Source of the DNA: Hydnum rufescens UP504
Taxonomy: Eukaryota > Basidiomycota > Agaricomycetes > Cantharellales > Hydnaceae
Assembly (NCBI GenBank): GCA_014904985.1
Contig: MU129041.1
Span: 36,894 to 100,893, forward strand
Direction: 5' to 3'
DNA: 64,000 bases
Both the position numbers and the translations under genes were made by a program. This document shows, piece by piece, positions 1 to 64,000 of the stretch. The notes beneath the pieces are model-generated. The model ran no database searches, was not told where the DNA came from, and saw nothing but the letters and a program-made list of their open reading frames with translations. Each line of letters begins with the position of its first letter. The stretch's first letter is position 1.

Positions 1-268
1 NNNNNNNNNNNNNNNNNNNNNNNNNNNNNNNNNNNNNNNNNNNNNNNNNNNNNNNNNNNNNNNNNNNNNNNNNNNNNNNNNNNNNNNNNNNNNNNNNNNN
101 NNNNNNNNNNNNNNNNNNNNNNNNNNNNNNNNNNNNNNNNNNNNNNNNNNNNNNNNNNNNNNNNNNNNNNNNNNNNNNNNNNNNNNNNNNNNNNNNNNNN
201 NNNNNNNNNNNNNNNNNNNNNNNNNNNNNNNNNNNNNNNNNNNNNNNNNNNNNNNNNNNNNNNNNNNN
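1..268. other. Assembly gap (N run)
   Basis: All bases are N. The gap abuts the homogenised 76-bp array, so it is probably a repeat-caused gap, and the left array gene continues into or beyond it. Confidence 0.99.
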
Positions 269-1545
269 TGAATCCCACAAAACATGAATCAGCAAGGCAC
301 AATGCATTAAAATTCAAGACATCCAGACTTACATACTATATTTGTGGGTACCACCAAAAGATGAATCAGCAAGGCACAATGTATTGAATTCTAAGACATC
401 CAGACTTACACCCTATGTTGTGAATCCCACCAAAAGATGAATCAGCAAGACACAATACATTGAACTCTAAGACATCCAGGCTTACAGCCTATGTTGTGAA
501 TGCCACCAAAAGATAAATCAACAAGGCACAATGCATTGAATTCTAAGACATCCAGACTTACCTCCTATGTTGTGAATGCCACCAAAAGATGAATCAGCAA
601 GGGACAATGCATTGAATTCTAAGACATCCAGACTTACAAGCTATGTTGTGAATCCCACCAAAAGATGAATCAGCAAGGCACAATGCATTGAATTCTAAGA
701 CATCCAGACTTACAGGCTATGTTATGAATCCCACCAAAAAGATAAATCAGCAAGGGACAATGCATTGAATTCTAAGACATCCAGACTTACACCCTATGTT
801 GTGAATCCCACCAAAAGATAAACCAACAAGGCACAATGCATTGAATTGTAAGACATCCAGACTTACAACCTATGTTGTGAATACCATCAAAAGATGAATC
901 AGCAAAGGACAATGCATTGAATTCTGAGACATTCAGACTTACACCCTATGTTGTGAATCCCACCAAAAGATGAATCAGCAAGGGACAATGCATTGAATTC
1001 TAAGACATCCAGACTTACATACTATATTGTGAATCCCACCAAAAGATGAATCAGCACAGGACAATGTATTGAATTCTAGGACATCCAGACTCACATACTA
1101 TGTTGTGCATCCCACCAAAAGATGAATCAGCAAGGAACAATGCATTGAATTCTAAGACATCCAGACTTACATACTATGTTGTGAATCCCACCAAAAGATG
1201 AATCAACAAGGGCCAATGCATTGAATTCTAAGACACCCAGACTTACATACTATGTTGTGAATGCCACCCAAGGATGAATCAGCAAGGGACAATGCATTGA
1301 ATTCTAAGACATCCAGACTTACAAGCTATGTTATGAATGCCACCAAAAGATGAATCAGCAAAGGACAATGCATTGAATTTTAGACTTACAACCTATGTTG
1401 TGAATGCCACCAAAAGATGAATCATCAAGGGACACTGCATTGGATTCTAAGGCACCCAGACTTACATCCTTTGTTGTAAATGCCACCAAAAGATGAATCA
1501 GCAAGGGACAATGCATTGAATTCTAACACATCTGCACTTACTTCC
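269..1545 (-). repeat. 76-bp tandem repeat, homogenised part of left array
   Basis: About 16 copies of a 76-bp unit are recognisable by the phrases GACATCCAGACTTAC and CCACCAAAAGATGAATCAGC. On the minus strand each unit is a 73-nt intron-like body (GTAAGTCTGGATG to ACATAG) plus a variable triplet. The triplets, read from 1541 downwards, include GAA, GAT, GTT, CTT, TAT four times, GGT, GTT, GGT and CCT. The repeat is CpG-poor. Confidence 0.9.
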
Positions 1546-4249
1546 TACATTGTTAATGCCAACCCAAAGATGTATCAAGTGTTAACCATTCTTCTGAGGG
1601 TGTGTGATATGGACTTACATCCTACAGCATTCAGGCAACCAAGCAATCCATCAGCCAGACCCCTTGCATCACATTCTAAAAGATCCCAGCTCACCCTCTG
1701 TGTTGTCAATACCACCCACAAGAGAAATCAGCCAGCAGTGGTATATGGAATTGAATCCTCCAGACCTACCCCCTTTGTTGCCAATGCAAAAGACAAATCA
1801 GGCAGAAACCATGCCTCAATCAATATGATATCTGGACTTACATACTAAAATGTCACCCAAGATACTTCAACCAAGTACCACCTCATGAATGGTCAGAGAC
1901 ATGAACTCACTGCCTTACATTGTCCATGCCACCAAGAATGTGTCAGCCACTGAGCATGCATTACATTGCCAGAGACCTCAACATACATTCTACATTTTCA
2001 ATACCAGACAATGAATGTATTAGTAAACACCCATATATTAAATGGTAGGCAATGCAACTCACTTCCTAAATTGCCAATACCACCAAATGATGAATCAGCC
2101 TGCAATCCTACATCAAATTGTGAGAGATCATGAGCCCACCAGCTACAATGTTGATACCATTGATGGGATCAGCCAGCACCACATACTAAATTCAAAGGGA
2201 GCCAGGCTTACCTCCTGGTTGTCAGTCATCCAGAGAGGTATGAGCCAGTGATTGTGCATCAAGGAGGTATCAATTAGAACTTACATCCTCCATTATTAAT
2301 ATCACCAACAAATATATTGGCAATGACCCCACATCAAATTAAAGGAGATCCAAACTTACATGCTACATTGTCAATGGGACCAAACAATGTATCACAGAGT
2401 GACCATGCATTAAATTGTAGGAGATTCAGGCTTACTTCCTACATTGTCCATGTGAGACAGAGAAATATCACTCCACACTTGTGTATTACATTGGAAGAGA
2501 ACCAGACTTACAGCCTACATTGTCAATGCCACCAAATCTATCTCAGCCAACCAGCATTGATTCATTACTAAGGAATTCAGACTTACATTCTATGTTGTTA
2601 GTCCCACCAATGAATGTATTAATCATACATCCACCCAGGAAGGCAGGTGACATCCACTTACTTGCTATTTCATCAACCCCATCCAATGATATATCAGACA
2701 GCACCCACACATCAAACTGGGAGGTATGCAGGCTTACATCCTACATTGTTGATGACATTGAAAACAATGTATCAACTAGCACATAATGATAGTGGGGATA
2801 GACTCACATCCTACATTGTGAATACCATCCATTGATGTATCAGCCTGTGACCCTGCTAGGAGAAGCTGCCCACCAGCTATGTGATGGTGGATGCCACCAA
2901 AAATGGATCAACAAGCACTCAGACAAACTCAAAAGGGAGCCCACATTCTTGATTGCCAATGTTATCCAGTGATGGTGCATCAAGATGGAGAGCCACACTC
3001 ACATCCTATGTTATCAATGTCACCAAACAATCCACTACCTGTCAGTGACCACACATCAAATTGGAAGATATCTAAACATACAGACTGCAGTGTCAATGGA
3101 ACCAAATAATGTATGAGCTATCAATGAAGGACCACACATCAAATTGTGAGAGAACTGGGCTTACTGTCTACAGTGTCCATGACAGGAAGAAATATCAGCC
3201 CCATACACACATCAAATTGCAAGATATACTGACTTGCTACAGTGTCCATCATCCATCATCCAATGACAGATCAGCTAGTCACCATCTGCCAACTCATAGG
3301 AATTCCCAACTTACATACTATATTGTCCATGTCATCAAATGGTGCATCAGCCAGTGATCACCAATGAATACTTGGAAATATGAACCTACCTCCTATTTTA
3401 TTGATCCCACAAATGATGTATCAGCCAAGGACCTCATACTGGATCCACACTCACATACTATATTGTGAATGTCATCAAAATATTTGTCAGTCAACAACCA
3501 TGCATTGAATTAGAAAGACATCTGGACATACATCCTATGGTGTTAATGCCACCAAAAGATAGACAGTCACTAACCACACATCAAATAGCATGTGAAGCCA
3601 ACCCACATTCTATGTGTTCATCCCACCAAAAGTTGTATCAACTAGTGACCACATATCAAGATGTGAGAGGTGCAGTCTTACCTCCTACATTGTTGATATC
3701 ACCAAGGGATATATCAGCTGGCAATCATGCAGATCCAAAGGTGAGAAATGCATACTCACACACTATGTTTCCAGGCCACCCAAAGATGTAAACCCAGCAA
3801 TCCCGCATCAAATTCTAAGAGATGCAAACTCACCCCCTGCATTTCAGATTCCACCAGAAGTTGTATCAGATAGCCATGCATGAAATGGTGGGAGTTCTAG
3901 ACTCACATACTGTTCCCAATGACATCAAAAAATGTATCAACCAGCTACCATGTATCACATTATTGGAGATCTGGACTGACCAACTGCATTGTCAATGCCA
4001 CAAAGATAATGTAAGCCAGTGATCATGGAACAAATTTTAGTGCCTGCTGCCATACCTCCTATGTTGTCAATGCCATCCAATGAACCAATCATGCCAATAA
4101 TGTCACAACCAGTTACCACAGTTACAGCATATGATACAATCAGTACATTCCTCACAAGTGACAGAGTCACTCACCATGAGAATTCTGAACCTCCTATCTG
4201 CGCGTAACTGGGTTTCTTCATCTTCCCCAGATCCTGGGGTCCTAGTCAT
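269..4249 (-). CDS. Micro-exon array gene, left copy (3' end lost in gap)
   Basis: Reading the minus strand, an ATG at 4249 opens a 75-nt exon (4175-4249, 25 codons, ending FRILM) that stops at a GTGAGT donor. From there to the gap the sequence is a chain of intron-like units (GTRAGT-type start, TAG, CAG or AAG end) with exactly three nucleotides between each AG and the next GT. The first codon-exons are GAG 4056-4058, TTG 3981-3983, TAT 3907-3909 and GGG 3834-3836. The first twelve read E, L, Y, G, C, E, N, D, Y, E, Y, Q. Thirty-five of these align one for one with the right copy, and about 16 more lie in the 76-bp repeats. No triplet is a stop. No signal peptide or known domain is visible, and the function is unknown. 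The start is inferred from ATG conservation in both arms. Splicing is predicted, not observed. Non-coding satellite is the alternative. Confidence 0.6.
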
Positions 4250-5608
4250 GATGTTCCCTGAACATAGTCAAATTGTACCATTATCTCATTATTACAACTT
4301 GAGACAGGACCTTCAGCTCCACCAGCAAGGACACTACAAAATAAACATGGCTGTTAATCACTATCAATCTGTTGAACATCCAGACTCACCGTTTTAAAAC
4401 ATATATGGTATGAACCCGGCGATTTCTTTTCCAAACCGTGAGCTTGAGCAATGATCTCTGGGTACCAGGTGGAAGTGCATCTATAGTGGTTTGAAGAAGT
4501 TGGGCACACAATGCTACACTCTGCTTGGTAGCTTCATGCATGTCTTCAAGCCATAGATTTAATTGCCAAAATCACTCCTCAGATAGAATATACATACTTC
4601 CAACCCTGGCGAAACCAGCAGGTGGGTACCGCTCCTTCTGAAATTCTGTCTCGAGTCCGTGAACAAATTCAGCCACTTTTTGCTTCACTTCCGCGGCACA
4701 AGCAAGGAAATCGGATGGGCTGGCAGTAGGGTCGAGAACCGCACCCCTCACTTTCGTCTCTCTTCCATCCAATTTCGTGAAGATCCCAATAACAGGCACT
4801 AAACGGAGACATGGGCCAGTGCGTAAAATAGGATCGAATGGTGCAGCTCAGGAACATACCTGATGCTGTGGATTTGGAGAAAAATCCTGACTGCAGGAAT
4901 CCAAAGGGCCTGTCATTATCTGTTGGAATGCAGAGCCTGTAGCAATCGATGAGTCAATGTATGAGGATGTCATGGGGGAACGCACCAAATTGCGTGCAAA
5001 TGCTGTGAAGGCGAAGCCAACGAATGCTTTTGAATAAATTTCCAGACGGCCTGGAGCTCCTCGACCCCTCCAGCCTCGAAACCACCAGAGTCGTGAAAAA
5101 CGAAGTCAGAGTTTGATGCATAAGTGATTTCGTCCTCGATATTGTGGATCCCTCGCTAGATGGTATGAAAACATCGAGCAAGCGGCGTGCACGATTGCTA
5201 GGATGACTCTTACTTGATCGTATCCCCTGGGGCTTCCTTGATCTGAGAGAGAAAGGGATGCATTAAACCAGCAGCTCTATTGAGTTGAACATCTGTAGTA
5301 ATTACACGTTTTCCGTTCCGGGTCACTATAGCCGCCCCGGCGGGGCTGTCTGTTAGTCTTTCGAGCAGAGTGGTCTTTCCTGCGTTCGCCGGTCCAAGTA
5401 TGAGGATCCTGAAGCGGTTGTTTCTGGCCCTATCTTTGTTAGAGAGTTCTTCATCGGGGACTTCTTCGTCGGGGACTCCTTTGCCGGGGACTTCTTTGTG
5501 GGGGACGTCTTCATCGGGGACGTCTTCATCGGGGACGTCTTCATCGGGGACCTCCTTCAGGGTGAATTTCTTGGAGAGTTTAAAATGCTTGCGGATAGAC
5601 TTCAACAT
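4246..5608 (-). pseudogene. P-loop GTPase A, left copy, frameshifted
   Basis: This is a GTPase of the AIG1/HSR1-like P-loop group common in agaricomycetes. Starting at ATG 5608, it has an N-terminal basic stretch (MLKSIRKHFKL), an acidic pentapeptide repeat (VPDED, three perfect copies and variants), and a G1 motif GPANAGKT after FRILIL. G3 is in HDSGGFEAG and G4 in IFTKLD. The C-terminal part continues through two introns to a TGA at 4248-4246. At least six short introns are visible. A one-base deletion near 5235, relative to the right copy, breaks the exon following G1, so the copy is probably inactive unless a compensating splice is used. It is transcribed away from gene B across a shared upstream region. 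Its stop codon overlaps the ATG of the array gene (ATGA), suggesting read-through or a shared transcript. Confidence 0.6.
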
Positions 5609-6466
5609 GGTTGATGGACTGGAGAAAGAGACAGAGAGAGGGCATCTGCGTATGTGAAATGTTAAATACATTTGTCCACATACTACAAAATGTCAAAGCC
5701 AGGCAGCAGGAGCATTCCTGTTATGTCAACTTGACTGGCTTCTGTGAGCTCTCCGAGAAGCACGAACTTCTCCATGGGTGCTTCCTCAAGATAGGGGCCT
5801 CCTATGGACAGGTGTGGCCGAGTGCCACATCCTGATCTGGTAACGTCAAACCAGGAACCATTGTGCCAACCCAGAGAGGGAAATATTATGGATTTGATGT
5901 CCTCAAAAGTGGCTGTACATTGGTGAGGGGACTGGATCGGTTGTATCCGAGTTCACTCAATCTCGTCTAGAGAGCGTTCAAGACCGTCGGCGGTAACGAT
6001 GTGACTGTCCAGAAAAGCTCTATTCACAAGTAATCCTATCGCTACCTAATATACTGAGACTGGTTATTACATAATATGATTATGTAATGCGAGAGGGGCG
6101 GTATCCACCGATATCCTCTCAACATTTCAGATCCCCTGAAAATTTGCTGCCTTTGGGGTCACAGTTCCTCCTGAAAGCCCTAGATCTGATCGCAAATTCA
6201 ACTTATTGCTATATGGCTGTCCAGATCACACAACAGCCGGACTCCGCCTGACGGACTAGGACGGAGTCTGGCCAAAGATACTACCAATAGCCGTACCAGA
6301 CAGCTACGGCCACGGAGAGAGACGTACTCGACCTCACCTCGGTAGGATCCCACAGCTCATTCGAGCAGTCCTCTAGGTTCTATTCTGATGAATAAGACTG
6401 TGCACGAGGCCTCAGCGTGATACAGCAAAAATCAAATTCTTGCTGTACTCCATCTGTTAGCCAATA
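5609..6466. promoter_or_regulatory. Divergent upstream region of GTPases A and B, left arm
   Basis: These 858 bp lie between the divergent starts of A (minus) and B (plus). The right arm has the same head-to-head arrangement with 600 bp (29014-29613), and matching stretches such as the one around 5690-5890. No convincing gene lies inside. A shared bidirectional promoter is inferred from position only. Confidence 0.4.
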
Positions 6467-8788
6467 ATGCCTCTCCGAATCCCCAAGTTCCTCCGACGAG
6501 GACACCCCGTTCCTACTCCGGATGGTGCGGCTAGCTCTTATACTGTGGGTTCCACTGATCCAGGTAGTATAAATCCGAGTGATCCTGCGATAACTCAACC
6601 GCCAGCATCAACCGATCCCACCAACGCGTCGCAAGACTCCTCCACCCTCAGGCCCACCACCGACACTCTCCTAGAGGATTCTAGGTACGCTACGTTCCTC
6701 ATCTATACCCCCGTCAGTGCTCAGGTAGGGTCGCTAGGTTCAGGGTACTCGTTGTGGGAAAAGTGAACCATGCATCCTTTCTGATCCATTTCACTCACTG
6801 TAAAGCATTTGCAGTCAGGGGTGGGAAAATCTTCCGTGATCAATGCAGTATTCGGTGTCGACAACCTCACTGTGCGTTCTCTTCTCCTTCCCCAAATCTT
6901 GCATTACTTGATCCCGACGCATGCTATAGAGAACCTCCAATGAACTTTCCACTCAACACGATATTGATCGGCCACTCACCTCTGATGATAACCATCGACT
7001 CATTCTACACGATTCACAAGGATTCCTTGGTGGAGATATCAAGAATCTTAAAACGGTTCAAGAGTTCATCAAGAGGAAGGGCGCGGAAAGGGAGCTTAAG
7101 GACAGGCTACATGCTATTTGGTGCGTATAATCTCACCTTTTCTACAGAGTGCCCTTATGAGATCCTCATTTCTCACGCCTCTAGGCTGTGCTGCGAGATT
7201 CCCGTTTCCGGTGGTCGAGTTTTCGAGCGAGGAGATGAAATACTCCTCCGGGACAATACCAACAAGGGTATATTGATCGGTTCTCTCGAAACAGGTGTTT
7301 CTACGCTGACCGTTGGCGATGTATCATCCTGCATCCCCTCAAGTCCCGATCATTGTCGTATTCACCAAGTACGACCAGCTTGTGATCCAAAAGAAGTTTA
7401 GTCTTGCAGAGTCTCTTGCTGATGACAGAGTCGAATGGGAGCGTCAAGCCAAAGAATCTGCTACGGAGGCCGTCAAAGTTAGCTGTGAGAAGCCTCTCAA
7501 CGCGGCAGCAGGCAATAGACATACATGGACTGAGGTTTCTAGTGTGTACTATTGGTTGGACGACACTTATTCTCACGCTGATAGAGTCTGATTTCTAGCG
7601 AAGGACGAGTACAAGGACACTATCGAGAGACTGATCAACCTCACCAATGAACTCTATCCTCGGTGTGCCTACAAAGGCCACTGATCCGAAAACCCTGGCA
7701 CCGACGGGCGAGGGTACTGCTGATTCAGAGTCACCGAATCTTGAAGGCTGGCTCTTCGCAGCTTGCTCAAAGAGGTAGTCTCGGAATAAATATCTCAACA
7801 TCGATTGCGTCAGCCCAATCTATTGACTATCCCTGGTCTAACGATTCTGATATGATATCTTCCAGTGTCGGGCGGCACAGTGCGTCCATTTTGGAAACAC
7901 GAGAGATTCCGACCTCATGTCCACGTTTTCATTTCATAGAGTATTGGCGCTATTTGTTCTCTGGCACCTTTACTGGTACCCTCTTGGTGAATGCATTGGG
8001 CTCATCCATGATGACATCGTCAACATCTGGAATTTTAATGATCCAAATCATCAGGCGCGTCTTGCATCAGTTGTTGCAACGATTTTTCGCATTAATCGAA
8101 TTCTTGCATGTAGTGTCTGAAGTCGCCAGATTTCGAGGCCTGATGACGCAGTTGGTGACAGATCTTGCGAGCAACCGGCCGAATCCTCCGAGTTTGTATG
8201 CATCGCCCTGTCCTCTAGATCCAAATGACAAAGTCTGAGATGGAACTAACCCAGCATCGATAACACCGTAAAGATTGTCGGCTCCGCGGCTGGTGTGGCT
8301 ACGAGTGCCCCGCTTCAGCGCCATACGTCCTTCCGGCTGCAATTGCTGTGGCGCTGGCTCATGGGCCTACGGAATTTACAAACGAACGTGAGTGTCCATT
8401 ATGCGTGGATGAAGCTCTAGTTAAATTATGCCATACTACAGTCCCGAAATCCTTCGATATCTGATGGGATATGTAATCGACATGATCATTGTGATGAGCT
8501 GTCTATTTGCCTTGGTAGATTCCCGCGGATTGGATCGGATATCTCCTGCGATGGTCAATCTCGTGCTGAAGGAGTATTCACAGTTTAAGGGCAGCATCCA
8601 TGAGCAGATCATGTCTTATGTCAACGACACCACGTTCGCGGCATTGAGACCGAACGGCGCAATCGAACCAGATCTCTGAGCTTGTCGACGGTTGAGCGGT
8701 ACAAGGAGCTTCATGAGGCCGTGATATTATCCGCCTCGAGGACTCTGGACGATACAAGAACCGTGGATCACCTCCTATATGATTTTAA
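6467..8788 (+). pseudogene. P-loop GTPase B, left copy, damaged
   Basis: The ATG at 6467 begins RIPKFLRR followed by a Pro/Ser/Thr-rich region. After a short intron (about 6685-6728) the frame gives VARFRVLVVGK, then a second intron, then SGVGKSS, so the P-loop is split by an intron. G3 is HDSQGFLGG and G4 is VVFTKYD. A later exon corresponds to the IHDDI...WNFNDP block of the family. A C-terminal exon begins MPYYSPEILRYLMGY, a hydrophobic helix. Compared with the right copy there is an extra base and a short insertion near 7645-7680, and another single-base shift near 8665 that truncates the end. The first half could still be translated. It is inverted relative to B at 26.7-29.0 kb. Confidence 0.6.
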
Positions 8789-9586
8789 CCTCGATCTTTG
8801 TATTTCATGTATGACTCTGGATAACTTTGAACTGAATGTAGTGCTGAAGAGTGAGGGATGAATCCAGACGATGTATGGGTCTGTTGAAAACTTAAACTAA
8901 AAAGATGGCACTCCTAAAACTCTAGGACCTCCCACAAGCGCACTAATAAAGGTGGTGGTGGTGGAACTCTCTTTTATATACCACTTCGGGCTGCCTACAG
9001 GTAACACTAGTAAAGGCACTCCTAGTGCTAACAACCCGGTTGCCCAGACATATAGTGGTGATTGCGGGCGATGGATATCGCCGAAACTGAAATAGTACTG
9101 TACGTACGTAAGAGTTGCTGGCTGTTGGTCGCGCCACCGTTTGTTATCCTAAGCGCCGCGGATATTGCCGATTGTAGATCCGGAAGCATTCCCCCCCGTC
9201 TACGGCATTGTGGCTTCCCTTAGTGGCCGGGGAGGCCGAGGGTGGTTTGCTTCCACCGGTGTCAGCTTTGTGGGTGGAGCTCGCTACTTGTCTCATCCGG
9301 TTATTTCGCGCATGCTTGTGCCATTTCTCCCGTGTTTCTCCCTAGCCCGAATATGGTGCATTGTGCCCTAGAGCGGTTTTTCCTAAGGCAATCACCTTGT
9401 AAACCCCTTACAAATATACAGAAACTCTCTAGCTTGGGTGAATCAACTTCCGTCACCACGTCGGAAACGTCAGAGACACCAGTTTCGAGCGATGCCCATC
9501 CAATACTTTGACGAGGCCATCAAAGTATCACGATCCAACCGCACTTCCGTCCCGCATGGATTTATTTTCGGCTCCCACTCAGGCTA
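8789..9586. other. Intergenic block between B and C, left arm
   Basis: I can support no gene. Parts resemble the blocks at 18.3-19.8 kb and 25.5-26.7 kb, for example the stretch GGGTGAATCAACTTCC near 9437. Short open frames exist on both strands, but none is conserved among the three blocks. Confidence 0.4.
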
Positions 9587-10860
9587 GTGGAGGCAGAGTC
9601 AAAAATGGCTTTGGCAGACTTTTGGCTTTATCTCTGGCCTTCCTGTTCCTCTAGGCTAGATATTTCCTTTTCACGCATCGGTGACACTCCCCATTATTCC
9701 TTCAACGACCCTTACCAGGCAATTGACAAGATTGAACGTCTGATGCACCGGGTGCTGGGCAATTCTCCGGCAGCCGCAGCTCGAGTGCGAGATCAAGCTA
9801 AAGATCTGGAATACTGGAAGATAATCAAGACCTGTGAGTGTTTGGGGCTATGTATCTTCTGTCTCACCGCTCCGTTTCTGGAACGAACAATCGAAGAATG
9901 TTGGCTGGGCGTGGCTTCCAATTGCATGTCTCTCCGATTCCAAAGTGACAACATCGGCTCTCCCTTCTGCCCGAAGAAATGGTCAGATTCCCATGATTCA
10001 TCTGCAGCCGTGTGCGGGTCTTTCCCAGTTGTTGACTCAGATCTGAGCGCAAGCAGTGACAAAATTGAAGAGGAACTCTGTACGTTCTAACTCACCTTGG
10101 CCAATAGCAATGGGCCTCACGAAACTCGATGGGCTCAGAAGAGCGCACAGAGCAGAGCCCCCTCCGGCGACGGCGTCTAAAATCCTCCCTCTCAAGGTGA
10201 ATATGAATCATCGGGTACAAAGCATACCCTCGTGTACTTTTTGGATGCCCCCACTATCCCATTGTATCGCCGCGAGCGAAGCGACTCATCCATTCCCCGG
10301 ATTTTGCTTACGCCACCCAGGGCCGTACCATCGGCGCATGGCGTGAGTTCGTTTGGATCTTCAACGTCGCACTCAGCTTCAGCAGCCCGACGCGTGATCC
10401 CACCGTCGGGGCAAGCAAAACCCTCAGCTGGTAGTCCTCTACGAAATGTGAGCCTTGTGCACACTTCTTCGTCAGATCGTCTCCCCGAGGAGTGCGAAGA
10501 TAACTTATGACGACTCGCCGCCTCGGTCTGTGTTTAGTGCCGGATGCCGAGTTCAACCTCCCCTTGACAAGGTCAAATCGAGGAGGGAGAGAGGACCTAG
10601 AAGACCATGCTGGCAGTTATCACAACCTCATCCTCATATCGACGCGAAGCGATGACACGGAGGAGGATACCAGCACCATCTCCGCGATCGTCTTCCCAGA
10701 CCAGCGTGCCTTCGACAGAGCACTCCGGTATGAGAAGACTCATCTCTTCCGATCCAGGTTCATACAGCTCGTCTTTATATTTAGAAGGGCGAGGGGTGAT
10801 CATTCATTGGGGCCATTTTACAAAATCTCACTGCATTTTCTTGATGCATAAGATGATCAT
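9587..10860 (+). pseudogene. Gene C, left copy: unknown protein, degraded
   Basis: I do not recognise the family. The best conserved segment reads RVLGNSPAAAARVRDQAKDL and matches LGNSxAAATREQAE in the copies at 18.2 and 25.3 kb. Upstream, the right copy has a single hydrophobic segment (LAFLFLSALYFL) that is out of frame here, so the N-terminus is damaged or the start is displaced. Downstream exons match the right copy in patches up to about 10.86 kb, where C converges on Nudix gene D. It could be a small type II membrane protein. Whether any copy is functional is unclear. Confidence 0.35.
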
Positions 10861-11021
10861 ATCACCACGATCCCTTGTTCATGAATTCAGAATGGTACAT
10901 ATGGTGCAATTGTAACGGTTGTTTACAACACATTCTTGTTCGCGATATAATGCGAGTATGGGGATGGTTATCGCCCGACCCGCTTTCTCGTCGTGGCGTT
11001 GAGATGCTGCGGTAGTAGGCA

Positions 11022-12197
11022 TTATTTCTTGGAGAATTTCCTGGAAAAATCCCACCCCATTGCGAAATGTGAAAGTCGTGCGTCGATCGCGAAGCCACGC
11101 TTTGCGTAGTCTGGAGAGAGAAAGTACAACCATTAGGATCCCATCATCCTCGGGAGATGCGCGCGGACACCCCACCCTGCAAAACGGTATTGAGCTCGTC
11201 AAGTTCTACAATTCTCCGCACGATATGTTCGCCGTCCTCCAACTTTTGAAAAGGCAGTTCATCGCTCAGGCTATCTACCTCCACGTCCAAGACCACAAGC
11301 TTCATGTTCGCTGTCGTCATGCCTTTTGAGCAATAGATTTAAGGGAGAGAAATTACGGAATCGTTAATTAACGTCATCGCGATAAAAAGTTCAGGAGTGA
11401 GCGTTGAAGTTGATCGAAATCACCTGCGTCGGGGACTAGAACTGGGGACGATTCCACGATGCGCGCTGCTATGAATCCCGTTTCTTCTTTGAGTTCGCGT
11501 ATCGCGGCAGGTTTCGGCGGATTCCCCGTCATCGATGAGACCTGCGTATTTAGATAAGCTCGATTGATGATATGAAGTCGCGTTTCTGCATCAGCGCTGG
11601 AGGTCTTTTGACTGACCAGCAGGAAGCTCTGGGGAAGATAGATAAATTGCCATGATGGGATGGAGCGATGAATGGCAAAGCCACGAAGGAGAATGTGCAT
11701 CCTCACCTATCACGACGTTCCCAGCGGGAGGCCGATACTGCTCGAGAATGAGGGTGGAAAGGGGCTCTGACGGCACCTTGGAACGCAATAAAGGCAATAT
11801 TGCGACACCTTGTAAAGACAATCGGAAGTTCAGGAGGGTTCATCGTCGACGCCATTGTCTGAATGCATGCGGAGACGACATACCGTCGATCCCAGAAGAC
11901 CGCGAGTCTTCCGCTCAGCTACTTCCCACAAGCGCTGTATGAAGGATACATCCGCAGATAAGATGAGCCGAAGGGAGATATTAGATTGTAAGTCTGTGCC
12001 TGCGTCCCATCTCACCTCTTTGCCTTCCTGATCTCGCCAGTGAATCAGCTTCAATGTGACCCACTTCGCATCGCTGGGCGACTAGTTCGGCAGAGGACAA
12101 AATACGGGGAGCTTGTTATCCGTCCATGAAAGTAGATTTGTGGAGAAATCTGCCGGTCAAGGGTATCGTTCGCAATATGGACGAAAGAAGACTTCAT
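11022..12197 (-). pseudogene. Nudix hydrolase (YSA1/ADP-sugar pyrophosphatase type), left copy, frameshifted
   Basis: The order of segments is that of YSA1-like enzymes, which hydrolyse ADP-ribose and related ADP-sugars. LKLIHWRDQEGKE is followed by WEVAERKTRG, then VAILPLLRS, ILEQYRPPAG, GLIDDGESAE, the Nudix-box half RELKEETGF, and a tail ending DARLSHFAMGW to TAA at 11022-11024. About one extra base separates GESAE from AAIREL, so the Nudix box is split between two frames. Introns are short. The gene is transcribed towards gene C. ATG 12197 is the most upstream plausible start. Confidence 0.6.
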
Positions 12198-12650
12198 TTT
12201 CGGCGACGTCCGAAAAGCTGTGCTATTAGCGCCCAGGGCTTAATAATCACCACGCTTCGGATTGATTTTGTAACAATTGCAATCAAAATGTAGGGACCAG
12301 TGCAGATCCCACTCGCGTAGAACAAATTCCCCGCCTAAGATCTTTAGCCCTGACGATGGTATTTCTCAATAGCTTTTAATTAGATTGTATGGAGTCTTCC
12401 AAGCTATAGGGCCGATAGTCAAAGTCATAAAGGAGGCCACGAACCAGTGTTTACTTGCTGCAAGCTAAGAACATTCATTACAGTGGAATTCATTGCCTCA
12501 GACTATAACGGAACTGAAGAAACGAGAACATCCAGAGCATGTGTCATGGTTTTTGAATATGAGAACAAGACAAAAGAACGGCGGCGACGGGAACGATAGC
12601 AATTCATCAAAAGAGTGTCGGACCAGAAAATAAATATACTACGACGCTGC
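12198..12650. other. Inner end of left arm and convergent spacer
   Basis: Homology to the right arm fades near 12310, where a stretch around TTGCAATCAAAATGTAGGGA matches, inverted, the sequence near 22565. From there to the ferritin-like stop I see no gene. The region is likely 3' untranslated sequence and spacer. Confidence 0.5.
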
Positions 12651-13823
12651 TTAGGTGGCGTTCGAGCCGAAATTGATCACGGTAATCTCGGGACCGGCCA
12701 CAGTATTGGCATCTGTGACGTTTCCATCTCCGGCGGTGGTCTATAAGGAATAAAAGGTGTTGGTAGAGGACTGAGTGAAAGCGAGAATGAACTGACGACA
12801 ATAGTGTAGAATGTTCCGATCAGTCCATCTGGGAGGGTGGCGCTATAGTCGGGGCTGAGTTGAACTGTCTTGATGGTAAGACCAGAATAGTACACTGCGT
12901 AATAGGTTGTGTTCGCCGAGGGATTGGGCCAAGCGTACGTGATCCTCTTTCCGGGAACAACGCCTGGCGGGGCTGAGGTGAGCTGCGGGAAAGCCTTGAC
13001 TGGGAGAGAAGGATTGGTCTTAGGGCACCCGGTGATGAACGACGCAGCAAGGGAATAGACTTGGCTGTGAAGGTCCTCAAGTGAGAAAACTGCTGAGGGA
13101 TGAACGCACCCAAGAGGAACTCACCTGAGGCCGAGAGGTGTATCAAACGCGAGAGACCATGGTTGCGTCTTGTCTATAGCCGATGCAACCCAGGCTTGGT
13201 GGCGAGACTCCAGTAGTGAGAATGGAGCCCGCGACAGTTAAATATGCCTTGTTGGAGATGAACTGGGCAGCCCCAAGATATGCTGACACGCCCACACCCT
13301 CCAGAACGGAAGATAGTGCAGCGAAGGACATCGGATCAGTGTAGGGGAAGCTTCAGGAATGAAAAGATGAGTGAAAAACGCGTGTCTGAGGACTGCAATG
13401 GCTTCGCTACGAGTAGTTGCACGGAGCAGTCGCCCCAGCGCCGATGGCAGAAGTTAGGGCGGACACGTGAGTGGCTTCATGATCCGCTATTTGCTGGAAG
13501 CGACCACGAGCCCAGGCAGGGAGGCCAGCCTTGGTGAATGTGTCTTCGTCGAACTTGTCGAGGGCGCCATAGCTGTAGGGACGCATCAGCAAGAGTTTTT
13601 ATGGGATGGGGTCAGGAATAAAGAATAAAGGTTTACTAGAATGAGTTCTCCAAGTGCTCAAGAGTGAGCGCGTACTCTGACGAGGGGATGAATTAGTGAA
13701 TATGCGTCTTGAGCGAAAGAGATACACCATACGAAGTATTTGAATGTCTGTGGGACCTTCTCGCTTCAAGGGTGTAGCGACAACATACGCAGTGGATAGG
13801 AGGAGGATAGCTGTGAACTTCAT
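12651..13823 (-). CDS. Secreted ferritin-like domain protein (Rds1-like)
   Basis: ATG 13823 begins a signal peptide ([21 protein letters not shown], cut after Ala likely). The spliced frame reads [13 protein letters not shown], a region around [20 protein letters not shown], then [16 protein letters not shown], and ends [12 protein letters not shown] with TAA at 12651-12653. The paired helices with E, H and ExxH-like residues are those of the Ferritin_2/Rds1 stress-response proteins, common as secreted proteins in fungi. At least four introns of about 50-65 nt have GTATGG or GTAAAC-type donors. No disruption was seen. It has no copy in the arms and lies in the spacer, divergent from the aminopeptidase. 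Its exact biochemical role is not established. Confidence 0.85.
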
Positions 13824-14411
13824 ATGTAGGGAATATGGGGGAGGATGGAAGTGAGGAGAAAATCGCGAGAGGGGGGCTATTTATGCATTTGCCACGGCTT
13901 CTTCCCAAAATATCATAAACATACGATATGCCAGATGATGACGATTCGAACTCGAAGAGACCCACGACGGCATACATGGATCACGATACCATCGTTCGGC
14001 AGCGCAGCCCATGGTCGATACGGGTTCCCCAGAGCGTTGGGACCTTCTTTCCGTCCCAGGGGATTTTTCTTGATTGAAGAACACTAGAGATGCTGTATCG
14101 CGCTGAATTGAGGTTCGACAAAAACGAGCCTAGCTTCCGTTCCTGGTACGGTTCCTTCCAAGCACTGGTTGTCGCATGTCGCTGCCTATTTCGATCTCTC
14201 TCTTTCCTACGCAATGGGGTCAAACGAGCGCGTTCCCTGGCCGAGGGTGATCGGTCGGGAATTCTGCATGGATCGGGGGATTTGAATTGATCTCTTAATG
14301 AAAAAATAAGCAAATCATCACGTAAGCTCCCACCTCATGGCCTCATTTTGGGCCAGAGTGACTTTTCCACGTCGGTTAGTACCGGCCCTCTACTTCCGTC
14401 GCAACATCCAG
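13824..14411. promoter_or_regulatory. Divergent upstream region, ferritin-like gene and aminopeptidase
   Basis: 588 bp separate the two starts. An A/T-rich CTATTTATGC stretch at about 13878, just upstream of the ferritin-like ATG, could be its TATA region. Nothing else is recognisable. Confidence 0.35.
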
Positions 14412-17373
14412 ATGGTCTCCATCGATCCTGCCACCCAGGCAAACTATACGGATATCAGGTATGCATTATCCAGGTTGTAGCCTGATCTAAGCTCACCATC
14501 TCATAAGTTCGACGCATGTTCACTTCGACTGGGATATCAATTGGAGCAAGCGCGTCATCTCTGGCTCTGCCACTCACACTCTTCTCGCACACCAGCCTGT
14601 GGACCATGTTATGTCAGGATCCCCCCGTGCATCCCCGCGATCTTAACCTCATGGCCATTTTACAGCTTTGATTCATCCTACCTCACCATCGACGCGGTCA
14701 AGATCGCGGGCAAATCGGCCCAGGTAAGTCTGCCTCCTGATATATACTATCAACCCGCCAACTCGTCATGTATCCAGTTCGACCTCAAGCCCCCTCATCC
14801 AGTCTTGGGATCAGCTCTTGTCATCCCTTTGGCTTCAAATTGGCTTCCGGAGATAAGCCGAGGTCACGATCGAATACAGCACCACGGATCAAGGGACCGC
14901 TGTAGGATGGCTCGAAAAGGAGTGAGTGCCTCCCGGCCTATGTGATCCGTTCTTATAATTATGAACGCAGACAAACTGCTGGAAAACGATTTAATTATCT
15001 GTTCTCCCAATGTCAACCCATATACGCCAGGTGTCTAGCGCCGTTGCAAGGTACTGTCTGCCTCGTCATCATGGCCACTCTTCATTCTCACTTGTTGCAC
15101 CCACATCCAATCCGTAGATAGTCCTTCTGTGAAGATTGTGAGAGCCTTTCTGCATACTGCTGGTTAGATCTCAACAGCCTCGTAGACATATAGTGCTCGA
15201 GTTAGATCGGTGCTACCAGTCCTGCTCTCTGCCATCCGAGTTTCTCCCCCTTCAGCGCTGATTCACGGCGGAAAACGTGTAGGGGAAGAAACCGTCGAGT
15301 ATGTCTATAAGCAGGTTCGTTGCTAAATTCTTTTCATATACATATTCCTAGTGATGTTTCTTTTAAGCCTGTGTCCATTCCCTCTTACCTCATCGCCATT
15401 GCCTCCGGCAACATTGTCTATCGCCCGTTTCCTGCTATCCCGGGGAAGGAATGGTCTACAGGTGTCTGGACAGAACCAGAGTTGATGGAATCCAGCTACT
15501 GGGAATTCAATGAAGACACAGCCAGGTACGAATCAATTCTGATTTTTAGATTCCATCTCATTTAAGTCATCCACCGGAGTAGGTATGTCGAAGAAGCGGA
15601 GAAGATCGTCACCCCCTACGAATTCGGAGTGTATGACCTGCTCCTCTTGCCTCCTAGTTTCCCGTATGGAGGGATGTAAGTTCAAATGCTACTTTACCTA
15701 GTGTTATCGAAGGTCTAAAAGCACCCAATCAGGGAGAATGCCTGTCTTACCTTTATAACACCAAGTACGTATCTAACGGTCCTTCGTTCTGCTCAATAGG
15801 TGGGTCTAAAATATTCCCGTTGTTAGCACTTCTTGCTGGAGATAGAAGTTTGGTCGATGTCGTTGGGCACGAAATTTCCCACAGTTGGTTTGGGAACAAT
15901 GTCACGTCAGTCTGGTTGCTTACCCGCCTTTTGTACCTCTTATTCATGGATCCCATCTTTAGTACGGCAGACTCAGGCCACGTGAGTCTCCATCACCAAC
16001 CTGATAGTATGAATCATTGGGCGCTGATCCTTGACGTTAATTTCAGTTCTGGCTCAATGAAGTCCGTACCAATCCGATTTCGGTGCTTCCTTTCCTTAAT
16101 TGAGATACCCTTGAACTATTAGGGATGGACGACGTGGATGGAGCGGTTACTCCAACAGGCCCTTCATGGCCCGGCCGAGCGAGATTTTTCGTATATCATC
16201 GGACGCAAAGCCCTTACTGAAGCTCTCAAATCATATGAAAACAATCCGAAGTATCAGAGGTTGGTTATTCATTACGAGGTATGTACACATTATACGCACA
16301 TGCTTGGGATGCTTCTGAACCCCATTCTCTGCATCGACAAGTTTGGCGAAGACCCCGATGATGCATACTCCTCCATACCATACGAAAAAGGGTCAAATTT
16401 CCTTTTATATCTCGGTTCGTTGGTTTATTTGTTGTTCCCATTTTTTTCATCTATATATAATTGCTTTAAACCATCCAGAGAGACTCCTTGGAGGCCTAGA
16501 TGTCTTTGTTCCATATGTTAAAGACTATGTTACCACTTTTCGTGGCAAATCTATACGGACAGAGCAATGGAAAGAGCATCTGTACTCCTATTTCCGGCAG
16601 AACGGTGGTGAGGAGAAGATTAGACTCCTTGATAGCGTCGATTGGGATGTAAGATGACTCGATGTGTTCGTCCCTTTAGCTAAGCTAATTCTTTATTGTT
16701 TAACTTTTGGCAGGCCTGGTTCTACGGTGAAGGACTGCAGCTCCCGGTAGAGATTACTTATGATACTACCTAGCGAACGATGCATATGCCCTTGCTGCCC
16801 GTTGGAATCAATCACGCGACGAACAGGATCCGTCAAAATTGGCCTTCAATGCAACAGACCTGAAGGACTTCAATTCGAATCAGAAAGGTGGACCACTACT
16901 CACCTAGCTCCGAATAGACTTACTCACCCAATACTACCCATAGTTGTTTTCCTTGAGCGCCTTTCGGATATTGGTGGGGTCTCCTTACCAGCGACGCACA
17001 TCCACCATCTCAACGCGACATACAACTTTAATACATCGTCTAATGCCGAAATTCGTCTCCGGTGGTACAACCTTGCCCTGACGACCCCAGGGGCCACTTC
17101 GTACGCCCGTGATGCAGCAGAATGGCTGGTGGATCCTAAGGGTCTGAAGGGGAGAATGAAATTCTGCAGGCCCGTGTTCAAAAAGCTTTTCAGAGTCGAT
17201 CCGAAGTTGACAACGGAAACGTGGAAACTGAATTCACAATTCTTCCACCCTATCGCCCGACGTCTGATTGACAAGGCATGCGGGTGTTCTTTTTTTTTTC
17301 TTGATTTTTACCATCTGATGATCCGATATTATTCTCTTGATAGGATCTTGGCATCGCAGAACATCGGTCATGA
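14412..17373 (+). pseudogene. M1 aminopeptidase of the leukotriene A4 hydrolase family, likely one frameshift
   Basis: Zinc metallopeptidase of family M1, LTA4H subgroup: cytosolic aminopeptidase, in some members also an epoxide hydrolase. ATG 14412 gives MVSIDPATQANYTDIR, and the next exon gives HVHFDWDINWSKRVISGSAT. Later exons show YLIAIASGN, PYGGM (exopeptidase motif region, GGMEN), the zinc site HEISHSWFGN near 15866, NEGW-type sequence then TTWMERLLQQ, and IPYEKGSNFLLYL. The end is FHPIARRLIDK then DLGIAEHRS with TGA 17371-17373. More than ten short introns occur. The last appears to be GC-AG (donor AAG|GCATGC at about 17275). After YDTT at 16770 the frame must shift by one base to continue as ANDAYALAARW. 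This is a single-base loss or an assembly error, and otherwise the gene looks complete. Confidence 0.75.
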
Positions 17374-17639
17374 TTTAGTGTATCACTTGCAGTACAAAAA
17401 AATTTTTGTGAGAAATAAAATGAACTGATGTTTTGTACATTGTGGGTTCCCAAGGGCCGAGGCACAATACTATAATTGGGATCTCTGCAATGAGTCTGCA
17501 TGGTTTAGTGACCAAGGTGGCGAGTCGTCATAAGATATTGCTTTACCCCCTGGTAGACGATCTGAAGAAGTGTGGACAGGGCTCACAGTCGATAGACTAA
17601 TACCAGCCGAGGATTTTGATTGACCCGACGGCGGGATCA

Positions 17640-18330
17640 CGCCTCGGGCTGCTGAGGCTCGGCGCGACGTTGAAGATTCAGACGAACTCCGCCATGCGCT
17701 GATTGTCCGGCCCTGGACGGCGTAAGTGAAGTCGGGGGGGGATGGACTTGAACGAATAGCTTCGCTTGCGACTGTACGATGGGATAGCAGGGGTATCTAA
17801 AAAGCGTACGAGGGTATGCTTTGCGCCTGGCGATTGATATTGAGTTTGAGAGGTAGTTTTAGAAGACGTCGCTGGAGAAGGGTGTTCTGGCTCTCTGGGA
17901 TCTCCCGAGCCCATTGAGTTTCGTGAGGCCCATTTCTATTGGACAGGGAGCGTGAAGGCGGAAGGGAAAGCCGATAGTGTTGCAGGCGTTTGGAACCGGA
18001 GAGACATGTAATTAGAAACGCTTCACACCGCGCCCAGCCAGTCTCCCTCTCGTTCCCTGGCCTCTTCAACCATGGTATGCCCTGTTCGTCCTGGAAAGAG
18101 AGGGTCGTCAACAGAAGACACATAGCCCAAGCACTCACACATCCTGGCTCTCTGCCCGTAACAGTTCAGATCTTCAGCTTGCTCTCGAGTTGCGGCTGCC
18201 GGAGAATTGCCCAGCGCAGGTCCAACAAATCGTCGATCTTGAGCTTTGCCGCGCGTGGGCGTTGAAGACATAATGGCACCACCGATTTGTGAAAAGGAAA
18301 TCCCCAGCCTCGAGCAAGAGGCAGGCCAGA
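17640..18330 (-). pseudogene. Gene C, third copy, truncated
   Basis: The minus strand carries ALGNSPAAATREQAEDL and, after an intron, DPLFPGRTGHTMVEEA, matching the copy at 24.2-25.5 kb. The upstream hydrophobic segment is interrupted by a stop, and the start found in the right copy is absent. Downstream patches of homology run to about 17.64 kb, next to the aminopeptidase 3' end. The Nudix gene that borders C in both arms is missing here. Confidence 0.4.
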
Positions 18331-19792
18331 CACAAATTTAGAAGTCTACCTCTCCTAAAGCCCCACCATTCGTAAGACCATTGAACAGTCGCTTGGTGAA
18401 CTGGATAGTGCTGTGTGAACAGGAAAGACAGTCTAATCGAGGGTCAGGGTGATGGGATGCAACAGTGTGGAAGGTGCGTCGCCGAAGATTGCGGGGCCTG
18501 ATAGGTAGTATCGTGTCCCACTAAGCTGAATCCGAGCCGAGAATAAATCGATGCGGGACGGAAGCGCCGTGGGATCGTGGATTGCTTAGTTGAAGTATTG
18601 AATGGGAATCGCTCAATCTCAGATCTCCAACGCTTCCTGGTGAAAGTCGATTCACCCAAATGAGAGGACCTCTGTGTACTCGGAGAGGGTTTACTAGGTG
18701 ATTGCATGAGGGAAAAGGTCGCTCTACGGGACAACGCACGATATTCAGGCCAGGCACAAACGCACAGGCATGCGCGAAATTACCTAGGATTAAGGCAAGT
18801 GTGAGCCCCACTGACAAGTGGAACCCTGGCCACGAAAGGAAACCACAATGCCAGAGAACACAGCCGCCACCTGCAGTCTAGAAATTGGCAATATCCGAGG
18901 CGCTTGAATGCTGTCAACCACCAGCGGTGGGCAAAGCTCGTCGCGACCAACAGTTGGTGTTAGGATATTCGGCCGGTGGACACGGTACGGACTTGATCCC
19001 GGGCATCCGCTCGGACTTGTTCTCTTTCTTTTCCTGACTAAGCTCGGGCAGCCATCCCATGTAGGTCCGAATACCCCGTAACGTGCCCGATGCACGTCCC
19101 GTGTGTATTGTATGTGTATAATGAGCGCTTCGCCCCACAATTCATGATCACCGTGCCTTCACTTCCGCCCAACTTGAACAGTTGGCAACCCGCTTACGTA
19201 CTGTTTCAAGTCCAAGGCATTGATAGGCCGGCTGCAATCACCACTATATATCCCGAGATGGCTTGGCAACCAAGTTGTTCGTTCCAGCAAGTTGCCAACA
19301 ACCTACAGAATCCATATTACCCACTGGATTGCTCTTCTCATGCCCTTCGTTGCACTTTGTGCTCTGAGGGTGCACAAGAATCCCGTGATAGGTAGTTCAC
19401 GGATTATTGAAGACTTCACCCCAACCGCTTCACTGCTATCTAATCCTCGGTCCTCACGAATACCCTGTCGCCTTTGAGAGGTGAGCCTCCTATTCAGTTC
19501 AAGCTCTATCGGAACCGGTTCTCAGTTCAATCCACCGATCGAGCGATGCGGACGTCCAAGCCAAGCATGAAGGTGACTATTGACCTGCGACGCGCACGCT
19601 TGTTCCGGTAGTGGTATTGGCAAACAGGCGTCAGTGCTATATTAGGATTGCCTTTCTTCTTGGCGTGCTTGTGGAAGGTCTAAGCCATTGGTGTCCCCAC
19701 CTTGCGGCACTATCTTCATTCCGAAGTTATCCAGGCCAGGGTATCCAGAGTCATCCATGTAACAGAGTATGAAATACAAACAGTAACGAGAT
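18331..19792. other. Intergenic block between C and B, third copy
   Basis: Homologous in patches to 25.5-26.7 kb and less to 8.8-9.6 kb (for example TCGCGACCAACAG near 18940, and TCCATATTACC near 19310). Open frames of about 100 codons exist on both strands, but none is preserved between copies, so I call no gene. It may contain 5' elements of C. Confidence 0.35.
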
Positions 19793-22072
19793 TCAGAGCA
19801 TATCCGCAGTCATCCATGTATCTTCATCGTCCAAGGCCCTCGACGCAGCCAATATCACTGCCGCGTGAAGTTCCTTGTACTGTTCAGCCTTCACAAGCTC
19901 AGAGATTTGGCCGATTGCGCGGTTTGGTTGCAACGCCGGGAATGTGGTCTCGTTGACATACGACTTGACTTGCTCATGGACGCTGCCCTTACGCCGTGAA
20001 TACTCCTTCAACACAAGACTGACCATCGCAGGAGATATCCGGTCCAATCCACGGGAATCTAACCTCCGACCCAATCCTCGGGACTCTACCAAGGCAAATA
20101 AACAGCTCATCACAATGATCATGTCGATCACATATCCCATCAGATATCGAAGGATTTTGGGACTATATTATGGTATGGTTTAACTGGAGCTTCGCCTACG
20201 CATGATGGACACTCACGTTCTTCGGTACATTCCATAGACCCATGAAGCCAGTACCACAGTGATTGCAACTGGGACGACAATTGGTGCTGAATACGGGAGG
20301 GCTCCTATGATAGCAGCAGCGGGACCAGCAACGTTTATGGCGGTATTGAGACTGACATGGTTGCGTATCATGCTTTGTCGTTCAGATCGAGAGGACAGGG
20401 CAATGCTCACAAATTCGGAGGGTCCGGGCGGTCGCTTGCAAGATCTGTGACCAGATGGGTCATCAGAGCTCGAAATTCCGTCGACTTTAGACACTGTACC
20501 CAAGAACTCGATTAGCACAAACGATCGTTGCGACGACTGATGCAAGGCGTGCCTGGTGGTCTGGGTCATTGAAATTCCAGCCGTTGGCAATGTCATCATG
20601 GATGACCCGAACGCATTCATCAAGACGGTGGCCAGTAAGGTATCCGGAGAACATATAGTGCCAATACTCTATGGAAACGAAAAGGTGGACATGAGAATCT
20701 CTCCCGTTCCTAAAATTGACGCACGGCGTCGCCCGACACTAGAAGATGTAATATGAACGTTAGACAAGTGTTAGTGAACAGACTGACAGACTGGACGCAC
20801 TCAATCGATGTTGAGATCTTTGTTCCGAGACTATGTCTTTGAGCAAATGCGAAAAGCCAGCCTTCAAGATCCGTAAGAACACCGACGATAGAGTTCTTGG
20901 TGAGGTCGATCAATTTCTCGATAGTGTCTCTGTACTCGGTCGTCGCTGGAAATCAGACTGTATCAGTGCGCGAATAAACGTCATCCAACCAATAGTACAC
21001 ACTAGAAACCACGGCCCATGTATGTCTATGGCCTCCTATCGAATTGAGGGGCCTCTCGCAGCGAATTCTTACGGCGTCCATTGCAGTCTCTTGAGCTCGA
21101 CGCTCCCACTCGACTTCGTTCTTACCAAGGGTTCGTGCAAGATCACCCTTCTTTCGTATCACAAGCTGGTCGTATTTGGTAAATACGACAATGATCGGTA
21201 CTTGGGGGATGCAGGTGATACATTGCCAACAGTGAGCACAGAGGCACCAGGTTCAAGAGAAGTAATCAATATACCCTGGTTGGTATCGTCCTGGAGGAGT
21301 GTTTCATCTCCTCGCTCAAAAACTCGACCTCCAGCAACGGGAATCTCGCAGCACAACCTAGAGACATGAGAAATGGCAATTTCATCAGCGTGCACTGGAT
21401 AAAAGGCCACGTTACACACACCAAATAGCATGTAGCCTGTCTTTGAGCTCCCTTTCCGCGCTCTTCCTCTTGATGAAGTCTTGCACTGTTTGAAGATTCT
21501 TGATATCTCCGCCAACAAAACCCTGTGAATCGTGTAGAATGAGTCGCTGGTTATCATCAGAGGCGAGTTCTTGGTCAATGTCGTGCCGAGTGGCATGGTC
21601 ATCAGATGTTCTCTATCACATGCGTTGGAATCAAATAGTGCGACATTTGGGAAACCACAGGAGGACACACAGCAAGATTGACACCGAATACTGCGTTGAT
21701 CAAAGAAGATTTTCCCACTCCTGACTGCGAATGCTCTACAATAAGTGGAATGTAACGGAAAGGGCGCATGGCTTACTTTGCCCACAACGAGCACCCTGAA
21801 CCTAATGACGCTAGTTGAGCACTGACAGAGGCATGGATGACGGACGCGGGATACCTAGAATCCCCTAGCCGAGTGTCGGTGGTGGGCCTGAGCGGGGAGG
21901 AGTCCGGGGATGCATCGATGGGATTGGCTGATGCTGATGGGTGAAGGTGTACCGTATCGCTCCCAGTTTGACTACCTGGGTGAGTGGGATCCACAGTATA
22001 AGAGCGAGTGTCAGGATCAGGGGCAGGAACGGGGTGTGGCCGACGGAAGAACTTGGGAATTCGGAGCCGCAT
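19793..22072 (-). CDS. P-loop GTPase B, third copy
   Basis: ATG 22072 begins MRLRIPKFFRRPHPVPAPD, then a Pro/Ser-rich segment ending LGDS. After a short intron the frame reads RFRVLVVGK. The second intron ends before the GVGKSS part of the P-loop. G3 lies in HDSQGFVGG and G4 in VVFTKYD. The domain tail includes ENEVEWERRAQE-like sequence and a block matching DECVRVIHDDIAN. The C-terminus has a hydrophobic segment (APIVVPVAITVVLASWVYG), then an exon with YLMGYVIDMIIVMSCLFAL, and ends ALDDEDTWMTADML. Compared with the right copy it has a nine-residue internal duplication (ESRGLGRRLD). Membrane association through the C-terminal hydrophobic segments is likely. No fatal shift was confirmed, but a full splice model was not built. 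Confidence 0.6.
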
Positions 22073-22639
22073 TATTGGCTAACAAATGGTGTGCAGCGAT
22101 AGTTCGATACTGGCCCTGAAGACAAGTTAGGGTCACGTTCTTGTTCAGCTACAAAAAGGTGCGGTCCTTCAATACGTGCCAAGTTTGCTGGAGTGCCCGA
22201 GGAAGTCATAAAGCCACAAGCACTGGCACTGCATTCTGGACCTTCATCACCGAGGAAATGGGTGTATTTGGTGTTTTGACACCGATGCAATAGTATCAGG
22301 AAGCCAAAAAAAGAAATCACCCACAAGGGGTCGAACAGGAAGCATCAAGAAGCTGACAGCGAGGTACGGGATTAGCCCAGGTTCAAGACGCCAAAGACTG
22401 CCAAATTTTGGCACCGCATTCGGGAATTCGCCGCTCGCATAATCACAAAATCGCCCTCGAAATCCGGGAACCCCGGATCCCGCTTCTAAGTGTGTTTACA
22501 AGGGTCCTGCTGACGATTAGGTGGGAAATTTTGGATCTATACAACGGTGGAAATTTACATGGTCCCTACATTTTGATTGCAACTGTTAACAAATCAATCC
22601 GCAGCCTAGTGATAAGCCCTGGGCGCTAATAGCACAGCT
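22073..22639. other. Upstream sequence of third B copy and inner end of right arm
   Basis: Homology to the left arm begins near 22560, inverted relative to 12310. I see no gene. The 22.07-22.35 kb part resembles upstream sequence of other B copies. Confidence 0.4.
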
Positions 22640-23962
22640 TTTCGGACGTGGCCGAAAATGACGATACCCCTGACCGGCAGATTTCTCCCCAAATCTACTT
22701 TCATGACGGATAACGCTCTCTCGTATTGTATCCTCTGTCGAGCTGTCACCTAGGATGCGAAGTTGGTCACCTTGAAGCTGATTCACTGGCGAGATCAGGA
22801 AGGCAAAGAGGCGAGATGGGACACATATAGATTTTCAATCTATTATCTTCCGTCCACTCATTTCGTTTACGTATATAATCTATGTACAGCGGCAGTGGGA
22901 AGTAGCTGAGCGGAAGACGCGCCGTTTGTTGGAGTAGGCGGTTATCGGTTACGGCGTATTAGTGTCACGTGCCCGTTTGTGGGCGGCCTCCACCCCTCCC
23001 CGCTCTTCTGGCCCGCTCTAGGCCGACCCCTTTTATTATATATAGCGTATGTACTACACATAGTTTCCCCACTGGTTTGTACCTCCGCGACACACGAGGT
23101 TCTTTATCCCAAAACCGTTCTTCTGGGACGGTACGTCGTCTGTGTGCATCCAAACAACTGTATGCGTGCGTCGAACGATGGACGCCCCCCTAATTTTCCA
23201 TTGCATTTGCAAGGTGTCGCAATATTGCCTTTGTTGCGATCCAAGGTGCCGTCAGAGCCTCTTCCCACCCTCATTCTCGAGCAGCATCGCCCTCCTCTGG
23301 GAACGTCGTCATAGGTAAGGATGCACGTTCTCCGTGAATTTGGCATCGCCGCTCCATCACACCATGGAAATTTATTTATCTTCCCCAGAGCTTCCCGCCA
23401 GTCAGTCAAAGGCCTCCGGTGCTAATGCAGAAACGCAATTTCGTATCCTCAATGGGGCTTATCTAAATACGCAGGTCTCATCGACCATGGCGAAACCGCC
23501 GAAACCGAACTCAAGGAAGAAACGGGATTGACGGCTGCGAGCATCGTAGAATCATCCCCAGTTCTAGTCCCGGACGCAGGTGATTTCGATTAACTTCCTC
23601 GCGATGACGTTACAATAATTAACGATCCCGTGATTTCTCTCTCTCAAATCTATTGCTCAAAAGGCATGACGAGGGCGAACATGAAGTTTGTGGTCCTGGA
23701 CGTGGACTTGGATAGTCTAAGCGATGAACTGCCTTTTCAGAATTTAGAGGACGGCGAATATATCGTGTGGAGAATTGTAGAACTTGATGAACTCAGTGCC
23801 GTCCTACAGGGTGGGTGCCTACGCGCACTTCCCCGAAGACAATGTGATCCCAATGGTTATACTTTCTGTCCAGACTATGCAAAGCGTGGCTTCGCAATCG
23901 ACGCACGACTATCACATTTCGCAATGGGGTGGAATTTTTCCAGGAAATTCTCCAAGAAATAA
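22640..23962 (+). pseudogene. Nudix hydrolase (YSA1 type), right copy, damaged
   Basis: The plus strand carries DAKLVTLKLIHWRDQEGKE, WEVAERKTR, VAILPLLRS, ILEQHRPP, AGLIDHGETAETELKEETGL, ASIVESSPVLVPDAGD and the tail DARLSHFAMGW, with TAA at 23960. Relative to the left copy, 13 nt are missing between GETAE and ELKEE. This keeps the frame but removes the AAIR part of the Nudix box, including its conserved arginine, so catalysis is doubtful. About 180 bp of foreign sequence sits in or beside the second exon (about 22935-23115). It converges on gene C. Confidence 0.6.
22935..23115. mobile_element. Approx. 180-bp insertion in Nudix gene D, right arm
   Basis: The left copy lacks this segment. Homology resumes at TTCTTCTGGGA on the right. 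The insert is C-rich, then has TTTTATTATATATAGCG, a possible TATA. No clear terminal repeats or target duplication were identified, so the element type is unknown. Confidence 0.4.
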
Positions 23963-24199
23963 TGCCTATCACCGCAGCACCCCAACGCATCACCATGACT
24001 CCGATGAGAAAGCGGGTGGGGCGATAAGCACCCCCATACTCGCATTATGCATTATAACGCGAACAAGAAAGTGTCGTAAATAACCGTTAAATTTGCACCA
24101 TGTGTACCATCGTGAATTCATCAACAATGGATCCTGGTCATATGACCATTCTTATGCATGAAGAAAATGCAGTGAGATTTTGTAAAATGGCCCCCAAAA

Positions 24200-25459
24200 C
24201 GTACGAATGATGACCCCTCGCCTTTCCAAAACTATAAAGGCAGGCTCTATGAACCTGGATCAGGAGATCAGTCTCCGCATACCTGAGTGCTCTGTCGAAA
24301 GCACCCTCCTATGGGAAGACGATTGCGGAGATGGTGTTCTGCTGGTATCCTGTTCGGTGGCATCGCTTCGCGTCGACACCAGGATGGCGTTGGGATAACT
24401 GCGGGCATACTCTTCTAGTTCCTCGTTCTCCTCTCTCCTTCGTCATTTGCCATTGCCAAGGGGGGAGACTTGAACTTGATGCCTGGCGGCTAAACACCCA
24501 TCGAGGCGGCGAGTCGTTATAAGATGTCGCCGCCCCCGGCAGACGACTGATGAAGAAGTGTGCACCGGGCCCCCATTTCGTAGAGGACCACCAGCTGGAG
24601 GTTTTGGCTGGCCCGATGGCGGACGGCAGGATCACGCGTCGGGCTGGTGAAGCTGGGTGTGACGTTGAAGATTTAGACAAGCGGCTCCCGCCATGGGCCG
24701 ATGGTAAGACCCTGGGCGGCGTAAGCGAAATCGGGGGAATGAGCTAGGACGAATCGCTTTGCTCGCGGCGATACAATGGGAGAGTGAGGGTATCTAAATA
24801 GTGTACAAGGGTATGCTTTGTGCCTGACGATTCATATTCAGCTTGAGAGAGGGTGTTAGAGGAGGAAAGGGTGTGCTCTTCTGAGTCCGTCGAGTTTCAC
24901 GAGGTACATTGTTATTGGGCAAGGACCGCTAGGACGTACCGAGTTCCTCTTCAATTTTGTCACTGCTTCGTTCAGATCTGAGTCGACAACTGTGGAAGAC
25001 TCGCGCACGGTTGCAGATGAATCATGCAAATCTCGCCACTTCTTTGAAGGCAGAAGTAGGAGCTGATATTGTCAGGCTTTGGGACCGGAGAGACATGTAA
25101 TTAGAAGCGTTTCACACGACGCTCAGCCACATTCTTCCATTCCGTGGCCGTTTCAGCCGTGGTATCACGCCTTCCACTGTTCGTCCCGGAAAGAGAGGGG
25201 GGATGGAGGGTGCGTCGCCTATCGCACATTGCCTTCGACGAGCCCTGCCAGTATAGCCCAGACCTTCAGCCTGCTCTCGAGTTGCGGCTGCCAGAGAATT
25301 TCCCAGCACCGGGGCAGCAAGCGGTCGATCTTGAGAATTGCCTTGTATGGGCCGTTCAGGAATCATGGGAGCACCACCGATTCGTGAAAGGAAATATAGA
25401 GCCGAGAGGAACAGGAAGGCCAGACACAAACTTAGAAGTCGCCCTCTCTTAAAGGGCAC
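24200..25459 (-). pseudogene. Gene C, right copy: membrane-anchored unknown
   Basis: The longest frame opens with GTG at 25459 and reads through one hydrophobic segment (LLSLCLAFLFLSALYFL), a likely signal anchor, then VLGNSLAAATREQAEGL. An in-frame stop lies just upstream and no ATG precedes the hydrophobic segment, so the true start may be lost. A second exon matches PLFPGRTVEGVIPRLKRP. Further patches extend to about 24.2 kb. No known domain was recognised. It is the best preserved of three copies. Confidence 0.4.
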
Positions 25460-26716
25460 CGAACCGAGCCACTACCGAGCCATGGGTAATACCCACTGAA
25501 TAGCCAATTTGGCGAGACAAGTACAGCGTTTTATGAGATAGGTAAGACAATTTGGTGCGTAGGAAGGGATCGGGAGGTAACAGTGGGCAGGGGGGATCAC
25601 CGACGATCGCAGGACCCAAAGAACAAGGCAGGTGGTGTCCGTCTTCCGCGTCAAAACCCATTTTAGTCAGAGTTGAAAATAAATCAATCCGGGACGGAAG
25701 CGCGGTTGAAGCCTCGTTATGATGGGAACCGCTCGAAGCCGGTATCCCCGACGTTTTTGACGTGATGGCGCAAGTTGATTCCCCAAAATTAGAGGATCTC
25801 TGTGTAAAGCGTTTACTAGGCGATTGCCTTCAGAAAGACCGCTCGCATGCCCGAAATTACCCAGAAATAAGAGGCGTGAGCTCCATCCTGTTCCACCGTG
25901 AACCTGACACGAATGGAAGCAAACACCGGCCACGAAGGAAACCCGCGATACCATAGAGTCGAGGCCAATAGACTCGAAAAAATCGGCAATATCCGAGGCG
26001 CGTGTCAGTTAGTCTCGTGACTAGACCCGAAGTCTATAACCACTAACCAGCATCTGAGCACAAACGTCGGCGCGACCAACAGCCAGCAGCATTTACGTAC
26101 CGTTTCAGTTCCGGCGACATCGATAGTCCGCAATAACTCAACGAGGGTTGGCTTCTACCACTTCTATTCAGATTGCAGCAATCAGCCAAATCCATATTAC
26201 CACCTAGCTGACTCGTCATCCCTTTTTGTTGTACTTTGTGCTCTCAGCGTGGTCGAGAATCCCCTACAGATAGCCAATGGATTATTGAAGATTTCCTGCC
26301 AACTGGTTCATTAGCATCTAATCCTCCACCCCCACCAATGCCCTCCGTATCGACTTCAACAACCGAACTTTGCATCCAGTTAGAGCTCTATGCGAACCAG
26401 TCCCGACTCCGACCTGCCGACCAGGCAACGCGGAAGTCCAAGCCAAAGGACACTATCGAGGAGTGGCACAAGTGCTTGGTGGTGACGTTAGCAATGGGCT
26501 GCAAAACAATGTTAGGACTGCCTTTCCTAGTGCACTTGTGGGAAGTTCAAGCCTTTCGGGGTGTCGCCTTGTTAGTTTAAGTTTTGCAGTACCAGGGACC
26601 CAAATGCATTTAACTTGTCCAGATTCATGCCTCGTTCTTCAGTATTGCGTTCATTTCAAAATTACAGGATCTTGCATATAATATATGTATAGTCCATGAA
26701 ATACGAGCGTCAAGAT
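25460..26716. other. Intergenic block between C and B, right arm
   Basis: Partly homologous to 18.3-19.8 kb. The longest open frame (26236-26580, plus, 114 codons) is not preserved in the homologous block. No gene is supported. Confidence 0.35.
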
Positions 26717-29013
26717 TCAGATCATATCTGGAGTGGTCCACTTTTCTTTATCGTCGAGGGGTCTTGGGGCAGATAATATTACTGCCTCATGAAGTTCCCT
26801 GTACTGCTCAACCTTGACAAGGTCAGATATCCGGTCGATTGCGCGCTTCGGTCTCAACACCGGGAGCGTGGCGTCGTTGACGTACGACTTGACCTGCTCA
26901 TGGATGCTGCCCTTCTGCTGTGAATACTCCCTCAGCACGAGATTGACCATCGCAGGAGATATCCGATCCAATCCACGCGAATCTACCAATGCAAATAAAC
27001 AGCTCATCACAATGATGATGTCGATCACATATCCCATCAGATATCGAAGGATTTCGGGACTATAGTATGGCATGATTTAACTGGAGCTTCGTCTACGCAT
27101 GATGGGCACCCACGTTCTTCGGTATTTTCCATAGACCCATGAAGCCAGGGCCACAGCTGCTGCAGCTGGAAGGACAAATGGTGCCGCAGGTGGGACACTC
27201 GTAGCCACCGCAACCGCAGGAGGCATAATCCTTATGACGTTATCAAGGCTGAGGTATTTCAGTCAAAGACTTTGTCATTTACATTTGAGGACAGGGTAAT
27301 GCTTACAGACTCGGAGGATTCGGACGCTCGCTTGCAAGATCTTTGACCAGATGCGTCATCAGGCTTCGGAATTCTGTCGACTTTAGACACTACACCAAAA
27401 ACTCGATGAGTCCGAAGAATCGTCAGGGCTGATGCAAGACGTACCTGATGATTCGGATCATTAAAATTCCAGACGTTGACGATATCATCATGAATGACCC
27501 CAACGCATTCATCCAGGGGAATGCCGTTAAAGGTTCCAGAGAACATATAGCCCCAATACTCTATAGAAGCAAAAAGGTGGACATGAGGTCGGAATCTCTG
27601 GTGCTTCCAAAATGGACACACTGTGTTTCCCGACCCTGGAAGATCTCATATCAGAATGTGAACGTTAGACCAGCAATAGTGAATAGACTGGACTGACCGA
27701 ATCGACGTTGAGATCTTTGTGCCGAGACTACCTCTTTGAGCAACCGCGAAGAGCAAGCCTTCAAGATTCGGTTGGTCTGAATCAGCAGTACTCTGGCCCA
27801 CCGTTGTCTGGGGTTTCGGATCAGTGGCCGCAAGGATAGAGTTCATGGTGAGGTCGATTAGTCTCCTGATAGTGTCTTTGTGCTCGTTCCTCGCTGGAAA
27901 TCAGACTCTATTAGTCGAGAATAAAGGTCATTCAACCAATAGTACGCACTAGAAACTTCGGTCCATGTATGTCTACTGCCTGCTACGGCGTTGAGGGGCT
28001 TCTCGCAGCGGACTTTCACCTCCTCTGTAGCAGCCTCTTCGGCCTGACGCACCCATTCCACTTTGTCAGCATTAGCAAGGGACCGTGCGAGAATAAACTT
28101 CTTTTGGACCACAAGCTGGTCATACTTGGTGAATACGACAATGATAGGAACTTGGGGGATGCGGAGTGGTGGGTTTCCAACTTAGCACAGGAACACCATT
28201 TTCAAGAGAAACGATCACTATACCCTTGTTGGCATTGTCCTTGAGAAGTATTTCATCTCCTAATTCAAAAACTCGACCTCCAGAAACGGGAATCTCGCAG
28301 CACAACCTAGAGCCTCGAAAAATGAGGATGTCATGGGTGTACTCTGGAGAAAAGATAAGATTATATGCACCAAATTGCATGTAGCCTGTCTTTAAGCTCC
28401 CTTTCGGCGCTCCTCCTCTTGATGAATTCTTGGACTGTTCGAAGATTCCCAATATCTCCACCAACGAATCCTTCTGAATCGTGTAGAATGAGTCGATCGT
28501 TATCGTGAGAGGTGAATTCTTCGTCAATATTGTGTTTAATGGCGTGATCATCGGAGGTTTTCTGTAACATACAGTGGAATCGAATGTGAGATTTTTGGGG
28601 AGTAGAGGACATACAGTGAGGTTGTTGGCACGGAATACTGCATTGATCAAAGAAGATTTCCCCACCCCTGACTACGGATCCATAGTGAGTGAGGTGGATT
28701 GGAAAGGATACATGGCTTACTTTGCCCACAACGAGTACCCTGAACCTAGCGACACTACTTGAACATGGAAGGGATTATGGATGAAGAGCGTGGCATACCT
28801 AGAATCCTCTAGGAGAGCGTCGGTGGTGGGTCTGAGCGGGAAGGTGTCCAGCGGCGCGTTGGCGGGATTGGTTGATGCCGATGCTTGAGGTATCGGAGCC
28901 TCGCGCGAAGCTTCGATGCCTGGATGGGTGGAATCCACAGTATGAGAGCCAGCTGTTCGATCTGGCATAGGAGGGCGGTGCGATCGACGGAGGAACTTGA
29001 AGAGGGGCATCAT
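26717..29013 (-). CDS. P-loop GTPase B, right copy, best preserved
   Basis: ATG 29013 (a second Met follows) gives MPLFKFLRRSHRPPMPDRTA, then a Ser/Thr/Pro/Ala-rich linker. A 43-nt intron follows DALLEDS. The next exon gives VARFRVLVVGK, and the following one SGVGKSSLINAVF, so together they form a canonical GKSGVGKSS P-loop. After another intron come KTSDDHAIKHNIDEE and G3 RLILHDSEGFVGG. Later come CCEIPVSGGRVFERGDEI, G4 VVFTKYD, DECVGVIHDDIVNVWNFND, a C-terminal hydrophobic segment (VALASWVYG), and a last exon YLMGYVIDIIIVMSCLFAL to TGA at 26717-26719. All exons checked stay in frame. It is a probable membrane-associated GTPase, and its partner and pathway are unknown. Confidence 0.75.
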
Positions 29014-29613
29014 TCGCTAACGGATGGAGTACAGTGACAGTTTGATTGTTGGTGTATCCTGAATTGAAGACACGGAGGTCACGTTGTTACCCATCGGAAT
29101 AGAATCTACAGAAAGCTAGGTACTACTCGAATGAGCCGTGGGATGAAGCGTGCAAAAGGTCAACAAGATGAGGTGAGGTCGAGCACGTCTCTCTCCCGTA
29201 ACCGCAGCGGTCTGGTATGACAATTGGTACATTCTTTGGCCAGACTCCGTCCTGGTCACTCAGGCAAAGTCAGGCTGTTGTCCAGTGTGATCAGGAGCAA
29301 TCAGTGCGCCACTTCCGGCCGTCGATATCAAATCCGTCATATCATAATATTTCCCTCTCCGGTTTGCTGTATAAGTCCCCATGTTGCCTGGTTCACTCTT
29401 TCCAGATCGGGGCACCTGTTCCCAGAAGCACTCTATCTCGATGAAGCGTCCACGGAGAAGTTTGTGCTTCTCTGTCAGAAGCTACTCAAGTTTACATAAC
29501 AGGAATGCTCCTGCTGCCTGGCTTCACGGTTTGTAGTATGTAATGGATGAAACATTTCACACACACCTACATACGCAGACGCCCTCTCTCTCTCTTTCTC
29601 TAGTCTATCGACC
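29014..29613. promoter_or_regulatory. Divergent upstream region of GTPases B and A, right arm
   Basis: 600 bp between divergent starts, counterpart of 5609-6466. A CT-rich run (CCCTCTCTCTCTCTTTCTCTAG) ends about 15 bp before the A start, as is common upstream of fungal start codons. Confidence 0.45.
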
Positions 29614-31090
29614 ATGTGGAAATCTATCCGCAAGCATTTTAAACTCCCAGGAAACCCAAGAAAGAAGTCCCCGACAAAGAAATCACCGACGAACAAGTCC
29701 CCGACGAACAAGTCCCCAACGAACGAGTCCCCAACGAACAAGTCCCCGACGAACAAGTCCCCGATGAACAAGTCCCCAACGAAGAAATCTACGACGAAGA
29801 AATCCACGACGAAGAGGTCCCTGATGAAGAGGTTTCCGATGAAGAAGTCGCCGACGAAGAAGTCTCTGACGAAGAAGTCTCCGACGAAGTCCCCCCAAAT
29901 ACAGGAGAAGAAACAACCGCTTCAGGATCCTCATACTTGGACCAGCGAACGCAGGAAAGACCACTCTTCTCGAACGACTAACAAACAGCCCTGCCGGTGC
30001 GGCTGCAGTGACCCGGAAGGGACGACGTGTAAGTACTACAGTTCGAACTAAGTAGAGAAGCTGGTCTAATCCATCCTTTTATCTCTTAGATCCAGCAGGC
30101 CCCCAAGGGAGACGATCAAGTAAGAGCCATCCTAGCAATGGTGCCCAGGTTCTTTGACGTTTCTGTACCATCTAGCGGGGATCCACAGCATTGAGGACGA
30201 AATCACTTACGCATCAAACCCTGACTTTGTTTTTCATGACTCTGGTGGTTTCGAGGCAGGAGGTGTCGAGGCCGTTGAGGCCGTCTGGGAATTTATTCGA
30301 GACCGCTCATTAGCTTCGCCTTCACGGCAGTTGCATGCGATTTGGTGCGTTTGTCCATGCATGTTCTCACGTCATCGTACTTCAACTCATTGATTGCTAC
30401 AGGCTCTGCATTCCAACAGATAATGATAGGCCCTTTGGATTCCTGGGGTCAGGTTTTTTCTCCAAACCCACAGCGTCAGGTATGTCTCATGAGTTCCTGG
30501 ATTCGACCCTACATGTGATGCAGTGGTCTGTGTATCCCTCAGTGCCTGTTATCGGGATTTTCACCAAGCTGGATGGAAGAGAGATGAAAGTGATGAGTGA
30601 GGTTGTTGGCCCGATCCAGCCAATCTGATTTCCTCGAGTGTGCCCCGGAGGTAGAGCAGAAAGTGGCTGAATTTGTTAAGGGACTCAAGACACAGTTTCG
30701 GGACCACCAGCACCCACCTGCTGGTTTCATCAGTGTCAGAGGTATGCATACTCTATCTGAGCCACAATTTTGGTACTTAAATCTATGGCTTGAAGACATG
30801 GACAAAGTCAGTGAGCAGAGTGTGGCATTGTGCAACCAACTTCTTCAAGCCACTATGGGTGCTCTTCCCCATGAGACCCAGAGAGAATTGCTCAAGCTCA
30901 CGGTTTGGAAAAGAAATCGCCGGATTCATACCATATATGTTTTAGAACGGTGGGTCTGGATGTTCAATGGATTGATAGTGATTAAGAGCCATATTTATTT
31001 TGTAGTGTCCTTGAAAGTGGAGCTGAAGGTTCTGTCTCAAGTTGTATCAATGAGATAATGGTACAATTTGACTATGTTCAGGGAACATAA
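29614..31090 (+). pseudogene. P-loop GTPase A, right copy, frameshifted
   Basis: ATG 29614 gives MWKSIRKHFKL as in the left copy. The acidic repeat (VPDEQ, VPNEQ units) and the G1 region FRILILGPANAGKTTLLERL then lie in another frame, so a shift occurs near 29645. The donor GTAAGT after the G1 exon, G3 HDSGGFEAGGVEAVEAVWEF, and G4 VIGIFTKLDGRE are clear. A two-base loss near 30615-30625 shifts the frame before ECAPEVEQKVAEFVKGL. The C-terminal exons RDMDKVSEQSVALCNQLLQ and VHTIYVL-type sequence then run to a TAA at 31088-31090, overlapping the next ATG. The 15-bp repeat is longer and more degenerate than on the left. Confidence 0.6.
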
Positions 31091-34000
31091 TGACCAGGAT
31101 CCCAGGACCTGGGGAAGATGAAGAAACCCAGTTATGTGCAGATAGTGGATTCAGGATTCTCATGGTGAGTGGCTCTGTCACTTGTGAGGAATGTACTGAT
31201 TGTATCATATGCTGTCACTGTGGTAACTGGTTGTGACATTATTGGTTCATTGGATGGCATTGACAACATAGGAGGTACAGTGGCAGGCACTAAAATTTGT
31301 TCCATGATCACTGACTTACATCTCTATTTGTGGCATTGACAATGCAGTTGGTCAGTCTAAATCTCCAACAATGTGATCCATGGTAGCTGGCTAATACATT
31401 TTTTTATGTCATTGGGAACACAGTATGTGAGTGTGGATCTCCCACCATTTGATGCATGGCTGTTCCCTGATACAACTTCTGGTGGAATCTGCAATGCAGG
31501 GGGTGAGTTTACATCTCTTAGAATTTGATGTGAGATTGCTGTGTTTACATCTTTGGGTGGCATGGAAAACATAGTGTGTGAGTATGCATTTCTCACCTTT
31601 GGATCTGCACCATTGCCAGTTGATATATCCCTTGGTCATGTGAACAATGTAGGAGGTAAGACTGCACCTCACATCTTGATATCTGGTCACTAGTTGATAC
31701 AACTTTTGGTGGGATCAACACATAGAATGTGGGTTGGCTTCCCATGCTATTTGATGTATGATTAGTGACTGCTTATCTTTTGGTGGCATTAACACCATAG
31801 GATGTATGTCCAGATGTCTTGGAATCCAATGTATGGTTGCTGACTGACAAATATTTTGTTGACATTCACAATATAGTATGTGAGTGTACATTGAATATGA
31901 GGTCCTTGGCTGATACATCATTGGTGGGATCAATAAAATAGGAAGTGTGTTCATATTTCCAAGTATTCATGGGAGGTTGCTGGCTGATGCATCATTTGAT
32001 GACATGGACAATGTAGTATGTAAGTTGGGGATTCCTATGAGTTGGCAGGTGGTTACTAGCTGATCTGTCATTGGATGATGGATGATGGACACTGTAGAAG
32101 GTCAGTCTAGATCTCTTACAATTTGAGGTGTATGTGGGCTGATATTTCTTCCTCTATCATGGACAATGTAGGCAGTAAGTCCAGTTCTCACAATTTGATC
32201 TGTGGTCCTTTGTTGATAGTTGATACATTGTTTGGTTCCATTGACACTGCAGGCTGTATGTTTGGATATCTTCCAATTTGATGTGTCACTGACAGGTAGT
32301 TTGTTTGGTGACATTGATAACATAGGATGTAAGAGTGGCTCTCCACCTTGATGCACCATCACTGGCTGACACATCACTGGATAACATTGGCAATCAAGAA
32401 TGTGAGCTCCCTTATGATTTTGTCTGATTGCTGGTTGATCCATTTTTGGTGGCATTCACTGTCACATAGCTGGTGGGCAGCTTCTCTTACAATTTCATGC
32501 AGGATCACAGGCTGATACATCAATGGGTGGTATTCACAATGTAGGATGTGAGTTTATCTCCCTATCATTAGGTGCTAGTTGATACATTGTTTTCAATGTC
32601 ATCAACAATGTAGCATGTAAGCCTGGGTGACTCCCAGTTTGATGTGTGGGTGCTCTCTGATATATCATTGGGTGTGGTTGATGAAATAGGAAGTAAGTGG
32701 ATGTCACCTGCCTTCCATGGGTGGATGTAGGAATGATACATTCATTGGTGGGACTGACAACATAGAATGTAAGTCTGAATTCCTTAGTAATGAATCAATG
32801 CTGGTTCACTGAGATGGATTTGGTGGCATTGACAATATAGGCTGTAAGTCTGGTTCTCTTCCAATGTAACACACAAGTGGGAGTGATATTTCTTTGTCTC
32901 ACATGGACAATGTAGGAAGTAAACCTGAATCTCCTACAATTTAATGCATGGTCACTCTCTGATACATTGTTTGGTCCCATTGACAATGTAGAATGTAAGT
33001 TTGGATCTCCTTTAATTCAATGTGGGGTCACTGCCAATGTATTCTTTGGTGACATTAATAATGTAGGATGTAAGTTCTAATTGATACCTCCTTGATGCAC
33101 AATCACTGGCTCATACATCTCTGGATGACTGTGACAACCTAGGCAGTAAGCCTGGCTCCCTTTGAATTTAGTGTGTGGTGCTGGCTGATCCAATCAATGG
33201 TATCAACATTGTAGCTGGTGGGCTCAGGACCTCTCACAATTTGATGCAGGATTGCAGGCTGATTCATCATTTGGTGGCATTGACAATTTAGGATGTGAGT
33301 TGCATTGCCCACCATTTGATATATGGGTGTTGGCTAATACATTCATTGCTGGGTATTGAAAATGTAGAATGTATGTTGAAGTCTCTGGCAATTGAATGCA
33401 TGCTCAGTGGCTGACACATTCTTGGTGGCATGGACAATGTAAGGTGGTGAGTTTATGTCTCTGACCATTCATGGGGTTGTACTTGGTTGAGGTATTTTGG
33501 GTGACATTTTAGTATGTAAGTGCAGATATCATATTGATTGAGGCATGGTTTCTGCCTGATTCATCCTTTGCATTGGCAACAAAGTGGGTAGGTCTGGAGA
33601 GTTCAATTCCATATACCACTGTTGGCTGATTTCTCTTGTGGGTGGTATTGACAACATAGATGGTAAGTTGGGATCCTTTAGAATTTGATGCAAGGGGCCT
33701 GGTTGATGGATTGGTTGGTCACCTGAACACTGTAGGATGTAAGTCTGTATCACACACCAGAAGAATGGCTACCTGTTGATACATCTTTGGGTTGGCAGGA
33801 AGTAAGTGCAGGTGTCTTAGAATTGAATGCATTGTCCCTTGCTGATTCATCTTTTGGTGGCATTCACAACATAGGGTGTAAGTCTGGATGTCTTAGAATT
33901 GAATGCATTGTCCCTTGCTGATTCATCTTTTGGTGGCATTCACAACATAGCGTGTAAGTCTGGATGTCTTAGAATTGAATGCATTGTCCCTTGCTGATTC

Positions 34001-37000
34001 ATCTTTTGGTGGCATTCACAACATAGTATGTAAGTCTGGATGTCTTAGAATTTTGTCCCTTGCTGATTCATCTTTTGGTGGCATTCACAACATAGCCTGT
34101 AAGTCTGGATGTCTTAGAATTGAATGCATTGTCCCTTGCTGATTCATCTTTTGGTGGCATTCACAACATAGCATGTAAGTCTGGATGTCTTAGAATTGAA
34201 TGCATTGTCCCTTGCTGATTCATCTTTTGGTGGTGTTCACAACATAGCATGTAAGTCTGGATGTCTTAGAATTGAATGCATTATCCCTTGCTGATTCATC
34301 TTTTGGTGGCATTCATGACATAGCATGTAAGTCTGGATGTCTTAGAGTTGAATGTATTGTCCCTTGCTGATTTATCTTTTGGTGACCTTCACAACATAGT
34401 ATGTAAGTCTGGATGTTTTAGAATTGAATGCATTGTCCCTTGCTGATTCATCTTTTGGTGGCATTCACAACATAGGGTGTATGTCTGGATGTCTTAGAAT
34501 TGAATGCATTGTCCCTTGCTGATTCATCTTTTGGTGGCATTCACAACATAGCATGTAAGTCTAGATGTCTTAAAATTGAATGTATTGTCCCTTGCTGATT
34601 CATCTTTTGGTGGCATTCACAACATAGCATGTAAGTCTAGATGTCTTAGAATTGAATGCATTGTCCCTTGCTGATTCATCTTTTGGTGGCATTCACCACA
34701 TAGGTTGTAAGTCTGGATGTCATAGAATTGAATGGATTGTCCCTTGCTGATTCATATTCTGGTGGCATTCACCACATAGGTTGTAAGTCTGGATGTCTTA
34801 GAATTGAATGGATTGTCCCTTGCTGATTCATCTTTTGGTGGCATTCACAACATAGTATGTAAGTCCAGATGTCTTAGCATTGAATGCATTGTCCCTTGCT
34901 TATTCATCTTTTGGTGGCATTCACAACATAGCCTGTAAGTCTGGATGTCTTAGGATTGAATGCATTGTCCCTTGCTGATTCATCTTTTGGTGGCATTCAC
35001 AACATAGCATGTAAGTCTTAGAATTGAATGCATTGTCACTTGCTGATTCATCTTTTGGTGGCATTCACAACATAGCATGTAAGTCTGGATGTCTTAGAAT
35101 TGAATGCACTGTCCCTTGCTGATTCATTTTTTGGTGGCATTCACAACATAGCGTGTAAGTCTGGATGTCTTAGAATTGAATGCATTGTCCCTTGCTGATT
35201 CATCTTTTGGTGGCATTCACCACATAGGTTGTAAGTCTGGATATCTTAGAATTGAATGCATTGTCCCTTGCTGATTCATCTTTTGGTGGCATTCACAACA
35301 TAGCATGTAAGTCTGGATGTCTTAGAATTGAATGCATTGTCCCTTGCTGATTCATCTTTTGGTGGCATTCACAATGTAGGGTGTATGTCTGGATGTCTTA
35401 GAATTGAATGCATTGTGCCTTGCTGATTCATCTTTTGGTGGCATTCACAACATAGTATGTATGTCTGGATGTCTTAGAATTGAATGCATTGTCCCTTGCT
35501 GATTCATCTTTTGGTGGCATTCACAACATAGGGCGTCAGTCTGGATGTCTTAGAATTGAATGCATTGTCCCTTGCTGATTCATCTTTTGGTGGCATTCAC
35601 AATGTAGGGTGTAAGTCTGGATGTCTTAGAATTGAATGCATTGTCCCTTGCTGATTCATCTTTTTTGGTGGCATTCACAACATAGCATGTAAGTCTGGAT
35701 GTCTTAGAATTGAATGCATTGTCCCTTGCTGATTCATCGTTTGGTGGCATTCACAACATAGGATGTAAGTCTGGATGTCTTAGAATTGAATGCATTGTCC
35801 CTTGCTGATTCATCTTTTGGTGGCATTCACAACATAGGGTGTAAGTCTGGATGTCTTAGAATTGAATGCATTGCCCCTTGCTGATTCATCTTTTGGTGGC
35901 ATTCACAACATAGCGTGTAAGTATGTCTTAGAATTGAATGCATTGTCTCTTGCTGATTCATCTTTTGGTGGCATTCACAACATAGTATGTAAGTCTGGAT
36001 GTCTTAGAATTGAATACATTGTGCCTTGCTGATTCATCTTTTGGTGGCATTCACAACATAGCCTGTAAGTCTGGATGGCTTAGAATTGAATACATTGTCC
36101 CTTGCTGATTCACCTTTTGGTGGCATTCACAATATAGGCTGTAAGTCTGGATGTCTTAGAATTGAATGCATTGTCCCTTGCTGATTCATCTTTTGGTGGC
36201 ATTCACAACATAGTATGTAAGTCTGGATGTCATAGAATTGAATGCATTGTCCCTTGCTGATTCATATTTTGGTGGCATTCACAACATAGCTTGTAAGTCT
36301 AGATGTCTTAGAATTGAATGCATTATCCTTTGCTGATTCATCTTTTGGTGGCATTTACAACATAGCGTGTAAGTCTGGATGTCTTAGAATTGAATGCATT
36401 GTCCCTTGCTGATTCACCTTTTGGTGGCATTCACAATATATAGGCTGTAAGTCTGGCTGTCTTGGAATTGGAATTGAATGCACTGTCCCTTGCTGATTCA
36501 CCTTTTGGTGGTATTCAAAATATAGGCTGTAAGTCTAGATGTTGTAGAATTGAATGCATTGTCCCTTGCTGATTCATCTTTTGGTGATGTTCACAACATA
36601 GCCTGTATGTCTGGATGTCTAAGAGTTCAATACATTGTCCCTTGCTGATTCATCTTTTGGTGGCATTCACAACATAGTATGTAAGTCTGGATGTCTTAGA
36701 ATTGAATGCATTGTCCCTTGCTGATTCATCTTTTGGTGGCATTCACAACATAGTATGTATGTCTGGATGTCTTAGAATTGAATGCATTGTCCCTTGCTGA
36801 TTCATTTTTTGGTGGCATTCACAACATAGGTTGTAAGTCTGGATGTCTTAGAATTGAATGCATTGTCCCTTGCTGATTCATCTTTTGGTGGCATTCACAA
36901 CATAGGGTGTAAGTCTGGATGTCTTAGAATTGAATGCATTGTCCCTTCCCAATTCATCTTTTGGTGGCATTCACAATGTAGGGTGTAAGTCTAGATGTCC

Positions 37001-37845
37001 TAGAATTGAATGCATTGTCCCTTGCTGATTCACCTTTGGTGGCATTCATAACATAGTATGTAAGTCTAGATGTCTTAGAATTGAATGCATTGTCCCTTGC
37101 TGATTCATCTTTTGGTGGCATTCACAACATAGGATGCAAGTCTGGATGTCTTAGAATTGAATGCATTGTCCCTTGCTAATTCATTGTTTGGTGGCATTCC
37201 CAATATAGGTTGTAAGTTGAAATCCCATAGAATTTTGATCCACCATCCTCACTGATCCATCGTTTGATGGCATTGACAATGCAGGAAGTAAGTCCTGATG
37301 TCTTAGAATTTAATGCATCATGCCTTGCTTATTCCTCTTGTGGTGGCATTTATAATCCAGTCTGTGAGTCCAGATGTCTTAGACTTCAATACATCATTGC
37401 TTGCTGATGTCCCTCTTGGTGGTTTTGTCCCCATAGATGGTTAGTGCACACCTCTCACCCTTTTATTATTGCTCTCTCCCTGATCTCTTCCTTGGTGGCA
37501 TCTACTGCCTCATAGGATGTAAGTCCACATCTCTTACTCCTCATTGTATGGTCCCTGGCTCATACTCATTTTGCTGCCATTTGGAATGTAGCTTGTGAGT
37601 CCCTAGATGTATACAATGGAATCATATTCTATTTCCCAACTGCCCTCTTCACAATTGTATTTTCCACAGGATGATGTAAGTACATCTAATGTGCTCAAGC
37701 CAAATGATTCTGTACAATTGCAATCTCATTCATTGCTTGCCTTAATTCTGTCTGGTAAATATTGTCATTGTACACCTCAAACCTGCAGGGGATCAAGGCC
37801 AGTGTGCCCCTCCTCAAAGTCATGGTCAGTTTAGGTTTTCATTAA
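31090..37845 (+). CDS. Micro-exon array gene, right copy: about 85 one-codon exons
   Basis: ATG 31090 opens a 25-codon exon (31090-31164) with GEDEETQLCADSGFRILM and then a GTGAGT donor. Intron 1 is 107 nt (31165-31271). Single-codon exons follow: GAG 31272, TTG 31348, TAT 31424, GGG 31500, TGT 31575, GAG 31653, AAT 31726, GAT 31801, TAT 31877, GAA 31942, TAT 32017, AAG 32098, and so on to GAA 33799 (the 35th). Then come 45 in 76-bp units (33875-37211) and five more (GAA 37285, TCT 37361, ATG 37437, GAT 37516, CTT 37592). After these come GATGAT 37670-37675 and a 36-nt exon 37789-37824 reading GIKASVPLLKVM. Translation then stops at TAA 37843-37845, or at 37866 if a 35-nt intron is used. Mature product is about 130 residues. 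No triplet is a stop, and no known domain is visible. Splicing is inferred. Confidence 0.65.
33802..37211 (+). repeat. 76-bp tandem repeat, homogenised part of right array
   Basis: Forty-five nearly identical units, almost all exactly 76 bp apart, with a few small deletions (near 34050 and 35015) and insertions (near 35660 and 36470). Each unit is GTAAGTCTGGATGTCTTAG... CTTGCTGATTC ... CACAACATAG plus a triplet. Triplet counts are CAT 9, TAT 9, GGT 7, GTT 5, CGT 4, CCT 4, GCT 3, GAT 2, CTT 1, GGC 1. The body has no CpG, and CpG occurs only in CGT triplets and rare variants. Confidence 0.92.
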
Positions 37846-39091
37846 TTTTCCACCTTCAGGAAATCTAAGCATTCATTCCAGCATCACCAGTCTATCTCAT
37901 CCAAGCCCAACATTCAATATCTGGTGTTTCTTTGTTGTCAGTGTTGAGATTGATTCTAAGTGCACAGGAGATTGCTTATCTTGCCTTGTTAAACTAGTGG
38001 TCATCCTTTGGATTCGGGGTGGGAGGGGTGCAGATCCACCTAATGCAGATGACACAGAGCATACTGCTAGCTCTATCCAGGCTCAACTCAGCAATGATGG
38101 AGATTTTCAAGGACATGGTGTATCCAATATTGCAAGCAGACTTGCAGGGATCATTGATGAATATACAGCATTATAGGCATCATGTGCATACATGTATCAA
38201 AGTGATGTCCTCCCATGACATTGGGATCAATCCTTATCTTGGCCAAGCTTTTTCCTTCAAGTGGAGACAGAAGCTGGAGGCATAGGTGATGGACTGTAAC
38301 ACCATTGCATGTAATATGTCAAAGTTGAAATATTGGAGATAGATATGAGGCCATACTGGGTGCTATGACAAATCTGTGGGATCCAAGCAACAGTGCAATT
38401 TACCCACCCACTTGGTTTAAATGTTGGCAGCTTACTCTATATTGAGGTGGAGGCAGCAACCTGATTGGATGAATGGGAATATTTTTGTGATAGTGTGGCC
38501 CAGCACATTTGTTATATGAAGGTACCAGGGTAATTATCTATAAGGAATTACCAATCTCTCTATCACCATAGCACTGCCATTGAGGCCACAAACAGAACCA
38601 AAACCCACAGGTTCTGACTGTAATATAGTGATCAAATATTATTGTGCATGCTCCTGCAAAGTGCCCTTAGCCTCTTTCCTAATTTAGTTGCTGATGTAAT
38701 TAGCATAGCCACAAGTATTGTAGCTGTGGGCCTAGCCAAGAATGGAGTATCTTTTCCCCAGTCTTCTATGCTCTTGTGTGAACCATGAATCTAACAAAGC
38801 AACTAGCACAGCCATGCAACCTAGTTGTGTAACAACCCACTTCAGTCAAGCCACCCAAACTGTCACTGTAGAGCATGGTGTTGAGAAGGATAAGGGAGAG
38901 TTGTGTACAAGCATGACTCTACAAAGTGAGCTTTGTATTCTATCACACTAGCTGACTTCTCCCTTGCCTCCCTAGATAGTAGCTGAGCCCTTTGGCCAGC
39001 TACTAACATTTCCTTTCTACCATCCCCTCCGTCTCCCCCACTTCTCCTGTGTTTGAGGTGAAGCAAGTGCCTAGCCTTGTCCACAGTCCTC
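37846..39091. other. CpG-poor region without a recognised gene
   Basis: The sequence between the array gene stop and the KDZ end has one modest open frame (38019-38285, plus, 88 codons) of no recognised family. A second frame around 38040-38175 reads ADDTEHTASSIQAQLSNDGD before a stop. It may be remnants of an old element or a decayed gene. Confidence 0.35.
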
Positions 39092-39129
39092 AGGCTGGTC
39101 AGCCAATTATCAGTATCTAATTAGATATA

Positions 39130-39225
39130 CAGCCCATGGGGCCCCTGGTGGCCCCTGTGGGCTAACTTGGGGGGCTCAAGTACTGATCCAGGGGCCCCTG
39201 CACCATTTTAGGGGCCCCAGGGGCC
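39130..39225. repeat. Subterminal GGGGCCCC palindrome cluster, KDZ copy 1
   Basis: Several GGGGCCCCTG or GGCCCC motifs occur within 100 bp of the element end. Similar motifs occur beside the second end (49020-49180). Transposase-binding sites are a possible role. Confidence 0.6.
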
Positions 39226-39395
39226 CCTCAGCACTGCCTCCAAAGGCCTCATTTCAAACCTGAGTATTTTCTAAGTTCAGCTAAGGGCCCCCCACAATTA
39301 ACTTAATGGTTTTGGTTTCTGTATTATTTTTGCTAAGTACATATGTAGATAACATGGACTTATTCTTCATCACTACTAGTCTCACTTCCCATATC

Positions 39396-40238
39396 TGTCA
39401 GGATCAAATTGACATTTGCTTCCGCTTAAGGACTTACCCATTGGAGTATCATTCTTCATTGACTCTATCATATGGTGCCTACTTCCTCAAATGCTCTCAT
39501 CTCCTCTCTCCCTCCATTCACTAAGGGGGTTATTGTCATCCTTGCCATTATTGGCATTTCTCTTATTATTATTGCCCTCATTCTATCGGGCCTCAATCAG
39601 TGGGCTATGGGCTGGGTAGTCAACCAGTGGCAGCATTGGCGCCCTTGTCAGCACCTGTCATTCCCTCACTCCCCATGTGAGTCCATGGAGTTGCCAATCC
39701 AGACTCCCCCTCCTCCTCCTCTGCCCTCAGTCCCTGAATCCACACCACCCATCCCAATCCATACTCCATCCACATCATTATGGTCCTTCAACACTTTGGA
39801 CACCTTTGGAGTACCCAGGCATACACTGCCTTGGAAGTACATATGCTAAGGGGGATACATATGGAAGTTGGGGCATAGCCATGTGGAGGTGTGCACAGGA
39901 TTCATAACATGGCTGCATCAGCTTAGTGAGGCTTAGTGATGGTGGCTGTGGAGGCTGACTGATGGGCTGTGGAGCATTCTAGGAGGATCTGGAAGGTTAT
40001 GGAAGATGGTGGAAGGCTCTGGAAGGCTGGTGGCTGTGTGCAGGAAATAGTATTTATAGCCCTTTGCAGTTGGGGGATCACCAGTTTTGATCTCTCAGGA
40101 TTCCCACTGCGATAGGTGCGAGACTTGTGTGTCCCTTGTTGTGTGGTGTATACTCAGGATTCCCACTGTGATAGTATGTGGTTAATTAATCTCTTTCCTC
40201 TTTCTGTTTGTGGCTTTGACAGCAGTGTCGCCCTGACA
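39396..40238 (+). mobile_element. Solo LTR with perfect 5-bp target duplication
   Basis: 843 bp, beginning TGTCAGGATCAAATTGAC and ending GTGTCGCCCTGACA, with TGTCAG/CTGACA inverted tips. It is flanked by ATATC (39391-39395 and 40239-40243). It lies within KDZ coding sequence and contains an intact 125-codon frame. Two copies of a 59-bp internal repeat (ACTCAGGATTCCCACTGTGA...) lie near the 3' end. Confidence 0.9.
39472..39849 (+). CDS. Small membrane protein frame inside solo LTR, copy 1
   Basis: 125 residues from ATG 39472. A short Ser-rich start is followed by a strong transmembrane segment (GVIVILAIIGISLIIIALIL), then GLNQWAMGWVVNQWQHW, a Pro-rich stretch, and the end GVPRHTLPWKYIC. The same length and frame are intact in the second LTR (45910-46287), about 85% identical by eye, despite decay all around. 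No family was recognised. Its place in an LTR makes it an unusual candidate gene of the element, but a chance open frame cannot be excluded. Confidence 0.4.
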   Translation: MVPTSSNALISSLPPFTKGVIVILAIIGISLIIIALILSGLNQWAMGWVVNQWQHWRPCQHLSFPHSPCESMELPIQTPPPPPLPSVPESTPPIPIHTPSTSLWSFNTLDTFGVPRHTLPWKYIC

Positions 40239-40539
40239 ATATCATCAGAATGACCCTCATGAAGGAGGTCTGTAGCTGCAAGTGGGACTGGGTCAGCAAT
40301 AACTGGCCAAGGCTCCAGCTCAAATTCTTCATCATCATCTGAGCTATCCACCTCCCCTTCTCCAGGGCCCACTGTCCATTTGTCTGACCTTGGCAACTTT
40401 GGGATTGCTGCTTGTTCAGCTAAGGACCCTGCCAACTTGGACAGGGGTGGGATGGGCACCCTGCAATCAAGCCAAGCCCAGGTCTCACTAGTCAAGGCTC
40501 TGCCACCTCATCAAGGGAAATCAGCCCAAGAGATGCCAG

Positions 40540-40700
40540 ATTGAGGCATGTTGGATTGAGTGACATTGGATTGAGCAACATTGGATTGAGTGACATCAGA
40601 TTGAGTGACCTTGGATTGAGTGACATCAGATTGAGTGACCTTGGATTGAGTGACATTGGATGGGGCAACCTCAGATTGAGTGACCTTGGACTGAGCAACA
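40540..40700. repeat. 15-bp minisatellite in KDZ coding sequence
   Basis: Repeats of the type TTGGATTGAGTGACA encode, on the minus strand, runs of Thr-Gln-Ser-(Lys/Asp/Asn)-Val. Confidence 0.8.
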
Positions 40701-43181
40701 TTGGGGGCTAATACATCAATGGAGAATCCCTGCCTCTTGCCCAAATCTATAAGCCACTGAGCATGTTCCCACAAGAAGAACTGGAGGTTGGGATCCTCTG
40801 TAGGTAGACTAAATTAGCACACCCTTCTGTCAGATATCACCCCCTTACCTTTGGAAGCCTGTAAAACAGTGATCAATGCAGCTGATTCATCATTGAACCA
40901 ATGCTGCAAAGAGGACCATTCATGTTCACAGAGATATAGCTCATCATGGCAATTTGTGATTCCTTGAACAATTTGGATCCCATTTTTGGACATCCTCATC
41001 CCCTAGCCAAGGAGGGACCTGTCCACCAAATTCATCATCAGCAAGTCCAATATCTTGCCAGATATCATTGTCCACATCAAGACTAAAAAGACCCTTAATC
41101 TCAATGGGAGGAGGGATGACTGCATTATGGGGAATCCCACACTGACCACAAAGCTTGAGCATACTGAGTTGGTGCTTATTGTAGTCCACAACACAGTTCT
41201 TGATTGACCAATACTGCCATTTCAATGCTTTATTCATGTGTTCTGCAGTACTGTGATATATCATCAGGGATAATAACATTAATATGATATAATATGAGTT
41301 AAACTCCAACTATGAATAACTCACCTAATGCTTTGCTCCTGAAAGCACTGGTGAGATTATGTGCCTCAAAATTCCTCTGGCATGCCTTGGCAAGAATGCA
41401 CACTTTAAGTGCATGCATATTAAGTTGGTGTTCAAACCATGGGTGATCCTTCATTTTCTTGAGGTTGTCATATGATACTGGGTCTCCAAGCTTGAGTATG
41501 GAAGTTAAATCATCCTCTTGCTTTGACAAGCATGAGATGACTTTCTCTTGTTCAGCAAGGGCAGATTTAATCTCCCTGACCTCATTCTGAGTTGCAATGG
41601 TATCAGACACTGGTGCAGCAATGAGTTGCTTCTGGAGGACCTCAACAAGATCCTGAGCTGCATCAAGGCATTGACAGACAGCCAGAATCTTCTCAACAGC
41701 AAGGAATCCCTTTTTCTTTGATTGTCACTCAAGAGGTTGGCTCTGGTAGGCTTGCTGTTCTTCAAATTGAGACTCCAGGAACTCATTGCTGAGTGGGATT
41801 CTGGCTCTCTTCTCCTGAGCAATTATGAGGTGAGCCTTTGTAGCTTTAACACACCTTCTCCAACCAGACACAGGAGTGGGAGGAGCAGGACTGGTGGGAG
41901 TGGCATCAGGGTGAGGGACAAGCTTCAGTTGACTCTGAACATTGGGATATTTATGGTCATTCACCAGGGTCTTCTCATCCAACTCATTGTTCAAACACAT
42001 CTTATCACCTGCAATTATCTGGGTGATTTCTGCTCTCACCAAGGAAACAAGCACTTGATAGTATGCAAGTGCATTTTCAAAGTGTCACCAAAATGAGTCT
42101 CCCATGGCAAATTCATGCCCACAAGCCCTGAGATATTCCACCACCATGGTGCCCATGCCCTTTGATTGGGTGCCATGTTGAGAAAAAGGGAGGCTATGGG
42201 TTCCAACATGTTGTGACTGACTGCCAAGCTAGGACAAAGAGGGGCACAAGGAAAAAGCCACTGGATGCCAGCTGTGTGGCACAAGCAGACCTCTAGCACA
42301 ATGTTCTCCAATTGCTCCATGGAAACACAGAGCACCTTAAGGGAGTGAAGCTTCTTGCCACATGTGCACATAGCTGGATTGCCAGGGGTACTGCTAGCAG
42401 ACTTGGAGAAATGTTCCTGCATGGCTTTCATGAAAGGGCATAGAAGGCTGGGAAGCACATCATTATTCCACCTATATGCCTGAGCATGTTTATGGCATGC
42501 ATGGCAAGATTGCCTATCTTTCAGTATCTGTATTTTTGAGGGAGAAGCTTGAACACTCTCATATTGCAGAGCAAGGGGCTCCCAGCTGACATATTTGGAT
42601 TGCATAAAAGGGGTATCTGGAGTAGCCACTGATGATGATAAGTATTCGAGTGAAGGAGAGGGTGAGGTGAGAGATGCAGATGCATGTGGTGAAGGGAGAA
42701 TTGAAGGTGTACTGGAGCCTCTCAGCTTTTTGGAGGGTTGTGGATGCTCAGGCTGGTCATTTTGAGCTTTCTGTGCTTTCTGCTCTGAGCATTTCTCTCT
42801 TCTCTGTGGCAACATGTCCAATCATTATGGCAACAATTCTGGTACCTGCAGAGGTGGATGAGGCTGTATGACAAGTTCTGATGAGTGGTGGCTGCAGACA
42901 ACGCTGTGGCATGACACTCAAGAACCTTCAAAGAGGGCATGAGGTGGCTGGATTAGACTGGGAAAAAAAAAAAAGACAATAGGGTGGAGCCATGTGAGAT
43001 ATGTTCCCAGGGGACTGTATGCTGGGTTCTGATGAGTGGTGACTGCAGACAAAGCTGCAGTGTGACACTCAAGAACCTTTGAAGAGGATGTGCAGTGTTG
43101 GAGGGATAAGTCCCTGCTATGTACAAACCCTGTCTGAAGCTGATTTTCCAACCAAACAAACAAATTGATCATCCATCTGAT

Positions 43182-43821
43182 TATGGTTGCCAAAGTCAGG
43201 TTCAGGTCAGGTTTTGCCCCATTTGGGCAAAACCTGAACCTAACCTGAAGAAAACCTATCTTAGGTTAGGTTCAGGTCAGGTTCAGGTTTAACCCAGGTT
43301 CAAACCTGAAATCATGAGCCCCTTCAGACATGAGAAATATCTGAGCTGAACACTGATTTTAACCATAATCCAGAATGAGTCATCAATTCTGGCAAGTTCC
43401 AGAGTGATGTAAGCCAGTTCCTTGGTGGAGAAATAGGTTACTTTGAACTGAAGTTAAACATAAAACCTCATGCACAGTTTATATTGACTATGTATAGTCA
43501 ATATAAACTGTGCATGAGGTTTTATGTTTAACTTCAGTTCAAAGTAACCTATTTCTCCACCAAGGAACTGGCTTACATCACTCTGGGACTTGCCAGAATT
43601 GATGACTCATTCTGGATTATGGTTAAAATCAGTATTCAGCTCAGATATTTCTCATGTCTGAAGGGGCTCATGATTTCAGGTTTGAACCTGGGTTAAACCT
43701 GAAAACATGGGGACCTAAAACCTGAAATCACCCATGAGGGCAAAACCTGAACCTGACCACAGGTCAGGTTCAGGTTCAAACTCAGGTTTCCAGGGTTTGT
43801 AACCTGACTTCAGCAACCATA
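43182..43821. mobile_element. Foldback MITE with 8-bp target duplication
   Basis: 640 bp that is almost one long hairpin, with its centre near 43492 (GACTA TGTA TAGTC). Ends are TATGGTTGC and GCAACCATA. The flanks CATCTGAT (43174-43181 and 43822-43829) are a perfect 8-bp duplication, as made by hAT-type transposases. The arms contain repeated AGGTTCAGGT motifs. Confidence 0.9.
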
Positions 43822-43829
43822 CATCTGAT

Positions 43830-45132
43830 CCTTAATTTTCAAACTGTTCATTCATTGGAGAAACAGTCTAAATTCTACATGTCTGAAACCCATCAATCCA
43901 TGTCATTCCTTTGCCTTAAGGGTGAAGAATTGTGATTATGCAATGATGCGGACTGTGCCTGGCCTTCATTCTGGACCCACAGACCCATCACATAATCCAG
44001 AAAGGGGCTGCACTACTCTCAAGGAGTATTTTTCAAATTTCTCCATCAGTTTTGATTGGATCAACTTGGAACAATAGCGCCCAGAAATATACGAGTTGTA
44101 CCTATCTAAAGGTACCAAACATGCAACAAACAGATCGAAAATGTGGTCCCTGTACCATTATCTTTCTATGTTCCATACTCTGAAGGAGTATTTCTTGATT
44201 TTCAAAGCCAATTCCTATCGGATTACTTTTCAAATACTACACTCTGAAAGCTGTTAAAAATGCGCATCAAACGGTATTAAGGACAAAGTGATCAGATAAG
44301 AACTCCATTTTTCACAAGACAACCCCTTCCTCATGACTCCCCCCTTGCTCCACCAACACAAATGACAAATTGGTTCTGACCCTCTTAATTAAGATGCAAA
44401 GGAGACTCAGGGTAACCTATTACACCTTTCCTTAAGGGAATCTATCCAGTTTCAAGGGAGTAATGCCTTGTAAAGTGTTTTTTGCTCTTTTTCACTTGAT
44501 TCTTGAATATCTCCACCAGTTTTGAAGCTTTTAGCTTCATTTCTTTTTCACTATGCTTCCCTTATCTCCACTTTTCTCCTGGAATTCTTAATTGTGGTCT
44601 GGAATGTATATAAAGGGGAGGGGGCATGTAAATATTTAGTTTTCCCCCCTATCACAGTTTGAGGCACTGAAGTATTGCCACTGTCTGGAGGAGATTTCCC
44701 ACTTGTCAAGACTGTGTACAGCCACATTAAGACTGAATAGTCAAGAGGAAAACTTCAGGGTGTGACCTTGACATCTTATTTTGTGACACTGATCTATTCC
44801 CTTGAGCCACCACTGTTCATTGGGATTTTCTATTAACCAGAAAGACCTTCATCTCTCCAGACCTGAATATTCAAATTGTCCCCATGGCTCCCTTCTTTTG
44901 TCCTCTCCTCAACAATGTGGACAGTAGTTGGATTAGTTTAATAACCATCCTGCTGACAAATTGGTGGTCCTTACAGGGGAGCCACAAGATCTCAATTCAG
45001 ATTTCTCATTGACAACACACACAAATACTACAAACAAATACATAAATGTCTATGATCATGTACACCCATATGCCTGGGCCATGTTCCAGAGACACCCCTT
45101 GATTCAAAGGAAAATGGATATTATGATTCCTT
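43830..45132 (+). mobile_element. Probable LTR and leader of a Ty3/gypsy element
   Basis: This non-coding stretch precedes gag. TATATAAAGGGGAGGGGG at 44605 resembles an LTR promoter with downstream poly-pyrimidine. Tracts such as AAGGAGTATTTTTCAAATTTC are typical of degenerate LTRs. The left boundary is not defined. Confidence 0.35.
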
Positions 45133-45909
45133 GTGGAATACAAGTTCTGTGCCACTGTGGCTGGCCTCAGTTCCACTCAGACTATACAACAAATCACCCA
45201 TTATTGTGACATGAAATCCAAAAGATTCATTGAGTCCTTGGATGAATATTACAAAGATGACTGCGATCTTTTCAAGTCCCACCTTCTCGAATTTTACCCC
45301 TCGGAAGAGGAAAAGCCTTACTACAGACCTGATCATCTGCTCAAGTTTGTATGGAAAGAATGAAAAGTCTTGTCTGTTGAGGTGTTTGATTAATACTTTT
45401 GTGAGTTCATGGTTATTGTGAAATCTCTTGAAGATCAGAAAGCCTTGTCCAAGATGGACAGGGATAATTACTTTTGGCAAGGCATCAAGCCTCCTTCATT
45501 CTGTGAAGAAATTGCAATTGTCTTGCAAAACTCAAAGTGATGGATGGATTTGATGAGTCCTCCATTGATGAATGAAGCAATGTGCATGGTCAAAATATGC
45601 CTTAGTTGAGACTTGTATCAGGTTCTGGATGATGATGAGTGATACAAAGTACATGATGACAGGAGCTCAACAGCTTCCTCAAGCCTGGGGGAAGAGTCCT
45701 CTTTTGACTTGCACTCAGAAGAAGCAAGACATCCTAGATCCAAAAAGCATCACATCAAACATGAGACAAAACAGAAAAAGGAAGAGTCTATGACAAAACC
45801 TTTGGAGGCTAAGCCACAAGACACACCCAACACTGTCTGGATCAAATTGACATTTGCTTCTGCCTGTGGACTTACCTGTCAGAGTATTATTCTTCATCAA
45901 CTCTATCAT

Positions 45910-46287
45910 ATGGCACCTACTTCTTCAAATGCTCTTGTCTCCTCTCTCCCTCCATTCACTAAGGGGGTTATTGTCATCCTTGCCATTATTGGCATTTCTC
46001 TTATTATTATTGCCCTCATTCTATCAGGCCTCAACCAGTGGGCTATGGGCTGGGTAGTCAATCAGTGGCAGCATTGGCACCCTTGTCAGCACCTGTTGTT
46101 CCCTCACTCCCTGCATGAGTCCATGCAGTTGCCAATCCAGACTCCTCCCCCTCCTACTCTGCCCCCAGTCCCTGAACCTGCACCACCTGTCCCAATCCCT
46201 ACTCCCTCGGCATTACTATGGTCCTTTGACTCCTTTGACACCTTTGGAGTACCCAGGCATACACTGCCTTGGAAGTATATATACTAA
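45910..46287 (+). CDS. Small membrane protein frame inside solo LTR, copy 2
   Basis: 125 residues, the same length as copy 1. Identical transmembrane core (GVIVILAIIGISLIIIALIL) and identical GVPRHTLPWKYI near the end. Differences fall mainly in the Pro-rich part. Function unknown. Confidence 0.4.
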   Translation: MAPTSSNALVSSLPPFTKGVIVILAIIGISLIIIALILSGLNQWAMGWVVNQWQHWHPCQHLLFPHSLHESMQLPIQTPPPPTLPPVPEPAPPVPIPTPSALLWSFDSFDTFGVPRHTLPWKYIY

Positions 46288-46515
46288 GGGGGATGTGTAA
46301 GGAGGTTAGGGCATAGCCATGTGGAGGTGTGCACAGGATTCGTAACATGGCTGTGTCAGCTTAGTGAGGCTTAGTGATGGTGGCTGTGGAGGCTGATTGA
46401 TGGGCTGTGTCCATGATGGGGATGCATCATCTTGATGGGCTGTGGAGGCTGTGGTGGCTGTGTTCAGGAAGTAGTACTTATAGCCCTTTGCAGTTGGGGG
46501 ATCACCAGTTTTGAT

Positions 46516-46720
46516 CTCTCAGGATTCCCACTGCAATAGGTGTGAGACTTGTGTGTCCCTTGTTGTGTGGTGTATACTCAGGATTCCCACTGTGATAGGT
46601 GTGAGACATGTGTGTCCCTTGTTGTGTGGTGTATACTCAGGATTCCCACTGTGATAGGTGTGAGACATGTGTGTCCCTTGTTGTGTGGTGTATACTCAGG
46701 ATTCCCACTGTGATAGCATG
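46516..46720. repeat. 59-bp tandem repeat in LTR
   Basis: Four units of ACTCAGGATTCCCACTGTGA...TTGTGTGGTGTAT, the first degenerate. Confidence 0.85.
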
Positions 46721-47077
46721 TGGTTAATTAATCTCTTTCCTCTTTCTGTTTGTGGCTTTGACAGCAGTGTTTCCCTGACAGACACTGTTAAATCAAGTAT
46801 GGATGATCTTGTTGAAAAGATTGGGCATTTAACAATTGTGATAAGCTGGTACAAGGCTGAAAGGATTGGAAAACCACCTGTAAAAACCACCTCTCCAATA
46901 CAATGCTTTATGTGTGGAGAATATGGCCACTTACTCAAAGACTGCCTTGAGATGAAGGCCTTTATTACAAAAAAGGTGGCACACATCTTTGACTTAACAA
47001 AAGATATGATGATGCCAGCAAAGGTATGAGAATGGAGTTGCCTCTTAGCAGATACTAACAAGTGTTTGATACTTCCT

Positions 47078-48870
47078 AGCTTGGCCATATCACCTCAGAT
47101 AATGCCAGTGCGAATGATGCAGCAATGAAAGAATTGGAGGGACTCCTCACTGTGGCTGGTGTTGATGATTGGGATGCACTTGAGAACAGAGTCCAGTATG
47201 AGTCATTTAGACTCATTATTCCTTTGTCTAATGTTTTGATTGCTTGGGCAGCTGTATGTCGCATACCATCAACCTCACTCAAGGTGCCTTCATCAAGGGA
47301 CTTTCAACAGCAATTCCTGGTGCCTCATTTAACACTGACATTGGGACTCCCAAAGATGATGAAGGTGACATCATCAATCTGATTACCAGCATGGATGAAG
47401 CTGATTCTACAAATCCATTTCCCACCAGGAGCTTACTCTTCAAAATCTATGCATTTATTGTAAAGGTATGCAGATTATTATAGTTCTTGGGCTCTTACTA
47501 ATACCAAGGGTTATTATCATGAGGTCCACTGCTCACCCCCCACAAAAAACTTCCTTCACCAGTGTTGCCAGGATGTTGGAACCAAGGAACTTGAACTGAT
47601 CATGTATGTGGTCACACACTGGGGTCCTGGCTGAGTGCCTTGAAGTGAGTAGTAGAACAAAAAAAGGCAAGCATGCAGTGCCATGGATTTGGGGTTTAGT
47701 ACAGAACTAAGTGAATTTAAGTACACTTAGGCAATTATCTGATTCACTTGTTATGCTGATGGAGAAGGTGTACCTACCCTGGAAAAAGGAACACCAAAAT
47801 ACTCTCAATATGCCCTTACTGAGACTGAATGGGAGCTAACTAATCTAATCATTGAAGTCCTTCAAGTACAAGAGTTGTAATCTCTCAGGACTTGGATGGA
47901 CTAAATAATATTCTCACCTTCATTCAGGAGGCTGATCTTGTACAGCAACAATTCTCAGGTGAGAGTGAGCCAACCATGTGGAGGTTGCTTATTACCTTCA
48001 AGAATTTTATCTTGCAGTGGGAGGCCATGTCGCAACAGCCCTGGTTTTCACCTCTTGCACCTGCAATCATGGCAGGCACAAAGCTCATGACTAAATATTA
48101 CAACCTCTCAGACCATTCACTTGTGGTGGTTGTGAGTTCATGTGTGTTCATCCCTATGTCATAATGTCGGTACTGGTGATGTAAATATGCTATTCCCTTT
48201 AGTACTGGACCCTCACATGAAAGACTTATATATCAGGGAGGAGTGGGAAGATATATGTGTGGAGCAGGCACTTGAGAAATTCTGAATTGAGGTCAGTCTT
48301 TGTGTCTCTATTGTAATGTGTGCTCATGGATGACTTGGTCTCATTAGTTTGACAAATACAAGTCATGATATGATGCAAAGCGAGCCCACCTGAGGCAGGT
48401 TATGGAAATGCTTGCCATGTCCATGCAGTCACAGCACAAAGATTGAAGGAAGCATCTGAATCTGGGGCTCACAAAGAATTGGATGCATATATTGTAGATC
48501 CTCTTGCACCCGAGGCTAACTTCAACATGTTGAAATGGTGGAAGGTATATTTACTCTTGACCCTTCTCCCTTTTTTAAGACCTCATTAATACTAAGCATG
48601 GGATTAGGATCACACAGGCCAATACCTGGTTCTCACATTGATGGCACAGGATTACTTGGCCATTCAAGCATCATCAGTTCCTTGTGAACAGGTTTTTTCT
48701 TCTAGTAAAGACACTGATAGCTATTTGCATACCTGACTTCAGAACATTTTGGTAAGATACAGCTGGCTAAGGGCCACCTTCAGAAGATGTGCAGGGAACA
48801 AATGGAAGAAAGGGAGGGCTATGAACAGGGTGTGCATAGAAAGTGGGATGGAAAGGAGATGGAAACTCTG
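47078..48870 (+). pseudogene. hAT-family transposase, decayed
   Basis: Exons read LGHITSDNASANDAAMKELE (catalytic Asp region), then after a short intron CMSHTINLTQGAFIKGL, then YSQYALTETEWELTNLIIEV. The dimerisation region is around DYLAIQASSVPCEQVFSSS near 48645-48710. This order is that of hAT transposases. TGA codons interrupt several exons (for example near 48282 and 48367). The N-terminal BED-type region is not visible, and the upstream exon appears to be retroelement gag. Confidence 0.7.
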
Positions 48871-48876
48871 TAGTAG

Positions 48877-49756
48877 TCAGGCTGGTCAGCCAATTATCCA
48901 TGTCTAATTAGATATCATTAGCCTTGCATTTATCTAGTATAATAAGATACATTTCCATGGGGGCCCCTAGGGACCCCTCATGTATGATTATCATCTGTGC
49001 CCATATGCTGAGGGGCCCCCACTCTTGATGTAGGGGCCCCAGGGGTCCCACAGCCATGTTTAAGGCCTAGAAATGGCCTCAGACCCTACTCCGAAGGGGC
49101 CCCTGCATGTGCAGCAGGGGCCCCTGTGTGCATGGCAGGGGCCCCTGTGTGTACAGCAGGGGCCCCTGTGCATATGGCCTGAGTCTCTAAGAGTAGAGTC
49201 CCCTTACTTCTTAGAGTTCAATATAGGGACAGACAAACTAGATATTGATATAGTAGTACACATAGTAAAAAGATATCTAGAGTCAAGGAATCACTCATCC
49301 TCACTGTCAGTGCCATTAGACTGACTACCTTCATCACTTGAGAGTCCCTGCTGATGGGTATAGTCAGCAGCAGCAAGGATTGCACTATCAGCAAGCACAA
49401 GTGGAGGTTCAAGTTCAAAATCCTCCTCATCATCAGAGCTGTCCACTTCAAAAACCAGGGAGACACCACCTGATTGTGAATTTGTGTGCCTTTGGGAACC
49501 CCTCAACTTGCCAGGCAGAGCCACATTCAAAGCATCAATAGCCTGACCCCACCTCTTCCCCAAATCACAGAGGGTTTGAATGTGTTCTCAAAGGAAGAAC
49601 TTAAGATCATCATCTGGAATAATTTATACACAATTAGGGCCTCGGAAAGCTGGGAGGAAAACCATACAAACACACCTTGACATGCATTTGAAGCTGCCAT
49701 CAATGCAGCAGATTTGTCTTCAAACCATTGCTGCAGTGAGTAGCTTTCTCAGTTGC
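48877..49756 (-). mobile_element. KDZ element fragment (3' coding end), copy 2
   Basis: It starts CAGGCTGGTCAGCCAATTAT like copy 1, followed by GGGGCCCC-rich subterminal sequence. Minus-strand coding shows VDSSDDEEDFELEP and an acidic Ser-rich tail, as in copy 1. An LTR retrotransposon truncates it at 49756. Confidence 0.7.
49020..49180. repeat. GGGGCCCC tandem palindromes, KDZ copy 2
   Basis: Four near-perfect units of about 22 bp, AGGGGCCCCTGTGTG plus a variable part, at 49095-49180. A further GGGGCCCC motif occurs near 49030. Confidence 0.75.
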
Positions 49757-50386
49757 TGTCAGAGTTCATCCGTTTCCCAGTTAATTCCAGTTTTGTTTCT
49801 GGTTTGTTTCTGGTTTTGGTTCTGGCCTGTTTCTGATTTGTCCCTGCCTCCATTTCATTTCCCCTTCATTTCCTCATTTCCTTTACTTCTGGTTCCCACA
49901 CACTTACCCCTGGCCCTGTCCCTGTTCCCTCCACTTTCCCATCCCCTGCCCACTCCCCCTCTTGTGCCTGCCCCCCTGTAACCACCTCTCATTAAGCAAT
50001 CAACCCCCTGTAGTATAGGAACTATGTATAAGTAGTCCAGGGTGACATCCAGAGACTCAGCTTTGGTCTCTCAGGATTTCCACTTCTACTCCAGACTACA
50101 GGTTAGCCTCACTGTACCTATTCCCTTAATGTTAATCTCAGGATTTCTGCTTCTACTCCAGACTACAGCTCCGAGTGTTTTCCAGCTGACTTCACAAGCT
50201 TAAAGACTGCTGTGCTCACTTCCACCCAGACCCTTCCGGGCTGCAGGATTCCTCTTCCATTCTCCTGTCTCTTACTATCTTACTCTCACCCAGATTCATT
50301 CAGACTCGGCTGGACTTACACCAGACTAGCTGGATTTATTTGTGTTTACACTTGTTTGGTGCTCTCATCACAGTGTGGCCCTGACA
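49757..50386 (+). mobile_element. 5' LTR of Ty3/gypsy element 1
   Basis: 630 bp from TGTCAGAGTTCATCC to GTGGCCCTGACA, with TGTCAG/CTGACA tips as in the solo LTRs. Preceding bases are GTTGC. It contains repeated CTCAGGATTTCCACTTCTAC motifs. The matching 3' LTR was not found. Confidence 0.75.
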
Positions 50387-50465
50387 GAAGACCAAAGCTC
50401 TCTCATGAGCCCACCATCTGGATGGCTCAGCACTGCCGATTTTCCACCCACTCCTCATTCTGAAA

Positions 50466-52837
50466 TGTCTGACAGCACTCCAGTAGCCATCACTGCAGAC
50501 CACCTCCAACACCTCCTCACTCAACTCCAACAACAGAATGCTGCCCTTCAAGAAGAACTGGATGACATGCAGAACCAAGGCACACACATCACAGGCTTTG
50601 TGTCTGCTGCAGTTCAGCAGACCCTCCAACAGCAACCCCCACCTACCCAATCCACTCATGAGGCCAAGGCAGCAGACCCCAAACTGTTCTCAGGAGACTG
50701 GAAGAAGACAGAAGGTTTCCTGTGCTCCATCTGGCTAAATATTGCTCTCCAGCCCAGAGTCTACCCCATGGAGCTGCGCAAAATCCTATACACCCTCTCC
50801 TGGATGAAGGACAGAACTGCTGGAGCATGGGTGGAAAGCCTTTCCACCTCTTTCCTGGACCCTGAGACTCAACCCATATGAGACCTTCGAGGAGTTCCTG
50901 GTTGCCTTTGAGAGCGCCTTTGGGGAGCCAGATCAAGAGTTCACTGCTTGGTCCCAACTTTGGAACCTGAAGCAGGGAAAGATGTCCACTGAGGAGTACA
51001 CCGTGCACTTTGATGCCTTGGCAGGTCAAACTGGCTTTGGAGAAGAGGCCCTTATCGATGCATACTAATGAGGACTCAATGAACGATTGCTGGAGAAAAT
51101 GCACCTCAGCGACCTACTGGAGACCCTCAGAGGATGGCAGGACATGGCATGCCGGCTGGACAACTTATACCTCTGGTTCCAACAGGCCACAGTGGGCATG
51201 AACCCCTATGCACCGAGGAACCCTCCAACACCCATGGAGAAGCCCGGATGACACCCCCTGCCCCCAGGCCAACCCCAGTGCCTCCCATGGCTACACATTC
51301 CTCATCAACTTTGTTTGCCCCCATGGATGTAGACTCCACACAGAAGCAAGAGGCATGATGGTGTTACAACTGCCAGGAGCTGGGACACATCTCTCATGAC
51401 TGCCTGCACCCATGAAAGCCACAACAATTCATCCAGGCAACAGAAGACATTGGAACAATTGTCTGTGAGGAACTATGGAAGCTGTTCCCACCTGCAAAGG
51501 ACACACCAGAACCCTCAGGATCTACTCCACAGGGTTTTCCCAATGGTCAGCAGTGAAGGATGCATCCTGCTTGACCACCAGATTCACCCCCCTCCAAAAC
51601 TGTACATATGGAATCAGAAATGACATGTTTTTCTCTGATGACGAGAGTGATGATTCTGAAAATGTATCCACCTATACCAACCCCATTTATAGCCCTCCAC
51701 CCTCAATCTGCCTCCTCTCCGAAGATCCTAGACAAGCCACAGAAGTCAAGGTGAAAATCCAATCACCCCAGACAGGAACCATCTGCACCGGAACTGCTCT
51801 ACTGGACTCTGGAGCAACTGGGATGTTCATGGACCCGGCCTTTGCAAAGGAGAATGGACTAGATGTATGGCCGCTCGCCCACCCCACCCCAGTCTACAAT
51901 GTCAATGGAACACTCAATGAGATGGGGTCTGTCCACGAAGAAGTAGAAGTCATCCTCTGGATTGACAACCACTCCAAATGGGTGGTGTTCTCCGTGATCA
52001 GACTGGGTAAAACCAAATTGATCATAGGGCACACCTGGCTCCACCACCACAACCCAGAGATCGACTGGACAACAGGGAAGCTGACGCTGACCCAATGCCT
52101 GTCTGACTGCCGAGCAATGATCCAGAGAATACAGAATACAGAATGCCAATGAGAGAGGTGGTCAGAAAGCTGTGGAGACACCCCAGAATGAGCCTGCACC
52201 ACTGGACAATGATGACAAGACCCTGACCTTGGAAAAAGGGATGCTATTTTTGCAGCCTACTTCCCTGATGACAGCGAACACTCCAAAATCATCTGAGCAA
52301 CATCCACCCCTTCTCAGAGGTTGGCAGAGGCCACTAAGGTGAAAGCAAACAAACCTGCCAAAACCTTTGAGGAGCTTGTACCCAAGGAATTCTGTGACTT
52401 CCAAGATGTGTTCTCCAAAGACTCCTTTGACCAACTCCCCACCTGGAAGCCATGGACCACCACATCGAATTTCAAGAAGGAACTCAGCTACCTCCTCCCA
52501 CCAAACTGTTCCTGCTGTCCCCAGGTGAACAGAAAGAACTTGATGACTTCCTGAAGGAGAATCTCGCTTCCAGTCGAATCTGTCTGTCAAAGTCTCCAAT
52601 GGCTGCTCCAGTGTTCTTTGTGAAGAAAAAGGATGCAGGGTTCTGCCTAGTCCAGGACTACTGGAAGCTCAATGACATCACAGTTAGGGATGCATACCCC
52701 TTACCCCTGATTTCTGATGTCATCAATTGACTCTGTGGAGCCAAAGTGTTCAGGAAACTTGACCTCTGGTGGGGATTCCAGAACATCTGGATGGCAGAAG
52801 GAGATGAATGGAAAGCAGCATTCCAGACAAACTGAGC
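50466..52837 (+). pseudogene. Ty3/gypsy gag-protease-RT, truncated and frameshifted
   Basis: ATG 50466 begins MSDSTPVAITADHLQ with a Gln-rich coiled region. The gag continues in another frame as NPYETFEEFLVAFESAFGEP, then to a zinc knuckle CYNCQELGHISHDC (about 51363-51404) preceded by an in-frame TGA at 51356. The aspartic protease has LLDSGATGMFMD. Reverse transcriptase shows PMAAPVFFVKKKDAGFCLVQ, YWKLNDITVRDAYPLPLI and KVFRKLDLWWGFQNIW, and stops at 52837 where another element begins. The YxDD box, RNase H and integrase are missing. Confidence 0.8.
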
Positions 52838-52985
52838 AGGCTGGTCAGTCACAGGGGGGACCTAATTTAGGTACCACTTTCAGGGCAGAAAATGGTACCT
52901 AAGAGGTCCCCCAAACCTTACAGCTGAAATCAGGCCATTTCAATTCAGTTTTTGGCCATCTGTCAGCCAATCCATGGCTGTGCTA
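52838..52985. mobile_element. Element end CAGGCTGGTCAG truncating RT
   Basis: Starts CAGGCTGGTCAGTCACAGG, then GGTACC/GGTACC inverted motifs at 52867-52905. It shares its tip with the KDZ ends and with the element at 59475. No matching right end was found within several kb. Confidence 0.5.
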
Positions 52986-53075
52986 GATTATTTATTATTA
53001 TTATTATTTGTTTACTATTTATTATTATTATTACTACTATTATTATTATTATTACTACTATTATTATATACATAT
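52985..53075. repeat. ATT/ATTACT microsatellite
   Basis: Long run of TTATTATTATTATTACTACT-type trinucleotide repeats. Confidence 0.9.
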
Positions 53076-53139
53076 TATCCCCCCTGGGGTCTGCCACCAC
53101 AGGGGGGGGGCATGGTTCCTGCAGGTCACACATCTGCAT

Positions 53140-54430
53140 ATACCCACCACACCTGCCGCAGCAGGTGGGGTTCATATGCCCTGGTCAGGGCTGGTTCCAT
53201 TTGGGCGCTCCCTTGAGGGAGCAGGTTTTCATTTGTTGTCCTTCATTTGTTCGTGTGTAACCGGGTGCGGGGTTTCATTGGGGTCCTGGCATCCGCAGGT
53301 TTGGGCTTGTGGCTGCGTATTTTTGCGCATTGGGGTGGGACATCTTGACCTAGAATAGTAAATATGTTAATTAAAAATTAAAACTCACACAAGAAGAGCA
53401 GTGACTGCTGCTCTTCTTGCACAGTTGTAGCTATTAAAAACAATATACCTTATATGGCCACACACCTGCCGCAGCGGGTGTGTGGCTCATCCACCCCTGT
53501 TGGGGCCTGGGCTCTGGTCCCTTGAGGGGGTGTCGTCAAAGGCCCCGTTCGTGGGGTTGTTCGTGGCTTTTGTTCGCGGCGTGTTCATGGATTCGTGGTG
53601 GGCTGGGCTTGGGTTCTAGTCTAGGATCTAAAGAAACCAATACTAAGTTAGTCAGACATCAATGCAGTGCAAAAAGAGCAGCTCATGCTGCTCTTTTTGC
53701 ACCACAAGAATAAAAAATAAAACAAAAAAACAAAACTAACCTTGTAGTACCCCACACCCGCTGTGACGGGTGCAGGGTACTGGGGCTGTGTACTCTGGGC
53801 TCGTTTGTAGGGCAGTTTGCATGGGTCCCCATCGTTTGGGTGTGGACAGGCGAGGCTGCTGGGGTTTTTGTGTCCACATTCATTCACGTGGGAAGGGATG
53901 ACCTACAATACAATGTTATATGTTAGTTAAAAGTTAAACACCATGCAAAAAGAGCAGCTTTTGCTGCTCTTTTTGCATGGGTGTAGCTACTGGGGGGCAG
54001 GACTCACCTTGAATAGTACCATGCCCGCCACAGCAGGTGTGGTACCTGGGGTCCTCATTTGGCACATTGGTGTGTCATGTTGGTGTGTGTCGCATTGGCA
54101 CATGCCATGTTGGCACATGCTGTGTTGCCATGTGTCGCATTGGCATGTGTCATGTTGGCACATGTCATGTTGGCGCATGTCATGCTAGTGCATGTTGTGG
54201 TGGTGTGTGTTGTGTTGCTGTGCATTGCATTGCTGTCTGATCCCTTGTTGTTTCATGGGTTTCCGTCATACCCTGGACAAGTCAACCTAGAATAATAAAT
54301 GAATCATTAGTATAAAAATTCAAAGCAATGCAAAAAGAGCAGCTTTTGCTGCTCTTTTTGTGCTGTTGTATCTACTAAAAAACACTCACCTTGTGACCAC
54401 ACACCCACAACAGCAGGTGTGTGGTCATGT
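53140..54430 (-). repeat. Hairpin-intron array, minus-strand arm
   Basis: Four units on the minus strand. Each has an exon-like block ending in a G+C-rich palindrome (type CCACACACCTGCTG...GGTGTGTGG) a few bases before a donor. An intron-like segment follows: 54287-54389 (103 nt), 53903-54007 (105), 53628-53740 (113), 53350-53448 (99). Three donors are GTGAGT or GTTAGT, and the last is GTATAT. Each intron contains a perfect hairpin GCAAAAAGAGCAGC...GCTGCTCTTTTTGC, a CTAAC/CTAAT-like branch site, and a TTNTAG or GTAG end. Exon blocks are 162-279 nt and not consistently divisible by three. One reads VNECGHKNPSSLACPHPNDG. Confidence 0.75.
54066..54240. repeat. Short-period repeat expanding one exon block
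   Basis: Degenerate tandem copies of about 15 bp, type CATGTTGGCACATGT, make this exon-like block 279 nt instead of about 160. Confidence 0.75.
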
Positions 54431-55010
54431 GGTTGCCTTTCCAGGTGGTTGCCTGTTGTGGTTGCAGAGATGCAGAAGGAGATGCAAACTCAATGCCAGC
54501 AACTGCCAGGAGTTAAAAAGCACCCAAGTGCCATGCTACAGGCAAAATCCATATTAATAGCAAGTACCTAGATGTGAAATAAATACTATATAATATATAT
54601 TTGTCCAAAAATGAAAAGAAGATGACGATAATAAGTCAGAGCTCAAACAAGGCACAATATGCCTAATTGAGAATGGATTGCGCCACTTCTATGAGTCATA
54701 ATTGGCCCAAATTAAGATATAAGAATATTTTAATTTGGGCCAATTATGACTCATAGAAGTGGCCCAATCCATTCTCAATTAGGCATATTGTGCCTTGTTT
54801 GAGCTCTGACTTATTATTGTCATCTTCTTTTCATTTTTGGACAAATATATATTATATAGTATTTATTTCACGTCTAGGTACTTGCTATTAATATGGATTT
54901 TGCCTGTAGCACGGCACTTGGGCACTTTTAACTCCTGGCAATTGCCGGTGTTGAATTGCACAACTACACAGCCACACCCAGCAACCGCCCAGAAAGGCAA
55001 CCACATGACC
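54431..55010. repeat. Central inverted repeat of hairpin-intron array
   Basis: Long arms pair around 54723 (left copy of CCATATTAATAGCAAGTACC at about 54550, inverted right copy near 54880). Symmetry continues outward into the flanking introns (54287-54389 against 55044-55148), so the whole locus is a palindrome of at least 0.86 kb. Confidence 0.85.
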
Positions 55011-55960
55011 ACACACCTGCTGTTGTGGGTGTGTGGTCATAAGGTGAGTTTCTTTTTTAGTCTATATCATGGTGCAAAAAGAGTAGCAAAGGCTACTCTT
55101 TTTGCATTGCTTTGAGCTCTTATACTAACATGGTTTTGAGTATTTTAGATTATGGTCTGAGGCCTGGGACAAAAACCTGCCACATGATGAGGGGCTGCAC
55201 AGCAAGAACAAAACCAAAACAAACAACAGACCACCCAATGGGTGGCCCCAGGAACCACCCACCCGCCACAGTGGGTGTGTGGTATGATTTAAGGTGAGTT
55301 CCCCCCCCTCCAATCGATACTGTAGCACAAAAAGAGCAGCGAAAGCTGCTCTTTTTGTGCTGCATTAAACTTCGTCACTAACACCCTTTATTATTATTTT
55401 AGGTCCTAGCCCTGGGTCCAGGTGACAAACGACAAGACCCCACCAGAGCCCCCACGGCAACACACCAAACGAAACCCCCCGAAACAGAACAACGCCAAAC
55501 AAAGGCCCAAGAGGTGGCAATGTGAACCACACACCCACTGCAGCGGGTGTGTGGTTCTATATAAGGTAAGTAAGGCTGTACACCCTCAACAGCGCAAAAA
55601 GAGCAGCAAATGCTGCTCTTTTTGCACTGGTTTTAATTCCCTAACTAATACATCTATTATTCTAGGCTATTGCTATAAATGAAGACCCATGAAACAAACC
55701 CCCCCCGGAAACAATGACCCATCGAAACCCACAAACGATGATGCACCGAAAGAAGACACAAAGCAATGCCAGAACCTGCATGAACCACACATCCGCTACG
55801 GCGGGTGTGTGGTTCTATACAAGGTAAGTAAGATGGTGCACCCACAATGGCGTAAAAAGAGCAGCAGATGCTGCTCTTTTTATGCTGGTTTTAATTTTTT
55901 ACTAACACGTTATTTATTATTCTAGGTTATCACCTTACTACCAACAGCAAAATGAAGACC
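55011..55960 (+). repeat. Hairpin-intron array, plus-strand arm
   Basis: Introns 55044-55148 (105 nt), 55294-55402 (109), 55566-55665 (100) and 55824-55925 (102). Each has a GTGAGT or GTAAGT donor, a hairpin centred 40-55 nt in, TACTAACA/CTAACTAAT branch sequences, and a TTAG or CTAG acceptor. Exon blocks of 145, 163 and 158 nt end in the same palindrome. Two read EPHTHCSGCVVLYK and EPHIRYGGCVVLYK just before the donor. Exon lengths do not keep one frame, so protein coding across units is unlikely. Confidence 0.75.
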
Positions 55961-56059
55961 TGCCAAAGGAACCACCCCCTGGTGGAAATGACAACACCCC
56001 AGCCAAATGAAAACCAACAATGCAACCCACCAAAACAATGAGTGCCGAATGAAACCCAC

Positions 56060-57730
56060 CAACAATGACCGGTATAGAAGAAGGGTTGGGAGCTCCAATG
56101 ACTGTCAAATCAAAATCTGGTTCAGCCAGTGTGTAGATGGGAGACTGTGTTTCTGTTTATTCAAATGGGTTGGTTCACTTCAATGGTTGATCACTCTCTG
56201 CAAGATATGTTTGTGTTTATTGGAGAATGGAATGTGATATGGACTAGCAATAGTCAACAATATATCATAGATGCTTATAGGAAGGCTTATATGTCGTATG
56301 GAATGCTTATAGAAAGGCTTATATGTGGAGGATGCTTATGGAAAGGCTTATACATCTGGGATGCTTGTGGAAAGGCTTATACATGTTTGTGTTGTGTTTG
56401 TTCATTTACTGATATTTGTGTGTCCTTGTTTATGTCCTCCTAGTCAAAATGCGGATATCTGTGGGCTGTAGAATGGTCAGTGCTTGGTTAGTTTGGTTAG
56501 TATGCTTCAATCTTCTTTCCTGACTCATATTTTGTTATGCTTACCTTTTCCTTGGATGTCCAGCAACTCTAACCTTAGGTTCTGCAACTATCCTTGGCTT
56601 CAGTATTTTGCATAGATGGCTTCCAGTGGCTTGGTCTCAACAACCTTGAAGATGACTTAGCTCCAGATGGCTTTAGATAGACAGTTCTTTAGATATTAAG
56701 CAGAATGGTAGACAGCAGTTGACAGTGGTTGATTTCCAGAGTGAGGAGATGGGGGGGAACAAGAAAATCTGCTAGCTTATATACCTATCTGAAGGTGGCT
56801 GTGCATGGAGCAAGAACAAAAGAGTAATAAAGCTATGAGATCATAGTGATGTCATGGGGGAGTCATAGTGGAGTAGAACAAAAGAGTAATAAAGAAATGA
56901 TGTCATAGTGATGTCATAGCTGAGTCATCCATAGAGTGTGATGTCATAGTGATGTCATTCATAAAGAGAACAAAAGGATTCATAAAGGAAATGATGTCAC
57001 TAGTTTGCTGAGCTTGTGGAGTGGTTGGAGCATGATGTCACTGACCATGTGGAGCATTCTGGGAGGCGAAATGAAGGGACATCTCTGGGTTCTGGAGATT
57101 AATCTGAGCCTAGTCCAGTGGTTAAGGTGTTTTTGTTACTGGTTAATAAAAGGAACAAGTGCATGGTGTGGGATTCGATGCAGAGACAGCAGTTTGAATC
57201 TGTAATAGGCGTTCTTGGTACCATTCAATGCGGACTTTTAACAGCTTTCTGGGCACGGCAGTTCTGAGCAGATCGGATGCGAACTGACAGAGAAATTCAT
57301 TTTTTACTGATGGGTGTTGATTCTGATAGTAATATTGTTCTGTAGAGTTCAGTTTTAATCTGTTCTTCATGCGCTCAGTACTGTTGGATGCGGATTCTTT
57401 ATATCTTTCCAGGCGTGGTTGTTCTGAGAGGATTGAATGCGAACTGACGGAGAAATTCATTTTTTACTGGAAATCCCGGATTTTGATAGTAAAAGCGGCC
57501 TGGAGAGTGCAGTTTTGGTCCATTTGACTTGTGTTTGGTACCATTCGAAAGGTGTGAATCGTAGCTTTCTAAGCGTTATATGGGCGTACCTCTCCGATCA
57601 AAACTGACGGAGTTATAGAACGAATTTGGTTTCTGCATGTAGCCATAATTAATTTTATAATTGGTCATGTGATCATCCAATGGCTGGAAGTAGTGTAATT
57701 TCACATTTTCTGATACTGGATGTTTTTATC
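56060..57730. mobile_element. LTR-derived insertion splitting the hairpin-intron array
   Basis: 56992 to about 57380 matches 63620-64000 (the 5' LTR side of element 2), for example TGCTGAGCTTGTGGAGTGG and CTTTCTGGGC. 56840-56990 has repeated TGATGTCA and GAACAAAAGAGTAATAAAG. 56268-56386 has four copies of a unit of about 28 bp (GATGCTTATGGAAAGGCTTA). Exact ends and target duplication were not resolved. No gene was seen. Confidence 0.55.
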
Positions 57731-58193
57731 TTCCACACCAGCCAATGATCACCCACCAAACAAAACCCCCAAACAAGAACATACAGTGCAAGACCATGGG
57801 ACCCGACAAACCACACACCCACAGAAGCAGGTGTGTGGTAATTTTAAGGTAAGTAATATCTAGGTATAAACGTGATTGCCCAAAGGAGCAGCATAAGCTG
57901 CTCCTTTGGTGTAGCTTCTTTTTTTCTTTTTTACTAACATGTTATTTATTTATTATCCTGGTTTCTAGGTTCTCATCTGAACCCACGACCCCCACCAACC
58001 TCCCTAACCATGACAAATCACCACACCCAACCAGCGAACTGAGGAGTGAAACTGGGCCAGACCACACACCCACTGCGGCGGGTGTGTGGTCATCTAAGGT
58101 GAGTCCCATTCCCCATAGATATAGTGGCACAAAAAGAGCAGTGACAGCTGCTCTTTTTGTGTCACTTTTAACTTTTTACTAATCTAAATTTTT
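57731..58193 (+). repeat. Hairpin-intron array, continuation
   Basis: Intron 57849-57968 (120 nt, hairpin CAAAGGAGCAGC/GCTGCTCCTTTG), exon block 130 nt, then intron 58099 onwards with hairpin and branch sequence TACTAATCTAA but no acceptor, because an element begins at about 58194. Confidence 0.75.
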
Positions 58194-59475
58194 TCCACCT
58201 TGGTCAGCCAGTTATGACACCTACCTTAGGTGGAAAAACAAGGCATTTTTAATACCTAACTAGGTCCCAAGCAATATGGAACATAATTGGGTCCAACTCA
58301 GGGTCTTTAATACCCCTGGCTTACAGACTTTGGGCCCAAGTTGGGCCCATTTGTGGCTACCTTGGCCCAACTTCACCTCATGCTGTAGTATGCCAAATAT
58401 AGTAATTATGTTGGCAGTTGGGGACAGTTGGTGGTTAGGGTTGGGATTGTCTGGAGTGTGGTTGGGAATGTCTACCCCCATGTCCAGTGAGGTTAGGGTT
58501 AGGGTTTGATCAATTACATAATAATGGGCTTATGTAGTACACCATAAGCTTAAATAATCAATTTCCATATTTGGATATATTACATAACCAATTTCCACAT
58601 TTGGGCATATTACATAATCAACTTCTATATATAGACATATTACATAATTAATTTCCATATTTGGATTATTACCTAATCAACTTCCATATTTGGAAGAATT
58701 ACCTAAGCTATTATATACAATATTACCTAATCTAATTATATAAGCAAAAAGCGGACCAAGGGGGGGCCCTAGGGGGGATTTGTTAAAAGCCTTGAGCCTT
58801 GTATGTTCCTCAGAATGTCTGTGTGCAAGGCTGATCCCCAGTTGTGGGATGTTTGAGTGTCATTCAATATATCACTTGTATTAAGTGACACTCAAACATC
58901 CCACAACTGGGGATCAGCCTTGCACACAGACATTCTGAGGAACATATAAGGCTCAAGGCTTTCAACAAATCCCCCCTGGGGCCCCCCCTTGGTCCACTTT
59001 TTTGCTTATACAATTAAATTAGGTAATATTGTATATAATAGCTTAGGTAATTCTTCCAAATATGGAAGTTGATTAGGTAATGATCCACATATGGAAATTA
59101 ATTATGTAATATGTCCATATATAGAAGTTGATTATGCAGTATGCCCAAATATGGAAATTGATTATGTAATATGTCCATATATAGAAGTTGGTTATGTACT
59201 ATGTCCATATATGGATATTGATTATTTAAGCACCAACTTACAGTATATTATTTTTTGTGGATGCTTATATAATATTGATTATATAATACATTATGTTACT
59301 ATTTATGGTTAGGACCAGTTGGGCCCAAATTTGGGCCCACATCTTGCTCAGGGGTAGGCTAATCAATTGTTTGGGCCAGAGTGGGGCCCAACTATATACA
59401 GACCTCCATAGGTATCAAATCTGCCCCAGATTGGTACCTAAGATAGGTATAAAAAGTGGCTGACCAGCCTGCAAT
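58194..59475. mobile_element. Non-autonomous element with CAGGCTGGTCAG tip and foldback core
   Basis: The right end, read on minus, is CAGGCTGGTCAGCCACTTT. The left end CACCTTGGTCAGCCAGTTAT is a diverged copy. The next segments of both ends also match (GACACCTACCTTAGGT against TACCTATCTTAGGTACC). A core palindrome is centred near 58870. Repeats of about 30 bp (TAATATGTCCATATATAGAA) flank it. No clear target duplication was found. It is carried into, and truncates, RT of element 2. Confidence 0.65.
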
Positions 59476-62400
59476 ATGTATAAGTGGTATTGCAAGTACG
59501 AGTTTTGATCCAGAGGCTGTACATCTGGCTTCAATGAAGGTGGCGAATAATTCATCAACAACCTGAGCGAATTCCCATATGTAACGTCAAATCTTTGGGT
59601 TTTCAGGGGTATTGGTTCGCCATTGTACCACATTTTTGGCCCTTTTCCAGCTACATCATCCACAAAGGCTTCAGCTTTGTCTGGAATCATAGGTCTAATC
59701 ATATGTGTAACTGTTTTCATGAATTCTTGCATAGAGTTTGTGTATCCTTGGGGTAATGTTGTGAGCTTTACAGGTCCCAGTGGTGAATTGCTTGTTGTGA
59801 GTTCTTGGGATTCTTCTGCTAGTCATTGTCCATTGTATCCTGCATAGAGATCTGCAACAATATAGACTGAGTGTCCTACAAAGCTGTCTGCAAAATCATT
59901 GATGTTTGGTGGTAACCCTGAGTCTTTAACAGAAACTGTGTTTAGGGGTTGCAAATCATGGACTATTCAAATGCCTCCTTTAGGTTTTGCTACAGTGAAC
60001 ATTTGGGAACGATAAGAGAACCATGATGTTTCATATTTTCCAGCTGCCAATTGATCTTTAATCATTTCAATAAGTGTTGCAACAATAGCTTTTGGTGGAT
60101 GAATTGGAGGCAGTTCCCATGGAATGTGAGGGACTGTTTCCATAACATAATCTGGGAAATATTCTGTCTTAAAGATTCCTCATTCAGATTCATCGAATGC
60201 AAGACCTCTTTCCTTTTGAGCAACCACATAGAGCAGTAAATCCAGTTCTTCTTTCGAAAGGAAGTCATTGGGGATATTCTCAATTATCTTTTTAATGTGC
60301 TCTGGGGTGAGTTTCTTGGTGTATTGGAAGTCTTTTAGGCTAGGGGGATGTGTGGGAAGTATGAGAGGTGTTATTGGCAGAATATTTTTGTAGGGAAGAT
60401 GAATGACTGGTTTTCAAATGACTCCCAAGGGTATTGGATTCTTCTTCTTATCCACAGTCTTGTATTTTGTTTTCCTGGCATTCCTGATGACTTGGCCAAT
60501 ATGATAGCTGAAGTTTTCCACTTTTTCAGGAGATTTATTGACTAGGTTTGGCTTTAGTTCATTATAAATGCACACAAGGTTGTCTTCAAGCTGATTTCCT
60601 GATACTGCAGAGGATGATTTCCAAGTTTCATGGAGGTATTGCACTGAAAGGCTGTCTTTATTCATGATGGCATCCATGAGGTACTTGTTTGTGCTTGGGT
60701 TGAAGTCCTTTGTACACATTTCTGGGAGTCATAAGGCCTCTGACAACTCTCTACCAATTGTTGGGATGAATGGTGAATTCCCTTCTGATGATTGATCTGA
60801 TGGTGTTGCTTCTGTGTGGTAGTATTCATAGTTTTCTGGTAAGGTTTTAGGTGTGTTTCGGATTAATGATACTCCATTTGTTTCATATCAATATCATGGC
60901 TGTGATGGACCTGGTTTACTTGTTTCTGATGGCCATTCGTTTGGGGGTATTACAGCTGCTGCAAGAACAAGCTTGTCCTGCTCTTGGGATTCATTCATAA
61001 GAGCATGGAGAGAAACAGAGGATCCTGATGGGTTTCCCTTTTCATAGACTTGAATATCCATTCCATGAATTCCATCTGTTGCTCCTTCGTATTTTATTTG
61101 AGCCCCAACTCCTACTAGCCATGGTTGTCCAAGAAGTATGTCATGGCCTTCAAAGCTTCCCTTTTTGACAAAGAAGTGGTGGTCAAATCACATCCCTCCT
61201 ATTTCAATTGGAACGTTTCAGCAGCATCCTACCAGAGGTTCAGGTCCACTGTTGATTCCTTGTAATGACCAGTTTTGTCCATCATAGTCTATTGGGATGT
61301 TTAACTTTTGCTGGACTTCCTGGGAGATGAGGTTTAATTTGGATCTGGTGTCAATCATGAGTATGACATCTTTGGTCCCATTCTGTCCTGTTGCCTTAGC
61401 CACAATTTTTCCTGTATCCATGGCAAACAAAGGGTTTGGTCCAAGGACTCCTACAAGATTTACTTGAACTTGATGAGGGTCTCATGTTTGTGTTTGTGGA
61501 TATGGTTCTTCATCCAAATCCTTGGTCATCATAAGATCATAGTAGTCTTCTAGTTCTGCCTCATCATCAGAGTCATAATCAGAGGCTTCTGTTGCAGGAA
61601 AACACAGTTTTATGGTAGCATGATTGACTGTGAGTGGCTCTCGATGTTTGGGATTATATTCATGTTTAAGTTTAAGTCCAGCTGTGAGTATTTTTGCAGG
61701 TCCATGGGCTGTTCCAAGGAAGTCTCCAAGAGTTATTTCAACTGTTTGGTTTAGCACCTTCTTTGCTATTTCCTTGTCTTCACATGCATCTTGAAAGTCT
61801 GTAGTGAAACGATATGTTGGAGGATTCTTTGGGATTCATTTCTCTGGTTGAGCTATCTCAATGTCTATCATTTCTTCTTGGGGATCAATTCGAGGATTTG
61901 TTTTCTTATGAGTGGGCTTCTCCATTGTTGCTTCATTTAGAATTGAGGAGGGCAGTATTCCTGGTGGATAGCTTGGCTGTGGAGGTTTCTCTGGGACTGG
62001 CTGTACTGGTTCTGGATTCATTGGTGATGAGTCTGGCTGATTAACTGAAGGTTTGTCTTGTGTTGGGCCACATGGAGGTACATCAACATACATTCAATGT
62101 TTAGGATGTTGATTGGTTCTATCTCCCAAGGGATTATGATGATGATCTGGTTTATTTGTTTTGGCAGCTGGTGCAGATATGAAAGGACCTGCTGCTATCA
62201 CATATGAGTGTGTTGTGAAAGGAGAGTGTCCATTTTTATTGACAATACTGATTGCCCCAGTGGTTCGTTGATGAGGGGATTCATCCCTGATTCATTTGAT
62301 ATCATCTACAATGGCTTGTTTAATTCCTCCTTTTCCTGCTATTCCTCATGGTAGTTGGGTGTCATCCATTTTTACAAGTCTTCCTTCGATAGAATACTTG

Positions 62401-63527
62401 ATAATGCCCTGGCGAACCATAGCCTGAGCATCTGGACAGTTCTTCATTCCAACATTATGTGCTCCTGTTTTGTCACAGAACCAACAGAGAGTGGCACCAG
62501 CTGACATGTTAGGGCCTTGAGTATGATTAGACCTGAGTGGCTGATTGTTAGGATAGGTAGCTGGGCTTCCTTGAATCTGTGTTTCTGGGCAGGAAGGTTG
62601 CATATAAGGATTAAGAGCTTGTCCATTTGGCTGTGACTGTGCCATGTGAATTTTCATTTCATTGAAGGACTGTGTGAGGTTGCTGATTTGTTCAGTCACA
62701 TTGTGTAGTGATGGGATGACTATAGGTTTTGATTTGGTGGAGACCTTTTTAATGGATGAAGGTGATATAGCAACTGGCTCTTCTTCACTTTCGCTGTCTG
62801 AATTGCTGTCTTCTTCTTCACTTTCTGAGGCTTCTGATTTGTCTGAGGAGTCACTATATCTGCCACACGATTTGTAATAACTGATTCTGGGTTTAGACTT
62901 CTTGGCCTTTGTGGTGTTCGTGGTCTATCCTTATTGAGATGTCTGAAGTTGTAATAAAGATCTTCTTTGAGTATGGTCTTCATTGTGTCATAGGCTGTTG
63001 TGCAATCAATGGTTTTGTGTCATCGAATCCTGGGACATAGTGGAACAATGGGAGTACAATCTTCTGGAGATGTCATGGAATCCCTTGCCAGAAAAGGTCA
63101 TCTCGGTCTCGCTCAGCTAGGACTTTCTTTTTCATCAAGGCACTGAACTTGCATGATAAATTCACGATAGTATTCATCCAGATCTGCCTCATTGACAATT
63201 GTTCTCTTTTGTTGGCAGAAGTCTGCCAGTCATTCTCGAGTATATATCGTTGCCATCTGTCTGTCTGTCCATAGAGTTCCTGAGACAAGTAGCCAGGGCT
63301 TCGAAGGTTTGTGGGTTCTTAACTTCTGGGAGATTCTTGAGAAGTTCAGCTTCTTTATTGCTGCAGAACCAGATAATGTTCTTGCATTTCTTGTGGTCAT
63401 CATAGAGGGCTTCATCACAGCAAGCTTCATAGTCAAGGAGGAAGTTGTCAAGATGTTTTCCCTTAAAATGTGGAGCATCTCTGCCTGTGGGCCATGGCAT
63501 TGCACATGGATTTGCTACTCTGGCCAT
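59476..63527 (-). pseudogene. Ty3/gypsy element 2 gag-protease-RT, truncated, with many CGA-to-TGA stops
   Basis: ATG 63527 begins MARVANPCAMPWPTGRDAPH. Gag includes LLKNLPEVKNPQTFEALATC, and after one frameshift near 63255, DEYYREFIMQVQCLDEKE. A CWFCDKTGAHNVGMKNC knuckle is near 62460. The protease-like region has VILMIDTRSKLNLISQEVQ. RT shows HDLQPLNTVSVKDSGLPPNI and the catalytic FVDD at about 59660, then ends at 59476. In-frame stops, all TGA, were found at 63230, 62346, 62292, 62094, 61836, 61482, 61218, 61188, 60894, 60888, 60729, 60414, 60180, 59967 and 59823. No TAA or TAG was seen in this frame. RNase H and integrase are absent. Confidence 0.8.
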
Positions 63528-63616
63528 TGTTTCTGAGTCTGTTGATGTTTCTATGTTACTGGTGTGGAATGTTTTTGGAGAGGTGAAAGGTTTATCGAAG
63601 TGAGAATTACCCAAGG

Positions 63617-64000
63617 GAATGATGTCACTAATTTGCTGAGCTTGTGGAGTGGTTGGAGCATGATGTCACTGATCTTTGTGATGTGTTTTTGGGCTCATGG
63701 GAAGCGAAATTAAAGGACATCTCTGGTTTCTGGAGATTAATCTGAGCATAGTCCAGTGTTAAGGTGTTTTTGTTACTGGTTAATAAAAGGAACAAGTGCA
63801 TGGTGTGGATTCGATGCAGAGACAGCGTTTGTATCCGTAATAGGCGTGCTTGGTATCATTCGATGCGGATTTTTAACAGCTTTCTGGGCGCGGTGGTTCC
63901 GAGCAGATCCGGGTGTAAACTGACGGAGAAATTCGTTTTTTACTGATGGGTGTTAATTCTGATAGTAATATCGTTCTGTAGAGTTCAGTTTTAATCTGTT
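63617..64000 (-). mobile_element. 5' LTR of element 2 (runs off window)
   Basis: Matches 56992-57380 at roughly 88% by eye. The inner boundary lies just upstream of gag, near TGATGTCACTAATTT at 63620. The outer end is outside the window. Confidence 0.65.

Follow-up and report, generated by a model that had tools for sequence, protein, structure and literature searches.

The window, a 64,000-nucleotide stretch of the Hydnum rufescens UP504 genome, carries on its + strand a P-loop GTPase gene, a member of a large Hydnum GTPase family whose C-terminal tail is very probably encoded by serial one-codon exons that are spliced one by one. The gene described in the initial annotation is the tail of this one, which starts far upstream of 31090 and reaches its final stop at 38176. 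Exon/intron parsing of positions 31272-37594 resolved 85 internal exons, each of the 85 being 3 nt long and in phase 0, in agreement with the initial annotation, which had proposed about 85 single-codon exons. The parse penalizes lengths other than 3 nt; no such penalty affects a simple count of the gaps between GTRAGT donors and the nearest upstream AG, which measured 3 nt for 60 of the 60 donors in 31171-37680, just as had been claimed for every intron-like unit. On the + strand outside the array (2001-31000 and from 38501) the gap equaled 3 in only 1 of 28 cases, and on the - strand (2001-64000) in 14 of 37, which presumably represent the array of a second gene copy. That copy (1..4359, - strand) has an array that runs off the start of the window and a 5' match at C133:40963-41252, equivalent to window positions 4070-4359; all 51 of its parsed one-codon exons are 3 nt long.

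The series in the main copy consists of three segments. One-codon exons 1-35 (31272..33801; ELYGCENDYEYKAADNLDHENAENDALDNVYWMDE) are separated by divergent introns and appear in similar order in other copies. Exons 36-80 (33875..37211) specify hypervariable residues and belong to near-identical units of ∼76 nt each, covered by a tandem repeat that TRF places at 33797-37350 (46.9 copies, 76-nt period, 90% matches). Exons 81-85 (37285..37594; ESMDL) form a conserved array end, with the same or similar order in paralogues. In 24 aligned copies, including the one in the window, introns 1-11 vary in length from 59 to 113 nt and the triplets align without gaps, so a repeat period does not account for the 3-nt spacing, a point already made in the initial annotation; pairwise differences amount to 8% in the triplets versus 17.5% in the intron bodies. 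The reported lack of stops among the 85 triplets extends to the units of other copies, with none in phase 0 among 1007 units (41 expected with the third bases reshuffled), these units being related to each other and hence not independent; where the third base of the triplet is T, the absence of stop triplets is weak evidence.

The model of the gene from 30864 onward comprises 240 residues from 92 exon pieces with a single terminal stop, and about 90 introns interrupt the coding sequence of a tail of roughly 210 residues (90 between 31029 and 37997, of which 89 are GT-AG and one is GC-AG). The upstream GTPase part (29614..30949, + strand), assigned from pN/pS values and homologues, contains a low-complexity N terminus, the P-loop RILILGPANAGKTT (within 29924-30025), and the FHDSGGFEAGG, TKLD, and LPHETQ...YVLER segments. 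It is linked to the tail by a 23-nt exon, VLESGAEG (31006..31028), where proteins P0001-P0005 read VLERVL..GA.GNIMTR. This exon lies between introns 30950-31005 and 31029-31081 (53 nt); the donor of the latter, GTTCTG, is poor, and its GT at 31029 and the AG before 31082 are kept in 30 of 30 copies. That AG is the acceptor of an 83-nt internal exon (31082..31164; NIMTRIPGPGEDEETQLCADSGFRILM), which is read through in P0001-P0005 and joined to ELYG in P0001-P0003; the conserved 75-nt stretch formerly regarded as exon 1 is really the last 75 nt of it.

Downstream of the array, the order of a 6-nt and then a 36-nt exon stands as originally described; the stop placed at 37845 does not, as two further exons lead to the stop at 38174-38176. 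The 6-nt exon GATGAT (37670..37675) encodes DD, with DN at the corresponding place in P0127, and the 36-nt exon (37789..37824) encodes GIKASVPLLKVM, which corresponds to GSKACVPFLKLL in P0127. The 55-nt exon (37882..37936; HHQSISSKPNIQYLVFLC) and the last exon (37998..38176; VILWIRGG...IIDEYTAL, stop TAG), with which the model closes in frame, are both recognizable in P0127-P0129. In 27 of 29 rows, the segment equivalent to the first 42 nt of the 55-nt exon has a length divisible by three, measuring 42, 39, or 33 nt. A coding role for the 16 nt preceding the 36-nt exon was rejected, as it needs a stop in locus L087 and a frameshift in L083, and these nucleotides are absent from P0127. The deposited model P0128 does include them.

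The pN/pS ratios of four GTPase exons, calculated from 30 copies in the predicted frame (0.37, 0.36, 0.24, and 0.19), point to purifying selection. The substitution test also favors this frame at 30864-30948 and discriminates no frame at 30639-30740 and 30798-30862. Compared with the 29 other copies, the window copy has its GTPase frame broken both in the low-complexity region and near 30614. An alignment of 38 GTPase sequences contains the P-loop, DxxG, and TKxD motifs, with invariant G101, K102, T103, T104, G160, T225, and K226 and nearly invariant D157 and D228. The scores of P0005 are below the curated Pfam cut-offs (20.5 versus 22.3 bits for Arf, 19.1 versus 21.9 for MMR_HSR1), as are those of P0006, and P0040, P0127, and P0002 have no Pfam match at an E value of 0.01; Hydnum proteins P0034 and P0043 carry precomputed PF00025 and PF01926 domains. 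P0005 is 28 to 38% identical to proteins of Phlegmacium, Stereum, Suillus, Rhizopogon, and others.

Splicing of the one-codon exons is seen in proteins encoded on short public contigs (931 to 1543 bp), in which the one-codon residues are already joined in phase 0. These products are known solely as translations and contig sizes; the contigs come from the environment and represent copies other than that in the window. The continuous in-frame joining that the initial annotation had predicted is apparent in P0001 (29 residues, the 29th by inference), P0040 (33), P0127 (42), P0003 (11), and P0049 (4). Exons equivalent to 1-35 are spliced in P0001, P0040, and P0127, and the segment equivalent to exons 36-80 is spliced in P0127, which runs on from the array into the last exons. 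P0001 matches locus L039 at 21 of 21 residues, with one apparent skip of units 30-31; P0127 matches C123 at 11 of its first 17 residues and L085 at 16 of 16 residues around a four-residue gap. In tblastn searches, retained-intron stretches were found at the predicted places in P0003 (1.6e-8), P0049 (2.7e-9), and the start of P0127 (8e-6), and more weakly in P0001 (6 residues, E value 0.49) and P0040 (1.4). Because the P0003 and P0049 tails and the beginning of P0127 correspond to introns beside array exons, the source is more likely partly spliced RNA than an intronless gene. In all four distinct 5' products (P0001/P0002, P0003, P0040, and P0049), the reading passes from the array into sequence resembling introns and terminates shortly afterward, which suggests that splicing was incomplete or incorrect in many of the RNAs. 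The spliced products found include no transcript of the window copy, and the longest joined run, 42 codons versus 85 in the window, belongs to another copy; the window's own 85 exons are presumed to be spliced likewise.

The 5' flank of the gene has 40 matching places in the H. rufescens UP504 genome. The spacing is 3 nt in 256 of 271 cases across 30 5' loci, the window among them, and in 430 of 480 cases, under a strict acceptor pattern, in 34 sequence sets that overlap in part. Some spacings of 1, 2, 4, or 6 nt were encountered in 10 of these 34 sets, so the exact 3-nt rule is not family-wide; a looser parse revealed further lengths other than 3 nt in L077, L079, and L080 and one in L060. 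Introners are near-identical introns lodged in many unrelated genes; a two-unit query produced 807 matches, and among the matches listed all were on contigs that also carry the flanks of the GTPase family. No processed copy was found in the genome with a spliced query (31082-31164 plus units 1-35), which matched 32 places, all ending at nt 84 of 188; a second search of the same genome, run without a positive control, was also empty.

The phase of the series was examined through substitutions among the copies, with rows L033 and L063 omitted because they are the window itself. The 5' test used 26 rows, without L060 and L062 (donor undetected) and loci in which fewer than 11 units of 3 nt were parsed; the 3' test used 29 other 3' loci less L065, L078, L081, L084, L088, and L090, in which a terminal exon, the 6-nt exon, or four units were not detected (L078 has a 1-nt shift). 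L065 was also left out of the analyses of terminal exons, and in one further comparison of 3' loci, L065 and L073 were unmatched and L063 and L078 were dropped. Phase 0 is favored by 31082-31105, 37789-37824, and 37882-37923 (P values from 0.003 to 0.083), the 36-nt exon giving P=0.035 for synonymous changes and P=0.003 for BLOSUM scores. Reading the serial 3-nt exons in phase +1, with codons split by introns and a long hydrophobic membrane tail (VVILIIIMVIMLF...), is highly improbable in view of these segments, of the phase 0 reading in all five spliced products, and of codon-level structure that is evident within triplets (p=8e-7) and absent across introns (p=0.98). Phase +1 is likewise free of stops in the 1007 units (9.6 expected from shuffles), is favored by triplets 1-18 (BLOSUM P=0.012) and by the final 59 nt of the 83-nt exon (BLOSUM P=0.0185; 0.007 in a second test), and would yield NTN codons, as most triplets end in T; the triplet test is biased, because the donor directly follows the third exon base. 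Phase +1 had at first been the preferred reading, both for the substitutions in triplets 1-18 and for a 45-nt intron (31061-31105) by which the GTPase frame appeared to lead into it. It was discarded once the spliced proteins turned out to read phase 0 and to show the 53-nt intron 31029-31081 instead. The scarcity of A as the first exon base, another argument for phase +1, provided no clear contrast against the GTPase exons, and phase +2 was dismissed with 237 stops in the 1007 units. In the last exon, substitutions at 37998-38040 favor a frame other than that of P0127-P0129 (P=0.004) and those at 38062-38176 discriminate no frame; the alternative hinted at by the former (WSSFGFGVGGVQIH...) was abandoned because the frame of P0127-P0129 differs.

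In the near-identical middle array, bases 1 and 2 of the exon are the most variable positions (entropies of 1.57 and 1.92 bits versus at most 1.24 at any of the 73 intron positions in 239 units), also among units with identical introns, where the triplet differs in 87% of 82 pairs. Thus, the exon bases are more variable than the introns, unlike in a plain minisatellite. It is quite unlikely that coding is confined to the conserved first units and the last exons and that the middle array of the window copy is a minisatellite, decaying or selfish, that inherited its spacing by duplication and is skipped, left in the RNA, or excised in one piece. The 76-nt tandem repeat itself, the 2- and 4-nt spacings in some loci, the origin of all spliced products from other copies, and the interrupted GTPase frame of the window copy would suit such an array; however, all 45 middle units retain exons of 3 nt, flanked by GT-AG introns or, in one case, a GC-AG intron, and P0127 contains 25 joined codons from the variable segment and the conserved stretch that ends it, including the 16 that align with L085. 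An origin of the variable triplets from independent insertions of mobile introns (introners) into an existing coding stretch, instead of recombination and selection, agrees with triplet identity being unrelated to intron identity even where the introns are identical, but it is rather unlikely: insertion every 3 nt at 85 sites requires an unexplained spacing rule, and P0127 and L085 differ by exactly four whole residues, as expected from a change (or skipping) of whole units.

Under the preferred reading of a tail assembled by serial splicing, introns of ∼73 nt would be removed singly by intron definition, with one residue added per splice. As all tiny exons of the window copy are 3 nt long and in phase 0, the frame survives the gain, loss, or skipping of however many of them. 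Units 1-35 would encode a conserved stretch that is acidic and contains tyrosine, units 81-85 a conserved end, and the near-identical units between them a hypervariable stretch with residues that differ from copy to copy. Recombination between units may be enabled by the near-identical introns, allowing individual residues to be gained, dropped, or exchanged without a frameshift, and the variable tail may give the GTPase its recognition specificity (non-self or defense). Tentatively, and with considerable doubt, the tail can be envisioned as an immune-like recognition module diversified residue by residue, one per 76-nt cassette of a codon and a near-identical intron, with frame-safe recombination in the introns, which are homogenized, and selection for diverse residues.

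Eighty-five serial one-codon exons constitute an extreme natural test for the standing questions of minimal exon size, exon versus intron definition, and intron cost, as the spliceosome has to select AG-3nt-GT junctions that follow one another by the dozen. Should the cassette reading be right, they would also represent a new route to protein diversity, with introns as frame-safe recombination platforms. The deposited gene models P0004, P0005, P0128, and P0129 lose the one-codon series, so similar genes may be hidden elsewhere. A search of open-licence papers, by titles and the starts of abstracts, retrieved no gene with serial one-codon exons.

The N-terminal part of the Hydnum gene is a member of the basidiomycete G-domain (Era-like) proteins. 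Among the 120 of 600 GTPase matches listed, the one-codon-exon tail occurs only in Hydnum and on the short public contigs, which does not imply absence elsewhere, because these matches are a part of the total and exons of this kind tend to be left out of gene models. The 1-nt exons of Fusarium CYP621A and Arabidopsis APC11 and the 3-bp exon of Drosophila homothorax show that inclusion of 1 to 3 nt by splicing is possible (PMC12940212, PMC8831610, PMC7392893); those exons are single, whereas Hydnum has a series. The micro-exon genes (MEGs) of schistosomes, named in the initial annotation as the nearest idea with longer exons, indeed have ∼80% of their coding region in symmetric exons of 6 to 36 bp, and share with the Hydnum gene the tiny symmetric coding exons and the possibility of in-frame skipping (PMC5825161). 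Unlike those of MEGs, the array exons of the window copy, while symmetric, are 3 nt long in 85 of 85 cases, follow each other in one long series, are attached to a GTPase, and alternate with near-identical repeated introns. MEGs encode secreted or membrane-anchored proteins and generate protein variants by alternative splicing; the N terminus of the Hydnum protein is a GTPase domain, and as for splice variants, retained introns and the apparent skip in P0001 were observed. In the aphid bicycle genes, the exons are longer than one codon and are not known to be set in an array of repeated introns. Bicycle genes resemble the Hydnum family in being numerous, with many very small internal exons mostly in one phase and divergent proteins; they have ∼17 exons on average, in phase 2 (PMC9168663). 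The fungal het-d/het-e recognition genes are similarly a gene family with repeat units and diversifying variation, in which WD-repeat units are exchanged within and between genes and few residues per unit are diversified (PMC1805685). The entropy contrast in the Hydnum array fits this pattern of homogenized units with few diversifying residues; however, the het-d/het-e unit is a repeated protein domain, whereas the conserved Hydnum unit is mostly intron, with only one residue per unit contributed to the protein.

The initial annotation had proposed about 85 single-codon exons with an exact AG-3nt-GT spacing, and both measures of the window array bear this out. Counted back from each GTRAGT donor, without presupposing exon length, the nearest AG leaves a gap of 3 nt at 60 of the 60 donors, and a dynamic-programming parse that penalises exon lengths other than 3 nt yields 85 exons of 3 nt between positions 31272 and 37594. 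From 30864 onwards, the gene model joins 92 exon pieces into 240 residues, with no internal stops and a remainder of 0 at the final stop; its 90 introns from 31029 on comprise 89 GT-AG introns and a single GC-AG intron. The intron before the 36-nt exon (37676-37788) is ∼40 nt shorter in the window copy than in most paralogues.

This gene is a member of a family and not a single odd locus. In the genome (63.2 Mb in 539 contigs, with the window in contig C133), at least 40 places match its 5' flank and at least 42 matches were found for its 3' flank; the arrays that were read belong to 30 of the 5' loci, 30 of the 3' loci, and a small number of array loci. In the 5' loci (the window counted as one), the gap is 3 nt in 256 of 271 donors, and 11 of the 15 other gaps are distances of 0, the value expected for a triplet ending in AG. 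The corresponding count for the 3' loci is 329 of 382. At the first pass, 26 of the 30 5' loci were parsed, with 487 of 490 exons being 3 nt long; the remaining four were read separately, and one of them, L060, has one 4-nt exon. Of 34 sequence sets with 480 spacings in total, 10 hold spacings of 1, 2, 4, or 6 nt besides 3 nt, C252, C32:313148-317516, and L083 among them; there are 35 twos and 12 fours, and these arrays may be decaying or their odd lengths may offset one another. A second copy of the gene lies on the reverse strand at window positions 1-4359, where 51 one-codon exons, all of 3 nt, fall inside the window and the array runs past its start. In C252:58337-68359, matches to the 3' end on both strands indicate two arrays located close by in opposite orientations.

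The order of units 1 to 11 is kept with few substitutions, reading ELYG(C/H/R/Q)ENDYEY, and is traceable to unit 18, as KA(S/P/A)DNLD, in 20 copies including the window; L046, L048, L055, and L056 are different beyond unit 11. In 24 copies, introns 1 to 11 range from 59 to 113 nt, and the triplets of these units are gap-free and differ half as often as the intron bodies (8% versus 17.5%). The variable middle of the array was sampled as 239 distinct near-consensus units with a 73-nt intron. Entropy is 1.57, 1.92, and 0.37 bits at the first, second, and third exon bases, respectively, and averages 0.31 bits (maximum, 1.24 bits) at the intron positions; triplets differ in 87% of 82 unit pairs with identical introns. 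A is almost absent from the first exon base (3 of 239 units). Among 207 units, which are related to each other, the first and second bases of a triplet are associated (chi-square p=8e-7), to which adjacent-base mutation effects could add, and the second base shows no association with the first base of the next unit (p=0.98). The residues coded are G (38), H (29), D (26), Y (26), A (18), V (17), L (16), P (13), F (11), R (7), and others (6); few units carry the triplets TCT (1 of 207) or TGT (2 of 207).

Compared with 5.8 billion proteins, the phase-0 spliced peptide gave four matches, and further ones came from the GTPase and 3' searches. These public proteins display the predicted joining of serial one-codon exons in a single phase, in related copies. 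P0001 (109 aa on a 931-bp contig, repeated as P0002 on 1186 bp) joins 29 one-codon exons, the last of them inferred, and reads ...YVLERVLGGGAKGNIMTRTPGPGEDEETQLRADSRFRILM-ELYGCENDYEYKASDNLDHEKAEHDALED-SRYHID; the acceptor used for this tail was apparently an AG within a later intron's donor. In contig C109, TAT/GTAAG is followed by letters coding for SRYHID and a stop. The run of joined codons is 33 long in P0040 (219 aa, 936 bp), 11 in P0003 (1456 bp), where intron 12 is read next, and 4 in P0049 (1543 bp), where intron 5 is read next. P0127 (139 aa, 1448 bp) begins in the end of the intron preceding unit 16 and joins 42 one-codon exons, 25 of them from the variable and terminal part, continuing DN-GSKACVPFLKLL-HHQSIPSNENVQYL... 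into the last exon. The matching window stretches are longer than the contigs of P0001 (2430 nt, from 30864 to unit 28), P0040 (2798 nt, to unit 33), and P0127 (5778 nt, from unit 16 to the stop); these spans and the translations point to an RNA origin of the short-contig products.

The array is preceded by a P-loop GTPase, with pN/pS of 0.19-0.37 for four exons in the predicted frame (30 copies). Spliced and deposited proteins place the join at a 23-nt exon (31006-31028) followed by an 83-nt exon (31082-31164), so the supposed 75-nt first exon (31090-31164) is a part of the latter. The 36-nt exon was correctly recognized, but no stop directly follows it: its donor is kept in 29 of 29 rows (28 GTCAGT, 1 GTAAGT), and P0127-P0129 show a further exon of 55 nt after it and then the last one, which ends with TAG at 38174-38176. 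The GTPase frame of the window copy is interrupted in a low-complexity stretch (29640-29900) and, relative to all 29 other copies, near 30614, so this copy may not make the full protein; intact copies exist, and deposited ones such as P0005 and P0010 read through the region. On the reverse strand at ∼26717-28774, open frames with GVGKSSL and FTKYD resemble a further GTPase of this type; no array of one-codon exons was noticed there, and a Pfam search of the pieces gave no significant GTPase match. The window also encodes, on the forward strand, a leukotriene A4 hydrolase C-terminal domain (PF09127; 16760-17428) and a retroviral-type aspartyl protease (PF13650; 51475-52152).

Phase +2 is ruled out by 237 stops in 1007 units. 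Substitution tests, done before the spliced proteins were found, were mixed overall: triplets 1 to 18 and the last 59 nt of the 83-nt exon favour phase +1, and 31082-31105, the 36-nt exon, and, weakly, 37882-37923 favour phase 0. In the last exon, substitutions favour another frame at 37998-38040 (P=0.004) and do not discriminate between frames at 38062-38176. The spliced proteins settle the matter, since they read the array in phase 0 and the last exon in its given frame.

Ordinary splice sites, short introns, phase-0 one-codon exons, and spliced runs in related copies are established. Since a 3-nt exon is too small for exon recognition, the introns would be recognised singly (intron definition), and a strict 5'-to-3' order of removal is unnecessary, as P0127 retains part of an upstream intron with every later one removed. 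The frame is safe under any whole-unit change; the absence from P0127 of four residues of L085, with 16 surrounding residues identical, fits this, although skipping instead of an array change is possible. By analogy with the het-d/het-e repeats (PMC1805685), and not from any result, the tail may work as a diversifying recognition tail. Lone 1-nt and 3-bp exons are already known (PMC12940212, PMC8831610, and PMC7392893); searches of the open-access literature turned up no series of one-codon exons. The exons of schistosome MEGs are indeed longer than one codon, as had been claimed, measuring 6-36 bp (PMC5825161), whereas those of the Hydnum array are 3 nt each.
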